Shown here: positions 1 through 64,000 of the stretch, piece by piece
How positions within the stretch are numbered: the stretch's first letter is position 1
Layout: each line of letters opens with the position of its first letter
Assembly: GCF_000005825.2 (NCBI RefSeq)
Contig: NC_013791.2
Span: forward strand, 2,170,001 to 2,234,000
Direction of reading: 5' to 3'
Source of the DNA: Alkalihalophilus pseudofirmus OF4
GTDB lineage: Bacteria; Bacillota; Bacilli; Bacillales; Bacillaceae_D
Length of the DNA stretch: 64,000 nucleotides
Program-made: the position numbers and the translations under genes
The notes under the pieces: generated by a model
Told to the model about the DNA's origin: nothing
What the model saw: only the letters and a program-made list of their open reading frames with translations
Database searches by the model: none

Positions 1-637
1 CGGCCGTAGGCACTTTTAAGTATAAACGCTCATCAGCTTCAAGAACTCTTAACAAGTCTTTGCCTTGTCGTTTATTTAATCCAAATAAAGGAGCAATATC
101 ACAGGCGCCGTCTCCGTATTTTGTAAAGAACCCAGTAATCGCCTCTGCAGCATGATCAGTACCGATTACTAAGCAGCCATAATGAGCAGCTAAGTCAAAT
201 TGTACTTTCATTCTCTCACGTGCCTTTGTATTCCCTTTATGGAAGTCAGACATTTCTTCTCCTGTTGCTTGGTTAAATGCAGCCTCGCTTGCATCGACTG
301 CTGCTTTAATATTTACCGTTTTGATCACACTTGGCTTAATGAATTCTAAGGCAAGCTGGGCATCATCTTCATCATGCTGGATGCCATATGGGAGTCTAAC
401 AGCAATAAATTGATACGAACCACCTTTTTCATCATTTAATTCATCAACAGCGATTTGTGCCAATTTACCAGCTAAGCTGGAATCTTGACCACCAGAAATC
501 CCTAACACGTACCCTTTTGTACCTGTTTTCAATAAATAATCCTTTAAGAAGTCCACTCTTGTTCTGACTTCCTTTTTCGGGTCAATAGAAGGTCTTGTAT
601 ATAGTTCCTCTTGAATTTGCTGTTGTGTTGTTGTCAT
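1..637 (-). CDS. nadE: NAD+ synthetase NadE (C-terminal end cut by window)
   Basis: NH3-dependent NAD synthetase, the last step of NAD biosynthesis (deamido-NAD + ATP + ammonia). The visible ~212 residues include the PP-loop ATP-binding signature [10 protein letters not shown] near residue 46, then [11 protein letters not shown] and [22 protein letters not shown], all typical of the bacterial single-domain enzyme of about 270 residues, so roughly 60 C-terminal residues lie outside the window. The start is ATG at 637, preceded by AGGAGGGCTAATT. It is read from the minus strand, ahead of the end of the window, with its promoter region in the ~60 bp before yneQ ends. Identification is firm; only the 3' end is missing. 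Confidence 0.95.
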
Positions 638-699
638 AATTAGCCCTCCTCTAAATGATCAGTTTGTATAAGTATTCCTATTATACCAAGAACTCAAAC

Positions 700-1011
700 T
701 TAAAGTTTGTCTAAAACACGAAAACGAGATAGCTGTGACAGCAATCCCTCTTGTTTTAGAATGCGATATTGAGTTTCCCCGAGCAAATCAAAATGAGGGT
801 AGTCATCATGCCAATGAAGCCACTCACGCTTCAAGCCATAATTCCTACCCCAGCTTACTAACTTTTCAATATCAGCACAAGCGACTTTGGTAACAGACGT
901 ACATCCCGGAAAACGATCATCGATCCAAAAGTGAGTGAGGAAGGATATTTCATTTTGTTTTGCACGATCTTTCCACTCACGAAGTTCAGTCCTTGTAATC
1001 CCAAAAGCCAA
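700..1011 (-). CDS. yneQ: conserved hypothetical protein, YneQ-like
   Basis: A 103-residue soluble protein without signal peptide or membrane segment, rich in Trp, His and Asp (FLTHFWIDDRFPGC, WLHWHDDYPHFDLLGE). Its start, length and position in a yne-type neighbourhood (tlp, yneP nearby) fit B. subtilis YneQ, whose function is unknown. Two TTG starts are possible: 1017 leaves only two bases after the GAGGTG ribosome site, whereas 1011 leaves about ten and gives the N-terminus MAFGITR, so 1011 is preferred. No catalytic motif is recognised. Assignment to YneQ is by recollection of the family and synteny, not by search. Confidence 0.7.
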   Translation of the reverse strand: MAFGITRTELREWKDRAKQNEISFLTHFWIDDRFPGCTSVTKVACADIEKLVSWGRNYGLKREWLHWHDDYPHFDLLGETQYRILKQEGLLSQLSRFRVLDKL

Positions 1012-1042
1012 ATTCAACGCACCTCTTCATCATTTTTCCTTA

Positions 1043-1312
1043 TCATAGCACAGCAAACCATTTTTTTCTTCGTTGCTGCTTCTTTTCCTTATCTTTTTGA
1101 AGCAATCTAATTTTATGCATCACATCTTGTTTATCTTTTTGCGGCGACTTAGTCTGAGAACTTTTCACTTCTAGATTAATACCAGATACTTCAGTGTCCA
1201 CCATGCGGTCTAAAGATTGGACAGCCATTTCACGGACCCTTGGATTATCAGACTGCATCTGCTTCACAACATAGGAAAATTTCTTCCAGTTCATTTCATT
1301 CTGATAACTCAT
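1043..1312 (-). CDS. small basic hypothetical protein
   Basis: An 89-residue, Lys/Gln/Arg-rich protein ending KKQQRRKKWFAVL, with a helical middle (VKQMQSDNPRVREMAVQSLDRMVD) and no membrane segment. The open frame extends upstream into the repeat block near 1423, but that part is not coding in character. The ATG at 1312 (MSYQNEMNWKK) is chosen because GTGAGG lies nine bases before it. It is separated from yneQ by about 30 bp and could be co-transcribed with it. Family not recognised. Confidence 0.6.
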   Translation of the reverse strand: MSYQNEMNWKKFSYVVKQMQSDNPRVREMAVQSLDRMVDTEVSGINLEVKSSQTKSPQKDKQDVMHKIRLLQKDKEKKQQRRKKWFAVL

Positions 1313-1422
1313 ACCCATCATCCTCACTAAGTTTATTTTCTTGCTAAAGAATTCTACAAAACCCACACTCCTCCCTTTGAGAGATCTTGTAACAATTCGT
1401 CTAGTTTTACTGCCGAAAAAAA

Positions 1423-1587
1423 ACGAAAAGCGGAGGCGACTGTCCTGGCATGCGGTAAAATTAGGAGAAGCGATTAGAAGCGCTTTTTGCTTCGTTCGAT
1501 TCACCGTTTTTACCCGCAGGACAAGGAGTCGCAGCTAGACACGAAAAGCTGAGACGACTGTTCTGGCATGCGGTAAAATAAGGGGGA
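1423..1587 (+). repeat. REP-like intergenic repeat block (two direct copies, one inverted partial copy)
   Basis: Two direct copies of a ~39-bp unit (1423-1461 and 1541-1579) share ACGAAAAGC, CGACTGT and CTGGCATGCGGTAAAAT with only three or four differences. A partial copy in inverse orientation occupies about 1504-1536 (CCTGCGGGTAAAAACGG on the minus strand), so the first copy and the inverted copy can pair as a ~110-nt cruciform or hairpin. The block fills the ~320-bp gap between the small basic gene and tlp. It has the look of the dispersed GC-rich intergenic repeats of Bacillaceae, but no coding potential of its own. Confidence 0.65.
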
Positions 1588-1601
1588 TTCATACACACAA
1601 A

Positions 1602-1630
1602 AAAAAGCAAGGCGCTGTGCCTTGCTTTTT
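1602..1630 (-). terminator. rho-independent terminator after tlp
   Basis: Perfect stem AAGCAAGGC / GCCTTGCTT with a 5-base loop, flanked by A and T runs, six bases after the tlp stop codon. The T run works on the minus strand and the element may be bidirectional. Confidence 0.85.
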
Positions 1631-1635
1631 ATCTA

Positions 1636-1866
1636 TTACTGTTGGTACCCGTTTTCTCTTGCTTGGGATTCGTCTTGGATTTCAGATTCGAATGATTCGA
1701 TGCTTTCTTGACGATTCGCATTCTTTTGTTTGATCTGCTGTTTTTGTTCTGCAGTCATATCCGTATTTGCCATAGACTCCTCAGCAGCTTCAATATTGTG
1801 CTGTGTGTTTTCTTTCATCTGTTGTAGCTTTTCAACATTATCTGCACGGTTATCTGGCTTTGCCAT
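1636..1866 (-). CDS. tlp: small acid-soluble spore protein Tlp
   Basis: A 76-residue hydrophilic protein of the Tlp family (thioredoxin-like small acid-soluble spore protein), deposited in the forespore core late in sporulation and degraded in germination. Diagnostic stretches are KPDNRADNVEKLQQM at the N-terminus, NIEAAEESM, and ESIESFESEIQDE near the C-terminus, where QARENGYQQ matches the usual end. No cysteine is present. ATG at 1866 follows GGAGGG. It lies 75 bp after yneP on the same strand, as in B. subtilis where the order is tlp-yneP; there sspN precedes tlp, whereas here sspN is 8 kb away. Confidence 0.92.
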   Translation of the reverse strand: MAKPDNRADNVEKLQQMKENTQHNIEAAEESMANTDMTAEQKQQIKQKNANRQESIESFESEIQDESQARENGYQQ

Positions 1867-1941
1867 AGGTAATCCCTCCGTATGAGTAAGATGTGGTACC
1901 TCTTTTAGTATGGAAGTTCCGCATCATTTCATACGATGAAA

Positions 1942-2358
1942 TTATTTTTTTATTTTTTCGTAAACCTCATGCCACTCTGGCAATTGCTTTTTAATAGAAA
2001 TCGGTCTAAATGTATCTTTCTTTACGCAGCAATGTGAACTTTCACCAGTCACACATATCTGCCCCTTGCTGTTTATTACTTCATAGCCATAGGCCACCCT
2101 AATTCCATCGTAACGCTCAACCCAGGTTTTAACAATTACTTCTTCCCCGTATGTCGCCGGGTGTTTATATGACACTTGAATATCAGTGACCGGCGAAAGA
2201 ATTCCTTCTGCTTCCATCTCGGCATAATTAAAGCCTATTTCTTTTATTAGATGGGTACGCCCTAATTCAAACCACACGACATAATTGGAATGATGAACAA
2301 TACCCATTTGATCTGTTTCAGCATAACGGACTTCTACTTTTGTTTCAGAAATGAACAT
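1942..2358 (-). CDS. yneP: acyl-CoA thioesterase, YbgC/4HBT hot-dog family (YneP)
   Basis: 138-residue single hot-dog-fold thioesterase. The signature VRYAETDQMGIVHHSNYVVWFE at residues 10-31 contains the catalytic Asp of the 4-hydroxybenzoyl-CoA thioesterase type, followed by the family's ELGRTHLIKEIG helix and a strand-rich second half. It probably hydrolyses short acyl-CoA or aryl-CoA esters; the substrate cannot be told. Its ribosome site GGAGGGG lies inside the last codons of the tandem AAA+ gene and only 5 bp separate the two, so they are translated from one transcript. Orthology to YneP rests on adjacency to tlp. Confidence 0.85.
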   Translation of the reverse strand: MFISETKVEVRYAETDQMGIVHHSNYVVWFELGRTHLIKEIGFNYAEMEAEGILSPVTDIQVSYKHPATYGEEVIVKTWVERYDGIRVAYGYEVINSKGQICVTGESSHCCVKKDTFRPISIKKQLPEWHEVYEKIKK

Positions 2359-2363
2359 GATTT

Positions 2364-4715
2364 CTACCCCTCCATTTTTTGCAGGAACAACATATCTTCT
2401 TTCGTGATCGTTGTAAGCATGTCTTTATCTATATGTGCTTGTCTCTCTGCTGCTAATCGCGTTGCTTGTGCTTGTATTAAGGATTCGAGTAACCCTGCAA
2501 CAAAACGGCCGTTGCCTGGATGTCCTTCTTTAGGGATGAGCTCAGAAAGGGAATTCATCGCCTCTTGATTAAATTGATATCCATGAAGATGTGCTCGTTT
2601 TAATAAGATCTCTTTTAGCTCGCTTACCGTATAATCACTAAACTCTACTTCATTTTTAAAACGTGAACGCAGTCCGGGGTTCACTTCTAGTAATTTTTGC
2701 ATCTCCGTTTTATAGCCCGCCATGACTACAACCAAATTTTCATCGTGCACAGTCATCTCTTGAACGAGAGTCGCAAGAGCTTCTGCACCGAAGTCATTTT
2801 CTCCTTTGCCAAGCAATGAGTAGGCTTCATCAATAAATAAGACACCGCCTAGGGCATCGACAATCTTTTCTCTCGTCTTGATAGCCGTCTGCCCCACATA
2901 ACCTGCAACAAGGTCAGCACGGCTCACTTCGACCATATGCCCTCTTTTAAGAAGTCCAAGCTGATGAAGTGCTTTAGCATAAATTCTTGCGACCGTCGTT
3001 TTTCCTGTTCCAGGGTTTCCGGTAAAGACCGCATGCAGCCCAATAGGTTTGACTTCTAAGTGATGCTCCCTTCTTAACTGCTGTACTTTAACAAATGAAG
3101 TGAGACGTTCAATCGTTTTTTTTGCTTCTGTTAGGCCAATGAGTTCATTTAATTGTTCGAGCGGATCGTTTTCTTCATTTGTTTTGGAAGAGACTTCTGA
3201 TTTGAAATCTCCTGCTTCTAAGAGAAGAAAATCATTCGACTCCACCTTATCTAATTGAACAGATGCTCCTTTTTGAAAGATTGCATCTAATACAATGTTT
3301 TTTACAGTGCGTCCGTTTCCAAAGGATTCGTCTACTTGTTGTTTTTCGATTCGCTCTTTTAAGGCCATAATGGCTTCTTCTGTTATCACAAAATCATTTT
3401 CAACTGCCACATTCTTGGCCATCTCGATTAATTCATCTGTAGAATAATTTTCAATCTGCACATGATTTTGCTCGGGAAAGCGGCTTCTAAGCCCCGGGTT
3501 TGCACGAAGAAAGTTTCTCATTTCTTCTGGATATCCAGCTAAAATGACAGCGAATTTGCCTTGATACTTCCCGCTCGTCATCGCTGAGACCAAGGTATCA
3601 ATGGCCGCTTGACCATAATCTTGAGTTGATTGTCCTTGGCGCTTTAAACTATAAGCTTCATCAATAAAAAGAACACCGCCTAAAGCTCGTTCAATTGCTT
3701 GAGTGGTCTGCTCCTCTGTTTGACCAACATATCCTCCGACAAGCTGAGAGCGGTCTACTTCATATACTTCAGGCCGTTCTAGCAGACCAAGCTCATAATA
3801 AATTTTTGCAATCAATCTTGCTAAACGAGTCTTACCTGTACCTGGGTTTCCAGTCAATATCATATGTAAGCTTAATTCATCTTTAAAGCGAAACCCTTGC
3901 TCTTTACGTGCTTTTTGATAATGCAAAAATTGATACAGTTTAGCAATTCTTTTTTTTACATCATGAAGTCCGATCATTGAATCAAGCTCTTCAAGAGCAC
4001 TTAATTCAGTATCGCCTTTTGAAGCGGCCGCTTGATCTAATTGCTCTTCCCACTCTTTTTTAGTCTGTTCAATTTGTTTTACCGCTTGGTGGATTTGACT
4101 GAACTGTGCTGCTGAATAATAAATACCTGTTAAAGAGTTTGCATATTCCCTCGTTGCTGCTTCAATCATTTCAAAAGGTTCTACAAATAAGTCGTAAATG
4201 CGCTGAAGCGAACGGATCACTTCACCGTACTCCTCGTTATCAGCATATTGAAGTGAGTCTTCTGCTTGTGTAAAATACGTTTTCATCTGCTCATCTAGTC
4301 TGCCGAACTCTAGAGCTATATCGTAATACAGCTCTGCCGTCTTTTTCTTAGCGCTGCCATGGTCTGTTTCCCTAATGGGCGGGAATTTAGATGGGATCGG
4401 CAAGTGTCTGCATTGCTCTACGATTAGTTTCAACCTTACAGAGTGAGCTTTTTCATTTGAGTGATCTGATTTGAGAGCCTTATTGATCCATTCATGTAAC
4501 AAATGATCATTTAAAGAGTGTACTCGGCTTTCTCTTTCTACAGCAAGCCTTGCATAGAGCTCTCCACGAATCTTATTTGTTTCACCTATAGTAGAATTTG
4601 CCTCAAGCTGGTTGATAAGCTGCAAAGCCGTTGCTTCCTGAAATGTTTGCTCACCCAGGTCCACTGACTTTAGCCATTGCTCAATTTGTTCTTTTGTCCA
4701 TTGTTCCCGTAACAT
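2364..4715 (-). CDS. tandem AAA+ ATPase of the CbbX/SpoVK family
   Basis: 783 residues: a helical, TPR-like N-terminal region (about 1-235) followed by two complete AAA+ modules. Module 1 has Walker A GNPGTGKTRLAR near 288 and Walker B GVLFIDEAYSL near 347; module 2 has GNPGTGKTTVAR near 566 and the same Walker B near 622. Both carry the SRF arginine-finger region (LRSRFPEQN, LRSRFKNEV). This is the CbbX/CfxQ group that includes sporulation protein SpoVK, whose 317-residue gene is at 54697; module 2 is the closer to it. Automatic pipelines often label such proteins stage V sporulation protein K. Function here is unknown; it shares a transcript with yneP and tlp, which hints at sporulation. 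ATG at 4715 follows GAGGTGAATGT. Confidence 0.85.
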   Translation of the reverse strand: MLREQWTKEQIEQWLKSVDLGEQTFQEATALQLINQLEANSTIGETNKIRGELYARLAVERESRVHSLNDHLLHEWINKALKSDHSNEKAHSVRLKLIVEQCRHLPIPSKFPPIRETDHGSAKKKTAELYYDIALEFGRLDEQMKTYFTQAEDSLQYADNEEYGEVIRSLQRIYDLFVEPFEMIEAATREYANSLTGIYYSAAQFSQIHQAVKQIEQTKKEWEEQLDQAAASKGDTELSALEELDSMIGLHDVKKRIAKLYQFLHYQKARKEQGFRFKDELSLHMILTGNPGTGKTRLARLIAKIYYELGLLERPEVYEVDRSQLVGGYVGQTEEQTTQAIERALGGVLFIDEAYSLKRQGQSTQDYGQAAIDTLVSAMTSGKYQGKFAVILAGYPEEMRNFLRANPGLRSRFPEQNHVQIENYSTDELIEMAKNVAVENDFVITEEAIMALKERIEKQQVDESFGNGRTVKNIVLDAIFQKGASVQLDKVESNDFLLLEAGDFKSEVSSKTNEENDPLEQLNELIGLTEAKKTIERLTSFVKVQQLRREHHLEVKPIGLHAVFTGNPGTGKTTVARIYAKALHQLGLLKRGHMVEVSRADLVAGYVGQTAIKTREKIVDALGGVLFIDEAYSLLGKGENDFGAEALATLVQEMTVHDENLVVVMAGYKTEMQKLLEVNPGLRSRFKNEVEFSDYTVSELKEILLKRAHLHGYQFNQEAMNSLSELIPKEGHPGNGRFVAGLLESLIQAQATRLAAERQAHIDKDMLTTITKEDMLFLQKMEG

Positions 4716-4759
4716 ACATTCACCTCGTTCTTATGGCACACATTTTAACACTAATGACA

Positions 4760-5683
4760 CTAACTTGCATGCCTCAAACGTTTTATCCTTTTTTTATGCA
4801 CATAGGTTCCAACATACACGCCGCTTAAAACAAATAATGCTCCAATCATCGAAGAAGCGGTGAACGTTTCGCCTAAGAAGATTGTCGCCATGATTACTGC
4901 TGACAACGGCATCACATTAATAAAGATCGAAGCCCTTGCTGCCCCAATTTGTTGAATACCGTAATAGTATAGGATAAAGCTGACAACCGTAACCAAAACA
5001 CTCATATGAGCAATCGAAAGCCACGCTGCCGGTGTGGCCGTGCCTATGGCATTCCAAGGCTGTTCAACTAACGAGAATGGTAATAAAAAGACGGTGCCAA
5101 AAGCTACTGCATACGTCGTGGAGACGATCGGACTGTATTTTTTCAGAACTACTCTGCCTAAAACACTGTATAGAGCCCAAGTAATCACAGCTCCTAATAA
5201 AACAAGATCAATCATTTCAAATTGAAATTGAGTGATTACACCCGCATTCCCCTCCGTCACAATCAAGACAACGCCAGTTAATGCAAGGAATAACCCAATG
5301 ATCTGCTTTTTAGTGATCACTTCTTTTAGAAAGAGACCAGATAACAAAACAATTAACATCGGATTTGCCGCTATAAACAAAGAGCTTTTAATCACTGGCG
5401 CATGCTTGCTGGCCAAGAAGAAACAAATATTATAGATTGCAATCCCTGTCAGGCCTAATAAAGCAAACATCCCCCAATCCTTAATAGTTGGTTTTGGTCT
5501 ATTTTTCTCGAAAAACCACATAATTGGAAATAATAAAATAGCTGCTCCTAAAAATCGCAAAAAAGCAATTGTCGCTGGTTCAAAGCTTTCAATCGCAAAT
5601 TTCCCTGCAATAAAAGCACTTCCCCATGTGGCTGTTGCTAGCGTCAGCATGCCATAGATCAACCATAGCTTCTTTCTCTCCAC
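4760..5683 (-). CDS. EamA/DMT-family permease
   Basis: 307 residues with ten predicted membrane segments arranged as two EamA repeats (about 5-140 and 155-290), the drug/metabolite transporter layout. Typical family features are TWGSAFIAGKFAIE in the first helix, FLRFLGAAILLFP, and VTVVSFILYYYGIQQIGAARAS in the second repeat, with a basic C-terminus HKKRIKRLRHAS. It probably exports small metabolites or amino acids; the substrate is not readable. The start is GTG at 5683 with AGGAGGGG nine bases upstream. It ends 44 bp before the AAA+ gene and could read into it. Confidence 0.88.
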   Translation of the reverse strand: MERKKLWLIYGMLTLATATWGSAFIAGKFAIESFEPATIAFLRFLGAAILLFPIMWFFEKNRPKPTIKDWGMFALLGLTGIAIYNICFFLASKHAPVIKSSLFIAANPMLIVLLSGLFLKEVITKKQIIGLFLALTGVVLIVTEGNAGVITQFQFEMIDLVLLGAVITWALYSVLGRVVLKKYSPIVSTTYAVAFGTVFLLPFSLVEQPWNAIGTATPAAWLSIAHMSVLVTVVSFILYYYGIQQIGAARASIFINVMPLSAVIMATIFLGETFTASSMIGALFVLSGVYVGTYVHKKRIKRLRHAS

Positions 5684-5749
5684 TTTATGCCCCTCCTTTT
5701 TTCTCTCATTGTACTCCTTTTCTTCGCAAAACGAAATAATAATTTCCTC

Positions 5750-5784
5750 AAAAAAAAACGCTTATTGCCTAATGACAATAAACG
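5750..5784 (-). terminator. terminator overlapping the copD stop
   Basis: On the minus strand CGTTTATTG / CAATAAGCG pair around an 8-base loop and run into nine Ts. The 5' arm lies within the last codons of copD. Confidence 0.7.
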
Positions 5785-7388
5785 CCTTCCTCCATTACCT
5801 GTCTTGCATAGGTTTCGATGACGCTTCCATCATCTGATAAGAAATCAATAGGGTGCTGATCATTCCATAGTTCTTGACTTGAAACTTTATTAATGAATAC
5901 ATGGTTTTCAAGTTCAGCAATATACGAGCCGCCTTCATAATGAATTTGAACTCTTGCTACATCAACAGGTTTTTTAATCATTCCGAATGTTACATACGTG
6001 TATTTATAAGCTTCGTCATGCCAATTCCCGTGTTGAACACGGAACGTTCTAATTTTCTGATCTTCATCAGTGACAGCAGTTCCGCCAACCGTTAACATAG
6101 CTGCTGGTAATCTCTTATAGCCATCAGATGTTGCTTCTAGTACTTCGGCGACAAGGTCCTGATCATTAACCGTATAAATAGTCATCACTCTGTGTTCATC
6201 AAGCTCTTCAGCTGCTAAGAGGCTGACAATCGAATCACTAGCATAGCTCGCTTCGATTGCTTCAATTTTCGTCTCGTAAATTGTTTCGTCAACAGCTGTA
6301 TCTACAGCTAAGACACTCTGCATTAGTCCCGTATAAAAGAGAAAGCAGAAAACGAACAAAGAAGCCATTGCAGACCATACCTTCACTCTGCCTGTTAACC
6401 ATCTGGATGCAGTTAAAAAAAATACAAAGCTTAAAGCGATCAAGCTAACAGAAAGCATATTCCATTCTAATTGCAGCGTCTGATTCACTAGTAGCGGCTG
6501 CTGTTGAAATAACTCAAACAAAAACGATGTATTTTCCGTTTGCAGCGTTTGAATCACTTCATGCGGTGGTGTCTCCTCCGTCATAAAAGCAGAGATCGCG
6601 ATAATAATAAACGCAATAAGTGCTTCGATTCGAAATGTCATTTGCAGCTTTCCAAGATTTATTTGATTATTAGATTTTCGAATCAACCATATATGGTGCG
6701 CCCCAAACAGTAATAAAGGAATAAATAGAATATGTTTGATTAGTAATAGTTGACCGTACGTTAACATCCAAGCATTTACATATTCAGGTACGATCTCACC
6801 CATCAATAAAAATCCTGATCCAATGATGAGAGTTACACTAACCAACGCCAGAGGTGAAAACCACGCACTAAAGGCTTTCACATCAGTAAGATGCTTCCCA
6901 CACCATCCCAATACAAACAAGACGCCGATCCAAGCAGAAACACCAAGCAGATGACCAGTGTTTGCAATAAATCCAGATAGACCAGTTAAAGATGCAGCGT
7001 GACTTGCCCAGCCTGATAATGCAATTAAAATGAGGACTAAAAGTAATGCGCTGACTTTCATATAGACCGAGCCGCTATTTCGTATCGTAAGGACAAATAA
7101 AACTACAGCTGTCAAAACACTTAACCATGCCGCCTGGCCTGATGAGTAACTGAGGAATACTGTATACAGTGCTTCAACCCAGCTCACTTGAAATTGTGTT
7201 ACTAACACCGTTAATATATTCCACACAGGCGCTAGCAGCATAAAGGGTATGAGTCCCGTCAACAAGAGAAGAAGCCACCTCGGAACATCTATGGCCGCCC
7301 TTTTCCCCTCAGGTATTAAGGCTAATAAGTGATATCCCGTTAAGATAAGAAATGCAAAGCTTAAGACGACATTACTTAAAGAAATCAT
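5769..7388 (-). CDS. copD: CopD-domain copper-resistance/uptake membrane protein
   Basis: 539 residues with about nine to ten membrane segments in the first two thirds (CopD domain around 145-280, including GHLLGVSAWIGVLFVLGW with conserved His and Trp) and a soluble extracytoplasmic C-terminal part (about 370-539). It is coupled to the CopC gene by an ATGA overlap at 7385-7388. B. subtilis YcnJ fuses both domains in one protein; here they are separate. The pair likely moves copper across the cytoplasmic membrane. No ycnK-type regulator or ycnI gene is adjacent. Copper as the substrate is inferred from the family. Confidence 0.82.
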   Translation of the reverse strand: MISLSNVVLSFAFLILTGYHLLALIPEGKRAAIDVPRWLLLLLTGLIPFMLLAPVWNILTVLVTQFQVSWVEALYTVFLSYSSGQAAWLSVLTAVVLFVLTIRNSGSVYMKVSALLLVLILIALSGWASHAASLTGLSGFIANTGHLLGVSAWIGVLFVLGWCGKHLTDVKAFSAWFSPLALVSVTLIIGSGFLLMGEIVPEYVNAWMLTYGQLLLIKHILFIPLLLFGAHHIWLIRKSNNQINLGKLQMTFRIEALIAFIIIAISAFMTEETPPHEVIQTLQTENTSFLFELFQQQPLLVNQTLQLEWNMLSVSLIALSFVFFLTASRWLTGRVKVWSAMASLFVFCFLFYTGLMQSVLAVDTAVDETIYETKIEAIEASYASDSIVSLLAAEELDEHRVMTIYTVNDQDLVAEVLEATSDGYKRLPAAMLTVGGTAVTDEDQKIRTFRVQHGNWHDEAYKYTYVTFGMIKKPVDVARVQIHYEGGSYIAELENHVFINKVSSQELWNDQHPIDFLSDDGSVIETYARQVMEEGVYCH

Positions 7389-7957
7389 TTCTTACGTCCT
7401 CTTAGTACAATAACTCCTATTATGATCATTGTAATCAAGGCTAGGGCACCGATCATCAAGAGGGCATTTTCTTCATTGGCATCAGTGTTTTCTGCAGCAT
7501 TACTTTCTTCGGCTTGTTCGTTTTCTGAAACCGTTTCTTCAGTCTCCACATCATCGATAATTTGTCTTTCCTCGGCTGGTTCCTCATCCTCAGGTGAAGC
7601 ATTTACCGATTCATCAACAGTAAACGAATATTGTCCCTCTGTAAGGTGAGTATCCGAACCAATAGCCTGCCACTCTACTTCATACGTGCCCGCCGTTAAT
7701 GATTCACTCATTTCTACATACATATAAGGACTGTCAATAATTATTTCACCAGTTTCTATTTCTTCTCCATCTTTTTTAACAGTTACCGTGCTAAATGGTT
7801 CAATACCACCATTAAATAAAAGATGTAATTCATCCACAGCTTCCATTACCGTTTCCCCGTCCGCGGGCGATGACTCACTCACATAAGAATGGGCAAAGCC
7901 TTTTAAAGGAAGCAATAAAATGAGACTGCATATGACCATAAACAACCACTTCTTCAT
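7385..7957 (-). CDS. copC: CopC-domain copper-binding protein, membrane anchored
   Basis: 190 residues: signal peptide (1-23, cleavage after GFA), CopC domain (24-120), an acidic Glu/Asp/Asn-rich spacer (125-165) and a C-terminal membrane anchor with RGRKK. The mature N-terminus begins with His (AHSYV), and GSDTHLTEGQYSF supplies the second His expected of the Cu(II) site of CopC proteins. It would hand extracellular copper to CopD, encoded immediately downstream with a 4-bp overlap. The frame opens with GTG at 7960, but ATG at 7957 has the better six-base spacing to GGAGGG. Confidence 0.85.
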   Translation of the reverse strand: MKKWLFMVICSLILLLPLKGFAHSYVSESSPADGETVMEAVDELHLLFNGGIEPFSTVTVKKDGEEIETGEIIIDSPYMYVEMSESLTAGTYEVEWQAIGSDTHLTEGQYSFTVDESVNASPEDEEPAEERQIIDDVETEETVSENEQAEESNAAENTDANEENALLMIGALALITMIIIGVIVLRGRKK

Positions 7958-8147
7958 CACAGACCCTCCATTCCCTAGTATTCTACTATGTTTAATATAC
8001 TATTTATTTGTATGGAGGTAAACCATTTAGTGTGACATTGGCGATAAGCTTTGGACCATTTAAGTGATTTGAGGAAACCTTTTCCCTTTACGTATGCCGA
8101 GATTATTATAAAATAGAAACGATGACGTTTTGCGGAGGCTTTTAGGA

Positions 8148-8792
8148 ATGATCAAAAAAATAGGTATTATTAGTATGTATGTTTTGCTCGCTTTAGTGAT
8201 TTATTATTACGGAGAGTCACTCCTACTATGGATTCGCGAAGGCGGGGCAAATTATATCTTGTTAACAGCTGTACTTGCTACACTTTTTGCTTTATTTCCT
8301 ATTATTCCATATCCGATTATCGGAGGAGTTTTGGGAGCCGCCTACGGTCCTGTATTAGGCAGTTTTATGACGTGGGTAGGATCATCATTAGCATCAATCA
8401 TTATGTTTATTTTCGTAAGATACGGTTATCAAGATTGGGGGCTTCAATTACTTAAGCGCTATAAGGCACTAAATAAAGTAACAAGTTTGTTTGAAAGAAA
8501 TGCATTTATGACAATTTTTCTCACACGCCTGATCCCAGTGATCCCATCTATTATTGTTAATATTTATTCAGCTCTGAGCAGAGTGAAATTTTTATCTTAT
8601 GCGATTGCTTCTTCGCTAGGAAAAGTCCCTTCAATGATTTTATTTGCCGTTGTCGGGAACTCTGTTGTCAACGACCCTGGCCAATTAGTCATAATAGCTG
8701 GCTTTTATCTCCTGTTTTTATTAGTCGTTTATGTACTTTATAGAGTTTGGCAAAGAATAGCTGAATCAAAAGAAAAGCTCCCTGAATTATAG
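8148..8792 (+). CDS. TVP38/TMEM64 (VTT/DedA-like) membrane protein
   Basis: 214 residues with about six membrane segments and the VTT-domain signature: FPIIPYPIIGGVLGAAYGPVLGSFMTWVGSSLAS near 55-90, FERNAFMTIFLTRLIPVIPSIIVN near 120-145 and SLGKVPSMILFAVVGNS near 160. Such proteins act in the cytoplasmic membrane, some as lipid scramblases or transporters of undecaprenyl-phosphate-like lipids; the role of this one is unknown. The frame opens with TTG at 8130, but ATG at 8148 is chosen since GGAGG ends nine bases before it. It converges on vanZ, with which it overlaps by six bases. Confidence 0.85.
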   Translation: MIKKIGIISMYVLLALVIYYYGESLLLWIREGGANYILLTAVLATLFALFPIIPYPIIGGVLGAAYGPVLGSFMTWVGSSLASIIMFIFVRYGYQDWGLQLLKRYKALNKVTSLFERNAFMTIFLTRLIPVIPSIIVNIYSALSRVKFLSYAIASSLGKVPSMILFAVVGNSVVNDPGQLVIIAGFYLLFLLVVYVLYRVWQRIAESKEKLPEL

Positions 8793-8803
8793 GGAGCTTT
8801 TTT
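8773..8803. terminator. bidirectional terminator between VTT gene and vanZ
   Basis: Stem AAAAGCTCCCT / AGGGAGCTTTT with a 7-base loop followed by Ts. It contains the stop codons of both convergent genes. Confidence 0.88.
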
Positions 8804-9263
8804 GGCTGCTTGAATACACAATGATTCTTTTTCGTGCCTTAATGATCGTCCAAGCAATGACTGCGCCTATAAGTGCGCCTGCAGTATTTAAAATCAGATC
8901 ATCAATATTGGCTACTCGGTGGGTAAACAAAAACTGGCTCACTTCAATCATGGATGAAGTGCAAAAGCCTAATAATGCAACCAACCCTATACTTCTTAAT
9001 TTTGAGAATAACGCATATAAAAAGAATCCAAAAGGCACAAACATGACGATATTCCCTAATAAAATTCGAATTGGATCCATAATATCTGGGCTGAAAACGG
9101 CAATTCGGTAAATGCTTCTAAATGGAATGAGGTTATAATTCCTTCCCCCAGGAGCCGCAGACCCTAGAGAAGCACCGTAATTCCAGGCAAGCAGTGTCAC
9201 ATAAAACAGAGCCCCTAAATAAAGAAAGAAAACTATGTACATTAATTTTTTTCTATTTGCCAC
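8787..9263 (-). CDS. VanZ-like family membrane protein
   Basis: 158 residues with four membrane segments. VanZ-family features include YNLIPFRSIYR near 43, a motif around LLGNIVMFVPFGFFL near 68-82, and the signature SSMIEVSQFLF THRVANIDDLILNTAGALIGA near 100-135 with conserved Glu, Arg and Asp-Asp-Asn. VanZ relatives alter envelope properties and sometimes low-level glycopeptide resistance; nothing here points to a resistance cluster. The start is GTG at 9263 with a GGGGTG site about eleven bases upstream, which is modest. Confidence 0.85.
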   Translation of the reverse strand: MANRKKLMYIVFFLYLGALFYVTLLAWNYGASLGSAAPGGRNYNLIPFRSIYRIAVFSPDIMDPIRILLGNIVMFVPFGFFLYALFSKLRSIGLVALLGFCTSSMIEVSQFLFTHRVANIDDLILNTAGALIGAVIAWTIIKARKRIIVYSSSQKSSL

Positions 9264-9390
9264 GGTGCCAACACCCCAAAACTAATCTGTTATCTTCATT
9301 ATTAGTCGTATACCCGATTTTGACAAGCTCTTTTCATCGACAACATTTTTTTCACGATTAACCGTCATTTTAACAAACTAAAAGAGATAA

Positions 9391-9426
9391 AAAAAGCCTA
9401 AGGATTTGTTTAATCCTTAAGCTTTA
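9391..9426 (-). terminator. terminator after sspN
   Basis: Minus-strand stem AAGCTTAAGGATT / AATCCTTAGGCTT (one mismatch) and a run of Ts, 15 bp after the sspN stop. Confidence 0.8.
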
Positions 9427-9440
9427 TCTTTGTTTTATTC

Positions 9441-9578
9441 CTACCCTTTAGGAGGAACGTAATCAGGCTGTTCATTTCCTTTAGTATTCATTTTTTTGCC
9501 TTTGTTCGTAGGTTCTTCACGCGGCTGCGTTCCGAGATGATTAGGTCGGTATTGGTTAAAAGCTGTCGTTTTTTTCAA
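9441..9578 (-). CDS. sspN: small acid-soluble spore protein N
   Basis: 45 residues, too short for most gene finders. It matches the SspN pattern: RPNHLGTQPR near 11-20, NKGKKM near 25-30 and a GNEQPDY tail. SspN is a minor SASP made in the forespore. The start is TTG at 9578, preceded by GAGGAGGGG. A SigG-like promoter sits 20 bp upstream and a terminator follows, so it is monocistronic here, whereas in B. subtilis it is co-transcribed with tlp. Confidence 0.88.
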   Translation of the reverse strand: MKKTTAFNQYRPNHLGTQPREEPTNKGKKMNTKGNEQPDYVPPKG

Positions 9579-9597
9579 TGAAATCCCCTCCTCACCT

Positions 9598-9626
9598 TAG
9601 GATGGCACGGAGATCATTAAATATGA
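9598..9626 (-). promoter_or_regulatory. SigG/SigF-type promoter of sspN
   Basis: On the minus strand TCATA, 17 bases, then CATCCTA, close to the forespore consensus (G-A/C-ATR, 17-18, CATNNTA). Position and the spore role of the gene support it. Confidence 0.6.
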
Positions 9627-9657
9627 CTGGAAACATCTTTATATCACTTACCTACCT

Positions 9658-9786
9658 CTATTTATTAATTGCGTGACGCTGCTCCCACTTTTCTTCAAGC
9701 TGTTCTAATAATACCTTACTTTTTAAGATTTCTTCTTTATTCTCTCTCACTAATTGCTCAAATGACACTTTTCTGACTTTTCTCAT
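9658..9786 (-). CDS. FbpB-like small basic protein
   Basis: 42 residues, highly charged, all-helical: FEQLVRENKEEILKSKVL resembles the Fur-regulated basic protein B family (FbpB), small proteins that in B. subtilis help the FsrA RNA repress iron-rich enzymes under iron starvation. ATG at 9786 follows GAGGAGTG. No Fur box was recognised in the short upstream stretch, so iron control is only suggested by family. It ends 80 bp before sspN with no clear terminator between them. Confidence 0.6.
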   Translation of the reverse strand: MRKVRKVSFEQLVRENKEEILKSKVLLEQLEEKWEQRHAINK

Positions 9787-9845
9787 TAGAAACACTCCTC
9801 TTGTTTTTTATCCAGTTTGGCAACGGAGGAGGTTTTTTATACATG

Positions 9846-10574
9846 TTAACGCCCATTTTTTATTTGATCTTTTGTATCTGTAGGACTAATATATACTTTT
9901 CCTGATTCATCTATTGTCATTAAGAATATCTCTTTAGGGTTTTTGTACCCTTCTTTGTGAATTAATTCTCGCAGCCATTCAATGGTTCCAAGATTTTTTA
10001 AATTCGCATGAATAATCTGTCCATCCTCAATAATGACAGAAGGATACCCTTTATTTGGGGTTTGTTTATTTAAATCATTCGGTGTGGCACTATCATAAGC
10101 AGACTTTTTGATAACACTGATTTGCCCATTCATTTCAAGAACAGCATAATCCACCTCACTTAAATCGCTTGCTCCATTTAAGCGCATATCCATCATAAAT
10201 GACTCAAGTGTAACCTTTACTTTTCGTAATTGCTGATGAAGAATAACACCATTCCTTGCTAATATAATTGGTTCATCTTCAATAACCCTTCTAAAACGAG
10301 GGGTTTTCAGTGCAATCATACTAAGTGTTAAATGGAGACCGGCAATGGTAGCAGCTGCCGTAATCGGTCCTTGCAGTGCAAGAGACCCATCTGTTAAAGG
10401 TTCTCCTAAAATATCACCTATAACGACTCCAAATATAAAATCAAGCGCATCAATAGAACCCATGGAACGCTGCCCTACTACCTTTACGATTAAAAAAATA
10501 TATACATACACAATAATGGCTCTTATTAAGAATCCATGAATCGGTAATGTCTCAGATCCTAACCAAATGTCCAC
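9846..10574 (-). CDS. DUF421 (YetF/YcaP-type) membrane protein
   Basis: 242 residues: three membrane segments in the first 85 residues, including KVVGQRSMGSIDALDFIFGVVIGDILGEPLTDGS which is the DUF421 signature, then two small soluble subdomains (about 95-150 and 160-242) as in YetF. Members are frequent in spore formers and often sit beside DUF1657 genes and mobile spoVA operons. The start is GTG at 10574, with GGGGGA six bases upstream. A strong terminator separates it from the upstream DUF1657 gene, so it must have its own promoter. Biochemical role unknown. Confidence 0.85.
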   Translation of the reverse strand: MDIWLGSETLPIHGFLIRAIIVYVYIFLIVKVVGQRSMGSIDALDFIFGVVIGDILGEPLTDGSLALQGPITAAATIAGLHLTLSMIALKTPRFRRVIEDEPIILARNGVILHQQLRKVKVTLESFMMDMRLNGASDLSEVDYAVLEMNGQISVIKKSAYDSATPNDLNKQTPNKGYPSVIIEDGQIIHANLKNLGTIEWLRELIHKEGYKNPKEIFLMTIDESGKVYISPTDTKDQIKNGR

Positions 10575-10600
10575 TTTGAATCCCCCTATTCCGCATTCAT

Positions 10601-10638
10601 GAGATAAAACCGAAGAGCAACATCTTCGGTTTTATCTC
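10601..10638. terminator. bidirectional terminator after the DUF1657 gene
   Basis: Perfect 16-bp arms (GAGATAAAACCGAAGA and its complement) around a 6-base loop, the longest perfect stem in this part of the window. Confidence 0.85.
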
Positions 10639-10664
10639 TTAAAAACGCCTATGAATGAGTGTTG

Positions 10665-10931
10665 TTAATTACTTTGTTGATTTTTGTTTTGAGCCTGGTT
10701 TTGATCAGCCTCACCTTGATTGGGCTCACTTTGACTAAACTGCGGTTCTTCATTTAATACTTGAGCATATCTTCCTTCAAGCAATGTAAGAATATTCTTT
10801 TGCTGTTCGGCTAATTGTTCAAACATTTGCTTTGCTTTTTGATTTTCGGTTTCTAAACTGAATTGCGTTAAGCTCGATTGAACAGATTGCGCAGCTGCAA
10901 TCGCTTGCTGCATTTGTGTTTGGACAGTCAT
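10665..10931 (-). CDS. DUF1657 protein with Gln/Asn-rich tail
   Basis: 88 residues. Residues 1-65 match the DUF1657 pattern (QMQQAIAAAQSVQSSLTQFS, FEQLAEQQKNILTLLEGR); residues 66-88 are a Gln/Asn/Glu-rich tail. DUF1657 genes typically occur in spoVA2mob-type operons and beside DUF421 genes and are presumed spore proteins. Its AGGTGA ribosome site overlaps the stop codon of the TEFAS-containing SASP gene, with eight bases between the two frames, so the two form an operon. No spoVA genes lie near. Confidence 0.78.
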   Translation of the reverse strand: MTVQTQMQQAIAAAQSVQSSLTQFSLETENQKAKQMFEQLAEQQKNILTLLEGRYAQVLNEEPQFSQSEPNQGEADQNQAQNKNQQSN

Positions 10932-10939
10932 TGAATCAC

Positions 10940-11083
10940 CTACGAACGTTGATTTTTGTTCATCTTTTTTGCTTCTACTTCTGCATAAGACGCAAACTCT
11001 GTATCATAATGATTCTCTTTCCCTTGCTGTTTCGCATTATTGTTACGTTGTGCATTGGCATTGCCTTTCTTTTGACGACCCAT
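10940..11083 (-). CDS. small spore protein with a TEFAS (gamma-type SASP) site
   Basis: 47 residues, Asn/Gln/Lys-rich and very hydrophilic (KGNANAQRNNNAKQQGKEN), with TEFAS at 28-32, which is the sequence cut by germination protease GPR in gamma-type SASPs such as SspE. It lacks the tandem repeat of SspE, so it is at best a single-repeat relative. ATG at 11083 follows AAAGGAGATGAG. It is first in an operon with the DUF1657 gene. The identification depends on the TEFAS motif and composition. Confidence 0.65.
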   Translation of the reverse strand: MGRQKKGNANAQRNNNAKQQGKENHYDTEFASYAEVEAKKMNKNQRS

Positions 11084-11108
11084 TTTCTCATCTCCTTTAA
11101 AGTAAAAT

Positions 11109-11136
11109 AAACGTACATTTCATATTGTGTACGTTT
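11109..11136. repeat. palindrome upstream of the TEFAS gene
   Basis: AAACGTACA / TGTACGTTT, perfect 9-bp arms with a 10-base loop, 26 bp upstream of the start codon. It may be an operator or part of a promoter; no protein partner is known. Confidence 0.45.
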
Positions 11137-11166
11137 GATTTAAATTTATGTTGGTAAAATACAATC

Positions 11167-11207
11167 AAAAAACCCCACTCGCAAACTAACCTGCAAGTGG
11201 GGTTTTT
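11167..11207. terminator. terminator after the RND pump gene
   Basis: AAAAAACCCCACT / AGTGGGGTTTTT stem extended by GCA/TGC near the loop, directly after the RND stop codon. Confidence 0.9.
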
Positions 11208-11210
11208 GAA

Positions 11211-14200
11211 TTATTGATCTTTATCTTTTTTATTTTCTTTTGAGGTATGAACAATTTGTTCTAACAATTTCAGAATGTCATCTTTTGATAAAGAATCATC
11301 CTGAGTGGTTTGACCTTTTGGATTTTCATCCTTTGACACATTTGAGATTGATTGTTTGCTTCGTTCCGGATCTTCAAGTGCTTCGTTTTCTGCACCAATC
11401 GAGCTCGAATCAGCGATTGATTGTTCAGTATAGCCATACTCACTTACTCGTTCTGTTTCAACGATTGGTGGAAGAGATCTTGCACGATCATCCACTTCAC
11501 TAAATTCCCCTTCGACTGTCACATAACGCCTTTTTCTCGTTTGTTTATCAAATAAACTGTAAACAACCGGTATGACAAACAATGTAAGGAACGTGCTACT
11601 GATTAACCCGCCAATAACAGCAAGAGCCATCGGCTGCTGCAGCTCGGCTCCCTCGCCTAAACCAAGGGCTAATGGAACCATCCCTAAAATGGTGGTAAGA
11701 GAGGTCATTAAAATTGGTCTAGTACGATCTTTTACAGATACAACCAACGCTTCAAACGTACTCATTCCGCTTGCTTTACGCTGATTAACATAATCAACTA
11801 ACACGATGGCATTATTAACGACTATACCTATCAAGACGATAAGCCCAATAAATACCGTTACACTTAATGCTGTTTGCGTTGCAAGTAGAGCAAGTGCCAC
11901 ACCGATCACAACAAGCGGTACTGTGAACATAATAACAAACGGCATTTTAAAGGATTCAAATTGAGCTGCCATGACAAGATAAATGAAGATGATCGCAAGA
12001 ACAATAGCCAAAGCCATGCTGCCAATCGAATCTTCTAATAGCTCTTGTTCCCCGCCGTAGCTGAATGTCGTCTGCTCATCTAATTCCACTTCATCTACAG
12101 CCTCTTCGACAAGCCTGCTAATATCACCAAGTGTAGTAGAAGTTGAGTAATACACAGTAAACTCTACAGCCTCTTCCTGCTGCATGCGCTGAATCGTTGC
12201 CGGGCTCTCTCCCTCCACTATTTCAGCTACTTCACTTAAAGCAACAAATTCACCATTTCCGTTTTGAAGCTGCAGATTTTCAAGAGCTTCAATATCCTCG
12301 GTGAATTCAGGATCTAATTGCACAAAAATATCGTATAGATTATTATCTTCTGTCTGCAATGCAGAAGCTAATTGTCCCCTTGTTAAATCATGCACCTGCT
12401 GGGCAATTTGCGCTGGTGCTAATGCATTTTCCCGAGCAAGCGTCCGGTCCACTTCAATTTGAATTTCAGGACTTGTTTCTTCAATACTTAATTCTAAGTC
12501 ACGGACTTCACGTATTGATAATAACTCTTCTTCTAATTCTTGGGCAGATTCATATAACCGTTCAGAATTTGGGTCACTGATCGTAAAGACTAATGTATTA
12601 GCTTCCGTACCTAGTGAACCTACCGTTGATAAAGAAATTTCTGCATCACGATCAACTCTCGCTACTTCAGTTTCAATAGACTCAATAAAATCACTTGTTG
12701 AGATCTGTCGCTGGTCAAGCGGTGCCATATTGACAAAAATTTGAGCCTGATGACTTCCCGAATTCCCCATCATCACATTTTGTTCACTAGATCCCGCTGT
12801 TGAAACAAAGTCAGAAATTTCTCTGTAATCACTCAAGACGTCTTCAATTGCATTGACTGTCTCTTGAGTGCGGTCAACCGTCGTTCCTTGCTCTAGCTCG
12901 ACATCAACAGTAAATGTTCCTTGATCGCTGTCAGGAATTAATTCAGTGCCGACGTTCATTAAACCTAAGCCACCTACAACAAGTAAAATAAACGTAATGA
13001 AGAGTACAGCTAGGCGATGCATTAATACCCAGCGAATCGAGCGGTCCATCCCTTTCATAAAGGAAGACTGCATCCGTTTTGCTTCACGATCTTCATTCGG
13101 CTTCTTCAGTATTCTGCTTGCAATCATTGGTACGACTGTTAAAGCCACCAATAAGGAGGCAAGCAAACTGAAGGAAACAGCTAATGCAAATTCTCTAAAT
13201 AAGTTAGCAACAAGTCCGCTGATAAACACGATAGGTAAAAAGACCGAAACGGTGGTCAGCGTAGAGGCAATAATCGCACTTGAGACTTCTTTTGTTCCAT
13301 CAAGCGCTGCTTGTTTTGGTTTTTTATTCATTGATAAATGCCTGTATATATTCTCGATTACCACAATGGCATTATCAACGAGCATTCCAATTCCTAAGGC
13401 TAAACCACCTAAGCTCATTAGATTTAAGCCGATTCCTGCAAAATATAAAAAGGCAAACGTAACAATAATTGAAAATGGTATCGCAATCCCGACAATTAAA
13501 GGCGTCTTCAAATTACGAAGGAAGAAGAACAAGACCAGCATAGCTAGAATCCCCCCGAAAATAAGGGCATTTGTGACACTAGCAATCGCTGAATTAATAT
13601 AACTTCCTTCATCGTATAACATGACAGCATTCAGCTCATCATATTTTGAATCATCCAGCAGTTCATCCATCCGGTCATTTACGGCATTAGATACTAAAAC
13701 CGTATTTGATTCCGATTCTTTCATAATGGTGAATTGAATAGCTGGTTCTTGATTAGTTCTAGTGATCACTTCTGTATCACCAGTAGTCACCTCAACCTCA
13801 GCTACATCGGTTAACGTGAGTTCACTGCCGTCAGCAGAAACACCCACTACTAATTCTTCAATCTCTTCCACTGTAACAAGCTCACTGATCACACGAGTTG
13901 TTAAGCTTAAGTCACCATTTGAAACCGTCCCACCTGGCATGGAGGTATTGTGAGATTGAATCGTTTGAATAATGTCTTGCTGTGTTAGATTATTGGTTGT
14001 CAGTTCATCTTGATTTAAATTAATCTGTACTTCTTCAATCATGCTTCCAGCTTCATCAATACTTGCTACACCTGGAACTTTCTCTAACTCAAGTCTTAGG
14101 TCATCAACTAAATCTTGAATAGCTAGAATATCGTCATCACCCGTAATGGCAAGCTGCATCATCGGCATCATGGATGGATCGAACTTTAAAAAGCTCGGTT

Positions 14201-14561
14201 CGTTTGCATCATCAGGAAGAGGTGTTTGACGGATCGTATTTATAATGTCTAGTTCTACATCATCAATAGATGTAGTCCAGCTGAATTCAAGCAAAATCAG
14301 CGTCATACCCTCACTGGTCGTTGAACTAATTTTATTCAGCCCAGAGGTGGTGGCAAGCTGACTTTCAAGAGGCTTAGTCACTTTATCTTCTACTTCTTCT
14401 GGACTTGCCCCTGAATAACTCGTTACAACAGCCGCTACAGGAGGATTGATATTAGGGAAAAGCTGCAGGGGTAAATTCGTAACAGAGACAAAGCCGAAAA
14501 TTAAAAACAAAAGCATTGCCACAATTGTAAATTTAGGGCGTCTGATTGAAAAGTTTGTCAT
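11211..14561 (-). CDS. RND-family efflux transporter (SwrC/AcrB-like)
   Basis: 1116 residues with the RND plan: membrane helix 1 (about 12-30), a large extracytoplasmic loop, helices 2-6 (about 335-480), a second loop, and helices 7-12 (about 845-1010). GMLVDNAIVVIENIYRHL near 403-420 contains the conserved Asp of the proton relay, and the repeat-like GIVVNNAIVLVDYVN near 918 is its counterpart. Residues ~1020-1116 form a polar cytoplasmic tail. B. subtilis SwrC (YerP) exports surfactin and lipophilic compounds; no membrane-fusion partner is encoded here, as usual in Firmicutes. ATG at 14561 with AAAGGAG is chosen over an upstream in-frame start. A MarR gene lies upstream on the same strand and probably controls it. 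Confidence 0.88.
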   Translation of the reverse strand: MTNFSIRRPKFTIVAMLLFLIFGFVSVTNLPLQLFPNINPPVAAVVTSYSGASPEEVEDKVTKPLESQLATTSGLNKISSTTSEGMTLILLEFSWTTSIDDVELDIINTIRQTPLPDDANEPSFLKFDPSMMPMMQLAITGDDDILAIQDLVDDLRLELEKVPGVASIDEAGSMIEEVQINLNQDELTTNNLTQQDIIQTIQSHNTSMPGGTVSNGDLSLTTRVISELVTVEEIEELVVGVSADGSELTLTDVAEVEVTTGDTEVITRTNQEPAIQFTIMKESESNTVLVSNAVNDRMDELLDDSKYDELNAVMLYDEGSYINSAIASVTNALIFGGILAMLVLFFFLRNLKTPLIVGIAIPFSIIVTFAFLYFAGIGLNLMSLGGLALGIGMLVDNAIVVIENIYRHLSMNKKPKQAALDGTKEVSSAIIASTLTTVSVFLPIVFISGLVANLFREFALAVSFSLLASLLVALTVVPMIASRILKKPNEDREAKRMQSSFMKGMDRSIRWVLMHRLAVLFITFILLVVGGLGLMNVGTELIPDSDQGTFTVDVELEQGTTVDRTQETVNAIEDVLSDYREISDFVSTAGSSEQNVMMGNSGSHQAQIFVNMAPLDQRQISTSDFIESIETEVARVDRDAEISLSTVGSLGTEANTLVFTISDPNSERLYESAQELEEELLSIREVRDLELSIEETSPEIQIEVDRTLARENALAPAQIAQQVHDLTRGQLASALQTEDNNLYDIFVQLDPEFTEDIEALENLQLQNGNGEFVALSEVAEIVEGESPATIQRMQQEEAVEFTVYYSTSTTLGDISRLVEEAVDEVELDEQTTFSYGGEQELLEDSIGSMALAIVLAIIFIYLVMAAQFESFKMPFVIMFTVPLVVIGVALALLATQTALSVTVFIGLIVLIGIVVNNAIVLVDYVNQRKASGMSTFEALVVSVKDRTRPILMTSLTTILGMVPLALGLGEGAELQQPMALAVIGGLISSTFLTLFVIPVVYSLFDKQTRKRRYVTVEGEFSEVDDRARSLPPIVETERVSEYGYTEQSIADSSSIGAENEALEDPERSKQSISNVSKDENPKGQTTQDDSLSKDDILKLLEQIVHTSKENKKDKDQ

Positions 14562-14660
14562 TTGTGCGTTTTCTCCTTTGTTTATGCGCGATTTTCTATA
14601 AGTTAACAAGAAGACATACAATAAAACGTATATGTACTTGTACTTTTCATTTCGAATGAG

Positions 14661-14703
14661 TTAACTGTTTAATGTCTTACTGTTTAATTTCTTAACTGTT
14701 TTC
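14661..14703 (-). promoter_or_regulatory. three tandem repeats upstream of the RND gene, candidate MarR operator
   Basis: TTAACTGTTTAATGTC (14661-14676), TTACTGTTTAATTTC (14677-14691) and TTAACTGTTTTC (14692-14703) follow head to tail in the ~200-bp gap between the MarR gene and the pump. Iterated operators at such a place are compatible with control by the neighbouring MarR protein, but this is inference. Confidence 0.4.
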
Positions 14704-14759
14704 ATACTAAATGATTTCAAAATAGTTGGCAATTACTTTCACTTACAAGTCATAAATGT

Positions 14760-15209
14760 TCACGATTTGTCCTTTTTTTCTTTTAATATGATCTCATCGA
14801 GCTTTTGAAGTGTGTCTCTGACATGATATAAGTCTTCAATTGGTAATTTCGTTAAATAGATATTCATCATTTTTTGATCGAGCTTAAATAATTCATGTTG
14901 AATTCTCTGACCATTGTTCCCTAATATTAGATTCATTTCTCTTCGATTTTCATGATTTACTTCTCTGATTACAATGTCTTCCTCTTCAAGTTTTGTCATC
15001 GACTGACTAACAGCGCTCTTAGAGATTTCAAAGTACTGGGCTATTTCTGAAATGGTTGTTTCCGGTTTTTTCAGAATAAGAAATAAAATTGCCACCTGTC
15101 TTTTTGTTAAATGAAATTCATTTAATATTTCTAAATCAGGGATGAAGTGCTTTCCAATACTTCTCATTAGATCATCTAGTTCAATTAATACTTTTTTATA
15201 TTCTTCCAT
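14760..15209 (-). CDS. MarR-family transcriptional regulator
   Basis: 149 residues with the MarR winged-helix: KRQVAILFLILKKPETTISEIAQYFEISKSAVSQSMTKLEEEDIVIRE (about 38-85) holds the recognition helix, followed by the wing NHENRREMNLIL and a C-terminal dimerisation helix. It is transcribed towards the RND pump 200 bp downstream and is likely its repressor, responding to a toxic compound. The frame opens with ATG at 15218, but GGAG abuts that codon; ATG at 15209 has the normal nine-base spacing. Confidence 0.85.
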   Translation of the reverse strand: MEEYKKVLIELDDLMRSIGKHFIPDLEILNEFHLTKRQVAILFLILKKPETTISEIAQYFEISKSAVSQSMTKLEEEDIVIREVNHENRREMNLILGNNGQRIQHELFKLDQKMMNIYLTKLPIEDLYHVRDTLQKLDEIILKEKKDKS

Positions 15210-15295
15210 TCTCACCATCTCCAGCTTTCTAATCCATTTCTAGAAACTTTCTAGGTTGATTTTAACAAGCTTTCAATAAAAAAGATAATCATATC

Positions 15296-15329
15296 AAAAA
15301 ACAGCCTGCCGCACAGGCAGACTGTTTTC
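15296..15329 (-). terminator. terminator after citB
   Basis: Stem AACAGCCTGCC / GGCAGACTGTT (one mismatch) with a short loop, 20 bp after the aconitase stop codon; T run on the minus strand. Confidence 0.8.
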
Positions 15330-15349
15330 TTATGATTGCTTCAATTCGT

Positions 15350-18073
15350 TTATGCTTCGATTTGAGCAAATTTACTGCGTAGTACCATCTGAAGGATACC
15401 GCCATGACGGTAGTAATCCATTTCAACTTCACTATCGAAACGAACAAGTACTTCAAATTCTTTTTGGTTGCCATCTTTATCTGTTGCAACAACCTTCACC
15501 ATATCACGAGGTCTAACATCGTTTGTGATTTGTACATCGAATGCTTCTTCTCCAGTTAATCCAAGAGACTCCGCGCTGTCGCCTTCTTTGAATTGAAGTG
15601 GAAGAACACCCATAAGTACTAGGTTACTGCGGTGAATACGCTCATAGCTCTCAGCGATAACTGTTTTAATGCCAAGAAGGTTTGTACCTTTAGCAGCCCA
15701 GTCACGTGAGCTTCCCATACCGTAATCTTTACCAGCTAGGATCGCAAGACCTGTATTTGTTTCTTTGTATTTCATAGCTGCATCATAAATTGACATAACT
15801 TCGCCTGTTGGCCAGAACGTTGTGAAGCCGCCTTCTGTACCAGGAGCAATTTGGTTGCGGATACGGATGTTAGCAAATGTACCTCTCATCATGACGTCAT
15901 GGTTACCACGACGCGAACCATAAGAGTTGAAATCACGAGGCTCAACGCCTTTAGAGATCAAGTATTTACCAGCAGGTGTATCTTTACCAATTGCACCAGC
16001 AGGTGAAATATGGTCAGTTGTTACCGTATCACCAAACTTACCAATTACACGCAGGCTTGATAATGGTGCGATATCTTTAGGATCTTTTGAAAGACCTTCA
16101 AAGAACGGAGGATTGGCAATGTAAGTAGACTCATCATCCCACTTATAAAGCGCATCATCAGTTGTTTTGATATCGTTCCAACGATCGTTGCTGTCGAATA
16201 CATTATTGTATTCACGACGGAACAATTCAGGTGTAACTGTTTTGTTCACAACGTCTTTTACTTCATCAGCTGTAGGCCAGATGTCTTTGAAGAATACATC
16301 TTTACCATCTTTATCTTGACCGATTGGGTCATTTTGAAGATCAATATCTACCGTACCAGCAAGCGCATAAGCCACAACAAGCGGTGGTGATGCAAGGTAG
16401 TTAGCTTTTACTAGAGGGTGAATACGTCCTTCAAAGTTACGGTTACCAGAAAGAACAGATGTCACTGTAAGGTCATTTGCCGCAACTGCTGCTTCAACCT
16501 CATCTTCTAATGGACCAGAGTTACCGATACATGTCGTACAGCCGTAACCTACGATGTTAAAGCCTAATTGCTCCATGTATGGAAGTAATCCTGAATCTTT
16601 TAAGTAACCTGTAACAACTTTTGAACCAGGTGCTAAAGATGTCTTAACAAATGTAGGAACATCTAGACCAAGCTCAACAGCTTTTTTCGCTACAAGACCA
16701 GCCCCGACAAGTACGTATGGGTTAGAAGTGTTCGTACAGCTTGTGATTGCTGCAATAGCGATTGAGCCCGTTGTCATTTCTGCTTCACGGCCATCTTTAA
16801 AGCTTACTGCAACTTTCTTATTGAACTCATCTTCTGTTAATCCTAGACCTTGAGTTCCTTGTGGTGCCACAACTGCATCACGGAAAGATTTTTGCATTTG
16901 TGAAAGTGGAACTAAATCTTGCGGACGCTTAGGACCAGAAAGATTCGCTTCGATTTGAGAAAGGTCAATTTCTACTGTATCTGTATAAACTGGATCTTCT
17001 GTTTCACCAGCTACATAGAATAAGTTGTTTGCACGGCTGTACTCTTCAACAAGCTTGATTTGTTCTTCAGAGCGACCAGTTAGTCTCATGTAGTTAAGAG
17101 CTTCCTCATCTACAGGGAAGAATCCGCATGTTGCACCGTATTCTGGAGCCATGTTAGAAATAGTTGCACGGTCAGCTAAAGGCATTTCAGCTAGTCCTGG
17201 ACCGAAGAATTCAACAAATTTACCAACAACTTTTTTCTCACGAAGTACTTGTGTTACTTTAAGTGCTACGTCTGTAGCTGTTGTTCCGCTTGGAAGAGAT
17301 CCGACAAATTTACATCCGATAACTTCTGGAACTGGGAAGTATGAAGGTTGTCCAAGCATTCCAGCTTCCGCTTCGATACCACCAACACCCCATCCAAGGA
17401 CACCAATACCATTGATCATCGTTGTATGAGAGTCAGTACCTACTAATGTGTCAGGGAATGCAACTGTTTCGCCGTCTTGTTCAACAGCGTGAACAACATT
17501 CGCTAAATACTCTAAGTTAACTTGGTGAACGATCCCTGTTGCTGGCGGTACAGCATTGTAGTTGTTAAATGCTTTTTTAGCCCAGCTAAGGAATTGATAA
17601 CGCTCTTCGTTACGTTGGAATTCAAGATTCATATTAAAGTCAAGTGAATCATTTGTACCTGCTTTGTCCACCTGTACAGAGTGGTCAATAACAAGGTCTA
17701 CTGGGATTTCAGGGTTGATTTGGTCAGGGTCTCCACCCATATCAGCCATTGCTTTACGTAGAGACGCTAAGTCAACAACTGCTGGTACACCTGTGAAGTC
17801 TTGTAGGATTACGCGTGATGGTTTGAATGGAACGTCGATTTCTTTTAATTCGTTTGTTCCCCATTTCGCAAGGTTCTCAACATGCTCCTTTTTGATTACA
17901 TAGCCATCATGTTGACGAAGCACCGATTCAAGTAAAACCTTTACTGAATATGGAAGTTTCGTCACATTACCTACTCCAGCATCTTCTAATGCCTTTAGTG
18001 AGTAGTAGTTATACGTCTTTCCGTCAATTGAAAATGACGAACGTGCATTAAAAACATCCTGTTTGTTTGACAT
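15350..18073 (-). CDS. citB: aconitate hydratase (aconitase A)
   Basis: 907 residues of the AcnA/IRP1-type monomeric aconitase, citrate-isocitrate isomerase of the TCA cycle, containing a 4Fe-4S cluster. Cluster cysteines are seen in [11 protein letters not shown] near 435 and [14 protein letters not shown] near 500-513; other family blocks are [23 protein letters not shown] near 205 and the swivel-domain [16 protein letters not shown] near 700. In Bacillus the protein also binds iron-responsive-like RNA. ATG at 18073 (MSNKQDVF) follows AAGGAGGG, preferable to the longer frame. As in B. subtilis it is divergent from sspO. It is monocistronic with its own terminator. Confidence 0.96.
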
Positions 18074-18097
18074 ATGTATACCCTCCTTCTCCAGACT

Positions 18098-18126
18098 ATC
18101 ATACCGCAAACTGTCAAAATTGTCTA
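18098..18126 (-). promoter_or_regulatory. SigA promoter of citB
   Basis: TAGACA, 17 bases, TATGAT on the minus strand, ending 25 bp before the citB start codon. Further upstream, GTAAGCGCTTT (18170-18180) contains the AAGCGCTT core of a CcpA cre site and is a weak candidate for catabolite control. Confidence 0.55.
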
Positions 18127-18342
18127 AATGAATGATCGGCAGTTTTTAAACGGTATGTTGATAAAAATAGTAAGCGCTTTAATTTATGTACGCGCACTTC
18201 CTTCTTTAGAATAGCAAAAGTTGTCTTAAGAATAAATGGATTTTTGAAATTTTGTAGACAATTTAGCAAAAATATTTCGATTGCTGTCAAAACGCATATG
18301 AAAATCTGTTGAATGTACACACTAAGAGCGGAGGTGAGATCA

Positions 18343-18504
18343 ATGACAAAGAAGAAGTCAAACCACATTATTCCGGGTATGAACCATGCTTCAGGTCAAG
18401 GCAAGGGCACTGGGTACAACTCGCAATTTAATCAAGAATCTGCTAACGAGCCATTAACTGAAATGGAACGTCAGAATAACAAAAAGACGAAGAAACGCCA
18501 GTAA
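18343..18504 (+). CDS. sspO: small acid-soluble spore protein O (CotK)
   Basis: 53 residues with the SspO pattern: [20 protein letters not shown] at the N-terminus (residues 3-22) and [16 protein letters not shown] at the end, very close in design to B. subtilis SspO. A forespore-made minor SASP. ATG at 18343 follows GGAGGTGA. Divergent from citB, and followed by a bidirectional terminator. In B. subtilis sspO and sspP form one operon; here a minus-strand gene lies between them. Confidence 0.93.
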
Positions 18505-18550
18505 GCGACTGATGACGGATACGATTGCCCTAGTTGAAATAGAACACTAT

Positions 18551-18599
18551 AAAAAAGCACTAGTTCCTCACTAAAACTTGAGGAGCTAGTGCTTTTTTT
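18551..18599. terminator. bidirectional terminator after sspO
   Basis: AAAAAGCACTAGTTCCTC pairs with GAGGAGCTAGTGCTTTTT (one mismatch), flanked by A and T runs; serves sspO and the convergent 82-residue gene. Confidence 0.88.
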
Positions 18600-18846
18600 A
18601 CATTTGAGACCGTAATTGCTCGATTTGCTGCTGGTACTGCTCTAATTGTGCGCGCTGGTGTTCAGAAGCCACTTCAAGTGCTTTCTGAATTTGCTGCACG
18701 GCTTCTTCTACCTCTTGTTCAGCTCGTTTAGTGTGAACTCCAACCTCTGCAGCATGGCTGTTTATATTCCCTACAGCTTGTTCTGCCTGGACTACAGCTT
18801 GCTGTGCTGCTTGAAATGCTTGTTGTTTATTTTTTTGATATGGCAT
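18598..18846 (-). CDS. small Gln/Ala-rich helical protein of unknown function
   Basis: 82 residues, almost wholly alpha-helical with heptad-like Gln/Ala/Glu pattern (AFQAAQQAVVQAEQAVGNI, then EQEVEEAVQQIQKALEVAS and QLEQYQQQIEQLRSQM), likely a short coiled coil. No membrane segment, no Cys. ATG at 18846 follows AAGGAGGG. It lies between sspO and sspP, divergent from sspP, and its layout recalls small DUF2524/DUF2564-type Bacillus proteins, but I cannot assign it. A spore role is suggested by location only. Confidence 0.7.
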   Translation of the reverse strand: MPYQKNKQQAFQAAQQAVVQAEQAVGNINSHAAEVGVHTKRAEQEVEEAVQQIQKALEVASEHQRAQLEQYQQQIEQLRSQM

Positions 18847-18911
18847 GATTCATACCCTCCTTAAAATGACTGCGTACAAGCTTAGGTTTCGAAAATTCCT
18901 TTTAATTATTC

Positions 18912-18940
18912 GTATAGCACTAAGGTATTTTCCCATACTA
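18912..18940 (+). promoter_or_regulatory. SigG-type promoter of sspP
   Basis: GTATA, 17 bases, CATACTA, a good fit to the forespore sigma consensus, 20 bp upstream of the sspP start. Confidence 0.68.
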
Positions 18941-18960
18941 ACGGTGAGGAGGGATGATCT

Positions 18961-19098
18961 ATGACTGAACGCAACACTTATAAAGACCAGCGTAAAAATG
19001 CGCCAAAAGGAAATAACCCTGGACAGCCAGAGCCGATGAGTGGTTCTAAGAAAGTAAAAAAAGCCAATCATGTTGGGCAGACAGACGGCGAAGGTTAA
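18961..19098 (+). CDS. sspP: small acid-soluble spore protein P (CotL)
   Basis: 45 residues, too short for routine ORF lists. Residues 11-36 contain the SspP signature [20 protein letters not shown], nearly that of B. subtilis SspP. ATG at 18961 follows GGTGAGGAGGG and the SigG-like promoter at 18912-18940. It is followed by a bidirectional terminator, so it is monocistronic. It marks the left border of the selenium island. Confidence 0.93.
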
Positions 19099-19116
19099 AC
19101 AACAATACGCTCGACA

Positions 19117-19149
19117 AAAGGCCTTTCACCTATAATGTGAAAGGCCTTA
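19117..19149. terminator. bidirectional terminator between sspP and the thioesterase gene
   Basis: AAGGCCTTTCAC / GTGAAAGGCCTT perfect stem with a short loop. Confidence 0.88.
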
Positions 19150-19155
19150 GCGCTG

Positions 19156-19650
19156 CTATTTTTCACGTTCACGCGCTTCTTTTCTGCGCTTTTTTCTTAT
19201 TTCGTAGCGTTCTGTCGCCCCTTGGTAATGCCACTTCTCTTCCTCTGTTTCCGGTATGATTTCAGGTACTTCCTTTGGCTTTCCAGCTTCATCTAGAGCA
19301 ACAAAGGTTAAGTAGGATGTAGCGGTTAAACGTCTTTCTCCAGTAATCAAATCTTCTGCCTCAACCTTTACAAACACTTCCATCGATGTTTTTCTAGTAT
19401 ACGAAACATACCCTTCTAAACAAATCGCCTCCCCTGTACGAATAGGAGAGATAAAGTCAAGGCTGTCACTCGAAGCTGTCACTACTTGACTTCTTGCATG
19501 CCGCATAGCTGCAATGCTGGCTACTTTATCAATATAAGCCATAACATTTCCGCCAAATATCGTCCCGTGATAATTTGTATCCGGCGGAAGGACAATATCA
19601 GTTAAGGTAGTTTTTGAACTTGCACTTGTTTTTTGATTTGAATTTGTCAT
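19156..19650 (-). CDS. acyl-CoA hydrolase, YkhA-like hot-dog thioesterase
   Basis: 164 residues of the acyl-CoA hydrolase family (YkhA/YciA type): LPPDTNYHGTIFGGNVMAYIDKVASIAAMRHA near 21-52 carries the conserved HGTIFGG and the Asp of the active site, followed by the HARSQVVTAS strand. The C-terminus is a charged tail (KKRRKEAREREK). It starts two bases after the selA stop codon, its GAAGGAAG ribosome site lying in the selA end, so it is translated from the selA transcript. Whether it has anything to do with selenium or simply shares the transcript is unknown. Confidence 0.85.
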   Translation of the reverse strand: MTNSNQKTSASSKTTLTDIVLPPDTNYHGTIFGGNVMAYIDKVASIAAMRHARSQVVTASSDSLDFISPIRTGEAICLEGYVSYTRKTSMEVFVKVEAEDLITGERRLTATSYLTFVALDEAGKPKEVPEIIPETEEEKWHYQGATERYEIRKKRRKEAREREK

Positions 19651-19652
19651 TA

Positions 19653-21044
19653 TTACACTTCCTTCACTAGTTCTAACCGAGTTAGTAATTCATCGTAATC
19701 ATTTGAGGAAATGGTCCTGAAATCGATCGCTATTTTATCATCTTTCACTCTCGTTACAACAGCAGTCTCCCCTAAACGGAGCGCTTCAATCATCTCTTGT
19801 GTTTTTTTATTTGGGTGGCTCAATAAGAGAAGCCACGTCTCTAGCTGTACATCAGGCATTGTGCCTCCGCCTACCATCGAGAAGTCTTCAATTAGTTCAC
19901 TATTCCATTCCTTACTAAGCATTGATGTAAACTGTTCTGACTCCTGTTTTATCTCTTCTTTACTCTTAACAATCATTTTAAGGGTAGGGATTTCTTTGAG
20001 TGCGGTGTTTGAATCAATATAAGACTTTAATGTAGCCTCTAGTGCTGCCAATGTCATTTTATCAACCCTTAATACTCGAGCAAGCTGATGTTTTTTCAGG
20101 CGATCAATCAACTTTTTGCTGCCTGCAATGATTCCTGCTTGCGGACCGCCAAGTAACTTATCACCGCTGAATGTGACCAGATCTACACCTTGTGCGAGAA
20201 CTTCACTCACATGCGGCTCATCACCTATCCCGTGCTGACTGAGATCATATAGTGCTCCGCTGCCAAGATCCTCATATAAGATGACTTCTTTTTCTTTCGC
20301 TAGCTTTGTTAAGTCTTTTGATTCTACCGCACTCGTAAATCCAATCGTCTTAAAATTACTCGTGTGAACTTTCATCAACATAGCTGTTTCGCACGAAATA
20401 GCTGCCTCATAATCTTTATAATGTGTTTTATTAGTAGTCCCTATTTCTTTCAGATGAGCGCCGCTCTCTTCCATAATGGAAGATACGCGAAAAGAACCCC
20501 CGATCTCAACCAGCTCGCCTCGTGAGACGATGACTTCTCTGCCTTTAGCAAAAGCTGTAAGAACAAAATAGACAGCAGCAGCATTATTATTTACAACCAT
20601 AGCCGCCTCCGCACCGGTCACCTCTTTAACGATATCTTCAATCAAGGCATGCCTAGAACCCCGCGCACCTTCCTCTAATCCGTATTCCAAGTTTGAATAG
20701 GACGTTGCTGCAACAATCACTTGTTTGATTGCCTGCTCACTCAAGATGGCTCTGCCGAGGTTTGTATGCAATACGGTTCCAGTCCCGTTTATCACCTTTT
20801 TTAACGTATAATCAAAATGCTTACTTAGTCGCGCTGATACAGCTGTGAATATCGATTCCTTAATCGAAGCCTCTTCTGTCCAAATCTCATTAAGGATTTG
20901 GGAACGCACTTCAGCAACCGCCTCTTGTAACCATTCTGTTAAAAGATCATCCGATAAATCCCCAGACTTTAACAACGTTATGTATGCCTCATCTTTTTGT
21001 AACTCATGAATTGGTGGAATTTGTCTTAGCAATCGTTGTTTCAT
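19653..21044 (-). CDS. selA: L-seryl-tRNA(Sec) selenium transferase SelA
   Basis: 463 residues, normal length for bacterial SelA, a PLP enzyme that converts seryl-tRNA-Sec to selenocysteyl-tRNA-Sec with selenophosphate. The family N-terminus LLRQIPPIHEL is followed by INGTGTVLHTNLGRAILSE near 85-103 and VVNNNAAAVYFVLTAF near 150; the PLP lysine lies in TFSGDKLLGGPQAGII near 292-307. ATG at 21044 follows AAAGGAG. Upstream a terminator closes the SelW-like gene, so selA needs its own promoter or read-through. Downstream it is coupled to a thioesterase. It completes the Sec set with selD, selB and tRNA-Sec in this window. Confidence 0.95.
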   Translation of the reverse strand: MKQRLLRQIPPIHELQKDEAYITLLKSGDLSDDLLTEWLQEAVAEVRSQILNEIWTEEASIKESIFTAVSARLSKHFDYTLKKVINGTGTVLHTNLGRAILSEQAIKQVIVAATSYSNLEYGLEEGARGSRHALIEDIVKEVTGAEAAMVVNNNAAAVYFVLTAFAKGREVIVSRGELVEIGGSFRVSSIMEESGAHLKEIGTTNKTHYKDYEAAISCETAMLMKVHTSNFKTIGFTSAVESKDLTKLAKEKEVILYEDLGSGALYDLSQHGIGDEPHVSEVLAQGVDLVTFSGDKLLGGPQAGIIAGSKKLIDRLKKHQLARVLRVDKMTLAALEATLKSYIDSNTALKEIPTLKMIVKSKEEIKQESEQFTSMLSKEWNSELIEDFSMVGGGTMPDVQLETWLLLLSHPNKKTQEMIEALRLGETAVVTRVKDDKIAIDFRTISSNDYDELLTRLELVKEV

Positions 21045-21086
21045 TTCAAAGCTCCTTTTGGTGCATATTCACCTTCTATTTTGAAG

Positions 21087-21117
21087 GAGAAAAAGCACCA
21101 GAGAGGTGCTTTTTCTC
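21087..21117 (-). terminator. terminator between the SelW-like gene and selA
   Basis: GAGAAAAAGCACC / GGTGCTTTTTCTC with a 5-base loop, right after the stop codon of the selenoprotein gene; T-rich on both sides. Confidence 0.82.
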
Positions 21118-21118
21118 T

Positions 21119-21361
21119 TTATTGATCCAACTCTTTCATTTTCTTAATCATATCTTCTGCTTTTGGAAAAACACCGGTTTCTTTCTTAGAATGCAAGGTT
21201 TCTCCATTTACCACAACTTCGAATACACCGCCCGAACTTGTTATAAGCTTGACTTCTGCAACCTGACCTCTAAAATGGTCTAATATGTCATCCGTGAGAC
21301 TCACGGCTTTAGGTGCAAAGTTTCACATCATGCAAAATTCAACAGATACTGTATACTTCAT
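21119..21361 (-). CDS. selenoprotein of the SelW/Rdx family (in-frame TGA = Sec13)
   Basis: 80 residues when TGA at 21325-21323 is read as selenocysteine. The N-terminus MKYTVSVEFCMMU forms the beta-strand and CxxU redox motif of the Rdx family (SelW, SelT, SelH, SelV); the rest has the typical VKLITSSGGVFEVVVNGE strands and the SKKETGVFPKAED turn of SelW. ATG at 21361 follows AAAGGAG with nine-base spacing. Without recoding, an annotator sees only residues from an internal GTG at 21304. A hairpin of SECIS type follows the TGA. Rdx proteins are thioredoxin-fold thiol/selenol oxidoreductases of unclear partner. Divergent from selD, 124 bp away. Confidence 0.88.
21292..21325 (-). other. SECIS-like hairpin of the SelW-like gene
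   Basis: TGA occupies 21325-21323. After 16 bases comes CCGTGA-GTC-TCACGG (21306-21292), a perfect 6-bp stem with loop GUC. The distance from UGA to loop is 22 nt, inside the 16-37 nt range known for bacterial SECIS elements, and the loop starts with GU as in E. coli. It lies within the coding region, as expected for bacteria. Confidence 0.7.
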
Positions 21362-21485
21362 CAAATCAAACTCCTTTACAGTTTTTTCTTATCTATTGTA
21401 GGATAAGATGTGGTCTGATGCAAAACAATATGCGCATCAATGATTGTTGTTTTTATTTAATAAAGAAAGAAGGAGGGTTCCTTTG

Positions 21486-22538
21486 ATGGACAAAAGAGAG
21501 AACATCCGTTTAACTACTTTCTCGACAAAAGCTGGTTGAGGATGCAAAATTGGTCCTGAAGACCTGACGCAAGTTTTGCGTCACTTACCTAAACAAACAG
21601 ATGATCCAAATTTATTAGTTGGACTAGAAACTTCAGATGATGCAGGAGCCTATCGTTTAACAGACGATCTTGCAATGATTCAAACAGTGGATTACTTTAC
21701 TCCTGTCGTTGATGATCCATATATGTTCGGTCAAATTGCTGCAGCCAACGCATTAAGCGATGTATATGCGATGGGTGCCAAACCTACAACAGTATTGAAT
21801 ATTGTTGGGTTTCCAATTAAAAAACTTCCACCTGAAATGCTTGCGGATATTCTCAGAGGAGCAGCAGATAAAGTGAAAGAAGCCGGCGCAGTAATAGTTG
21901 GCGGACATTCTATCGATGACCAAGAGCCGAAATTTGGTTTATCTGTTACTGGTCTTGCGCACCCTGACCGCATTTTCAAAAATGTCGGCGCAAAGCCTGG
22001 TGATGTTCTCGTTTTAACAAAGCCGATTGGCGTAGGCATTTTAACGACCGGCATTAAGCGCGAAGCTGTCACTAAAGAGCAAGAAGAAGCTGTGACTCGC
22101 ACAATGGCTGCTCTTAATAAAGAAGCTGCAGAAGCTCTCGAAGGATTAAACCCTCATGCGGTTACTGATGTGACGGGCTTTGGTTTATTAGGCCACAGCC
22201 TGGAAATGGCTAAGGGCAGTGAAGTGAGCTTTGAAATTCAAGCATCAAGTGTACCTATGTTAGAGGGTACAAAAGAATTGGCTCGGCAAGGAATTGTTCC
22301 TGGCGGCTCAAAAGCGAATGAGCGCTGGATCGCTCCTGATGTGGAGTATCAATCCTCCATCACAGAAGTTGAAAAAAGCATCTTATGTGATGCGATTACT
22401 TCTGGCGGTCTTCTTGTAAGTTTAACCGAAGAAGAAGCACAGCAGTATGTAGAAGACATGCATAAAAGAGGACTCACGGCTTCTATTATTGGCCGCGTGA
22501 GTGAAAAATCAGATTATCCTCTTTACGTTCAATCATAA
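21486..22538 (+). CDS. selD: selenophosphate synthase SelD, itself a selenoprotein (Sec18)
   Basis: 350 residues when TGA at 21537-21539 is read as Sec. SelD makes selenophosphate from selenide and ATP. The active-site segment is STKAGUGCKIGPEDL, where the Sec replaces the catalytic Cys of most bacterial SelD, and Lys21 is the conserved catalytic lysine. Downstream come DDAGAYRLTDDLAMIQTVDYFTPVVDD near 52 and the AIR-synthase-like MGAKPTTVLNIVGFP and VGGHSIDDQEPKFGLSV blocks. ATG at 21486 is eight bases after AGGAGGG. If the TGA is taken as stop, only a truncated product starting near 21576 remains. It is divergent from the selenium genes on either side. Confidence 0.95.
21537..21583 (+). other. 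SECIS-like hairpin of selD
   Basis: TGA at 21537-21539, 25 bases, then TGACGCAA-GTT-TTGCGTCA (21565-21583), a perfect 8-bp stem with loop GUU. The UGA-to-loop distance is 33 nt, in the bacterial range. The loop has the same size and starts with the same GU as that of the SelW-like gene. Confidence 0.72.
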
Positions 22539-22576
22539 AAAAACGATTCAGCTTTTAAGAAAGCTGAATCGTTTTT
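22539..22576. terminator. bidirectional terminator between selD and phnC-like gene
   Basis: AAAAACGATTCAGCTTT / AAAGCTGAATCGTTTTT, 17-bp perfect arms and a 4-base loop. Confidence 0.92.
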
Positions 22577-23309
22577 ATTTATAAATCTTAGCAAACACAT
22601 CATTCGTAAGCGCTTCAGGCTTGTTATCAAAGATTAATGTTCCTTCTTTAAAGCCGATAATCCGTGTAGCATACTTTTTGGCAAGCTCAACATCATGCAC
22701 ATTAATGATAGTCAAAAGACCTCTCTCATCATGAATTTTCCTTAGCAAGTTAAAAATCCGCTCAGAAGTCGTAGGATCTAGACTGGCTACCGGCTCATCT
22801 CCTAAAATGATACTAGGCTTTTGCATCAGGGCCCTTGCAATACCTACTCGCTGCTTCTGCCCGCCGCTTAGGGCCTCGACACGCTTATCCCTAAAACGAT
22901 CCAGCTCAACTTCTCTTAATGCTTGATCAGCCTGTGCTTTTTCAGAAGCCTTGAAAAGTCCTAGCAGGTTTTTATAAGCAGGACGCCCCCCAAATGAGCC
23001 AGTTAATGTATTTTGATATACAGACATCCGAGGAATAAGATTAAAATGCTGAAAAATCATGACCATTTCTGCCCGAATTTCACGCATTTCTTTTTCACGA
23101 AGACCAACGAGCTCTCTCCCATCAAAACGTATCGAACCTGAAGTAGGTCGAATAAGCCGATTAATACAACGAATAAAGGTCGACTTACCTGCTCCGCTCC
23201 GTCCTAGAATACAAATAAATTCTCCCTTATTCATCGTAAGGCTTATTTGATCTAATGCGTTTTCCTTCGCTTTTGGATACCTGACTGATAAATTTGAGAT
23301 CTCTAGCAT
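22575..23309 (-). CDS. PhnC-type ABC importer, ATPase subunit
   Basis: 244 residues of the PhnC branch of ABC ATPases. Walker A GRSGAGKSTFIRCINRL near 36-52, Q-loop MVMIFQHFNLIPRMSV near 83, signature LSGGQKQRVGIARAL near 153 and Walker B IILGDEPVASLDP near 175 are intact, with the H-loop at NVHDVELAKKYATRIIGF. Last gene of a three-gene operon (binding protein, permease, ATPase). PhnCDE systems import phosphonate or phosphite; this operon sits between selD and selB without any C-P lyase or phosphite genes, so selenate or selenite is an alternative substrate. Confidence 0.85.
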   Translation of the reverse strand: MLEISNLSVRYPKAKENALDQISLTMNKGEFICILGRSGAGKSTFIRCINRLIRPTSGSIRFDGRELVGLREKEMREIRAEMVMIFQHFNLIPRMSVYQNTLTGSFGGRPAYKNLLGLFKASEKAQADQALREVELDRFRDKRVEALSGGQKQRVGIARALMQKPSIILGDEPVASLDPTTSERIFNLLRKIHDERGLLTIINVHDVELAKKYATRIIGFKEGTLIFDNKPEALTNDVFAKIYK

Positions 23310-23321
23310 AAGGTTTCTCTC

Positions 23322-24083
23322 CTAAATAACTCTAGCTCTGATTCGCCCGCCAATAACATCAACGAATATGACTAATATCATAATACAAATGATGTCTAGG
23401 GCAACGGCTGTATAATAAAAGCTTTGAAAGTGATTAAATAATTGCTGCCCGATTCCGCCGCCTCCAATAAAACCTAAAATTAGCGACGTTCTGATCGCCA
23501 CTTCAAACCGATAAAAATAATGAGATAAGATATTTGGCCAAATCTGCGGAATGATCGAAAAAAGATGGCCTACCCATCTAGTCGCGCCAACAGATTTCAT
23601 CGCTTCTTGAGGCCCGTCATCTGCTGCTTCAATTAATTCAGAAATCAGTTTGCCAAGCACCCCGATATTATGCAGAATAATCGCAAGCACAGCTGCAAAA
23701 GGTCCAAGCCCAAATGCCGTGACAAAAATTAAACCGAACACAATCTCAGGAATGGACCGCAGGCCGCTTAAAAACGATCTGACAGAGCCATATATGACTC
23801 TAGAGCCGCTCGTATTTCTTGCTGCTAAAAAACTTAAAGGCACGGCTACGATTAATGCAAAAAAAGTCCCTAAAAATGCCATAGCAAGCGTAACTAAGCT
23901 TTCCCTTGCCATGCGGGGGAACAATGACCACTCAACTGGAAAGAAGCGATTGCTTATCATTTCAAAAATATTCGGGATTTGAGCTAATTTTCTCCACTCA
24001 AATCCCGTCATATTCATACTCCACCAAGTTGCTGCTATAATCAGCAGCAAATAAAAGAGGTATCTACGTCTGAACCAGACCAT
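23322..24083 (-). CDS. PhnE-type ABC importer, permease subunit
   Basis: 253 residues with about six membrane segments and the PhnE/BPD_transp_1 fold. The cytoplasmic EAA-type loop is seen around EAADDGPQEAMKSVGATRWVGHLFSIIPQIWPNILS (about 152-187), the contact to the ATPase. ILGFIGGGGIGQQLFNHFQSF near 205-225 is typical of the family. Twelve bases separate it from the binding-protein gene upstream and the ATPase downstream. Only one permease gene is present, so a homodimer is expected. Confidence 0.85.
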   Translation of the reverse strand: MVWFRRRYLFYLLLIIAATWWSMNMTGFEWRKLAQIPNIFEMISNRFFPVEWSLFPRMARESLVTLAMAFLGTFFALIVAVPLSFLAARNTSGSRVIYGSVRSFLSGLRSIPEIVFGLIFVTAFGLGPFAAVLAIILHNIGVLGKLISELIEAADDGPQEAMKSVGATRWVGHLFSIIPQIWPNILSHYFYRFEVAIRTSLILGFIGGGGIGQQLFNHFQSFYYTAVALDIICIMILVIFVDVIGGRIRARVI

Positions 24084-24094
24084 TCATTAAACTC

Positions 24095-25027
24095 CTATTC
24101 TTCTAGCTTAAGCATGTCAAATTCACGAGCAGCCTCAAGTACATCGGCATATTGAGTATCACCGGCCTCTACAAATGAAGATGCACCGCCAAAGATGCGT
24201 AAGATCTCTTCATCAGTAATTTCATAAAATGCCGCCCGAATGTCTTCAATTTCTTCTTCTGTCATCTCACTTGGAACGACCCAAGGGTACTGATATAACT
24301 TATCTGACTGCCAGATTACTTTAATATCCTCACGCAATGTCCCGCCATTCGCTTCATCATCTTTCATTAATGCTTCTAAAATTGCACTGTCAACCGCTCC
24401 TGCTTGTACCGACTGATCTTGAACAAGAGTTGTTACAATGTCATGCGAACCTGCAAATTGTACTTGAGCAAAATCATTATTCAAATCATCTTCATAATGA
24501 CCGCGATTACGTAATTCAAGTCCTGGAATTAGATGACCGGATGTCGAAGAGTTGCTCGCAAAGGCGAAATTAACTTCTTCACGGTCGGCAAGCATATCTT
24601 CAAGAGTTTCCCATTTTGAATCAGAATGTGTAATGATATAGGAATAGTAATAAGGTTCCCCGTCAATTTCTTGAGTAATGATTGCCTGCGCTCCGCTTTG
24701 TTCGTGGGCAATTAAATACGTTAAAGGCCCAAGAAATGCAAGGTCAATGTGATTGTAATTTAATGCTTCAACTACCGCATTATAATTAGGATATTGATTC
24801 ACTTCTACTTCGCGGCCGAGCGCATCCGTTAAATGTGATTCTAAATTAGAAAGTCCTGTTTCCATTTCGCCTGTAGACTGAGACGGAATAACCGCCACTT
24901 CAAACACCTCATCTGAAGTTTCGCCTCCAGAAGATGTATCCGCCTCATCTGTAGATGGTGCATCTTCTCCCGAGCCGCAAGCAGATAGGGTAAGAGCTAG
25001 TCCAATTGATAAAAGCCACTTTTTCAT
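24095..25027 (-). CDS. PhnD-type substrate-binding lipoprotein
   Basis: 310 residues. Lipoprotein signal (1-17, LTLSAC lipobox), an acidic spacer, and a PhnD-like periplasmic-binding fold from about 42 (FEVAVIPSQSTGEMETGLSNLESHL; NYNAVVEALNYNHIDLAFLGP near 105-120 is the family's anion-binding entry; FASNSSTSGHLIPGLELRN near 175 the second). It captures an oxyanion outside the cell and delivers it to the permease. Some PhnD relatives beside selenium genes are described as putative selenate-binding proteins; the location between selD and selB makes that plausible. ATG at 25027; the 125-bp leader contains a long inverted repeat (25078-25137). Confidence 0.85.
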   Translation of the reverse strand: MKKWLLSIGLALTLSACGSGEDAPSTDEADTSSGGETSDEVFEVAVIPSQSTGEMETGLSNLESHLTDALGREVEVNQYPNYNAVVEALNYNHIDLAFLGPLTYLIAHEQSGAQAIITQEIDGEPYYYSYIITHSDSKWETLEDMLADREEVNFAFASNSSTSGHLIPGLELRNRGHYEDDLNNDFAQVQFAGSHDIVTTLVQDQSVQAGAVDSAILEALMKDDEANGGTLREDIKVIWQSDKLYQYPWVVPSEMTEEEIEDIRAAFYEITDEEILRIFGGASSFVEAGDTQYADVLEAAREFDMLKLEE

Positions 25028-25077
25028 ATGATCTCTCCATTCATAAACATCACTATTTCTACTTTTTTACATGAAAT

Positions 25078-25137
25078 GAATCTACCACTTTCACAAGGCA
25101 CTTGTAAAGCAATGTCCTTTTGTGAAAGGGTAGATTC
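25078..25137. repeat. long imperfect inverted repeat in the leader of the importer operon
   Basis: GAATCTACC-A-CTTTCACAA (25078-25096) pairs with TTGTGAAAGGGTAGATTC (25120-25137): 18 bp with one bulged base, and a 23-base loop that may pair further (GG/CC). On the minus strand no T run follows, so it is not a standard terminator for the upstream gene. It ends about 50 bp before the binding-protein start and would be transcribed into that mRNA leader. Confidence 0.6.
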
Positions 25138-25152
25138 ACTTGTTTTGTTCTT

Positions 25153-25482
25153 CTATTCTCGTTTTAGCTGCCTTCTTGAAAGAATAAAGAAAGGAAGAGG
25201 AATCAGCACCCAGGCGATGTTCTTTAATAATTGATTCATTGCTTGAGTGCGCTGCATTTCCATTTGTTCTTCTTTTTGTTCGAGGTAGATCTCGCGAATT
25301 TCTTCTTCTGTTTTATCAGAATCAGGCATCGATTCTTGATTCATCTTAAAATCTTGAAATGAGTAATAATACGGAGACGGCACCACTAAGTCAGATACAT
25401 TCATGGCCATCGCCACACCTCCGCCAATCATCATCACGAGGGTTACAAACATCACTGCATAATAATAGATGGTCCGAACCAT
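25153..25482 (-). CDS. two-TM protein of unknown function in the selB operon
   Basis: 109 residues: a first membrane segment (about 4-28, YYYAVMFVTLVMMIGGGVAMAM), an extracytoplasmic or cytoplasmic loop rich in Tyr, Met, Glu and Gln (PSPYYYSFQDF, EEEIREIYLEQKEEQMEMQ) and a second segment near 85-100 ending SRRQLKRE. ATG at 25482 has GGGAGAG upstream; an in-frame ATG at 25503 is less well placed. It starts 25 bp after the glycosyltransferase stop codon and so is third in the selB operon. I do not recognise the family; no Cys is present in the mature part and no in-frame TGA. Confidence 0.7.
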   Translation of the reverse strand: MVRTIYYYAVMFVTLVMMIGGGVAMAMNVSDLVVPSPYYYSFQDFKMNQESMPDSDKTEEEIREIYLEQKEEQMEMQRTQAMNQLLKNIAWVLIPLPFFILSRRQLKRE

Positions 25483-25507
25483 ACATACTCTCCCTTCATT
25501 CAATTGA

Positions 25508-26518
25508 TTACTTGCTTAAACAATGATTGAATACATTCACATAAGCTTTTATTTCAGCATCAAATTGATGATGATGACTAACGTATTGAAAAGCCTTTTC
25601 TGCGATCTCCTGTTGTTGCTTCGGGTTTTTTATTAAGGATTCCACCTTCATAATAAAATGCTCTGGTGAATCGAAAGTAAACCCATTTTCTCCATCTATG
25701 ACCACACTGCAATTGCCGGGATTCCTCCTTGCCGCTACGACTCGTTTTGAATACATCGCTTCAAGTAATGCTGTTGGCTGACCTTCTGAAATCGAAGTGT
25801 TGATCACGATATCTGCTTGCTTAAATATATGAGCCATTGCCTCTAAAGATACTTCCCCAATATACGTAAACCATTCCACTTCATCTTCTTTCATTTCTAC
25901 TTGTTTAAGAAGACCATGCTCAAGAGCTGCACCGATAAATACCACTTTCATTTCTGGATACCGTTCTGCTAAGGAAGTAAATGCCTCCCATAAATAAAAG
26001 ATATCCTTAACCTTTCTCAATCCTGCAGGTAATAAAATCACAGGATTTCCTTTAGGCAAAAGAATAGATTCATCAGTCTCTGCTGGCAGCCATATACTTT
26101 GCGGAATCACATGAGTCCGGTCGCTCAGGTCTGGATAAGAAGCTGCCACTTTTTCTTTCCCATCATCCGTAAATACGGTAACAGCACATGAGTCATCAGC
26201 TACATTCCCCATCAAAAGCAATGCATTTGGATCAGCTAAGTCTTCGTTAATATCCGTCCCTCCTGATGTAAGGACATATGGCTTGTTGAGGCTAACATCC
26301 TGCTTATTCTTCCAGTTGGCAAACCTCCGTAAATGTAGAATATGGTAAAGATCCACTTCATCAAAAATTTCCTGCCAACGATCATTCCACTTCATTTCCT
26401 CATAAGCGAAAACAACTACTTCTATATCCATTAGACGCAGTCCGTGCACGATACGTTTCGCAGTAGTCGCATTTCCTCTGTTTTGTTTAAAGTAAGGAGT
26501 AAAAAACAACACTCTCAC
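25508..26518 (-). CDS. GT4-type glycosyltransferase resembling SenB (selenosugar synthase)
   Basis: 336 residues, GT-B fold. N-terminal half: RVLFFTPYF, then RGNATTAKRIVHGLRLMDIEV, LYHILHLRRFAN and YVLTSGGTDINEDL; C-terminal half: VIPQSIWLP, ILLPAGLRKVKDIFYLWEAF, VVFIGAALEHG, YIGEVSLEAMAHIFKQADIVINTSISEGQPTALLEAM with the nucleotide-sugar Glu pair. The order GN-x-TA-x-R, LH-x-RR, LTGTD-like, HVIPQS, G-LR--KD, GAALD-like, YLGE-like is what I recall of SenB, which joins selenophosphate to UDP-GlcNAc in selenoneine synthesis. The GTG start at 26518 overlaps the selB stop (GTGA), so it is translationally coupled to selB. No SenA or SenC is in the window; SelD could supply selenophosphate. A plain glycosyltransferase of other function remains possible. 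Confidence 0.72.
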   Translation of the reverse strand: MRVLFFTPYFKQNRGNATTAKRIVHGLRLMDIEVVVFAYEEMKWNDRWQEIFDEVDLYHILHLRRFANWKNKQDVSLNKPYVLTSGGTDINEDLADPNALLLMGNVADDSCAVTVFTDDGKEKVAASYPDLSDRTHVIPQSIWLPAETDESILLPKGNPVILLPAGLRKVKDIFYLWEAFTSLAERYPEMKVVFIGAALEHGLLKQVEMKEDEVEWFTYIGEVSLEAMAHIFKQADIVINTSISEGQPTALLEAMYSKRVVAARRNPGNCSVVIDGENGFTFDSPEHFIMKVESLIKNPKQQQEIAEKAFQYVSHHHQFDAEIKAYVNVFNHCLSK

Positions 26519-28425
26519 GATTGTCTCACCCACTGCTCTATATGTTCAGTAATCCACACTCTTTTTTGGTCATCCCGTTTTGTGAGCTTTAGAGAATCTA
26601 GTTTTTCTAAAAAAGGAACAAGATATTTTCGTGAAAGTTCAGTATGATCTTTTGCTTCCTGTAATGTAAAACTCTCACTCGAACGCTCCCATAATTCTTT
26701 TACCATCATTTTAAATGGCTCATTATGAACAACTAATTTTTCATCTAAACGATAAATAAGCTCTTCTTGTTCAAAATAGTGAATAAGCTCCGGTCTTAAA
26801 TTCTCAGGCAGCTGCTGCGCCTCTAGATGATCGATAAGAGGCGAAACTTTAAACCCTTCTTTCCTAAGAGCCCCTAACACATGCTCAACCCTTTTTTCCC
26901 ATTTCTTTGGAGGGTGCGGGTGATGAGAGACAAGAGCAATGCTTGGACCAATGCGGCGGACTGAACCATTCTCAATTTCATTTTCAATTGCAGATTCAAA
27001 TAAAACGTTCGGGAATGCTGATTTATTTGCCTGAATCAATTCTGCTTTTGCCATCCCTTTTCTCATTGGATGGTCGTTATGATATGTCGTAAGATCTTGT
27101 ATAACTGTTCTCGCAGCAAGGGCTGACACTTCTTTTGAGGTGACAATTGAATGGCTCAATGGTATAAATTCTTTTTCTTTAATTGCTGCTTCTACTGTTT
27201 CTGCTTGTAATCCGGTATGTGAAATTATCTCATCGATTGATAATGCTTTTTCTACTGATAAGAGATTCGTGATTAACTCAACAGGCGTCCCTTCACGCTT
27301 TTTAGCAAGCATCTGAACAGTCGCCTGACCAAATTTATACGTCTGGCCATGCCCATCAATGACTTCTCCGCCGCCGATCGTCTCCATTGGAGTAGGACGT
27401 CTTAAAATAAATCGGTCTCCACGCCTTGTCACCACCGGTTCGTCTAAGCGCAGCTGGCAAAGGACCTCATCTCTCTCTGCTTTTAACTCATTGCGGTCAA
27501 AAAAGACGATTTTTCCATACACTTCTGATGTGCCAATATGTAATTTAATTGCCTGGCGCTGTTTGATCAAATGGTTCAGTTCATTAACTGTCTTTAAAGC
27601 AATATCAATCGTTTGTGTCGACTCATAACGGCCTGGGGCAGCGATCACATCCCCTCTTTTTAGCGAAGCTTTTTCAATGCCTCCTATATTAATTGCTACC
27701 CGCTGGCCGGCATGCCCCTCTTCTCTAGGCTGATGATGCACTTGAAGCTGTCTTGCTCGAACTAACTTACCCTGTGGCAGCACTTCGACCATATCACCTT
27801 CCTGTATCATGCCTTCATAAACTGTTCCTCTCACAACGGTACCTTGTCCATGAACGGTAAATACTTGATCAATCGGCAGTCTAAATGCTCCGCTTGCATT
27901 ACGCACATCTAGGACAGACAATTGCTCGATTAACCCTGCTTTCAATTCTTCTAAACCGACTTCTTCAATGCTGTCAACGAGAAAGACAGGCTGGCTATCA
28001 AGAAACGTTCCTCTGATTGAATCTTCTATATCCATTCTTGCTAGTTCTAGCATTTCAGAGTCTACTTTAGTTATTTTGGTCACCACAACCACCCCCCGCT
28101 TGATCCCAAGCAAGGTCAGGATATCTAAATGTTCGCGCGTTTGCGGCATGACGCCTTCGTCTGCTGCGATCACAAGCATAACCATATCAATTCCTGCAAC
28201 CCCAGCAATCATCTGTCTGATAAAGCGTTCATGTCCAGGGACATCAATGATCGATACTTCCATATCTTCATTTAAAGTGAGCGGCGCATAACCTAGCTCA
28301 ATAGAGATTTTTCGTTCCTGCTCTTCTTTTAAACGGTCTGTATACACATTTGTTAATGCTTTGGTCAGAGATGTTTTCCCGTGATCAATATGACCGGCCA
28401 TCCCAATCGTAAAATGTTTTTTCAC
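26515..28425 (-). CDS. selB: selenocysteine-specific elongation factor SelB
   Basis: 636 residues. GTPase domain: G1 GMAGHIDHGKTSL near 8-20, switch/G2 region, G3 DVPGHERFIRQMIAGVAGID near 57-76, G4-like VVTKITKVD near 118; then EF-Tu-like domains 2 and 3 (about 170-340) and a long C-terminal region (about 370-636) made of winged helices that bind the SECIS RNA, ending HIEQWVRQS. It delivers Sec-tRNA-Sec to the ribosome at UGA. The start is GTG at 28425 with AAGGAAG ten bases upstream; the frame extends further but only with weak starts. First gene of an operon with the SenB-like gene and a two-TM protein; divergent from tRNA-Sec 258 bp away. Confidence 0.95.
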   Translation of the reverse strand: MKKHFTIGMAGHIDHGKTSLTKALTNVYTDRLKEEQERKISIELGYAPLTLNEDMEVSIIDVPGHERFIRQMIAGVAGIDMVMLVIAADEGVMPQTREHLDILTLLGIKRGVVVVTKITKVDSEMLELARMDIEDSIRGTFLDSQPVFLVDSIEEVGLEELKAGLIEQLSVLDVRNASGAFRLPIDQVFTVHGQGTVVRGTVYEGMIQEGDMVEVLPQGKLVRARQLQVHHQPREEGHAGQRVAINIGGIEKASLKRGDVIAAPGRYESTQTIDIALKTVNELNHLIKQRQAIKLHIGTSEVYGKIVFFDRNELKAERDEVLCQLRLDEPVVTRRGDRFILRRPTPMETIGGGEVIDGHGQTYKFGQATVQMLAKKREGTPVELITNLLSVEKALSIDEIISHTGLQAETVEAAIKEKEFIPLSHSIVTSKEVSALAARTVIQDLTTYHNDHPMRKGMAKAELIQANKSAFPNVLFESAIENEIENGSVRRIGPSIALVSHHPHPPKKWEKRVEHVLGALRKEGFKVSPLIDHLEAQQLPENLRPELIHYFEQEELIYRLDEKLVVHNEPFKMMVKELWERSSESFTLQEAKDHTELSRKYLVPFLEKLDSLKLTKRDDQKRVWITEHIEQWVRQS

Positions 28426-28520
28426 ACAAGCCACTTCCTTCTCTCCGTATGTACGTTGTATTATCATACTACACGCCACACAGCAGTTAAAAGTGATTTA
28501 CTAAAATGTTATCGGGACGT

Positions 28521-28547
28521 AAAAAAAGCCATCTGATTGGACGGCTT
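28521..28547 (-). terminator. terminator/attenuator upstream of selB
   Basis: On the minus strand AAGCC and GGCTT arms (with an imperfect inner GTCC/GATG part) end in seven Ts, about 95 bp upstream of the selB start. It would stop antisense read-through from the sugar dehydrogenase gene across tRNA-Sec, or act as an attenuator if the selB promoter lies before it. Confidence 0.6.
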
Positions 28548-28616
28548 AAATTCAAGATATTTAGAAAATGAATATTAGCGTATTTTTTGCCAGCAAACAT
28601 CCATTCTATATTTCAC

Positions 28617-28645
28617 TTGATTAAAATATGTAATTCATGCATAAT
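28617..28645 (+). promoter_or_regulatory. SigA promoter of tRNA-Sec
   Basis: TTGATT, 17 bases, CATAAT, followed about 38 bp later by the first base of the tRNA. A good match to the vegetative consensus for a stable RNA gene. Confidence 0.65.
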
Positions 28646-28682
28646 AGAGATCGTTCAAATTTAATAGTTATATATACTTCTT

Positions 28683-28779
28683 GGGGCTGGCTGCGACACT
28701 GGTGTTCGTCACGGTCTTCAAAACCGCTCGAGAGGCGCGTGCCGTCTCTGGTAGGTTCGATTCCTACACAGTCCCGCCA
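28683..28779 (+). tRNA. selC: tRNA-Sec (anticodon TCA)
   Basis: 97 bases including an encoded CCA at 28777-28779. Anticodon loop CTTCAAA with anticodon TCA at 28718-28720 decodes UGA. T arm GTAGG-TTCGATT-CCTAC (28751-28767) is perfect. The acceptor stem GGGGCTG pairs with CAGTCCC (one G-U), plus an eighth position G/A. A long variable arm (AGAGGC ... GCC-CTCT, 28731-28749) is present. These are hallmarks of selenocysteine tRNA. The D arm is unusual and pairs only as a short helix. A short open frame overlaps but is not a gene. Confidence 0.92.
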
Positions 28780-28808
28780 AATTATACATATCCTTTTTAT
28801 ATAAATCA

Positions 28809-28835
28809 GCCCCTGGATCGATTGATCACAGGGGC
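28809..28835. terminator. hairpin after tRNA-Sec
   Basis: GCCCCTG / CAGGGGC with inner GATC pairing; T-rich on the plus side. It lies between tRNA-Sec and the convergent sugar dehydrogenase gene. Confidence 0.7.
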
Positions 28836-28854
28836 ATTCATTTTATTAGCGACT

Positions 28855-29973
28855 CTATTCACTTCTAATCAATTCTGTTAAAGAGACTTTATACAGTTTA
28901 TCATCATTCTCTTTTGGATTGCCGCGTCCGTCTGTGTTATTGCTGATGAAATATAATGTATCATCCTCAATCAGCACATCTCGTATCCTGCCATAATCGG
29001 TAATGACTTTTCGTTGTTCTCCCGTTTCAAGATCAAATTCGATCACGGCTTCTCCCCTTAAAGCTGCTACATACAGCTTGCCATTCGCATAAGCCATACC
29101 TGATGGTGCCCACGTGTCCGCTGCTCCTGAAGTGAATAAAGGTGTGATCATTCCTTCTTCTTCCTCTGTTCCTTGTATGCTTGGCCAGCCATAATTTTGT
29201 CCGCCTTCAATTTCATTTATTTCATCATTGGCACTGCTGCCATGTTCACTGGAGTAAAGCGTACCTGCAGATGACCAAGTCAGCCCTTGAGGATTGCGGT
29301 GTCCGTAGCTGTAGATGTAGGAGTCAGGCAGTGGATTATCTTCTGGGATCGATCCATCTAGATTCATCCTTAATATGCTTCCTCCTAATGAGTTAAGGTC
29401 CTGTGCTAGATCTGGGGCAGAGGCATCACCTGCTGTTGCGTAAAGCGTTTCATCTGGTCCGATTTTCAACCGTCCCCCGTGATGATAGGTACCGCTTGGG
29501 ATCTGATCTAAAAGCAAGCTCTCTTCCCTCCAACTGTCGTCCTCCAATCGCAGAGTGACAATTCGATTGAATTGTCCGGAACTGTCTTCATAGGTGTAGT
29601 AAGCAAATGCTAGATTCGAATCAGAAAAATCTGGTGCCAGCACTAATCCCAAAAGTCCCGCCTCTGCTGCCGTTGCAATATTTTTTTCTAGCTGTACACC
29701 TTGCCGTTTCATTTCTCCATTTTCTACTTTTATAATAGAGCCCGGTCTTTCTGTTAAGTAAAAAGTATCGTCTGCTTTTTCAATTGACCATGGAATCTCG
29801 AGGTTTTCTGCTATGACTTCTATCCCAGCTGCATGCTCCTCCTCTGGCTGATTCGAAGCTTCATTTATGTCAGGCTGCTCCGCTGTAGAGTCTTCTTGTT
29901 CATTACTAGAACACCCTACACTAGAACACCCTAGTATCAGCAGGAATATACATACTGCTATAAGTCTTTTCAT
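28855..29973 (-). CDS. PQQ-type aldose sugar dehydrogenase lipoprotein (GDH-B/YliI-like)
   Basis: 372 residues: lipoprotein signal (LLILGC at 11-16), an acidic linker and a six-bladed propeller of the soluble glucose/sorbosone dehydrogenase family. Family blocks are EVIAENLEIPWSIEK near 52, AEAGLLGLVLAPDF near 105, TYHHGGRLKIGPDETLYATAGD near 165 (HGG with the catalytic His), SYGHRNPQGLTW near 222 and EHGSSANDEINEIEGGQNYGWP near 245. It oxidises sugars outside the membrane if PQQ is available; no PQQ synthesis genes are seen here, so cofactor supply is unknown. ATG at 29973 follows AAAGGAAGAG. Confidence 0.87.
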   Translation of the reverse strand: MKRLIAVCIFLLILGCSSVGCSSNEQEDSTAEQPDINEASNQPEEEHAAGIEVIAENLEIPWSIEKADDTFYLTERPGSIIKVENGEMKRQGVQLEKNIATAAEAGLLGLVLAPDFSDSNLAFAYYTYEDSSGQFNRIVTLRLEDDSWREESLLLDQIPSGTYHHGGRLKIGPDETLYATAGDASAPDLAQDLNSLGGSILRMNLDGSIPEDNPLPDSYIYSYGHRNPQGLTWSSAGTLYSSEHGSSANDEINEIEGGQNYGWPSIQGTEEEEGMITPLFTSGAADTWAPSGMAYANGKLYVAALRGEAVIEFDLETGEQRKVITDYGRIRDVLIEDDTLYFISNNTDGRGNPKENDDKLYKVSLTELIRSE

Positions 29974-30127
29974 CTAACATCTCTTCCTTTCTACTACCTA
30001 TTTTTATTAGGATACCCTGCCTGAATGGAAACTTAAACTAAATGGCAGGGACTTCTAGCATGAGTTAATGTAAGACTAATGATATGATAGATGGCATATA
30101 TAAAACTTAATATAGGAGTCCTGCTTC

Positions 30128-31222
30128 ATGACAATCATACTGTTTATTTTCTTTCTATTGATTTATTTTTCCCTTACTTTTTATATAGCCTATAACGGCT
30201 GGATTTGGCTTAAGAAATCCTTTGGTTTCCGTTTTAAACGAACCTATTTCTTCGTCGTGCTCTTTATTTCCATTTCTTATTTTTTAGCGCAGTTTTATTC
30301 TATTTCAGGTCTTTTATGGGTTGGATACATCTGGCTCGTTGTATTTGGATATAGTCTGCTTCTATTTCCGCTATTAAATATCCTTTTCTTCGTTATGAAG
30401 AAAAAAAGGCTTAATACAAGAAAAGGATTAAAATGGGCCGGGTTTAGTGTCACTTTATTTTATTTGTTCGTTTTCATATACGGCTCCTATAACATGTGGA
30501 ATCCAGTTGTTGTTTCCTATGATATTGAAGTTGCTAAAGAATCCGAACTGGATGAGATTAAGCTGCTCTTAGTGTCTGATATCCATATCAGCGAAACAAT
30601 TGGGCCCAAAACGATTACAGAGCTAATCAACCTCTCAAACGAGGTCGAGCCGGATGTTATTTTACTAGCTGGTGATATTATTGATAGTAGTATAGAGCCC
30701 TATTATTCACATAACCTAGGTGAAATTATGGCAGGATTAACGGCTCCGCTGGGGGTATATGCTGTTTTAGGCAACCATGAATATTACGGAGATGACATTC
30801 CTACTTTTATTAAGGAAATGAATGAAATTGATATTGAGGTGTTAGTCGATGAGGCTGCACTTATTGAGGACCTTTTCTATGTCATTGGACGCAAGGATTA
30901 CTCAGACTTTAACCGATTACCAATTGATGACCTTACTGAAGACGTGGATCATAACAAGCCAATTCTTTTAATTGATCATCAACCAAGAGAGTTTGATAAA
31001 GTAGGTGCTGCTGGAGTCGACGTGATGGTATCTGGTCACACCCATAAAGGCCAGTTGTTCCCTGGTAATCTCATTACTAATGCGATATATGAAAACCATT
31101 ACGGCCACATACAATTAGACGAGCTCCACACCATTGTTTCATCTGGCTATGGTATATGGGGACCGCCGTTTCGTATCGGGAGCAGAGCAGAAGTGGTTGA
31201 GATCAATGTGAGATTTAATTAA
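30128..31222 (+). CDS. membrane-anchored metallophosphoesterase (YaeI/YkuE-like)
   Basis: 364 residues with four hydrophobic segments in the first 125 residues, then a calcineurin-type phosphoesterase domain: LLVSDIHISE (residues ~152), LAGDIIDS near 182, LGNHEYYGDD near 218, LIDHQP near 280 and SGHTHKGQLFPGN near 300-313, that is all five metal-binding motifs. Related proteins act on lipid-linked or phosphodiester substrates at the membrane face. ATG at 30128 follows TAGGAG. Monocistronic, with a terminator at 31269. Confidence 0.87.
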   Translation: MTIILFIFFLLIYFSLTFYIAYNGWIWLKKSFGFRFKRTYFFVVLFISISYFLAQFYSISGLLWVGYIWLVVFGYSLLLFPLLNILFFVMKKKRLNTRKGLKWAGFSVTLFYLFVFIYGSYNMWNPVVVSYDIEVAKESELDEIKLLLVSDIHISETIGPKTITELINLSNEVEPDVILLAGDIIDSSIEPYYSHNLGEIMAGLTAPLGVYAVLGNHEYYGDDIPTFIKEMNEIDIEVLVDEAALIEDLFYVIGRKDYSDFNRLPIDDLTEDVDHNKPILLIDHQPREFDKVGAAGVDVMVSGHTHKGQLFPGNLITNAIYENHYGHIQLDELHTIVSSGYGIWGPPFRIGSRAEVVEINVRFN

Positions 31223-31268
31223 ATTTAGCCAGTTCAAGTATTTTTCAAAACGAACATTTTTCATTAAA

Positions 31269-31304
31269 GAAAGCCACTGCAGACTAACATTAAGCAGTGG
31301 CTTT
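31269..31304. terminator. bidirectional terminator after the metallophosphoesterase gene
   Basis: AAAGCCACTGC / GCAGTGGCTTT perfect stem with a 14-base loop. Confidence 0.85.
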
Positions 31305-31324
31305 CCTTATTTTGAGACACTTCT

Positions 31325-31756
31325 TTAAAGTCCCTTAATAAGCATTTTATCGAGCTCGCGAACTTTGTCATAAGCATCTACCAATTCTTTAGGTACTAAT
31401 GTTCTCCCGTATTCCCAAGCATTTGTTTCAATTTGCGCTTTCAATTGTTCAATTTCTTCTTCGTCTCCATAAATAAATGTTCTTAGGTCATACTTTGTCT
31501 TTTTATAATCCACATAATAGCCGAGTTCATGATAAATGATGACCTTAAGAAGATTTTCTTTTGACTCTTTTATCCTGATTTTACTTAAGTACCCGTTAAC
31601 TTCAAGATAGTTAAACTTTAATGTCGTAGTCGAAATATTAAAGCTCATCGGCGAGCTGAGTTCATTGTTAAATTCATAGTTGATTTGCAAATTATGTTCC
31701 TCTACGATCTCTTTGATCGCTTTTTCAATATCCCATATGTAAAGCATTTTCTTCAT
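31325..31756 (-). CDS. degenerate zincin-like protein (HELGY)
   Basis: 143 residues, cytoplasmic. YHELGYYVDYKK at about 74-85 sits where zinc peptidases of the ImmA/IrrE or SprT type have HELGH, so the second metal-binding His is Tyr. The rest (N-terminal DIEKAIKEIVEEHNLQINYEF, C-terminal helix with EIEQLKAQIETNAWEYGRTLV) matches the size and layout of small zincins, including an expected downstream Glu-rich helix. It is probably inactive as a protease or uses another ligand. ATG at 31756 follows AAAGGA. Convergent with the metallophosphoesterase gene; no antitoxin or phage genes beside it. Confidence 0.65.
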   Translation of the reverse strand: MKKMLYIWDIEKAIKEIVEEHNLQINYEFNNELSSPMSFNISTTTLKFNYLEVNGYLSKIRIKESKENLLKVIIYHELGYYVDYKKTKYDLRTFIYGDEEEIEQLKAQIETNAWEYGRTLVPKELVDAYDKVRELDKMLIKGL

Positions 31757-31853
31757 ACACAATCCTTTCCTGCATCGTACCTATTATTCATTACTCTATC
31801 ATGATCCCACACAGTTCACATAGAGAAAGTCCATTTTTTTATTTCTGGCAGGC

Positions 31854-31892
31854 AAAAGCCCTTCACATCCATTAAGATTGTGAAGGGCTTTT
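31854..31892 (-). terminator. terminator after the class A PBP gene
   Basis: AAAAGCCCTTCACA / TGTGAAGGGCTTTT arms with a short loop, just after the stop codon of the PBP gene. Confidence 0.9.
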
Positions 31893-31903
31893 CTCACTTT
31901 TAT

Positions 31904-34423
31904 TTAATTATCTTCTTCCTCGCTATCACTGTCACTTTCATCACTGTCAGACTCATCATCTGAGCTGGAAGAATTTGATTCATTGTTTTCCTCATCTCTT
32001 TCCTCTTCTTTCTCATCCTCTTTTTCCTGCTTCTTCTCCTCCTTCTCTTCTTTCTCTTCTTTCTTATCTTCTTCCTTTTCTTCTTCTACATTGTCTTCTT
32101 CATCAGACCCTTGCTCCTCGTCATTTGAGGAATCATTCGGCTCTTCATTTGATTCATCGTCACTTGGATCAATTTCAATATTTAACCCGTCCTCATCGAC
32201 GACCTCACTCTCACTCTCATCCTCATCGTTATCGGTCTCTTGCTGTTCTTCTTTTCTACGTTCTCTTTCTTCTGATCTTTCACGTTCTCTTCTTTGTTGT
32301 TCCTGTTTAGCTCTTTCTTCCTCCCGAGCTTCTTTTTGCTTTTTCTCCCATTCATCTTCTACTAGACTGTAAGCATCTTTAACAGTGGTCCCAGTGACAA
32401 ATAGCTCTGTCACAAGATCACTTCTAGAAGAACTTGAGTCTGCACGTTCACCCGTTGAAGTATCTATTGTAATTTCTTCAACCGAATCAGGTTTTGCAAA
32501 CTCTCCTGTTTCTTCATTTACCATACCACTCATCACTTCACGGAAGATATGCTGGGCGATTTGACGATCTTCTCTCGTTTTAATATAACTATTCTCATCA
32601 ATTCTAGGATACCCCGTCCATACAGCGGCTGTATAATTCGATGTATAGCCTGCAAACCAAACGTCAGGAACCCCTTCATCAATATTGTATTTTTGCTTTG
32701 TTTCTTCATTAAAGTTCGTTGTACCCGTCTTACCTGCAACTGGTACGCCGCCAATGGCTGCGAGCTGTCCTGTTCCTTCTTCTACTACACTTTTCAACAT
32801 ATCGGTTACCATGTAGGCAGTATAATCACTCATTGCTTGTACACCTTCTGGCTGCATGTTAATTTCTCTGCCATCTGGGAAAACAACTTTTCTAACGGTA
32901 TGAGGCTCATTATAGGTCCCTTCATTAGCGAAAGCTGAGTATGCACCTGCTAAATCAAGCGGTGAAATCCCTTCATCAAATGAACCTAAAGCGTATGACT
33001 CATACACTGATCCTTCAATATTAATCCCTATGTTTCCAGCAAATTCCTGTGCTTTATCCGCACCAACTTCTTGGAATGTCTTCACGGCTGGAGTATTCCA
33101 GCTTTGAGTCAGAGCTTCTCTTATAGACATCAGCCCGTGATATTGGCCATTATAGTTACGGATTACTTGATCACTGCCTGTATAAGTCATTTCTTCATCT
33201 TCTATTTGCTGATAGGTTGACCATTTCAAATGTTCGATTGCAGGTCCATAACTTAGAATCGGTTTAATTGTAGATCCTGGGGAGCGCTTAATATGGGTAG
33301 CATAGTTGGAACGGTTCTCTCCTGCTTCTTGATTACGACCTCCGCCAATGGCTTTAATTTCTCCTGTACGGTTGTCAACCACGGTTACTCCTGCTTGGAA
33401 ATTATCATCCGGATATTGAACAAATTGATCAGAATTAAGCACTTCTTCTACATGTGCTTGAGCATCCGCATCATAGGTTGTATAAATTTCTAAACCACCG
33501 TTATAAATCATCTGGGCAGTTAATCCATCAATTTGTTCTAGTTCCCTATATACTTGGTCCATAAAGGCATCAGAAACGGATTGATCTTCCGAGCCTCTCT
33601 GCAGCATATCTTCGACCGGCATGCTTCTTTCTTCATCGTATTCTTCCTCTGTAATAAAACCATGTTCATGCATCACATACAGTACAGTATTTCGTCTTTC
33701 TTCAGCAAGGTCTGGATTTTGATAAGGGTCATATCCAGATGGACGCTGAGGCAGGCCGGCTAATAAGGCAGCTTCATTAATCGTCAGCTCATCTACTTCT
33801 TTATTAAAGTAAGTCTCAGCTGCTGTAACAATCCCGTAAGCACCATTACCGAAATATATTTTATTTAAATAGAGTTCTAGAATCTCATCTTTTGTATAAT
33901 GTCTTTCAAGTTCCAGGGCTAGATAGGCTTCTTGTACCTTTCGTGTCATTGATTTCTCAGCAGTTAAAAGTGAATTTTTCACTACCTGCTGAGTAATTGT
34001 ACTTCCGCCTTCAGCACCAAAACCATTCGTAATATTAGAGATCACAGCCCCTCCGATCCGTCTGATATCAAGTCCTGAATGATCGTGAAAACGAACATCT
34101 TCAATTGCTATAAACGCATCCTTCACGTGATCAGGCACTTCTTCAATAGACATTGACTGCCTGTTTTCTCCATTACTTAAAGCAATAATCTCCTCGTTAT
34201 TATGGTCATACAGAGTAGATGAATTAGCAAATGCAAACGTATCATCATCAATCTCTGGAGCACTTTGAACTAAACCATAAATTGTAAAGCTCCCAACCGC
34301 TCCTGCTATCACAAAGAGAACAGTTAAAACGGCTGCAATCTTAAACAATAGCCCGCTTCCTCTTTTATGTTTCCTTTTCTTTAGCTTCCTCTTTTCTTCC
34401 CTTGTTTCAGGTTTATCAGCCAT
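31904..34423 (-). CDS. ponA: class A penicillin-binding protein (PBP1A-like)
   Basis: 839 residues: basic cytoplasmic N-terminus (KRKLKKRKHKRG), one membrane anchor (about 28-50), glycosyltransferase domain (about 75-250, EDVRFHDHSGLDIRR, GGSTITQQVVKN, YLNKIYFGNGAYGI) and transpeptidase domain (about 330-630: SPGSTIKPI with the nucleophile Ser, SWNTPA, KTGTTN). The last ~140 residues are a low-complexity Asp/Glu/Ser/Lys tail outside the cell. It builds the peptidoglycan strand and cross-links it. ATG at 34423 follows GGGGGAAGG. The recU neighbour usual for ponA is absent, so it could be another class A paralogue; the symbol is tentative. Confidence 0.88.
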   Translation of the reverse strand: MADKPETREEKRKLKKRKHKRGSGLLFKIAAVLTVLFVIAGAVGSFTIYGLVQSAPEIDDDTFAFANSSTLYDHNNEEIIALSNGENRQSMSIEEVPDHVKDAFIAIEDVRFHDHSGLDIRRIGGAVISNITNGFGAEGGSTITQQVVKNSLLTAEKSMTRKVQEAYLALELERHYTKDEILELYLNKIYFGNGAYGIVTAAETYFNKEVDELTINEAALLAGLPQRPSGYDPYQNPDLAEERRNTVLYVMHEHGFITEEEYDEERSMPVEDMLQRGSEDQSVSDAFMDQVYRELEQIDGLTAQMIYNGGLEIYTTYDADAQAHVEEVLNSDQFVQYPDDNFQAGVTVVDNRTGEIKAIGGGRNQEAGENRSNYATHIKRSPGSTIKPILSYGPAIEHLKWSTYQQIEDEEMTYTGSDQVIRNYNGQYHGLMSIREALTQSWNTPAVKTFQEVGADKAQEFAGNIGINIEGSVYESYALGSFDEGISPLDLAGAYSAFANEGTYNEPHTVRKVVFPDGREINMQPEGVQAMSDYTAYMVTDMLKSVVEEGTGQLAAIGGVPVAGKTGTTNFNEETKQKYNIDEGVPDVWFAGYTSNYTAAVWTGYPRIDENSYIKTREDRQIAQHIFREVMSGMVNEETGEFAKPDSVEEITIDTSTGERADSSSSRSDLVTELFVTGTTVKDAYSLVEDEWEKKQKEAREEERAKQEQQRRERERSEERERRKEEQQETDNDEDESESEVVDEDGLNIEIDPSDDESNEEPNDSSNDEEQGSDEEDNVEEEKEEDKKEEKEEKEEKKQEKEDEKEEERDEENNESNSSSSDDESDSDESDSDSEEEDN

Positions 34424-34908
34424 AAACCCTTCCCCCACTTTCAATATTTAGATAGTCGATTATTCGTTCCCTCTTTCAAGCAAGGTAAAACCTTGTAAAA
34501 TATGGTTTTCTACAAGATACACGTATAAAGGAGGATCCTCAACTGTATGGATTCTCAGTTTACGTTTTCGTAGTATAATATGTAGAGAGTTGAAAAATCT
34601 ATCGAAACGGGAGCTTTTTGATCGTTTTTTGCATTTACTCTTATTTATAAAAACAAAGCTTGAACCTATTGGCATATTAAGGATTAACACATAACAGCCT
34701 TAAAAATTCCATGATTTTACACCTTATTTTTTTGTCATTTTCCCACAAACACATACATATTTTGGCGATCTTGCCACCGATTATCTCGTAGCAATTTCAT
34801 ATATTACAAGTATATTGCAGTTTGATTAAGTAGAACGAGAATGCTTGCCTAACTCGTTTGATAGCTGTTACGATTACTAGCGTTGAACGAAGTAAGGAGG
34901 TATTCACT
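34424..34908. other. 485-bp divergent intergenic region
   Basis: No convincing gene. On the minus strand a TATACT -10-like sequence (34574-34579) and a GAGGATCCTC palindrome precede the PBP gene, and CTTGTA...TACAAG (34494-34518) can form a hairpin in its leader. On the plus side AT-rich sequence leads to AAGGAGGT before the 3D-domain gene. A 76-residue frame on the minus strand (34460-34690) lacks a ribosome site and was not accepted. Confidence 0.4.
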
Positions 34909-35979
34909 TTGAAAAAACAAACTAATTCAAAGCTTTTACGGAACTTCGGACTACCGCTTGCTACAGCTGGCGTGCTCCTATTTGCATCACCAGCCATTTC
35001 AGAGGCAAGTGACTTAGGAAGCAATCTCTTACACAAAGGCGTAGATGGCGAGAGTGTCCAAGTAGTTCAAGAACTCTTGCATGAAAAAGGCTTATTAGAT
35101 GAAGCCGCTATAACAGGAACATTTTCAAAAGAAACATTTGATGCTGTTTCCACATATCAAGAAAAGCATAACTTAGTAGTGGACGGAATTGCTGGTCCGC
35201 AAACAGTAGGTGCGATGAAAGTTCTAGAAAAAGGTGACGAAGGGGTATTAGTAGAAGACCTTCAACATCAATTAGTAGATCTAGGTTTCTATGAAGGAAA
35301 TAAAGATGGCTTGTATGGTCCATTAACACAAGCAGCGGTTAAAGGATTTCAAAAAGCTCAAGGAATCTCTGTAGACGGCATTGCCGGCCCTGAGACTTAC
35401 TCTAACCTTTACTACTCAAACCCAGCCGCTAATAAGGCAGCTGAGCCACAAGCTCCTGTAGCGGAAGCTCCAGTCGAAACAGCTCCTGAATCCCAAGAGC
35501 CTGCAGAAGCTCCAGTTGAAGAAGTGCCTGTTGAAGAAGCTCCTGTAGAGGAAGCTCCTGCACAAGCTGAGGAAACAACAGAAGAACCTGCTGCTGAAGA
35601 ACCACAAGCTGAGGAGCCTGAAGCAGTAGAAGAGCCTGCTGTAGAAGAAACAGAAGAAACAGTTGATTCTGCACCTGCAGACAGCGAACAAGCAACATTC
35701 GAAATGGAAGCAACAGCGTACACTGCATATTGTGAAGGATGTTCTGGTGTAACGGCTACTGGAATTGATTTACGCGAAAATCCTAATAAAAAAGTAGTAG
35801 CAGTTGATCCTAGCGTTATCCCTCTTGGATCACGTGTACATGTAGAAGGATACGGCGAAGCAATTGCTGGAGATACTGGCGGCGCTATTCAAGGCCATAA
35901 AGTAGACTTGCACATGGCAACGAAAGAAGAAGCGATTAACTTTGGCCGTCAAACAGTAACAGTAACGGTGTTAGATTAA
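34909..35979 (+). CDS. secreted cell-wall protein: two PG_binding_1 domains plus 3D domain (YocH-like)
   Basis: 356 residues. Signal peptide (1-34, ending ISEASD); two peptidoglycan-binding domains (about 40-100 and 107-165: GIAGPQTVGAM and GIAGPETYSNL); a Pro/Glu/Ala-rich linker with repeated PVEEAP (about 170-265); and a C-terminal 3D domain (about 270-356) with ATAYTAYCEGCSGVTATG, AVDPSVIPLGSRV and AGDTGGAIQGHKVDLH, whose three Asp are the family hallmark of a lytic transglycosylase-type active site. Autolysin or muramidase at the cell wall. The start is TTG at 34909 after AAGGAGGT. B. subtilis YocH is WalRK-controlled; no clear WalR box was found here. Confidence 0.87.
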   Translation: MKKQTNSKLLRNFGLPLATAGVLLFASPAISEASDLGSNLLHKGVDGESVQVVQELLHEKGLLDEAAITGTFSKETFDAVSTYQEKHNLVVDGIAGPQTVGAMKVLEKGDEGVLVEDLQHQLVDLGFYEGNKDGLYGPLTQAAVKGFQKAQGISVDGIAGPETYSNLYYSNPAANKAAEPQAPVAEAPVETAPESQEPAEAPVEEVPVEEAPVEEAPAQAEETTEEPAAEEPQAEEPEAVEEPAVEETEETVDSAPADSEQATFEMEATAYTAYCEGCSGVTATGIDLRENPNKKVVAVDPSVIPLGSRVHVEGYGEAIAGDTGGAIQGHKVDLHMATKEEAINFGRQTVTVTVLD

Positions 35980-35988
35980 TATATGTTT

Positions 35989-36023
35989 AAAAAGCACATC
36001 TGCTTATTGCAGATGTGCTTTTT
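35989..36023. terminator. bidirectional terminator after the 3D-domain gene
   Basis: AAAAAGCACATCTGC / GCAGATGTGCTTTTT perfect arms, 5-base loop. Confidence 0.92.
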
Positions 36024-36218
36024 CTATTTCGTCCAGCCCGGTTCATATGTATAAATCGCAGCCCCGCCGTGCTGAGCATTCCCTCTAAAGCTTTTAACAT
36101 CGTCCTGCGCCACTAATACGGAACGAAAATCCAAGAAATCTTCTTTTGTAACCGTATAAGATTCTAACTCCTTATTACGTAATTGTTCAAGAATCGATTG
36201 TGCCTCTTCTTTCGTCAA
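36024..36218 (-). CDS. small conserved hypothetical protein
   Basis: 64 residues, soluble, no Cys: helical KEEAQSILEQLRNKEL, then VTKEDFLDFRSVLVAQDD and a Gly/His-rich end (FRGNAQHGGAAIYTYEPGW). The end resembles short Bacillus proteins of unknown role that I cannot name. The start is TTG at 36218, with GGAGGAG five to nine bases upstream. Its stop codon touches the shared terminator with the 3D-domain gene. Confidence 0.65.
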   Translation of the reverse strand: MTKEEAQSILEQLRNKELESYTVTKEDFLDFRSVLVAQDDVKSFRGNAQHGGAAIYTYEPGWTK

Positions 36219-36317
36219 CGGACTCTCCTCCTGCCTTTATCTGAACGTTATGGTATAGTTAATGATAATAACATCGTACGATACTATTAAACTAAAGAAC
36301 GGAGTGTATGTAAACCT

Positions 36318-36713
36318 ATGATCACATATGAAGTGAATCGAGCGATCTCTGCTGAGCAATTAGCTGATCTTTTTAAGCGTTCTACAATTAAACGGCCACA
36401 TGAAGATGCAGCTCGGTTGACTAAAATGATTGAAGCCTCTCCTCTCCTTGTCACTGCGTGGGATGGTGGCCATTTAACTGGTGCAGCCCGTTCGCTGACT
36501 GACTTCTCCTATTGCTGTTATTTATCTGATTTAGCTGTAGATAAGCGTTATCAGCATAAAGGGATCGGACGTAAATTAATCGAGCGAACCAGACAAGAAA
36601 TCGGAACCGAATGCTCGCTGATCTTACTCTCCTCCCCTGAAGCACTTGATTATTACCCAAAAGTTGGTTTTAAGAAAGCTGATCACGCTTACTATATTCA
36701 ACGAAAACAATAA
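36318..36713 (+). CDS. GNAT-family N-acetyltransferase
   Basis: 131 residues. GNAT fold: strand-rich N-terminal half with TAWDGGHLTGAARSLTDF, then motif A at LSDLAVDKRYQHKGIGRKLIERTRQEI (about 70-96), where the Q-x-x-G-I-G/K loop binds acetyl-CoA, and PEALDYYPKVGFKKADHAYYI near the end. Substrate not readable. ATG at 36318; the ribosome site GGAG is 13 bases upstream, which is long. Ends in its own terminator. Confidence 0.85.
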   Translation: MITYEVNRAISAEQLADLFKRSTIKRPHEDAARLTKMIEASPLLVTAWDGGHLTGAARSLTDFSYCCYLSDLAVDKRYQHKGIGRKLIERTRQEIGTECSLILLSSPEALDYYPKVGFKKADHAYYIQRKQ

Positions 36714-36745
36714 AAGTCAGAGGATTCATTTCCCCTGACTTTTTT
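36712..36745. terminator. bidirectional terminator between GNAT gene and ald
   Basis: AAAAGTCAG and CTGACTTTT arms with GG/CC in the inner part, T run on both sides. Confidence 0.85.
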
Positions 36746-36762
36746 ATTTGCCAGATGTGTTT

Positions 36763-37890
36763 TTATGACTGAAGTGTTTTTAATGCTTCACGAGGAGCTA
36801 AGTACTCATACCCTAAATCACGAGCTACCGCTTCGTATGTGACAGTTCCTCCAGCTGCATTAAGCCCAAGCTCTAAAGCAGGATTTTCTTCGATTGCACG
36901 ATGTACACCTTTATTAGCAATTTGCAGCGCATAAGGGATTGTCACATTCGTTAATGCAATCGTTGAGGTTCGCGGAACTGCTCCTGGCATATTAGCAACA
37001 GCGTAATGAACAACGTCATGTTTTGTATAGGTCGGTTCATCATGTGTGGTGATACGGTCTACCGTCTCAATAATTCCGCCTTGGTCAATCGCCACATCGA
37101 CAACCACTGACCCTGCCTTCATCGACTTAATCATTTCTTCTGTAACAAGCTTAGGTGCTTTCGCTCCAGGTATCAGCACCGCGCCAATCACTAAATCTGA
37201 TTCCGCTACCGCTTCTGCAATATTCAACGGGTTCGACATCATCGTTTGAATATCTGTTCCGTATAAGTCATCTAATTGTCTAAGGCGCTCAGGACTTAAA
37301 TCCATAATCGTGACATCTGCCCCAAGACCCATCGCAATCTTAGCTGCATTTGTTCCAACAACACCCCCGCCAATGACTGTTACTTTTCCACGTTTTACAC
37401 CAGGGACGCCTGATAATAAAATCCCTTTACCGCCTTTAGGCTTTTCAAGGAATTGAGCACCAATTTGAGACGCCATACGGCCAGCTACCTCACTCATTGG
37501 AGTAAGTAATGGAAGAGTTCGTCCCACTTGAACGGTTTCATACGCAATGGCCGTTACTTCTTTTTCAACTAATGCTTTGGCAAGCTCTGCTTCAGCTGCT
37601 AAGTGCAAGTATGTGAATAAAATAAGACCTTTTCTGAAATAAGCATATTCAGATGGGAGCGGCTCTTTCACTTTCATAATCATATCTGCTTTTTCCCAAA
37701 TAGCTGCAGGGTCAGCTTCAATTTCAGCACCAGCTTGAACATATTGCTCATCACTAAATCCGCTTCCAATACCCGCATTTTTCTCGATTAATACATGATG
37801 CCCAGCCTGAACGAGCGTCATCACACTTGCAGGGGTCATCGCCACACGATTTTCATTGTTTTTTATTTCCATAGGTACACCAATTAACAT
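36763..37890 (-). CDS. ald: alanine dehydrogenase
   Basis: 375 residues; NAD-dependent L-alanine dehydrogenase, which turns alanine into pyruvate and ammonia, needed for alanine use and normal sporulation in Bacillus. Family blocks: [23 protein letters not shown] at the start, [13 protein letters not shown] near 75, the Rossmann motif [28 protein letters not shown] near 170-197, and [12 protein letters not shown] near 265. ATG at 37890 after AGGAGGATGTCTAC; the longer frame upstream is not coding. Monocistronic. Confidence 0.95.
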
Positions 37891-38216
37891 GTAGACATCC
37901 TCCTTTGAACTCTTCAACATTTTCTTATTTTCAGTATAATCATTCTTAGTCAAACTGACCTTGTGGAAAATAATCAAACAACTCTGTCTCTTTTTGTATT
38001 TTTCCACAAATCACAAATTATCACTTCACAAATGTAAAAATTAAGATTATACCTGTTCTGCCTTACCCATTTTCGCCTTCCTCTACCTATTCTATCCCCT
38101 CATTCATCTGCCTTTTTACATTTTGTCAGCTTTTAAAGAGAAAAATTAGACACCAATAGCAGTTTTAAGTTGTTTATGGTAGGATAGAATCGATACGTAG
38201 AAGAGGTGAGAATAAA
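37891..38216. other. 326-bp divergent intergenic region
   Basis: Regulatory space between ald and the DUF2621 gene. It is AT-rich and contains CTTCCACAAGG-like and CACAAAT motifs, but no clear consensus promoter, riboswitch or small gene could be supported. AAGAGGTGAG ahead of 38217 is the ribosome site of the plus-strand gene. Confidence 0.35.
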
Positions 38217-38648
38217 ATGCCTACTTGGTTTATGTGGTTTATCGTACTATGGACCATCTTTTTGATTACAGTAATGTTTATCGGCGGATATTTCATGTTC
38301 CGTAAATTTCTTAAGCGTCTGCCTAAAGAAGATGGAAAAAGTATTCTAGATTGGCAAGACTACTATATCGAGAAGACGATTCATTTATGGGACGCAGAAC
38401 AAAAAGCATTATTAAAAGATTTAGTTGAACCTGTTCCTGAATTGTTTCGAGACGTCGCTAAAGGAAAAATTGCGGGGAAGATCGGTGAGCTTGTATTAGA
38501 AGAAAATGCGAGTGTCTTAACCCAAGATTATATTATCCGCGGATACATTCTAGCTACGCCTAAACGTGATCATAAATTTTTAAAGAAAAAGTTAAAAGAA
38601 AAAGAAATCGATATGACACCATACAAACAATTGCTAGAATCATCTTAA
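38217..38648 (+). CDS. yneK: DUF2621 membrane protein (YneK-like)
   Basis: 143 residues: one N-terminal membrane segment (about 5-28, WFMWFIVLWTIFLITVMFIGG), then a cytoplasmic helical domain with RLPKEDGKSILDWQDYYIEKTIHLW (about 35-60) and KLKEKEIDMTPYKQLLE at the end. Matches my memory of YneK (DUF2621), a gene next to ccdC in B. subtilis, and ccdC does follow here (convergent). Role unknown. ATG at 38217 follows GAGGTGAG. Confidence 0.75.
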   Translation: MPTWFMWFIVLWTIFLITVMFIGGYFMFRKFLKRLPKEDGKSILDWQDYYIEKTIHLWDAEQKALLKDLVEPVPELFRDVAKGKIAGKIGELVLEENASVLTQDYIIRGYILATPKRDHKFLKKKLKEKEIDMTPYKQLLESS

Positions 38649-38684
38649 ACAAAGAACTCGCTCAATAGAGCGAGTTCTTTGTTT
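38647..38684. terminator. bidirectional terminator between DUF2621 gene and ccdC
   Basis: AAACAAAGAACTCGCT / AGCGAGTTCTTTGTTT arms with a 6-base loop. Confidence 0.92.
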
Positions 38685-38698
38685 AAATTCGTATTCGT

Positions 38699-39208
38699 TT
38701 ATGTTTCAGCAGGTACGATTATTTTTTTTGGGGGATTATTCATTAATTCTGCTTCAAGTTTTCGATACGATCGATACATCGAAATCCGCCACGGAATAAT
38801 CATTCCATAAGCAAGTAAAAAGAACATACCAGCGAGCTCTTCAAATTGAACAGCGTCCCCAATGATCAGTTTAAACGTGATTCGAGCAACTAATAGACCG
38901 ACTAATATAAATGCAAACGCTTTTGAACGTTTTAAATAAATTTGATTGCGCTTAATTTCAAAATTAGAGGTTTTTATTAATAATATGGAAAAAATCATGC
39001 CGACTGCTAATGCCTCAATCACCTGCCACCAAGCAGGGCGAGCTGGTTCATAGAGAAACATCAAAAAACCAGTAGACATAAAAATCGGAGGTAAAATAAT
39101 TTTTTTTGCAGAAGCTGGACGTTTCGTTGCCTTAAGTCGAATAATAATAGCTAGAGTAGCCATTATAGCTGCCCCGATTGTTGATAATAATATATACGTA
39201 TCACTCAA
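38699..39208 (-). CDS. ccdC: CcdC-family membrane protein (YneJ)
   Basis: 169 residues with five membrane segments and the DUF1453/CcdC layout: RLKATKRPASAKKIILPPIFMSTGFLMF near 23-52, PARPAWWQVIEAL, then a cytoplasmic KTSNFEIKRNQIYLKRSKAF stretch and a second half with RITFKLIIGD. CcdC lies with ccdA and yneI in B. subtilis cytochrome c biogenesis locus, though it is not essential for it. The start is TTG at 39208 after AAAGGAG. No ccdA in the window. Confidence 0.82.
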   Translation of the reverse strand: MSDTYILLSTIGAAIMATLAIIIRLKATKRPASAKKIILPPIFMSTGFLMFLYEPARPAWWQVIEALAVGMIFSILLIKTSNFEIKRNQIYLKRSKAFAFILVGLLVARITFKLIIGDAVQFEELAGMFFLLAYGMIIPWRISMYRSYRKLEAELMNNPPKKIIVPAET

Positions 39209-39437
39209 TTTAGCTCACTCCTTTCTCATGAGCGTACCCATCCCTTTAAACATACCTTAAAGCGTCCTCTCTTTCAAACATTATTCAAACATTTGATAAA
39301 AAAATCTGCTATTTGACAAATATAAACGAAATATTCGCTTCTCTTTTAGTTAGGGCGTTTCTTCCAAATAATTCAGATTGTTTTTAAATGAGGAGAATAT
39401 TATGATATATGTAAGCGATTCGTGGAGGGTTGCACCT

Positions 39438-39689
39438 ATGACAAAAAGGCAGCTAGAGGATTCATTAAGAAAACAAACTAGAAATTTTATAGAAGACTCA
39501 GTGCAAGCCCCAAATGAGAGAGTAACCGAAGAATCCATTGAAGAATCGATCGAAAAAAAACGGAATGAATTAATTAAAGTTGGTACAAGCAACGGTCTTC
39601 ATTCTAAAAAAGCCGTTGAAGTAAGTCAGCAGCTAGACCAGTTGTTAAATAAATACGATCGCTTATTAAAAAAGAAAATAACAAAATAG
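39438..39689 (+). CDS. Spo0E-like sporulation regulatory protein
   Basis: 83 residues (from ATG 39438). The C-terminal half has the Spo0E pattern: IEKKRNELIKVGTSNGLHSKKAVEVSQQLDQLLNKYDRLL, with SQQLDQLL corresponding to the SQELD core that dephosphorylates Spo0A-P. The N-terminal part is polar and variable. Two starts have ribosome sites: ATG 39402 (GAGGAGA) and ATG 39438 (GGAGGG, eight bases). The shorter form fits the family better. Monocistronic; probably slows sporulation. Confidence 0.78.
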   Translation: MTKRQLEDSLRKQTRNFIEDSVQAPNERVTEESIEESIEKKRNELIKVGTSNGLHSKKAVEVSQQLDQLLNKYDRLLKKKITK

Positions 39690-39722
39690 AACCGACTTAG
39701 CAGATGCCAAGTCGGTTATTTT
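39690..39722. terminator. bidirectional terminator between spo0E-like gene and the ABC pair
   Basis: AACCGACTT / AAGTCGGTT stem with an inner imperfect part, T run follows. Confidence 0.85.
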
Positions 39723-41512
39723 TAACTCAGTTTAATTTTTTCATTAGACCCTTTTTGCAGGAGGTACATTTTGTGATAGAGACCTTCTCTTTCTAACAGC
39801 TCTTCGTGATTACCTCGCTCAACAATCTCTCCTTGATGGAGGACCAAAATTTGATCTGCATCTTTAATGGTTGATAATCTATGAGCAATCGCAATCGTCG
39901 TTCTACCCTCTTGCATTTTTCTAAGTGCCATTTGGATCGCTTCCTCTGTTTCTGTATCTACATTTGCCGTTGCTTCATCTAAAATGAGTACTTTTGGATT
40001 AGTGGCCATCGTTCTTGCAAATGATAAAAGCTGACGCTGTCCACTTGATAGCGTTGACCCACGTTCTGCTAAAACTGTGTCATATTGATTTGGCAAATGT
40101 TGTATAAATTCATCTGCCTGAACAAATTCTGCTGAAGCACGCACTTGTTCATCGCTAATGCTATCCCGGTTCAGACGAATATTATGTGCGATCGTCCCCG
40201 TATATAAAAATGGATCTTGTAGCACGAGTCCGACCTCTCTTCTTAGTTCCTCATTAGGATAATTGTATAATGATTTGCCATCGATAATAATATCACCTTT
40301 AGATAATGGATAAAATCGCATGAGCAGATTTATAATGGAACTTTTTCCGCTTCCGGTATGTCCGACTAGTGCAACCGTTTCTCCTTTTTTAACTGTAAAT
40401 GAGATATTCTTTAACACATCCGTTTTTCCGTCGTAAGAAAAAGTCACGTCACGAAATGTAATATCCCCTTGCTCGATTCTGTGAGGATCTCTCCCCTGTT
40501 GGCTCGGTGCATAATCCTGATGGTCCATTAGTTTAAACACTCGTCCTGCTGAAACAATTGCCTGCTGAAATAAGGACAATCTCATCATCATTTGGTTAAC
40601 TGGTTCAAAAAAGCGATCTAAGTAATTAACAAATGCATAGATAACCCCGATCTCAACAGGGCTGACAAAGGATGTCACACCAAAATAACTTAGCACTAAG
40701 ATTAATGCGAGAATAGAAATAAGATCCACCATCGGCCGCAGGAGCAGCCCATCTAATTTCATGCTCTTCATACCAGCATCTAGATGTTCATCATTGACTC
40801 GCGAAAACTCTTTTCGCAATCGTTTTTCCTGCCTGAACATTTGAATAATCGCCATACCTTGAATCGATTCATTCATTTTCGCATTTAATTGGCTTAATTT
40901 TTCACTCATATCCGCATAAAACTTTGAGCTCCATTTACGATAGAGCTGCATTAAGCCAAGCAAGATTGGAATTAAAAATAAGCAGTAAAGCGCAAGTGTA
41001 GTATTTAAATAAAACATCGCTACAAAAACTCCGATTAAAAACATGATGTTTTGGACAAAAGTTGCTAATACCGTTACATACAGCTCCTTGATTGATTCTG
41101 TATCATTGGTAATGCGAGAAATCAGCCCCCCTGCAGGCGTTTTATCAAAGAAAGCCAGGCCTAAACGCTCTACATTACTAAATACATCGACTCGCAGCTG
41201 TTGAATAATTCTAAGAGATACTTTTTGAAATAAAAAGGATTGAAAATAATTAACAAACACTGAAGAAATATGCAAACTTAGATACAGAACTGCTAAAAGT
41301 ACAAGTTCATTAGTCGGAAAAACTTGTGGTGTGAGATAATCATCGATAAAAATCTTGACTAAAATAGGACCCATTAGTTCCGCAGCTGTAGCAAGGAGCA
41401 GCAAGGTAAAAGCAATCGATAACGTTTTAGCATGCGGCTTTGCATAACCTAAGAGACGATAGAGGACCTGCCGTTGTTCTTTCTCTGTTAATACACGGTC
41501 TTTGTGTTCCAT
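39722..41512 (-). CDS. ABC multidrug exporter half (BmrD/YheH-like)
   Basis: 596 residues: six-helix transmembrane domain (about 25-320) and nucleotide-binding domain with Walker A GHTGSGKSSIINLL near 375-388, signature LSSGQRQLL near 478-486 (degenerate, Ser for Gly), Walker B VLILDEATANVD near 500-511 with the catalytic Glu, and the switch His in IAIAHRLSTIK. It forms a heterodimer with the gene upstream, overlapping by one base (TAATG). In such pairs this subunit supplies the catalytic Walker B and the partner the intact signature. Exports drugs or lipids. Confidence 0.85.
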   Translation of the reverse strand: MEHKDRVLTEKEQRQVLYRLLGYAKPHAKTLSIAFTLLLLATAAELMGPILVKIFIDDYLTPQVFPTNELVLLAVLYLSLHISSVFVNYFQSFLFQKVSLRIIQQLRVDVFSNVERLGLAFFDKTPAGGLISRITNDTESIKELYVTVLATFVQNIMFLIGVFVAMFYLNTTLALYCLFLIPILLGLMQLYRKWSSKFYADMSEKLSQLNAKMNESIQGMAIIQMFRQEKRLRKEFSRVNDEHLDAGMKSMKLDGLLLRPMVDLISILALILVLSYFGVTSFVSPVEIGVIYAFVNYLDRFFEPVNQMMMRLSLFQQAIVSAGRVFKLMDHQDYAPSQQGRDPHRIEQGDITFRDVTFSYDGKTDVLKNISFTVKKGETVALVGHTGSGKSSIINLLMRFYPLSKGDIIIDGKSLYNYPNEELRREVGLVLQDPFLYTGTIAHNIRLNRDSISDEQVRASAEFVQADEFIQHLPNQYDTVLAERGSTLSSGQRQLLSFARTMATNPKVLILDEATANVDTETEEAIQMALRKMQEGRTTIAIAHRLSTIKDADQILVLHQGEIVERGNHEELLEREGLYHKMYLLQKGSNEKIKLS

Positions 41513-43266
41513 TACTCCTCGCCACCTCCTCTTACTACAGACTCTAGCTGCTGTTGGTCATACATGGTGCGATACCATCCGCCATCATTCATCAATTCTT
41601 CATGCACACCACGCTCTATTACTTTTCCATCTGCTAAAACAAGTATTAAATCTGCATGTTTAATTGCACTTAAGCGATGTGCTGTAATAATCGTTGTTTT
41701 TCCGCGGCGGTTTTCTCTAAGCGAGTTTAGTATTTGTTCTTCTGTCTTTGCATCAACAGCTGATAAAGAATCATCCAATATAAGAATATTAGGATCAGAG
41801 ATAAGCGCTCTTGCTATCGAAATTCGCTGCTTTTGACCTCCAGAGAGTGTTACTCCTCGCTCTCCAACAACTGTATCGTACCCTTGATCAAATCGAGTGA
41901 TATCCTCATGAATGTTTGCTAGTTTACAAGCTTGAACAATCTCTTTGAAACTAGCATCAGGCTTTGCAAATGCTACATTATCAGCAATCGTCGCTGAGAA
42001 AAGGAAATGTTCTTGCGGTACGAGTCCGAATGCTCTCTTTAATGCATCAAGGGAATATTCATTTATTGAACGTTCATTAATTCTTATCAATCCATCTGAG
42101 ACATCATACTCTCGCTGCAGCAATTTTATCAATGTAGACTTACCACTGCCTGTTTTTCCTACAATCCCGAGTGTTTGACCTTCTTTTAAAGTGAAATGCA
42201 GATCAGTCAATGCATTTTTATCTGTACCTGGGTATGCATAGGAGTTCAAGGAAACATCAATGTCTCCTTTTGCGACCGTATCAACTGTCGCCAATTCATC
42301 TGTAATATCTTGCTTTTCGCTTAACAAATGCTTGATACGATCATATGAAGCTCTTCCACGTTCAACAATGTTAAACAGCCATCCAAAGGCAAGCATCGGC
42401 CAAATCAACAGACCAAGATAGATGGTAAAACTCGTTAACTGGCCGATTGTCATTTCATCAGCGATCACATAACGTGCGCCAAATACAACAGCAAGAAAAT
42501 AAGACAGCCCGACAATCAATGAAATTGTTGGATCAAATAAAGCATCTACTTTGGCAACCGAAACATTTTTTTCGACAACTTGCTCCGATTGCGCACGAAA
42601 CCCTTCTATTTCGCGTTCCTCTTGACCAAAAGCTTTTGCCACTCTGACCCCGGTAATACTTTCCTGTACATTGTCATTTAAATCAGAAAAAGCTGCTTGA
42701 GCCACATGAAATCTTTTATGCAGCAACGTTCCATAATAGCTTGTTAAAAGCGCCATGAACGGCATCGGAATCAAACTGATCAACGTTAACTCCCAGCTGA
42801 TGGTGAGGGCCATCGTTAAAATAACAAAGCCTCCCATTGTCAGTGAATCCACTAAAGTAAGCACGCCTTGCCCTGCTGTCGCTTGAACAGCTCTAATGTC
42901 ATTTGTAGCATGTGCCATTAAATCGCCAGTCCGCTGTTTTTGATAAAATTTACTCGACATATTTGTAAAATGTTCATATAACTGATTTCTTAAAAGACGT
43001 GCTAAGCGAATCGCTGCCCCAAAAATCATAATCCTCCATACAAAACGAAGCACATAGACGATTAGCCCTACACCTAGTAAAACTCCAACCCATGAAAGCA
43101 GGGTTGTTGTCGTCAACGTCTGCTCTGCGATATGATCCACAATCACACCCACTATATACGGGGGTAATAAGGTGAAAATAGAAACAAAAGCCAATACTAA
43201 AATACCCAACCCATAAGAAACACGTTCCCGTTTGAAAAACCACCACAAGTCTTTAAATACAGACAT
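41512..43266 (-). CDS. ABC multidrug exporter half (BmrC/YheI-like)
   Basis: 584 residues: six-helix membrane domain and nucleotide-binding domain with Walker A GKTGSGKSTLIKLL near 364-377, canonical LSGGQKQRISIARAL near 472-486 and Walker B ILILDDSLSAVD near 492-503, where Asp replaces the catalytic Glu. That combination, together with the complementary changes of the partner, is typical of asymmetric heterodimeric exporters such as BmrCD and LmrCD. ATG at 43266 follows GGGGGAGG. First gene of the two-gene operon. No BmrB-type leader was recognised upstream. Confidence 0.85.
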   Translation of the reverse strand: MSVFKDLWWFFKRERVSYGLGILVLAFVSIFTLLPPYIVGVIVDHIAEQTLTTTTLLSWVGVLLGVGLIVYVLRFVWRIMIFGAAIRLARLLRNQLYEHFTNMSSKFYQKQRTGDLMAHATNDIRAVQATAGQGVLTLVDSLTMGGFVILTMALTISWELTLISLIPMPFMALLTSYYGTLLHKRFHVAQAAFSDLNDNVQESITGVRVAKAFGQEEREIEGFRAQSEQVVEKNVSVAKVDALFDPTISLIVGLSYFLAVVFGARYVIADEMTIGQLTSFTIYLGLLIWPMLAFGWLFNIVERGRASYDRIKHLLSEKQDITDELATVDTVAKGDIDVSLNSYAYPGTDKNALTDLHFTLKEGQTLGIVGKTGSGKSTLIKLLQREYDVSDGLIRINERSINEYSLDALKRAFGLVPQEHFLFSATIADNVAFAKPDASFKEIVQACKLANIHEDITRFDQGYDTVVGERGVTLSGGQKQRISIARALISDPNILILDDSLSAVDAKTEEQILNSLRENRRGKTTIITAHRLSAIKHADLILVLADGKVIERGVHEELMNDGGWYRTMYDQQQLESVVRGGGEE

Positions 43267-43432
43267 CTTACCAATTTCCTCCCCCGCAAAAAACCGAAAG
43301 TAATTAATATTCCGTAAATTAAATGGATACGTACATGATAAATATTACATATTCCTTCCACCCTTCTCATGTATTGGAGCAACTATCTTATTTCCTTATT
43401 ATGTATGATAGCATAACATCTTTTTACAGTAG

Positions 43433-43459
43433 AAAAACACCCCAATATGAGGTGCTTGT
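43433..43459 (-). terminator. weak terminator after yneF
   Basis: CACCTC and GGGGTG arms (one G-U) with a 5-base loop and TTTTT on the minus strand, nine bases after the yneF stop. Confidence 0.6.
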
Positions 43460-43467
43460 CCGATACA

Positions 43468-43686
43468 TTATTTCGTTTGTTGCTTTTGCATTGCTTTCAT
43501 CATCTGATTTATCTTCTTTTGTGATGGATTTTGACCCATTTGCATCATCATCACTCGAAGCATTTGCTCATTAATTGGCGGGTTCTTCTTTAAATAAGAC
43601 ATCATCGTCTTACGTGCGATAAAGAAACCGATAGCAACACCCGCAAGTACTGCGATCGTGTAGCCTAAAATATGAATCCATGGCAT
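43468..43686 (-). CDS. yneF: YneF (UPF0154) membrane protein
   Basis: 72 residues, same length as B. subtilis YneF. One N-terminal membrane segment (about 3-22, [23 protein letters not shown]) and a conserved cytoplasmic part: [32 protein letters not shown]. Function unknown. ATG at 43686 has GGAGG eleven bases upstream. Downstream neighbour of sirA, as in B. subtilis. Confidence 0.9.
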
Positions 43687-43810
43687 ACGTCCAACGTCCT
43701 CCTTCAAACAAAATAAACCGTTCAAGCTTAGCCTGAATCAACCTACATTATTATATCGTAACGAGACCGTTTTTAAAAGCTCCTTATGAAATTTGTTCCT
43801 ATTTATCCGC

Positions 43811-44251
43811 TTAGACAAACTTAACTTGCTTAATAGGATTAAGCCATCCAAAACGATGAGTTTCAAAATTGATGGCAAAAAAACAAGGGTCTATTTTTCT
43901 CAGCACTTCAAAAAACATCGTTTCTGCTTCAATTTCACCAGTCGATGTTAATGATAGGTGTTTCTTATGAATTAGTAATTCAGCGCAGCTTTCAGGTTGG
44001 GCAAGGTCAAGCACATGGATATGTTTATTTACTTTATAGGAGGATAAATTTGAAAAAGCAGCCATCATTTTTTGCTGCAGCAACAAACCAGGCATCGGCT
44101 TTGAAATATATTCTATCTGCAAATCAATAATTTGCTTTTGTTCAGGTGAAGCCATCGTTCTTTCTAAAAATAAATGAAATAGTTTTGACTCTTGTCCAAA
44201 ATAGTGCTGCGCAACGTCCTCTTCTAGTAAAAACAATTGATAATGTCTCAT
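43811..44251 (-). CDS. sirA: sporulation inhibitor of replication SirA (YneE)
   Basis: 146 residues. SirA is made under Spo0A control and binds DnaA domain I to stop new rounds of replication during sporulation. Matching stretches with the family: HYQLFLLEEDVAQHYFGQES at the start, IDLQIEYISKPMPGL near 48, and the C-terminal block EAETMFFEVLRKIDPCFFAINFETHRFGWLNPIKQVKFV. ATG at 44251 follows AAAGGGGTG. It lies between yneF and tkt, the standard order. Confidence 0.9.
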   Translation of the reverse strand: MRHYQLFLLEEDVAQHYFGQESKLFHLFLERTMASPEQKQIIDLQIEYISKPMPGLLLQQKMMAAFSNLSSYKVNKHIHVLDLAQPESCAELLIHKKHLSLTSTGEIEAETMFFEVLRKIDPCFFAINFETHRFGWLNPIKQVKFV

Positions 44252-44352
44252 TCGCTGCACCCCTTTCATTCATCTCTTTACGATAAGTATAGGGGATGCT
44301 TCCTAAAATCATTGTCTTAAACTGGCGAGGAATTTCACTAGTTTTGTCGAAT

Positions 44353-44384
44353 AAAAAGACCGCCTAAACAAAAGGCGGTCTTCA
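44353..44384 (-). terminator. terminator after tkt
   Basis: AAGACCGCCT / AGGCGGTCTT perfect arms, T run on the minus strand. Confidence 0.9.
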
Positions 44385-44391
44385 TCATTCA

Positions 44392-46389
44392 TTATTTATT
44401 TAATAAAACTTTTGCTTTAGCAACCACATTATCTACAGTAAAGCCATACTCCTGCATAATGCGCTCTCCTGGTGCTGATGCTCCAAATTGATCAATTGCA
44501 AGTACATCGCCGTGATCCCCAACATATTTATGCCAGCCAAGAGATGCTCCCATTTCAATACCTAAACGAGCTTTTACATTTGGAGAAATAACTTCATCCT
44601 TGTATTCTTTTGGCTGTGCTTCAAAGCGATCCCAGCTTGGCATGCTGATAACAGATGCATGAATGCCTTCTTTTTCAAGCACTGCTTGTGCTTCTACTGC
44701 TAGTGGAACCTCTGAACCAGAGGCTAATAAAAGTAAGTCTGCATCTCCATTTGCACGAGATACAATATAAGCACCTTTTTTCACACCTTCATAAGCCGTT
44801 TCTTTTGTTCCTTCAATAGTAGGAAGGTTTTGACGAGTAAGAACTAATGCTGTTGGTGTATCTTTTGATTCAAGCGCTAACTTCCACGCTGCAACCGTTT
44901 CATTGCTGTCACCAGGACGAACAACAGATAAACCAGGCATTGCACGAAGAGCTGCTAATTGTTCAACAGGCTCATGTGTCGGACCATCTTCACCTACAGC
45001 AATACTATCATGTGTAAAGACATAAATAACTGGAAGATTCATTAATGCAGATAGGCGGATAGCCGGACGCAGGTAGTCAGAGAACACAAAGAATGTTGCT
45101 CCGAATACTTTCACTCCCCCGTGCAGAGCCATACCATTTACAGCTGCACCCATCGCAAATTCACGAACACCAAACCACACATTGCGGCCGCTGTAATCTT
45201 CACGAGTAAAGTCACCAAGATCTTTCATCATTGTTTTGTTTGAAGATGCTAAGTCAGCTGAACCTCCGATAAGTTGAGGAACATGTTTAGCAAATGCATT
45301 TAATGCCTCACCTGATGATGCACGAGTTGCTACGCTTGAGCCGACATCATATACTGGAGCATCTTGATCCCAGCCCTCAGGAAGTTCGCCTTTAACAGCA
45401 GATTCAAATTGGGCAGCAAGCTCAGGATAAGCCTCTTTATATGTTGCAAATAACTCATTCCAGCTTTCTTCCGCTTTTGCACCTTGTTCTTTCACATTAT
45501 TATAAAACTCTTTAACGTCTTCAGGAATGTGGAAATCTCCATCGCCTTCCCATTTATATGCTTCACGTGTAAGCTTCACTTCATCAGCACCAAGCGGAGC
45601 TCCGTGAGAAGCGGATTTACCAGATTTGTTTGGAGAGCCGTAGCCGATAACTGTCTTCACTTCAATTAACGTTGGACGATCATCTTCTTTAGCCGCTTTA
45701 ACCGCACGGTTAATCTCATCAATGTTATTTCCGTCTTCCACACGAATGACTTGCCATCCGTATGCTTTATAACGATCTTCAACGCTCTCTGAGAATGAAC
45801 GGTTTAATTCACCATCAAGTGAAATATCATTTGAATCATACATCACAATAAGGCGGCCTAATTTTAAGTGTCCTGCTAGTGATGCTGCTTCTGCAGAAAC
45901 ACCCTCCATTAAATCTCCATCTCCACAAATGCTGTATGTGTAATGATCAACGATATTGTACCCATCACGATTATATGTACTAGCTAAATGACGTTCTGCC
46001 ATTGCCATACCTACTGCCATTGCCACACCTTGTCCTAATGGGCCGGTAGTAGCTTCTACTCCAGGAGTATGTCCAAATTCAGGGTGACCAGGTGTCTTAC
46101 TTCCCCATTGACGAAATGATTGTAAGTCTTCTAGAGAAACATCGTATCCAGTCAAGTGAAGAAGGCTGTAAAGCAGCATAGATCCATGACCAGCAGATAA
46201 TACAAAACGATCACGGTTTGCCCAATCGGGGTTTGAGGGATTGTGCTGCATATATTTTGTCCAAAGACTAAATGCCATCGGAGCTGCACCCATTGGCATA
46301 CCTGGATGGCCTGAGTTCGCTTTTTCAATACTATCAATTGATAATGTACGAATGGTATTAATTGCTTTTAATTCAACATTTGTTGACAT
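44392..46389 (-). CDS. tkt: transketolase
   Basis: 665 residues; ThDP-dependent enzyme of the pentose phosphate pathway, transferring two-carbon units between sugar phosphates. Seen: [27 protein letters not shown] near 26-50, the ThDP motif [23 protein letters not shown] near 150-175, the pyrimidine-domain block [12 protein letters not shown] and [16 protein letters not shown] near the end. ATG at 46389 (MSTNVELK) after AAAGGA; an in-frame ATG at 46401 sits too close to that site. Monocistronic. Confidence 0.96.
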
Positions 46390-46565
46390 GATTTCGTTCA
46401 TCCTTTCCGTTACTGAAAACGTTGTATTCGTGTTTCATCATATACTTTCTTGCCCGTTTTAACAAGCGGATTCGACAAATTCTCACCGGTTTGTTGCATT
46501 TTGACACTCTCCTTACTATTTCTCAACTACAGAAGTCTTATCCTATATATAAGAGGTGTTTTTAT

Positions 46566-46600
46566 AGAAAAAGAAAAACCCTCTTTATAAAAAAGAGAGT
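46566..46600 (-). terminator. terminator after ynzC
   Basis: AAAACCCTCTTT / AAGAGAGTTTT imperfect stem next to the ynzC stop codon. Confidence 0.6.
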
Positions 46601-46601
46601 T

Positions 46602-46844
46602 TTAATGGATGAAGCCGCCGTTCTTCTTTTGTTTACTATCTTTCAATGCTTGAGGTGTCACATCATTTCCCTCTTCATCTACTACTTTTACAGAGTGCAG
46701 CTGATTTTTGAAGGATTTACGGAACGTTTGGATATATTCTTTTCTAAGAGCTTGCTGCTCTTTTTCCTCTGATTTCGTTAAGCCAGTTGATTTTGATCGT
46801 TTAGAAAGCTCATTAATTCTAGCAATCTTATCTTTTGATAGCAT
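46602..46844 (-). CDS. ynzC: YnzC (DUF896)
   Basis: 80 residues; DUF896: DKIARINELSKRSKSTGLTKSEEKEQQALRKEYIQTFRKSFKNQL (about 4-48), a two-helix hairpin, followed by HSVKVVDEEGNDVTP. In B. subtilis it belongs to the yneA-yneB-ynzC SOS operon. ATG at 46844 after GGTGGTGA; the frame upstream is not convincing. It lies 128 bp after yneB with no clear terminator between. Confidence 0.92.
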   Translation of the reverse strand: MLSKDKIARINELSKRSKSTGLTKSEEKEQQALRKEYIQTFRKSFKNQLHSVKVVDEEGNDVTPQALKDSKQKKNGGFIH

Positions 46845-46971
46845 TTGATTCACCACCTTTAAAATGAACACGCCCATTTAAAAATGTACATATCTAAATA
46901 TGAACAAATCCTACTTTATCATGAATCTATAAACACTATCAAGTGAGGTGTTTTGAGCTTTACAAGCTTAT

Positions 46972-47926
<955 letters not shown>

Positions 47927-47942
47927 TTTCATCACCCCATAA

Positions 47943-48039
47943 GAATGTTTGTTCCCATTTACTATAAATGAGAACACTCGTTTGTGTCAAGCCGGTTTTA
48001 GAACTTATGTTTGCATTACGTATGTTCGCATGGTACAAT
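47943..48039. promoter_or_regulatory. lexA/yneA control region with SOS boxes
   Basis: GAAC-N4-GTTC-type boxes: GAATGTTTGTTC (47943-47954), GAACACTCGTTT (47972-47983), GAACTTATGTTT (48001-48012) and TTACGTATGTTC (48017-48028), each one or two bases off consensus. The lexA promoter TTGCAT (48011-48016), 17 bases, TACAAT (48034-48039) overlaps the last two. LexA should repress both divergent units. Confidence 0.7.
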
Positions 48040-48074
48040 TTAGTCAAGAAGGAAACAAAAGCGAGGTGTTATTC

Positions 48075-48698
48075 GTGTCAAAACTATCAAAACGTCAACA
48101 AGAAATCCTAGATTACATTAAGATAGAAGTGAAGAAAAAAGGTTATCCCCCTTCTGTACGTGAGATTGGAGAAGCGGTGGGACTAGCGTCAAGTTCAACT
48201 GTTCACGGCCATTTGTCTAGACTTGAGAAAAAAGGTTTAATCAGACGAGACCCTACCAAGCCTAGAGCGATTGAAGTACTAGAAATGGATGAGCTAGATC
48301 CAGTTGTGCATGAGAAGAAAACGGCTTACGTTCCGATTGTAGGTAAAGTCACTGCCGGTATGCCTATCACCGCCATCGAGAACGTAGAAGAATACTTGCC
48401 TCTGCCTGATCACCTTGTAACAAATGATTCCGTTTACGTTCTTGTTATCCAAGGAGATAGTATGATTGAAGCTGGTATTTACGATGGCGATATGGTCATT
48501 GTCCGTCAGCAGCAAACTGCTAATAACGGCGATATCATTGTCGCAATGACGGAAGAAAATGAGGCGACAGTGAAACGCTTCTTCCGTGAAAAAGATTACA
48601 TCCGATTGCAGCCCGAGAATTCTACAATGGAACCAATCTTACTAAAAGATGTAACGGTTCTCGGAAAAGTTATCGGAGTGTTCCGTACTCTTCATTAA
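48075..48698 (+). CDS. lexA: SOS repressor LexA
   Basis: 207 residues: winged-helix DNA-binding domain (about 1-70, [48 protein letters not shown]) and S24 autoprotease domain with the Ala-Gly cleavage site in VTAGMPIT near 94, active Ser in [10 protein letters not shown] near 129 and the Lys in ATVKRFF near 167. GTG start at 48075 after GAGGTG. RecA-bound DNA triggers self-cleavage. Divergent from the yneA-type gene; terminator at 48709. Confidence 0.96.
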
Positions 48699-48708
48699 AG
48701 TTTCATAT

Positions 48709-48747
48709 AAAAGCTTGTTCTCTATATTATGAGGACAAGCTTTTTTT
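48709..48747 (+). terminator. terminator after lexA
   Basis: AAGCTTGTTCTC / GAGGACAAGCTT stem (one mismatch) and TTTTTTT. Confidence 0.88.
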
Positions 48748-48767
48748 ATGAATGTATTTATAAAAAA

Positions 48768-48811
48768 AGATGAAAAGTTTAAAAGCTTGAAAGCTTTCAA
48801 ACTTTTCATCT
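48768..48811 (-). terminator. terminator of the 86-residue gene
   Basis: AGATGAAAAGTTT pairs with AAACTTTTCATCT; the inside contains AAGCTT twice and can extend the stem. T run on the minus strand. Confidence 0.75.
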
Positions 48812-48825
48812 ATATGAACGAGAGT

Positions 48826-49086
48826 TTAAAACGCCCACGGCCTGATGAGCGGAGCATTGTGATCTTCTTGGCTCGTCTTATACCCTCTACGTCTAAACTG
48901 CCGGTCCATCTCTCTTACCATCGTACGATATTGATTCTGATCCAAGCGGCCATCTGCAAATAAGTAACATGCAAAGGCATACGCTAAAGCAGAAGTGTCA
49001 ATATTTACGGTTACATCCACATCCGAATTTCCACTTTCATGAACGAATGCTTTCGTTTCTGTTTGATTACGATGCTGCATCGTCAT
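48826..49086 (-). CDS. small spore-coat-like protein, paralogue 3 of a cluster
   Basis: 86 residues: polar N-terminus (HRNQTETKAFVHESGNSDVDVTVNIDTSALAYAFACYLFA) and Arg-rich C-terminal helix (YRTMVREMDRQFRRRGYK). The ESGNSDVDVTV motif followed by an Ala-rich stretch recurs in the two genes upstream. ATG at 49086 is preceded by GAGGTGAATG. Family not recognised; likely a spore-surface or coat component by context and composition. Confidence 0.65.
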   Translation of the reverse strand: MTMQHRNQTETKAFVHESGNSDVDVTVNIDTSALAYAFACYLFADGRLDQNQYRTMVREMDRQFRRRGYKTSQEDHNAPLIRPWAF

Positions 49087-49107
49087 TCACCTCTCTTATG
49101 TTGAAAT

Positions 49108-49132
49108 GGGCATTAGCTTATTGCTAATACCC
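49108..49132 (-). terminator. hairpin between coat-like paralogues
   Basis: GGG-ATTAGC / GCTAAT-CCC stem with short loop between the 77- and 86-residue genes; no strong T run, so partial termination or an mRNA stabiliser. Confidence 0.5.
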
Positions 49133-49148
49133 ATAACTAATAAAGCTA

Positions 49149-49382
49149 TTAATCGTTCAAACGTGCACGTGCACGAGCATAAGCTTCTGCATCTACGAAA
49201 ACGTCTACTTCTGAGTTACCGCTGTCATCTACATAAGACTCATTAAAGTTAAAGTTGTAGTTCTTATCCTTTAACGTATTTTCATTATCTACACGGTTAC
49301 GGTTCTTATTATGACTATCAACTTCTGCATTTAACCAAACATCAGCTACTTCACGACGTCTTTCTCTTTTCTTACGACTCAT
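49149..49382 (-). CDS. small spore-coat-like protein, paralogue 2 of a cluster
   Basis: 77 residues: basic N-terminus (RKKRERRREVADVW), then NENTLKDKNYNFNFN, the SYVDDSGNSEVDVFVD motif and a tail AEAYARARARLND. It is very similar in design to paralogue 1, differing chiefly by lack of the Cys/Trp ends. ATG at 49382 follows GAGGAG. The N-rich strand-like segment suggests a beta-structured repeat or coat filament component; no known family is recognised. Confidence 0.65.
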   Translation of the reverse strand: MSRKKRERRREVADVWLNAEVDSHNKNRNRVDNENTLKDKNYNFNFNESYVDDSGNSEVDVFVDAEAYARARARLND

Positions 49383-49426
49383 TTTATTCTCCTCCTCATT
49401 TTTGATCTTCTTCCGTTCTTAGCTGC

Positions 49427-49762
49427 CTACCAAAACCAATTCCAGCATTTACAGCAATGTTTTCTTCTGCGGTCGCCTGCTACAGGACCTCTATCGCGAT
49501 CCCTGCGGCGTCTACGATCTTGTTCACCCGCTACTGGGCCGCCGCCATTATCGCCGCTGCGTGCATTTGCTCTAGCAAACGCCTCAGTATCTACAAATAC
49601 ATTAACATTAGAGTTTCCACTATCTTCTACATAGGAATAGTTAACGTTATAGTTGTAGTTCTTATCTTTTAAAGTATTCTCATTTTCTACCTTATTTTCG
49701 TTCTTATTATTTGCCCATACGTCAGAGCCGCCGTGATCACATTTCTTATGACACCACCACAT
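49427..49762 (-). CDS. Cys/Trp-capped spore-coat-like protein, paralogue 1 of a cluster
   Basis: 111 residues: starts MWWCHKKCDHGGSDVW, then NENTLKDKNYNYNVN, SYVEDSGNSNVNVFVD, TEAFARANARS, a Gly/Arg/Asp-rich stretch (RRRRRDRDRGPVAGDRRR) and ends HCCKCWNWFW. Cysteines (five) are confined to the two ends, as in proteins cross-linked through disulphides on the spore surface. ATG at 49762 follows AGGAGGG. Together with the next two genes it forms a family of paralogues not known to me. Confidence 0.65.
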   Translation of the reverse strand: MWWCHKKCDHGGSDVWANNKNENKVENENTLKDKNYNYNVNYSYVEDSGNSNVNVFVDTEAFARANARSGDNGGGPVAGEQDRRRRRDRDRGPVAGDRRRKHCCKCWNWFW

Positions 49763-50076
49763 AACTTTCCCTCCTTTTTTCTTGGAATACTTATATGTAT
49801 GTCATGTAGTATGATAGCGTATAGACAAGACTCTAGTTTTCGTTTATTTTTTTACATTAATTTCATAAAAGCGTATGCGAAACATTTTTGGGATTAAAAC
49901 TAATCAGATCTCAAGAAAGCATTATAAATGGAGTTTTTTTATGAAGGAATATATTCAAAGCCTGACAGTTACGAGGATCTACACGACTTATATGTAGATA
50001 TATAGAAGTTGGTAAAGTTTAGAGAGATTAAGAAGTAAAGAAAACCCCTTTAACTGAGTTAAAGGGGTTAGCTGTA
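49763..50076. other. 314-bp gap with the glnA terminator
   Basis: No gene found. AACCCCTTTAAC / GTTAAAGGGGTT (50043-50069, 3-base loop) is the terminator of glnA. The rest is AT-rich, with the promoter region of the coat-like cluster near its left end. Confidence 0.75.
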
Positions 50077-51426
50077 TTAATAAGATGACATATATTGCTC
50101 GCGCTCCCAAGGGTGAACTTGTGTTCGGAACATGTCCCACTCGATTTCTTTTGCTTCAACAAAGTGCTCCACTGCATGCTCACCAAGAGCTTTTACAAGA
50201 ACTTCGTCTTTAACAAGCTTATCAAGAGCATCTTTAAGTGTAGCTGGAAGGTCATTGATACCTTCTTCTACACGCTCTTCTTTACTCATTACATAGATGT
50301 TACGATCTGTTGCTGGTGGCGGCGTCATTTTCTTCTTGATTCCATCAAGACCTGCAGCAAGAAGAACAGCCATTGCAAGGTAAGGGTTAGCAGCCGGGTC
50401 TGGACTACGAACTTCAATACGAGTACTCACACCGCGAGAAGAAGGAATACGTACTAGCGGGCTGCGGTTTTTCATTGACCAAGCCACATATACAGGAGCC
50501 TCATATCCTGGAACTAAACGTTTGTATGAGTTCACGATTGGGTTCGTAATAGCTGTGAAAGCTTCAGCATGCTTTAGAGTACCGCCTAAGAAATGCATAG
50601 CTGTTTCACTAAGCTGCGAATCTGTAGACTCGTCATAAAATACGTTGCCGGTTTCGTCAAATAATGACATGTTACAGTGCATACCAGAACCATTTACACC
50701 AAATAACGGCTTAGGCATGAACGTCGCATGCAAACCATGCTTACGTGCAATTGTTTTAACTACTAATTTAAATGTTTGAATATGGTCACACGCTGTAACC
50801 GCATCAGCATATTTAAAATCAATTTCGTGCTGGCCTGGAGCAACCTCATGGTGAGAAGCTTCAATGTCAAAGCCCATATCTTCAAGTTCTAAAACGATGT
50901 CACGGCGGCAGTTCTCACCTAAATCAGTTGGTGATAAATCAAAGTACCCACCTTTGTCATTAAGTTCTAGAGTCGGTTCACCGTTTGCATCATTCTTGAA
51001 TAAGAAGAACTCTGGCTCAGGACCAATATTGAATGCAGTAAAGCCCATATCCTTCGCTTCAGCTAAAACGCGCTTTAAAATACCACGAGGATCACCTTCA
51101 AATGGTGTCGGTTCTTCACCTGGCTCACCTGGTTGATAAATATCACAGATTAAACGTGCTACTTTACCTTTTTCCGGCGTCCAAGGGAAGACAACCCATG
51201 TATCAAGATCTGGATATAGATACATATCTGATTCCTCAATACGAACAAACCCTTCAATTGATGAACCATCAAACATCATTTTGTTATCTAATGCTTTTTC
51301 AAGCTGATCAACTGGGATTTCTACGTTTTTAATTGTTCCTAATAGATCAGTAAATTGTAAACGAATAAATCTTACGTTATCTTCCTCAGCAATTCGCATA
51401 ATATCTTCGCGTGTGTACTTTGACAT
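50077..51426 (-). CDS. glnA: glutamine synthetase type I
   Basis: 449 residues; makes glutamine from glutamate, ammonia and ATP, and in Bacillus also controls GlnR and TnrA. Family motifs: [19 protein letters not shown] near 57, [17 protein letters not shown] near 199, [16 protein letters not shown] near 240, [13 protein letters not shown] near 315. No adenylylation-tyrosine segment, as in the GlnA-alpha type of Bacillus. ATG at 51426 follows AAAGGGG. Downstream of glnR in the classical glnRA operon with a 107-bp spacer. Confidence 0.96.
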
Positions 51427-51533
51427 TGTTATGTATTCCCCTTTCAAATTCTTTAAAAATGTATTTGCAGAATCGGTTCCCTAAACTAGAATACCCTGAT
51501 TCCATTCATACGAAACCGATTCATACAGCCTTT

Positions 51534-51929
51534 TCAATGGAAAAATCTAGATAACTGACCTTGAATAATTGATGCCCTGCCGTTTCTTCCTGCCATCATT
51601 AAATCTTTTTTAAGATGGTTTCTTAATTCTCGGTCAGAAAGCGGCTTTTTAGAAGCTTCTTCTTGATCAGTACGCATTTGCACTTGCTGTTTCATTTGAA
51701 TAATTTGTTTAATTCCTGAAATGTTAACCTTTTGATCTAGCAACGCTTTAATCTCTAATAATCGATCTACATCATTAAACGAGAATAATCGTTGATTCCC
51801 ATCGGTTCTAGCAGGCTTTATTAATTCATGCTGCTCATAATAACGAATCTGCCTAGCTGTAAGTTCTGTCAGCTTCATTACTATCCCTATCGGAAATAAA
51901 GGCATGCTGCGACGAATTTCATCATTCAT
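51534..51929 (-). CDS. glnR: nitrogen repressor GlnR
   Basis: 131 residues of the MerR family: winged-helix [44 protein letters not shown] (about 14-58), short helix and the GlnR-specific tail ending QGQLSRFFH that senses feedback-inhibited glutamine synthetase. ATG at 51929 after GGAGGTGGCAAG. It represses its own operon when glutamine is plentiful; a consensus site lies upstream. Confidence 0.94.
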
Positions 51930-51958
51930 CTTGCCACCTCCTTGTCTTCTCATAGATT

Positions 51959-52009
51959 AGTATAAACAATGTCAGTTTCTTTGTCAAACTCATGTCAGCT
52001 TCCCTCACA
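51959..52009 (-). promoter_or_regulatory. glnRA promoter with GlnR box
   Basis: Minus strand: TTGACA (51987-51982), 17 bases, TATACT (51964-51959). A perfect TGTNAN7TNACA (TGTGA-GGGAAGC-TGACA, 52009-51993) lies just upstream, and TGACA-N7-TGACA (one half-site off) partly overlaps the -35, as in the B. subtilis glnRA operators. Confidence 0.8.
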
Positions 52010-52062
52010 TAAAATTTTTCGATATTTTCCCTTTAAATAGAAAGTTCAGAAATATCTTCAGT

Positions 52063-52094
52063 AAAAAAAGCGTTCAACCGAACAGATTGAACGC
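52063..52094 (-). terminator. terminator after ynbB
   Basis: GCGTTCAA / TTGAACGC arms and seven Ts on the minus strand, following the ynbB stop codon. Confidence 0.85.
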
Positions 52095-52100
52095 CCTCTT

Positions 52101-53348
52101 TTATATTATTCGATCAAGTGCTTGTAAAACGGCAAGTTTTACGTGTTCATAAGTAAGTCCGCCTTGCACGTACGCAAGGTAAGGAGGTCTTATTGGGCCA
52201 TCGGCAGTTAACTCGATGCTTGCTCCTTGAATAAATGTACCTGCCGCCATAATCACATCATCTTCATACCCCGGCATATAACTTGGCTGCGGTTTAACAT
52301 GCGCATTTATAGGAGAAGCGGCTTGGATCTCTTGGCAGAACGCAATCATTGTTTCAGCATCTTTAAAGCGAACAGATTGAATTAAATCTGTACGTCTTTC
52401 ATCCCAATGAGGAGAAGTCTCCATTCCTGCTTCTTCTAAGCATGCTGCTGTAAATACAGCGCCCTTTAAGGCTTGAGATACGACATGGGGAGCTAAGAAA
52501 AATCCTTGGTACATTTCTAGCAGGCTGTATAAGCTAGCACCGCCTTCAGCCCCAATACCAGGTGCAGCAAGACGATAGGAAGCAAGTTCAATTAATTCCT
52601 TATCCCCGACAATATAGCCGCCAGTTTTAACAAGGCCGCCGCCAGGATTTTTAATTAAGGAGCCGGCAATTAGATTAGCCCCCACTTGAGTCGGTTCTAA
52701 TGTTTCAACAAATTCGCCGTAGCAATTATCAACAAAAACAATAACGTCCTCTTTAATTGAGCGTACAAAGTCAATCATTTCTTTTATTTCGTGAATGAAA
52801 TAAGAAGGACGATCCCCGTAGCCTTTTGAACGTTGAATCCCTATCATTTTTGTATTAGTATGAATCGCCTCTCTGATTGCATTTTTATCAATCCAGCCAT
52901 CTTCTACTAACGGAACTGCTTTATAGCTTATTCCAAATTCCTTTAACGATCCATTTCCATTACCTCTGATTCCAACGATCTCTTCAAGGGTATCATAGGG
53001 CTTTCCTGTGATGTATAAAAGTTCATCGCCAGGCCTAAGCACTCCAAATAATGCCGTAGCAATCGCATGTGTCCCTGAAATAATCTGCGGACGAACGAGT
53101 GCGGCTTCACCGCCGAACACATCAGCATAAACACTTTCTAAAGTATCTCTTCCTGCATCGTCATATCCATAGCCAGTAGAGGGTGTAAAATGAAAATCAG
53201 ATACTTGATGCGTCTTAAAGGAAGCCATTACCTTTGCTTGATTGAAAAGAGCGGTTTCTTCAATCTCACGGTGGTGGCCGGCAATGTTTTCCTCTGCTTT
53301 TTTCATGAGTTGCTTAAGTTTTTCTTGATGTGTAAATGTTTCGTACAT
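52101..53348 (-). CDS. ynbB: PLP-dependent YnbB family protein (aluminium-resistance/methionine gamma-lyase related)
   Basis: 415 residues of the cystathionine-beta-lyase-like fold (fold type I). Family blocks: FTPSTGYGYDDAGRDTLESVYADVFGGEAALVRPQIISGTHAIATALFG near 55-105, VFVDNCYGEFVETLEPTQVGANLIAGSLIKNPGGG near 205-240 with the PLP lysine in SLIKNPGGG. Members are called aluminium-resistance proteins or methionine gamma-lyase relatives; the true reaction is not established. Starts one base after the hflX stop codon (TAAAATG). Confidence 0.88.
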   Translation of the reverse strand: MYETFTHQEKLKQLMKKAEENIAGHHREIEETALFNQAKVMASFKTHQVSDFHFTPSTGYGYDDAGRDTLESVYADVFGGEAALVRPQIISGTHAIATALFGVLRPGDELLYITGKPYDTLEEIVGIRGNGNGSLKEFGISYKAVPLVEDGWIDKNAIREAIHTNTKMIGIQRSKGYGDRPSYFIHEIKEMIDFVRSIKEDVIVFVDNCYGEFVETLEPTQVGANLIAGSLIKNPGGGLVKTGGYIVGDKELIELASYRLAAPGIGAEGGASLYSLLEMYQGFFLAPHVVSQALKGAVFTAACLEEAGMETSPHWDERRTDLIQSVRFKDAETMIAFCQEIQAASPINAHVKPQPSYMPGYEDDVIMAAGTFIQGASIELTADGPIRPPYLAYVQGGLTYEHVKLAVLQALDRII

Positions 53349-53349
53349 T

Positions 53350-54621
53350 TTATGACTCCTTCAGTAAACGTTCTTTGAGCTGACTATAAATAGATGTATT
53401 TTCTAAAGCATGTCCTTCAATGACATAAGCTTCCCTGGATTCATCAAATTGCTGGGTATGAATCATTGTTTCTTGTCTAGCAGCAGCTAAAATATGACCT
53501 TCATCTGCTTTAATGATTGATCGATAAGGCATCATCATTCCCTTTAATGCTTGTTCAATTTTCACCTTTAAAGCGAGCAGATCTTCCTCATTATAAGCAC
53601 TCATTATGATTGAGTCTTTTGTATGAGTCGGAATAAAAACATCCGTTTTTTGATCGGCTTTATTATAGATGAGCAACTGCGGTATGGAGTGCGCTTCTAA
53701 TTCTTCTATTAATTTAATTACCGTTCTTTCATGTTGTTCATAATCCGGATGAGAGCAATCAACAACATGTAATAATAAATCAGCTTCTTTTAGCTCCTCT
53801 AACGTGGAGCGGAATGATGCAACAAGTGTCGTTGGCAAATCCTGAATAAATCCAACGGTATCAGACATTAACACTGAAAATCCACTTGGAAGGTGAAGCT
53901 GCCTTGTCGTCGGATCAAGCGTGGCAAATAATTGATCTTCTTCAAGCGTGTCGGCTTTTGTTAACCTGTTTAAAAGAGTTGATTTCCCTGCATTTGTATA
54001 CCCGACTAAAGCAAGTTGTATAGCAGCATTCTTTTTACGTTTTTCACGATATCTTACCCTATGATTAACGACCGCTTCAAGCTGCCGCTCAATTTCATTC
54101 ATTCTCCTTCTAATATGACGCCGGTCCGTCTCAAGCTGCGTTTCCCCCGGACCTCTTGTTCCGATTCCGCCTCCTTGTCTTGATAGAGCTAGACCTTGTC
54201 CAGATAACCTGGGAAGCAGATATTTAAGCTGGGCTAATTCCACTTGCAGCTTACCCTCTCTGGATTTTGCCCGCGAGGCAAATATATCAAGAATCAACTG
54301 AGTTCTATCGATAACCGCTATACCGCACTCGGCATGAAGGTTTCTCATTTGGCTTGCTTGTAATTCATCATTGAAAATAACTAGATCAGCTTCTGTCTCT
54401 TCTATAAGATGAACAAGCTCCTGCACTTTCCCTTTTCCAACATACGTAGAAGACTCAACCTTTTCTCTTTTTTGTGTGATCGTTCCTACGACTTTTCCCT
54501 TGGCGGTTTTAGCAAGGCTCTCAAGCTCTGCGATCGATTGTTCAAACTCTTCGTCCTCTCGATTCACTTGGCACCCTACAAGTATTACATGCTCTATATC
54601 CCTTTGCTTTATATCTTGCAT
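53350..54621 (-). CDS. hflX: ribosome-associated GTPase HflX (YnbA)
   Basis: 423 residues: N-terminal HflX domain with GRG-type loop ([41 protein letters not shown] near 145-175), coiled coil, then the GTPase domain with G1 [14 protein letters not shown] near 208, G3 [10 protein letters not shown] near 250 and G4 NKAD near 335. It rescues stalled or disassembles hibernating ribosomes. ATG at 54621 is preferred to GTG at 54630 because GAGG is eleven bases upstream. First gene of an operon with ynbB. Confidence 0.94.
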
Positions 54622-54658
54622 ATTCGGCACATCCTCACTTCAACATCATAATGTTATC

Positions 54659-54689
54659 TAAAAAAGCCAGGCACACACACGCCCGGCCT
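54659..54689 (-). terminator. terminator after spoVK
   Basis: Minus-strand GGCC-GGGC ... GCC-TGGC arms (AAGCC pairing with GGCTT-like end) and six Ts; short GT-rich loop. Confidence 0.65.
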
Positions 54690-54696
54690 CTGCTCA

Positions 54697-55650
54697 TTAC
54701 TTAAGCTTAACATGAGAAGCATCAAAATTAAAATCTTCTTTTTCTAGAGTCACAAGGGATTCACGATCATACAGCCCTTCTTTCAATAACCGAACAGCCT
54801 GCATACGAATAGCTTCCTCTATAATATTACGAATATATCTACCATTTGAAAATGTTTTTTCTTGTTCAAGCCTTAATTTCCGCAAATGTTCTTTTACGTG
54901 TCTCTTTGCCTCATCCGTAAGCTCATACTCTCTTTCAATTACCATCCTTGCGGCCATCTCAAGCAGCTCTTCTGATGTGTAATTTGGGAAGTCAATTGCA
55001 ATCGGAAACCGCGATGGGAGTCCTGGATTTAACGAAAGAAAATACTCCATTTCTCTTTGATACCCAGCTAAAATCAACACAAATTCATGCTGTTGGTCTT
55101 CCATCGCTTTAACTAGAGTATCGATGGCTTCCTTTCCGAAATCTTTTTCTCCTCCGCGCGACAATGAATAAGCTTCATCAATAAATAATACCCCGCCATT
55201 TGCTTTCTTAATGACCTCACGTGTTTTTTGAGCCGTGTGACCAATATATTCCCCTACTAAATCTGCTCTCTCCACTTCAATTAATTGACCTTTCGCTAAT
55301 ACATTCATTTCATGAAAAAAAGAAGCGATCATACGAGCAACCGTTGTCTTTCCCGTCCCTGGATTTCCTTTGAAGATCATATGGAGCACTTGCTTAGAAG
55401 CTCTAAGTCCTAATTCTTTTCGTCTTTGATTAATATAGAGCCACGCATAGATTTCTTTTATCAGCCTTTTCACTTCATTTAATCCTACGTACTCTTCAAG
55501 CTCCTTTTCAAAACGATCTAAGATTTCATGTTTTTGGCGGTCTTGCTCAGATTTAAATAAGGAATCTGCTTCATTTGTATGTGGAGTCTGTTTGTGGTTT
55601 AAAACAACATTAATACGCCCATTCTTTCTCGTATTGACTCGGTCATTCAT
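54697..55650 (-). CDS. spoVK: stage V sporulation protein K (AAA+ ATPase)
   Basis: 317 residues: N-terminal ~60 polar residues, then one AAA+ module of the CbbX type: GNPGTGKTTVARMI near 97, VERADLVGEYIGHTAQKT, Walker B GGVLFIDEAYSLSRGGEKDF near 155 and the arginine-finger region PSRFPIAIDFPNYTSEEL. Needed for spore maturation in B. subtilis. ATG at 55650 after AAAGGGGTG. Position next to hflX/ynbB supports the name. It shares its family with the tandem gene at 2364. Confidence 0.92.
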   Translation of the reverse strand: MNDRVNTRKNGRINVVLNHKQTPHTNEADSLFKSEQDRQKHEILDRFEKELEEYVGLNEVKRLIKEIYAWLYINQRRKELGLRASKQVLHMIFKGNPGTGKTTVARMIASFFHEMNVLAKGQLIEVERADLVGEYIGHTAQKTREVIKKANGGVLFIDEAYSLSRGGEKDFGKEAIDTLVKAMEDQQHEFVLILAGYQREMEYFLSLNPGLPSRFPIAIDFPNYTSEELLEMAARMVIEREYELTDEAKRHVKEHLRKLRLEQEKTFSNGRYIRNIIEEAIRMQAVRLLKEGLYDRESLVTLEKEDFNFDASHVKLK

Positions 55651-55824
55651 GCAAAACACCCCTTTATTACCGAGTTCGGTGCATTACAAGACAGTATCTA
55701 TTCATTCTTATTCATACGCTAAGTGGAATAAAAGTGTGACAAATGCCTAGAAGGATGAGGATGAAAATGAAAATATTCCTATTTTTTTGCTATAATACAT
55801 TCATAGAAAGGGAGGGATTCATAC

Positions 55825-56814
55825 ATGTCTGTTTCCACACCTGAATTTATTACAGATTATCTTGACTCTTTATATGAAAAGGGACGGAAGGAGGCTACGA
55901 TAAAACGATATCGTTATGACCTTCTAGATTTCCTTGAGTGGATGAAGGATCACAATAAACCGTTAACAATAGAGGGTTTTGACTCTCTTTCAATTGATGA
56001 AATGGCCCTTTTCTTTGACGAGTTAATTAAACATCGTTCCTACAAAATACGTACAACAAGAAGAATTTATTCCGTGATTCAACAATTAGCAAGATTTTAT
56101 ATAAAAAAAGGACAACTTCAGACACACGCTATTCTTTTCTACACTCAGCCAGAATTGATTCAAACTCCATTACAACGAAAGGAATGGGTAAGCTCTGCTG
56201 AAGCCGACCAGCTCTTTTCTGTCGTTCGTTCTTATGAAGGATTAAGTGAAAATCAAATGAGAGCACGCCCTCTATTAATTGCTCGTAACGAATGTCTTTT
56301 ACATTTATTATTGCATTATGGATGTTCTCTCCACGAGGCAGCTTCCCTTACCACTCGTGATATACGATTTGAACGAAATGAGATACGTGTCCAATCTGAA
56401 AAAGGGATATCAAGAATTGTACCGATCACTCACGAGCATAAACAGCTTGCCTACAACTACTTAAAGACGATTCCAGAAGCGGTAAGACCTAAGCTTTTTT
56501 CAGATGAGCCTTTTTTTGTAGCCTTTGATTTTCAACGCGGTACGTTCCGCTGGTCATACGAAGAAGATCAACCGAAGCAATTAACGATAATCTCTATTCA
56601 AAAAATGATTCGACAGGAAGTGGAAAGAGCGGGGCTGCGGAAAGGAATTTCAGCGCAGCATTTAAGACACACCTATATTCTTAGAAAACTACTAAATGGT
56701 GACGATGCGATCTCTTTGCAGCAGCAGCTTAGCTTTAAATCACTTCTATCACTTAAGCGCTACACGCTTACCATCAATCAATTAACAGAAGAGCAAAAAC
56801 GAGAATTACAATAA
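55825..56814 (+). CDS. tyrosine recombinase-like protein with altered catalytic residues
   Basis: 329 residues: SAM-like N-terminal core-binding domain (about 1-110) and integrase catalytic domain. In the catalytic part the first Arg is replaced (YGCSLHEAASL where XerC/D have GLR-SEL), Lys is present in EKGISRIVPI near 195, the HxLRH motif is intact (SAQHLRHT near 283), the later His/Trp is lost (LSFKS in place of LGHS) and the Tyr nucleophile is seen at LKRYTL near 316. So key residues are partly missing. ATG at 55825 after GGGAGGG. No att site, integrase context or phage genes beside it; between spoVK and hfq. Confidence 0.75.
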   Translation: MSVSTPEFITDYLDSLYEKGRKEATIKRYRYDLLDFLEWMKDHNKPLTIEGFDSLSIDEMALFFDELIKHRSYKIRTTRRIYSVIQQLARFYIKKGQLQTHAILFYTQPELIQTPLQRKEWVSSAEADQLFSVVRSYEGLSENQMRARPLLIARNECLLHLLLHYGCSLHEAASLTTRDIRFERNEIRVQSEKGISRIVPITHEHKQLAYNYLKTIPEAVRPKLFSDEPFFVAFDFQRGTFRWSYEEDQPKQLTIISIQKMIRQEVERAGLRKGISAQHLRHTYILRKLLNGDDAISLQQQLSFKSLLSLKRYTLTINQLTEEQKRELQ

Positions 56815-56844
56815 AAAAGCTTTGGACAAAAGTCCAAAGCTTTT
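56813..56844. terminator. bidirectional terminator between recombinase and hfq
   Basis: AAAAAGCTTTGGAC / GTCCAAAGCTTTT with a 4-base loop. Confidence 0.9.
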
Positions 56845-56856
56845 ATAAATGATTTC

Positions 56857-57087
56857 TTATACTTCATCAGATTTCAATTGAACATTGCGTTGAGGAGCGA
56901 AGGTTGAGATCGCATGTTTATATACAAGCTGCTGCTTCCCTTCAGACTCGAGAATAATCGTAAAATTATCAAAGCCCTTAACATGGCCGCGTAATTGAAA
57001 GCCGTTTAATAAAAAGACAGTTACCGAGATGTTTTCTTTGCGTAGTTGGTTCAGAAATTGATCTTGAATGTTGATGGATTGTTTCAT
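56857..57087 (-). CDS. hfq: RNA chaperone Hfq
   Basis: 76 residues; Sm1 motif [39 protein letters not shown] (about 8-46) and Sm2 [10 protein letters not shown] (about 56-65) as in all Hfq. Forms a hexamer that binds small RNAs. ATG at 57087 after GAGGAGGA. Follows miaA by 50 bp as in B. subtilis and most bacteria. Confidence 0.95.
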
Positions 57088-57137
57088 TAGAAGTCCTCCT
57101 CTTTATATCTCTATCCTTGTTTATTCGAGTTCTTTTT

Positions 57138-58076
57138 TCAATTTCCTTCTAAAAATTTGTCTACTGTGAAATTTACAATGTCTTGATAGTGCTTTGTTGG
57201 CTCAAAGGCAGACACAAAATACCATGCAGCATCCGTTTTATTTTTGAACCAGGTGAGCTGTCTTTTGGCATATCTTCGCGAGTTTTGCTTTAACACCTCA
57301 ATCGCTTCATCCCTTGTATAAAGTCCGTCAAAATAAGCATAAATCTCTTTATAACCAATCGCTTGAATCGATTGACAATCACGGAGCCCTTGATCATAAA
57401 AGTGTTTCACCTCATCAAAAAGGCCAGCTTCTACCATTAAATCTACTCGTTTATTAATGCGGTCATATAAGTCTACACGATCCATTGTTAACCCAATCAT
57501 CACTAAATTATACAAGGATTCTTGTTTTTCTTCGGTTTGCTGCTCCGAAAATAATTCCCCTGTCACATAGTTTACTTCTAGAGCCCGGATGACCCTTCTT
57601 ACATTATTAGGATGAATCTTTTCACATGCTTTAGGGTCGATCTCCATCAGCTTTTGATAGAGCGCTTCGTTACCGTTCTTCTCGGCTTCTTCTTCAAGCT
57701 TTTTTCGATACGTAACATCTGTCGGAACTTCAGCAAAATCGAATCCGTGTGTGACAGCATTCACATAAAGCCCTGTACCGCCAACCAAGATTGGCAGCTT
57801 TCCTCTCTTAGTGATATCAGAAATAAGCGGGCGGCATAATTCTTGGAATTCAGCTACTGAAAAAGGCTCGTCCGGCTCTTTAATATCAATGAGATAATGC
57901 GGGATGCCCTCTTGTTCCTCTTTTGTCACCTTTGCCGTTCCAATATCCATACCCTTATATATCTGCATCGAATCACCACTGATAATTTCGCCATTCATTG
58001 CCTTTGCTGCATGAATGCTAAGAGCCGTTTTACCAACTGCTGTTGGACCGACAATCACCATTAATCTTTCTTTCAT
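57138..58076 (-). CDS. miaA: tRNA dimethylallyltransferase MiaA
   Basis: 312 residues; adds the isopentenyl group to A37 of UNN-decoding tRNAs (which would include tRNA-Sec). Walker A VGPTAVGKTALSIHAA at 9-24, SGDSMQIYKGMDIGTAK near 35-50, PHYLIDIKEPDEPFSVAEF near 60, GGTGLYVNAVTHGF near 100. ATG at 58076; the methyltransferase stop codon is 3 bp upstream, so the genes are coupled. Operon direction mutS-mutL-methyltransferase-miaA-hfq. Confidence 0.95.
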   Translation of the reverse strand: MKERLMVIVGPTAVGKTALSIHAAKAMNGEIISGDSMQIYKGMDIGTAKVTKEEQEGIPHYLIDIKEPDEPFSVAEFQELCRPLISDITKRGKLPILVGGTGLYVNAVTHGFDFAEVPTDVTYRKKLEEEAEKNGNEALYQKLMEIDPKACEKIHPNNVRRVIRALEVNYVTGELFSEQQTEEKQESLYNLVMIGLTMDRVDLYDRINKRVDLMVEAGLFDEVKHFYDQGLRDCQSIQAIGYKEIYAYFDGLYTRDEAIEVLKQNSRRYAKRQLTWFKNKTDAAWYFVSAFEPTKHYQDIVNFTVDKFLEGN

Positions 58077-58079
58077 TCC

Positions 58080-58871
58080 TTACACACCTCTATTTGTAGT
58101 AACATCAATAAAACCATAATGGAAAGCTGCATGCTGGCGTTTTATTTGCTTAAATCCAAACTTGTTAAAGCGTTCACTTTGCCAATGGTCTTTAAGAACG
58201 ACTTTCTTTTTGGCTACACGTTTTGCGTGAAAGAGCACTTCTTCATCAATATCATCATGACATGCTATGCCTTTTAACCCTTTTATTCCTGTAGAAGTTT
58301 CAACATGCACCTCAAACATTGGGTCAAAGTAAACGACATCAATTGAAGAGGAAGAGGCTTGTTGTAAATAGGGCAGATGGTGAGTATGAATTACGTTGAT
58401 CTCCCTCATCCGCTCAATCATCACTCTTGGCCCTTCCTGCCATTCTTTAAGACCTTCTTTAACAATATAAGCCGCCTCAAGATTTGCTTCTAACCCAGTG
58501 ACACATCCTTTTTCACCTACCGCAAGCTTTGCCATTAAACTGTCAGAAGCAAGCCCAAGCGTACAATCAAGAAAGCTCATCCCCTCTTTTAAATCCGCCA
58601 CATCAACGAGTGGATCCCTCATCCCTCTTAACCATTGCTTCACACGAAACATAGCAGAACTCGGATGATAGAAAAAGGGCTCCATTCTATCTTCTGTATA
58701 TAACGTTAACCTGCTTTTAGCGACGACAATCACTTTGCTTTCGTGAGTGTTCAACAGCTCATCTACTGATGCATCATTCCTCTTTATGAACAGACCATTA
58801 AGGTGACTGGCTACTTCTTTTGCTTTTCCTTCTAATTTGCTTGCTTGTTTCCTTGCAGTCGTTACGATCAT
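58080..58871 (-). CDS. RsmJ-like class I SAM-dependent methyltransferase
   Basis: 263 residues: SAM-binding DCTLGLASDSLMAKLAVGEKG near 108-128 (the DATAGLGRD motif of RsmJ relatives), TGLEANLEAAYIV near 131, and the YFDPMF target-motif near 195 in place of the family's DPMFP. Likely methylates a rRNA guanosine or another nucleic acid. ATG at 58871 after GAGGAAAAC. It sits between mutL and miaA, coupled to the latter. The exact substrate is open. Confidence 0.78.
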   Translation of the reverse strand: MIVTTARKQASKLEGKAKEVASHLNGLFIKRNDASVDELLNTHESKVIVVAKSRLTLYTEDRMEPFFYHPSSAMFRVKQWLRGMRDPLVDVADLKEGMSFLDCTLGLASDSLMAKLAVGEKGCVTGLEANLEAAYIVKEGLKEWQEGPRVMIERMREINVIHTHHLPYLQQASSSSIDVVYFDPMFEVHVETSTGIKGLKGIACHDDIDEEVLFHAKRVAKKKVVLKDHWQSERFNKFGFKQIKRQHAAFHYGFIDVTTNRGV

Positions 58872-58900
58872 GTTTTCCTCTTCTTTCTGAGTATTAGCTT

Positions 58901-60877
58901 CTACATCACGCGCTTAAACATTTTCTCAAGTTCATATGAAGAGAAATGAATAAGAATGGGCCTTCCATGAGGACAAGTAAAAGGATCACTGCTTTTTCGC
59001 AATGATTCAAGCAGAGCAAACATTTCATCTTGCCTTAAATGACGATTTGCTTTTATCGATGCTTTGCAGCTCATTAAAATAGCCGCATCTTCTCTTAAGC
59101 GTTTAATATCAATTTTTGCCGTTGTAAGCAGGTGGTCGATAATTTCTCTAATCGTTTCTTCTTCAAGGCCTTTAGGCAGCCATACAGGATGAGAACGCAC
59201 AATATAGGTTTTAGAACCAAATTCTTCTAAAAATACTCCTACTTGTTTCAAATCATCTAGATGCTGATCAATGATGATCGCCTCTTGGTTCGTGCACTCG
59301 ATCGTCATTGGAACTAACAACTCTTGTGTTTCCCTTGGTACTTCTCCTACTTTTTCTCTATAATACTCATATTTTATTCGTTCCTGCGCAGCATGTTGAT
59401 CAATCAGATACATACCGTTTTCATTTTGAGCCACGATATACGTACCATGCATTTGCCCAACTGGATACATCACCGGAACCCTGTCATGAAGCTCGTTTGT
59501 TTGTTGCTCATGTACACTGCTCGCAAAGTCGCCCTCTGCTTTATGCGTCTCTGGCATTTCTAGTGAATCTACTTGATTTTTTTCTAGATTATCTTCTTTA
59601 ACCTTACTTTTTTCAAACTTATCTTCTTCTACCTTACTTCCTTCAGCCTTATCGAAAAATTTGCTCCCATTTCCGTCTTTCTCTATCGTTCCAGCTTCCT
59701 TAACAATTGACGGCAGAGGATCCTTCGCATGATTTCCCTTTGTTTGCGCACCACTATTATTTACTTGATTTAATAGTGATTGATCAAATAGTGACGAATC
59801 AGTATCTGATGTAGCCTTCTCAAATGGAAGTGTCTCCTGGTAATGTATTTGTTTAGGTTTTTCGGTAGTATGTTTTATTTCAGGGATAAGAGTTTGTTTA
59901 TTGAAAGCTGATTGAATAGACGAGGTAATAAGCTTAGCTAGTTCATCTTCTTTACTTAAACGGACTTCAAGTTTAGATGGGTGTACGTTCACATCAATTA
60001 ATGTAGGGTCCATCTCAATACTTAGCACAACAACCGGGTACCTTCCGATCGGTAATAATGTATGAAATCCTTCTTGAACTGCTCGAGCAAGATGAAAATT
60101 ACGTATATATCTCCCGTTAATAAATAAACTCATGTATTGTCTGGACGCTCTTGTTACTTCAGGCTTTGCAATATACCCCTCGATCGAATAATCAAGAGAG
60201 GTACCCGAGACAGCAACCATTTCTTTGGCTACATTCCGTCCGTAAATCGAGGCAATAACCTGCCTCACATCTTTATTCCCGGTCGTCTTAAGCATTTCTT
60301 TACCATTATGATAGAGGGAGATAGCCACATTTGGGTGAGCTAAGGCCAGACGATTGACGACATCACTCACATGGCCTGCTTCCGTGTGTACTGTTTTTAA
60401 ATACTTCAAGCGAGCAGGGGTATTATAAAATAAATTCTGAACGATGACTTCTGTTCCTTTACGGGTTTTTGAAGGGGTGCGTGAAGTAATATGGCCGCCT
60501 TCTAAAGTCAGCTCTACACCTGGTCCCTCACCCGTGCACGTTCTCATCGTTAAATGTGACACAGATGCTATACTTGGCAATGCCTCCCCGCGAAACCCTA
60601 ATGTGCGAATTTGGAAAAGATCGCGGTCGGTTTTGATTTTACTTGTCGCATGTCTATAAAAAGCCGTTTCTACATCATCAGCTTGAATCCCATCGCCATT
60701 ATCAAGGATGCGAATCGATGACATTCCGCCTTCTTCCATTTCGATCAAGATGTTCGTACTGTGTGCATCTAACGCATTTTCAAGCAGTTCTTTTACAATC
60801 GACGCCGGACGCTCGACTACTTCTCCAGCTGCAATCTTATTAGACAGAAACGCATCTAATTTAACAATTTGAGCCAT
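58901..60877 (-). CDS. mutL: DNA mismatch repair protein MutL
   Basis: 658 residues: GHKL ATPase N-terminal domain ([32 protein letters not shown] at 6-37, [14 protein letters not shown] near 94), a linker rich in Lys/Glu/Ser (about 330-460), and the C-terminal endonuclease domain with [12 protein letters not shown] near 473, [12 protein letters not shown] near 605 and CPHGRP near 635, so it is a nicking MutL as in Bacillus. ATG at 60877 after GAGGAGGAAG. It follows mutS on one transcript with a 35-bp gap. Confidence 0.95.
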
Positions 60878-60912
60878 CGATTCTTCCTCCTCTCACACAC
60901 TATTTATCCTGC

Positions 60913-63555
60913 TTACTTCAGCTCTTGCTGACAGTCATTTATTAACTTCATTATTTCAAAAGGGGATAAGTTCATCAGATCTGCCTCTTGAATCTTTTTA
61001 AGAACATCCATTTCTTTTGTATGAAGTTTATTTCTGTCATTTTTCTTTTCCGCAGTTTTTTGATTCTTATTATCTATCAGTTCTTCTCCAAATAATGAAA
61101 GCTGTGTGACGGGCTCCTTCACTTTTGAATTATCCGTTTCATTCCCTATTTCCACTTCTGTTGAAATGGAAGCTTTTTGGTTTTGCCCTTCAAGTACTTT
61201 TAATAATTGTTCAGCTCGGCTCGTCACTTCTTTTGGAAGCTCTGCTAATTGTGCCACATAAATTCCGTAACTTCGATCAGCTTGTCCATCTACTACTTTA
61301 TGCAGGAAAACGACCTTACCATCTTCTTCTACTGCTGATACATGGACATTTTGAACATGCTCTAACTCATCACTAAGGGCTGTCAATTCATGATAATGAG
61401 TTGAAAACAATGTCTTTGCTCCAATCTCATTATGAATATATTCTATGATGGCTTGTGCAAGGGCCATTCCATCATACGTCGATGTGCCTCGCCCAATCTC
61501 ATCTAATAATATTAAACTGCATTCCGTTGCTTTACTTAGAGCGTATTGTGTCTCAAGCATTTCAACCATAAATGTACTTTGTCCGCTTGCTAAATCATCA
61601 GCGGCTCCAATTCTTGTGAAAATTTGATCGAAAATGGGAAGCTCTGCTTTTTCTGCAGGAACAAAACATCCGATCTGAGCCATGATGGACAGGAGGGCGA
61701 GCTGGCGCATATACGTACTCTTACCAGCCATATTAGGTCCGGTAATTAAGAGCATTTCACGCCCTGGGTGCAGGGCTACATCATTTGGAACATATTCTCC
61801 TTTTTGAATAACTGATTCTACAACTGGATGACGCCCTCCTTCAATCAGCACATCACCTACTGGACGTAATACCGGTTTTTGATAATGTTGTTTCTCACTG
61901 ACCGTTGCAAAACCTAAAAGCACATCAATTTCACTAATTGTTTGTGCGAGTGCCTGCAAGTGAGGGACATAGTCTTTTACCTGTTCTCGAATCATGACAA
62001 ATAAATCATATTCCAGCTGTTCCATCTTTTCTTCTGCTTCAAGAATTAATGCTTCTTTTTCTTTCAGTTCTGGTGTGACAAAGCGTTCAGCATTAGTCAG
62101 CGTTTGTTTTCGCTCATACCTGCCTTCTTCAAGCAGATGTCTGTTTGCTCTGGTCACTTCTAAATAATATCCGAACACTTTATTGAATCCGACTTTTAAT
62201 GATTTAATGCCTGTCTCAAGTCTTTCTTTCTGTTCGAGTTCAGCAATCCATTTCTTTCCGTTCACACTTGCATCCCGGTACGTATCAAGCTCTTGATTAA
62301 ACCCTTCTAAGATCATCCCCCCGTCCTTAATTGAAATCGGAGGGTCTTCCACGATGCTTCGCTCGAGCAAGTCAATCACTTGTTCAAACGGCGCTTCGTT
62401 AGTAAACCAGCGATCTTTAAAAGAATCATCTAAACTCGTCACTTTCTCTTCTATCAAAGGAATCTTTTGTAACGACTTTTTCAACTGAACTAACTCTCTT
62501 GCATTCACATTTCCATAAGCAATTCGCCCTGCTAAGCGTTCAAGGTCATATACTTGTCTTAACTCATCACGAATCTCTTCACGCAAGAAGTAATCATTCA
62601 TAAAGGCAGTCACTGCTTTTTGACGCCCGCTTATTTTTGCCTCATCAAGTAAAGGTCTTTCAATCCAGCGTTTTAATAAACGTCCGCCCATTGCAGTGAC
62701 CGTATGATCTACAATGCTCAAAAGCGAACCTTTCTTCTTTTTCTCGCGCAGCGTCTCAACAAGCTCTAAATTACGCTTCGTATGCAAATCAAGCTTCATA
62801 TATTCTTCTGCATGATACCACTCTACTTTTTGAAGATGGTCAAGTGATCGTTTCTGAGTGCGGCTTAAGTAATTTAATAATCTTCCATACGTAGTGACAA
62901 GCTTAGATTGCGAGAGGTCTTCAACTAAATGCTTATATCTCTCATCCAGCGCTGCTTCTTCCTCATAAGAAACCGTAACACCTAAGAGGCGCTCTAATTC
63001 TGTTAGCTGTTCACGTTCTATATTCGGGCTCACAACGATTTCTTTTGCACCAGTTGCACTTAACTCTTGCAGCAGTTCAGTTTGTCCTCCTTGAATCATT
63101 GTCACCGCACCTTCACCAGTTGTCAGATCACAACGTGCGATTCCAATTGATTCATCTTCAAATATACTAAAACTTGCCAAGTAATTATTCTCTTTCTCTC
63201 GAATCATTTTTCCGTCCATGACTGTTCCTGGTGTAAGCATCTTGACGACTTCTCTTTTCACTACACCTTTTGCGGTCTTTGGATCCTCCACTTGTTCACA
63301 AATAGCTATTTTATAGCCTTTTTCAACCAGCCTAGACATATATTGATCAGCAGAATGATAAGGGACACCGCACATCGGAATTCGGTCCTCTCCTTGCCCT
63401 CTGCCTGTTAATGTGATCTCTAATTCTTGTGCTGCTTTTACAGCATCATCAAAAAACATTTCATAAAAATCGCCTAAACGAAAAAATAAAAAGGCATCCT
63501 CATATTGTGCCTTAATGTCTACATATTGCTGCATCATTGGGGTTAGTTGTGCCAT
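60913..63555 (-). CDS. mutS: DNA mismatch repair protein MutS
   Basis: 880 residues; recognises mismatches with the FxE motif in [15 protein letters not shown] at 23-37, then connector, lever and clamp domains, and the ATPase with Walker [18 protein letters not shown] near 606-622, STFMVEML near 664 and Walker [20 protein letters not shown] near 690. The last ~60 residues hold a tail with LSLFGEEL that resembles a beta-clamp-binding motif. ATG at 63555 after GGTGGAGGAG. First gene of the mutSL operon. Confidence 0.96.
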
Positions 63556-63663
63556 TATTCTCCTCCACCGTTCCTAAAAACATTCATCTTATTATAACAC
63601 AGGGCCCTGCTCATCGCATTAGATCACAACACCCCTCTAGACTATCCATTTGAGCACATAAAA

Positions 63664-63692
63664 AAGTCAGAAAGATAAGCTCCTTCTGACTC
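63664..63692 (-). terminator. terminator after cotE
   Basis: AGTCAGAA / TTCTGACT arms with a loop partly paired; follows the cotE stop codon, T-rich on the minus strand. Confidence 0.75.
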
Positions 63693-63698
63693 TAGGTA

Positions 63699-64000
63699 TT
63701 AATTATCCATTTCTTTATGCAGGAAATTCGGGTCAAGCTTCTCATATTCTTCATCACTAATATCATCAAACTCGTCATCTTCCACATCAAACTCGTCGAT
63801 CACCCCATCAGGATTTACAGCCACCGCCATCTTTGTTTCACCGATACAGTCTACAACAAATTCTCTTTCTACCTCAACATTTACATGTTCCCCGTTTTCT
63901 GAGATCGATGCTTCAAGGGTATTTGGCTGCTGCAAGGCCCGTGCAAATACTTCCATATCATCCGATAGCACGTTTTGATCCTGCATCGATAGTGGGATCA
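63699..64000 (-). CDS. cotE: outer spore coat morphogenetic protein CotE (N-terminus outside window)
   Basis: The last ~100 residues are visible: DDMEVFARALQQPNTLEASISENGEHVNVEVEREFVVDCIGETKMAVAVNPD follows the CotE family pattern, and the end is the usual very acidic tail (DVEDDEFDDISDEEYEKLDPNF). CotE organises the outer coat during sporulation. The gene precedes mutS as in B. subtilis, though ymcA and ymcB are not seen beside it within the window. About 80 N-terminal residues lie beyond the edge. Confidence 0.88.
   Translation of the reverse strand, partial: IPLSMQDQNVLSDDMEVFARALQQPNTLEASISENGEHVNVEVEREFVVDCIGETKMAVAVNPDGVIDEFDVEDDEFDDISDEEYEKLDPNFLHKEMDN

Follow-up and report, generated by a model that had tools for sequence, protein, structure and literature searches.

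A glycosyltransferase encoded behind selB in Alkalihalophilus pseudofirmus OF4: a candidate second Se-glycosyltransferase family with de-N-acetylase partners

What is made by a glycosyltransferase whose start codon overlaps the stop codon of selB? We explored this question for a GT4-family glycosyltransferase (GT) of Alkalihalophilus pseudofirmus OF4, encoded in a 64,000-nt stretch of DNA (GCF_000005825.2, NC_013791.2, positions 2,170,001–2,234,000 of the forward strand), which is referred to as the window throughout and to which all coordinates refer. The original prediction had read the enzyme as SenB-like and, with SelD at hand and SenA missing, as the source of a selenosugar outside the selenoneine pathway. 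Judged by sequence comparison, the GT is a real and conserved candidate for a second family of Se-glycosyltransferases, partnered by a de-N-acetylase.

Selenium genes around the glycosyltransferase

The GT gene is located among genes of selenium metabolism, listed here with the models identifying them; the scores for selD and for the SelW-like open reading frame (ORF) were obtained with TGA read as U.

19653..21044, minus strand: selA, L-seryl-tRNA(Sec) selenium transferase (TIGR00474, 571 bits)
21119..21361, minus strand: SelW/Rdx-family ORF with a CMMU motif, UGA at 21323–21325 (TIGR02174, 58.9 bits, cut-off 34.2)
21486..22538, plus strand: selD, selenide water dikinase, in-frame UGA at 21537–21539 (TIGR00476, 424 bits, cut-off 125)
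22575..23309, minus strand: PhnC-like ATPase (TIGR02315, 309 bits, above cut-off)
23322..24083, minus strand: PhnE-like permease (TIGR01097, 261 bits, above cut-off)
24095..25027, minus strand: PhnD-like substrate-binding lipoprotein (TIGR01098, 192 bits, above cut-off)
25153..25503, minus strand: small membrane protein, encoded between the GT gene and phnD (ORF)
25508..26518, minus strand: GT4-family glycosyltransferase of 336 aa with a GTG start, a proposed synthase of selenosugar (ORF, Pfam, NCBIfam)
26515..28434, minus strand: selB, selenocysteine-specific elongation factor, start uncertain (TIGR00475, 352 bits, cut-off 242)
28683..28779, plus strand: tRNA-Sec (UCA) (ARAGORN and Rfam RF01852, 58 bits)

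Around the GT start the minus strand reads ...gggtgagacaatcGTGAgagtg..., where the GTG start codon (26518–26516) and the TGA stop codon of selB (26517–26515) overlap in GTGA, as had been predicted. A Shine-Dalgarno-like GGGTGAG is found just 5' of this start; a second in-frame GTG exists at 26533, but the family alignment begins at 26518 instead. The tight junction recurs when selB–GT neighbour pairs are surveyed: in 44 loci, all with selB on the same strand at most 400 nt away and with a detected start motif and some of them from a genome counted twice, the distance from the selB stop to the conserved GT start is between −5 and +27 nt. Since the GT gene sits directly 3' of selB in the window's lineage, the amount of GT made probably rises and falls with that of the Sec machinery.

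The assumed presence of SelD in the island could be confirmed, its in-frame UGA residing within the sequence GUGC. SelD makes selenophosphate, and with an in-frame UGA in its gene the cell would have to decode Sec in order to make this compound. The assumed lack of SenA also held, as none of the 150 window ORFs matched at E ≤ 0.01 (queries: a plasmid-encoded SenA and the EgtB-like neighbour of another senB). Adjoining selD, the CMMU-containing ORF, which belongs to the SelW/SelT/SelH family and is skipped by plain ORF calling, likely encodes a selenoprotein. The PhnD-like lipoprotein additionally scored 141 bits against TIGR04553 ('putative selenate'), below the cut-off of 250, and is by this resemblance a candidate component of selenium-oxyanion uptake. 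In view of this related NCBIfam model, the PhnCDE-type transporter as a whole (22575–25027, minus strand) may import selenium.

Relationship to SenB and BshA

The GT passed the Glycos_transf_1 model PF00534 with 88.6 bits (gathering cut-off 26.4). Its best NCBIfam model was NF038229, 'GPMC system family 4 glycosyltransferase', which matched over the full length with 218.2 bits, below the curated cut-off of 400. The SenB model TIGR04348 came second with 72.7 bits over both domains (cut-off 300), while the BshA model TIGR03999 reached 47.6 bits on the C-terminal part only (cut-off 273.7). Five other matches of TIGR04348 in the window's genome scored at most 26.9 bits, and the resemblance of the GT to SenB is more than chance. 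A better match than SenB, which the original prediction had named as an outcome that would refute it, thus exists, in a model whose function is uncharacterised, yet the same ranking, NF038229 first and SenB second (79.1 to 98.6 bits), was obtained for three further members, one each from Geomonas, the window's order and a Rokuibacteriota MAG. Identity with SenB was rejected on the distance of its score from the cut-off, and identity with BshA on the low score and on the true BshA encoded elsewhere in the genome (581 bits); a canonical, separately encoded BshA was found in all 13 genomes searched.

In a sequence search of the PDB, RsSenB (8K5U) matched the GT at E 3.5e-6 over both domains, and the three other chains that outscored SenB did so on the C-terminal part only. 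Comparison of the family by hhalign gave 196 against SenB (two sequences) and 151 against BshA (five sequences). In a careful tree of 62 rows, the family and SenB were split from five BshA and seven other GT4 sequences (support 98/94), and the family, Geomonas members and window GT alike, formed one clade beside SenB (92/86). This tree omits five long-branch rows of a quick tree, namely four GT4s and the family member L130; in the quick tree of 67 rows SenB was placed inside the family, together with two CE4L rows and L130 (support 86), and not as its sister. An AU test did not reject SenB and BshA as one clade (p 0.19), so that the tie to SenB is carried by the support in the tree, by the profile scores and by residues of the pocket. 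Going by the scores and the tree, SenB is the nearest characterised relative of the GT.

The AlphaFold2 model of the GT (pLDDT 95.6) matches solved GT-B enzymes over its full length, indicating a GT-B fold. The ranking of these enzymes is split, with SenB first in Foldseek and BshA first in VIA-align; the predicted fold is as near to BshA as to SenB and does not favour SenB.

Excerpts of a study of SenB (PMC10891094) name N20, H58, R61, T83, T85 and R155 as its selenophosphate-pocket residues, five of which are present in the window GT as judged by sequence alignment, T83 being replaced by Gly86. Altogether, SenB N20, T23, H58, R61, T85, Q131, R155, K158, E231 and E239 are all matched. N20, T23, H58 and Q131 occur in none of five BshA sequences and in 1, 2, 0 and 0, respectively, of 11 other GT4s. 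The counterpart of SenB Lys158, proposed to serve in Se–P cleavage according to the same excerpts (PMC10891094), is Lys171, which is conserved in 48 of 48 family members; it is also found in 5/5 BshA and 10/11 other GT4s and is therefore not SenB-specific. The K158A variant of SenB reportedly traps the selenophospho-sugar (PMC10891094). The EGGAHV motif of SenB is absent from the window GT, which carries SEGQPTAL instead. Read from the alignment, the acceptor-pocket residues seem to follow SenB and not BshA. The description as SenB-like can thus be maintained with regard to pocket and ancestry, while the enzyme is not SenB itself, given a TIGR04348 score below cut-off and a far better match to NF038229.

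Co-occurrence with selB and de-N-acetylases

Among 150 genomes of the window's order, with the GT called at E ≤ 1e-20 and one copy each, the GT was found in 37 and selB in 75, and all 37 GT-positive genomes were selB-positive (Fisher 1.9e-14). At genus level, 21 GT-positive stood against 41 selB-positive genera among 83 (p 1.1e-8). Absence follows the same line: three genomes of the window's own family (G049, G087, G145) contain neither gene, and in the families f7, f25 and f35 the GT-positive genomes carry selB, while one selB-negative member is without the GT. Since the GT-negative genomes displayed have at least three first-look query candidates each, it is not GT4s in general that follow selB. 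In 31 of the 37 genomes no more than 8 kb separate the GT gene from selA, selB or selD, and in 24 of the 37 loci both phnD and phnE are found within the same distance; the small membrane protein, by comparison, was seen elsewhere among these loci only in the same-genus genome G117. In several loci a LysR gene adjoins the GT or selD. A sample of 398 genomes of the phylum, with the GT called at E ≤ 1e-40, contained it in 18, all of them among the 266 selB-positive genomes (p 6e-4). We additionally considered 27 genomes reached via their GT loci, most of which are without an adjoining selB: selD was present in 26 and a selB match at E ≤ 1e-40 in all 27, above cut-off in 25. In L138 selB is partial (model positions 141–580), and in L131, whose genome lacks selD, its 198.6 bits are in the range of other genomes' second, under-cut-off matches.

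A second arrangement, GT-selD-phnD-phnE-phnC-NodB, is contiguous in 17 named loci, from genera including Planococcus, Cytobacillus, Sediminibacillus and Virgibacillus, and in 5 order-sample loci. Its last gene encodes a protein of about 200 aa with the NodB domain PF01522, nearest to PdaB and PdaA but below their cut-offs (two proteins scanned), in which the motifs FDDGP, HxxxH, RPPxG and LLHE are invariant across 21 aligned rows; the AlphaFold2 model of one partner has a pLDDT of 92.2. No signal peptide was seen by eye in the aligned sequences, and these NodB proteins should therefore act on a cytosolic substrate. At E ≤ 1e-50, NodB was found in 28 of the 37 GT-positive and in 0 of the 113 GT-negative genomes of the order sample (p 7e-23), an association which holds within the 75 selB-positive genomes alone (p 4e-13). 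In 19 of these 28 genomes the NodB and GT genes are on different contigs or 46 kb or more apart, and no consistent neighbour was found around the 19 unlinked copies, four genomes of family f46 sharing synteny there. Linkage consequently cannot explain the pairing. A NodB tree, drawn with a midpoint root, groups 17 of the 19 unlinked copies with NodB of Mesobacillus harenae, whose GT belongs to the selB-linked clade, yet adjoins its NodB. NodB was not found at this threshold in 9 of the 37 GT-positive genomes. The window's own genome is one of the nine, which counts against the reading we prefer, as do the equal nearness of the fold to BshA and the distribution of the GT in Geobacterales described below.

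In the phylum sample the GT adjoins a 223–258-aa protein of one cluster in 9 of 17 loci (the window's excluded). The two of these nine neighbours that were scanned are PIG-L proteins (PF02585, 'GlcNAc-PI de-N-acetylase'), nearest to BshB1 and below its cut-off. Together with NodB, two different de-N-acetylase families would hence partner one GT family. A third partner candidate is a 450–490-aa protein next to the GT in four phylum-sample genomes, with the motifs FHSxSHSxHPT and TQPGxNW (L186:8015-9469, L189:10524-11879). It is only weakly CE4-like (24.6 bits in Pfam for one of the two proteins scanned, a probability of 27.8 in hhalign and a best PDB match at E 0.46) and perhaps represents a divergent CE4-like enzyme.

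These distributions bear on what the GT acts upon. Its generic GT4 domain and the eight loci in which it stands alone (L091, L095, L096, L103, L104, L122, L128, L134) would be compatible with an envelope or polysaccharide glycosyltransferase that became a neighbour of selB by chance. However, the genomes of all eight lone loci still carry selB above cut-off, and we rejected this very improbable explanation in view of the strict selB co-occurrence, the linkage to sel genes recurring across many genera and the co-occurrence with an unlinked NodB deacetylase. From the recurring selB–GT junction and the selB co-occurrence it could also be argued that a macromolecule of the Sec pathway is glycosylated, be it tRNA-Sec, SelB or a selenoprotein. 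We regard this as highly improbable, because one lineage groups the GT with selD, the transporter and the deacetylase instead of placing it behind selB, and because NodB partners without visible export signal lead us to expect small cytosolic substrates. SenB and BshA, the near kin, act on small acceptors as well.

In BshA/BshB and MshA/MshB, too, a glycosyltransferase is followed by a de-N-acetylase. The two enzymes might thus make a bacillithiol-like low-molecular-weight compound that is needed by Sec-decoding cells, for instance as reductant for selenium delivery, and is built on a non-selenium acceptor such as thiophosphate, an organic acid or some other small anion. Besides the mirrored order of steps, the fold being as close to BshA as to SenB, the PIG-L partner nearest BshB1 and the unrejected clade of SenB and BshA (AU test) are in line with it. 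Against it stand the SenB-type and not BshA-type residues of the acceptor pocket, the BshA already present in each genome searched for it, and the selD operons, which point to selenophosphate; we therefore consider it unlikely.

In Geobacterales, selB was found in 63 of 69 GT-positive and 25 of 28 GT-negative genomes (p 0.51), so there is no association of the GT with selB in this group. In Geomonas (L118:4257-11017) the GT kin adjoins a sigma-54 regulator (NF038230), a TIGR04442 protein and a PhnP-like MBL hydrolase (NF038231), and these three proteins had no match at E ≤ 0.01 among the 150 window ORFs. The different neighbours and the missing selB association would agree with a Geobacterales (GPMC) branch that does something else, leaving only the Bacillota branch linked to selenium. 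This possibility, which is compatible with our preferred explanation, deserves weight although we lean against it, since GPMC members keep most of the SenB-like pocket residues and SelD is retained in four of the six GT-positive, selB-negative genomes (none above cut-off in G212 and G231). These four (G222, G250, G254, G256) combine the GT with a SelD without in-frame stop, selB not being found at E ≤ 1e-60, which suggests selenophosphate use without Sec decoding, either by the GT or by selenouridine synthesis.

Proposed pathway and comparison with known systems

We propose a model in which the GT, rather probably, opens a cytosolic route of two steps to a selenosugar in selenocysteine-decoding bacteria. 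SelD would supply selenophosphate, to which the GT–selD operons point as the acceptor, and the GT would transfer a sugar onto selenium, most likely GlcNAc from UDP-GlcNAc, a donor suggested by partners of GlcNAc de-N-acetylase types. By homology to SenB K158, hydrolysis of the Se–P bond would be assisted by Lys171. A de-N-acetylase, assigned by gene association and presumably of NodB/CE4 type in Bacilli and a BshB-like PIG-L enzyme in other classes of Bacillota, would then remove the acetyl group to yield a seleno-glucosamine-type selenol, giving the scheme selenophosphate + UDP-GlcNAc → seleno-GlcNAc → deacetylated selenosugar. The product may serve in selenium storage, buffering or delivery, or may be a precursor of a larger compound. 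More tentatively, with the balance just short of even, Sec decoders of more than one phylum might combine a SenB-sister GT, which makes a seleno-N-acetylhexosamine, with a cytosolic de-N-acetylase, which converts it to a free amino-selenosugar. This would be a small-molecule branch dedicated to selenophosphate and the selenium counterpart of the front end of bacillithiol and mycothiol synthesis. The claim of a selenosugar outside the selenoneine pathway gains indirect support from the strict selB co-occurrence in the order and phylum samples, and from the operons with selD and transporter and the partner de-N-acetylases.

Sec, selenouridine, the molybdenum-hydroxylase cofactor and selenoneine are traits that depend on selenophosphate. 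If the model is true, a further one would join them, and a second Se-glycosyltransferase family would mean that a share of selenophosphate goes to an uncharacterised metabolite in many Bacillota. Selenium-using bacteria may thus make an unrecognised small selenium–sugar compound, a candidate answer to the question of how Sec-decoding cells hold reactive selenium, and searches for it can start from the gene pair, the predicted intermediate and the expected mass. New in this study are the co-occurrence of GT and selB in the order genomes and the GT–NodB pairing. Our searches of the open-licence literature found neither a GT linked to selB nor a de-N-acetylase for selenosugars described, which is not proof of absence. 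SenB is described in excerpts of PMC10891094 as converting selenophosphate and UDP-sugars, UDP-GlcNAc included, to selenosugars, and as the only Se-glycosyltransferase identified by 2024. The available portion of Lin et al. 2015 (PMC5322559) lists YedE, YedF, LysR_Se and DUF3343 as candidates, the GT not being among them, and names a 'glycosyltransferase' just once, in a STRING table.

Several known systems share individual features with the one described here. LysR_Se regulators stand next to Sec genes in that portion of Lin et al. (PMC5322559), and a LysR gene is likewise located beside the GT or selD in several of our loci. With the GPMC glycosyltransferase of Geobacter and Pelobacter, the window GT shares the best full-length model, NF038229, and a clade that includes the Geomonas members; it differs in scoring below that model's cut-off of 400 and in having none of the GPMC neighbours in the window. 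SenB (TIGR04348; PDB 8JJN, 8K5U, 8RZ3) resembles the GT in its GT-B fold and in the ten conserved positions, whereas the score of 72.7 against a cut-off of 300, the exchange of T83 for Gly and the replaced EGGAHV motif set the two apart. SenB is moreover part of the selenoneine cluster with senA and senC, while the GT has selD nearby and no SenA match in the 150 window ORFs and, unlike SenB, is tied to Sec decoding and to de-N-acetylases. BshA differs from the GT by its 47.6-bit, C-terminal-only match, its separately encoded true copy and its other pocket residues; the order of a GT4 enzyme and then a GlcNAc de-N-acetylase, with a PIG-L partner nearest to BshB1, is nevertheless what the proposed pathway has in common with BshA/BshB and MshA/MshB.
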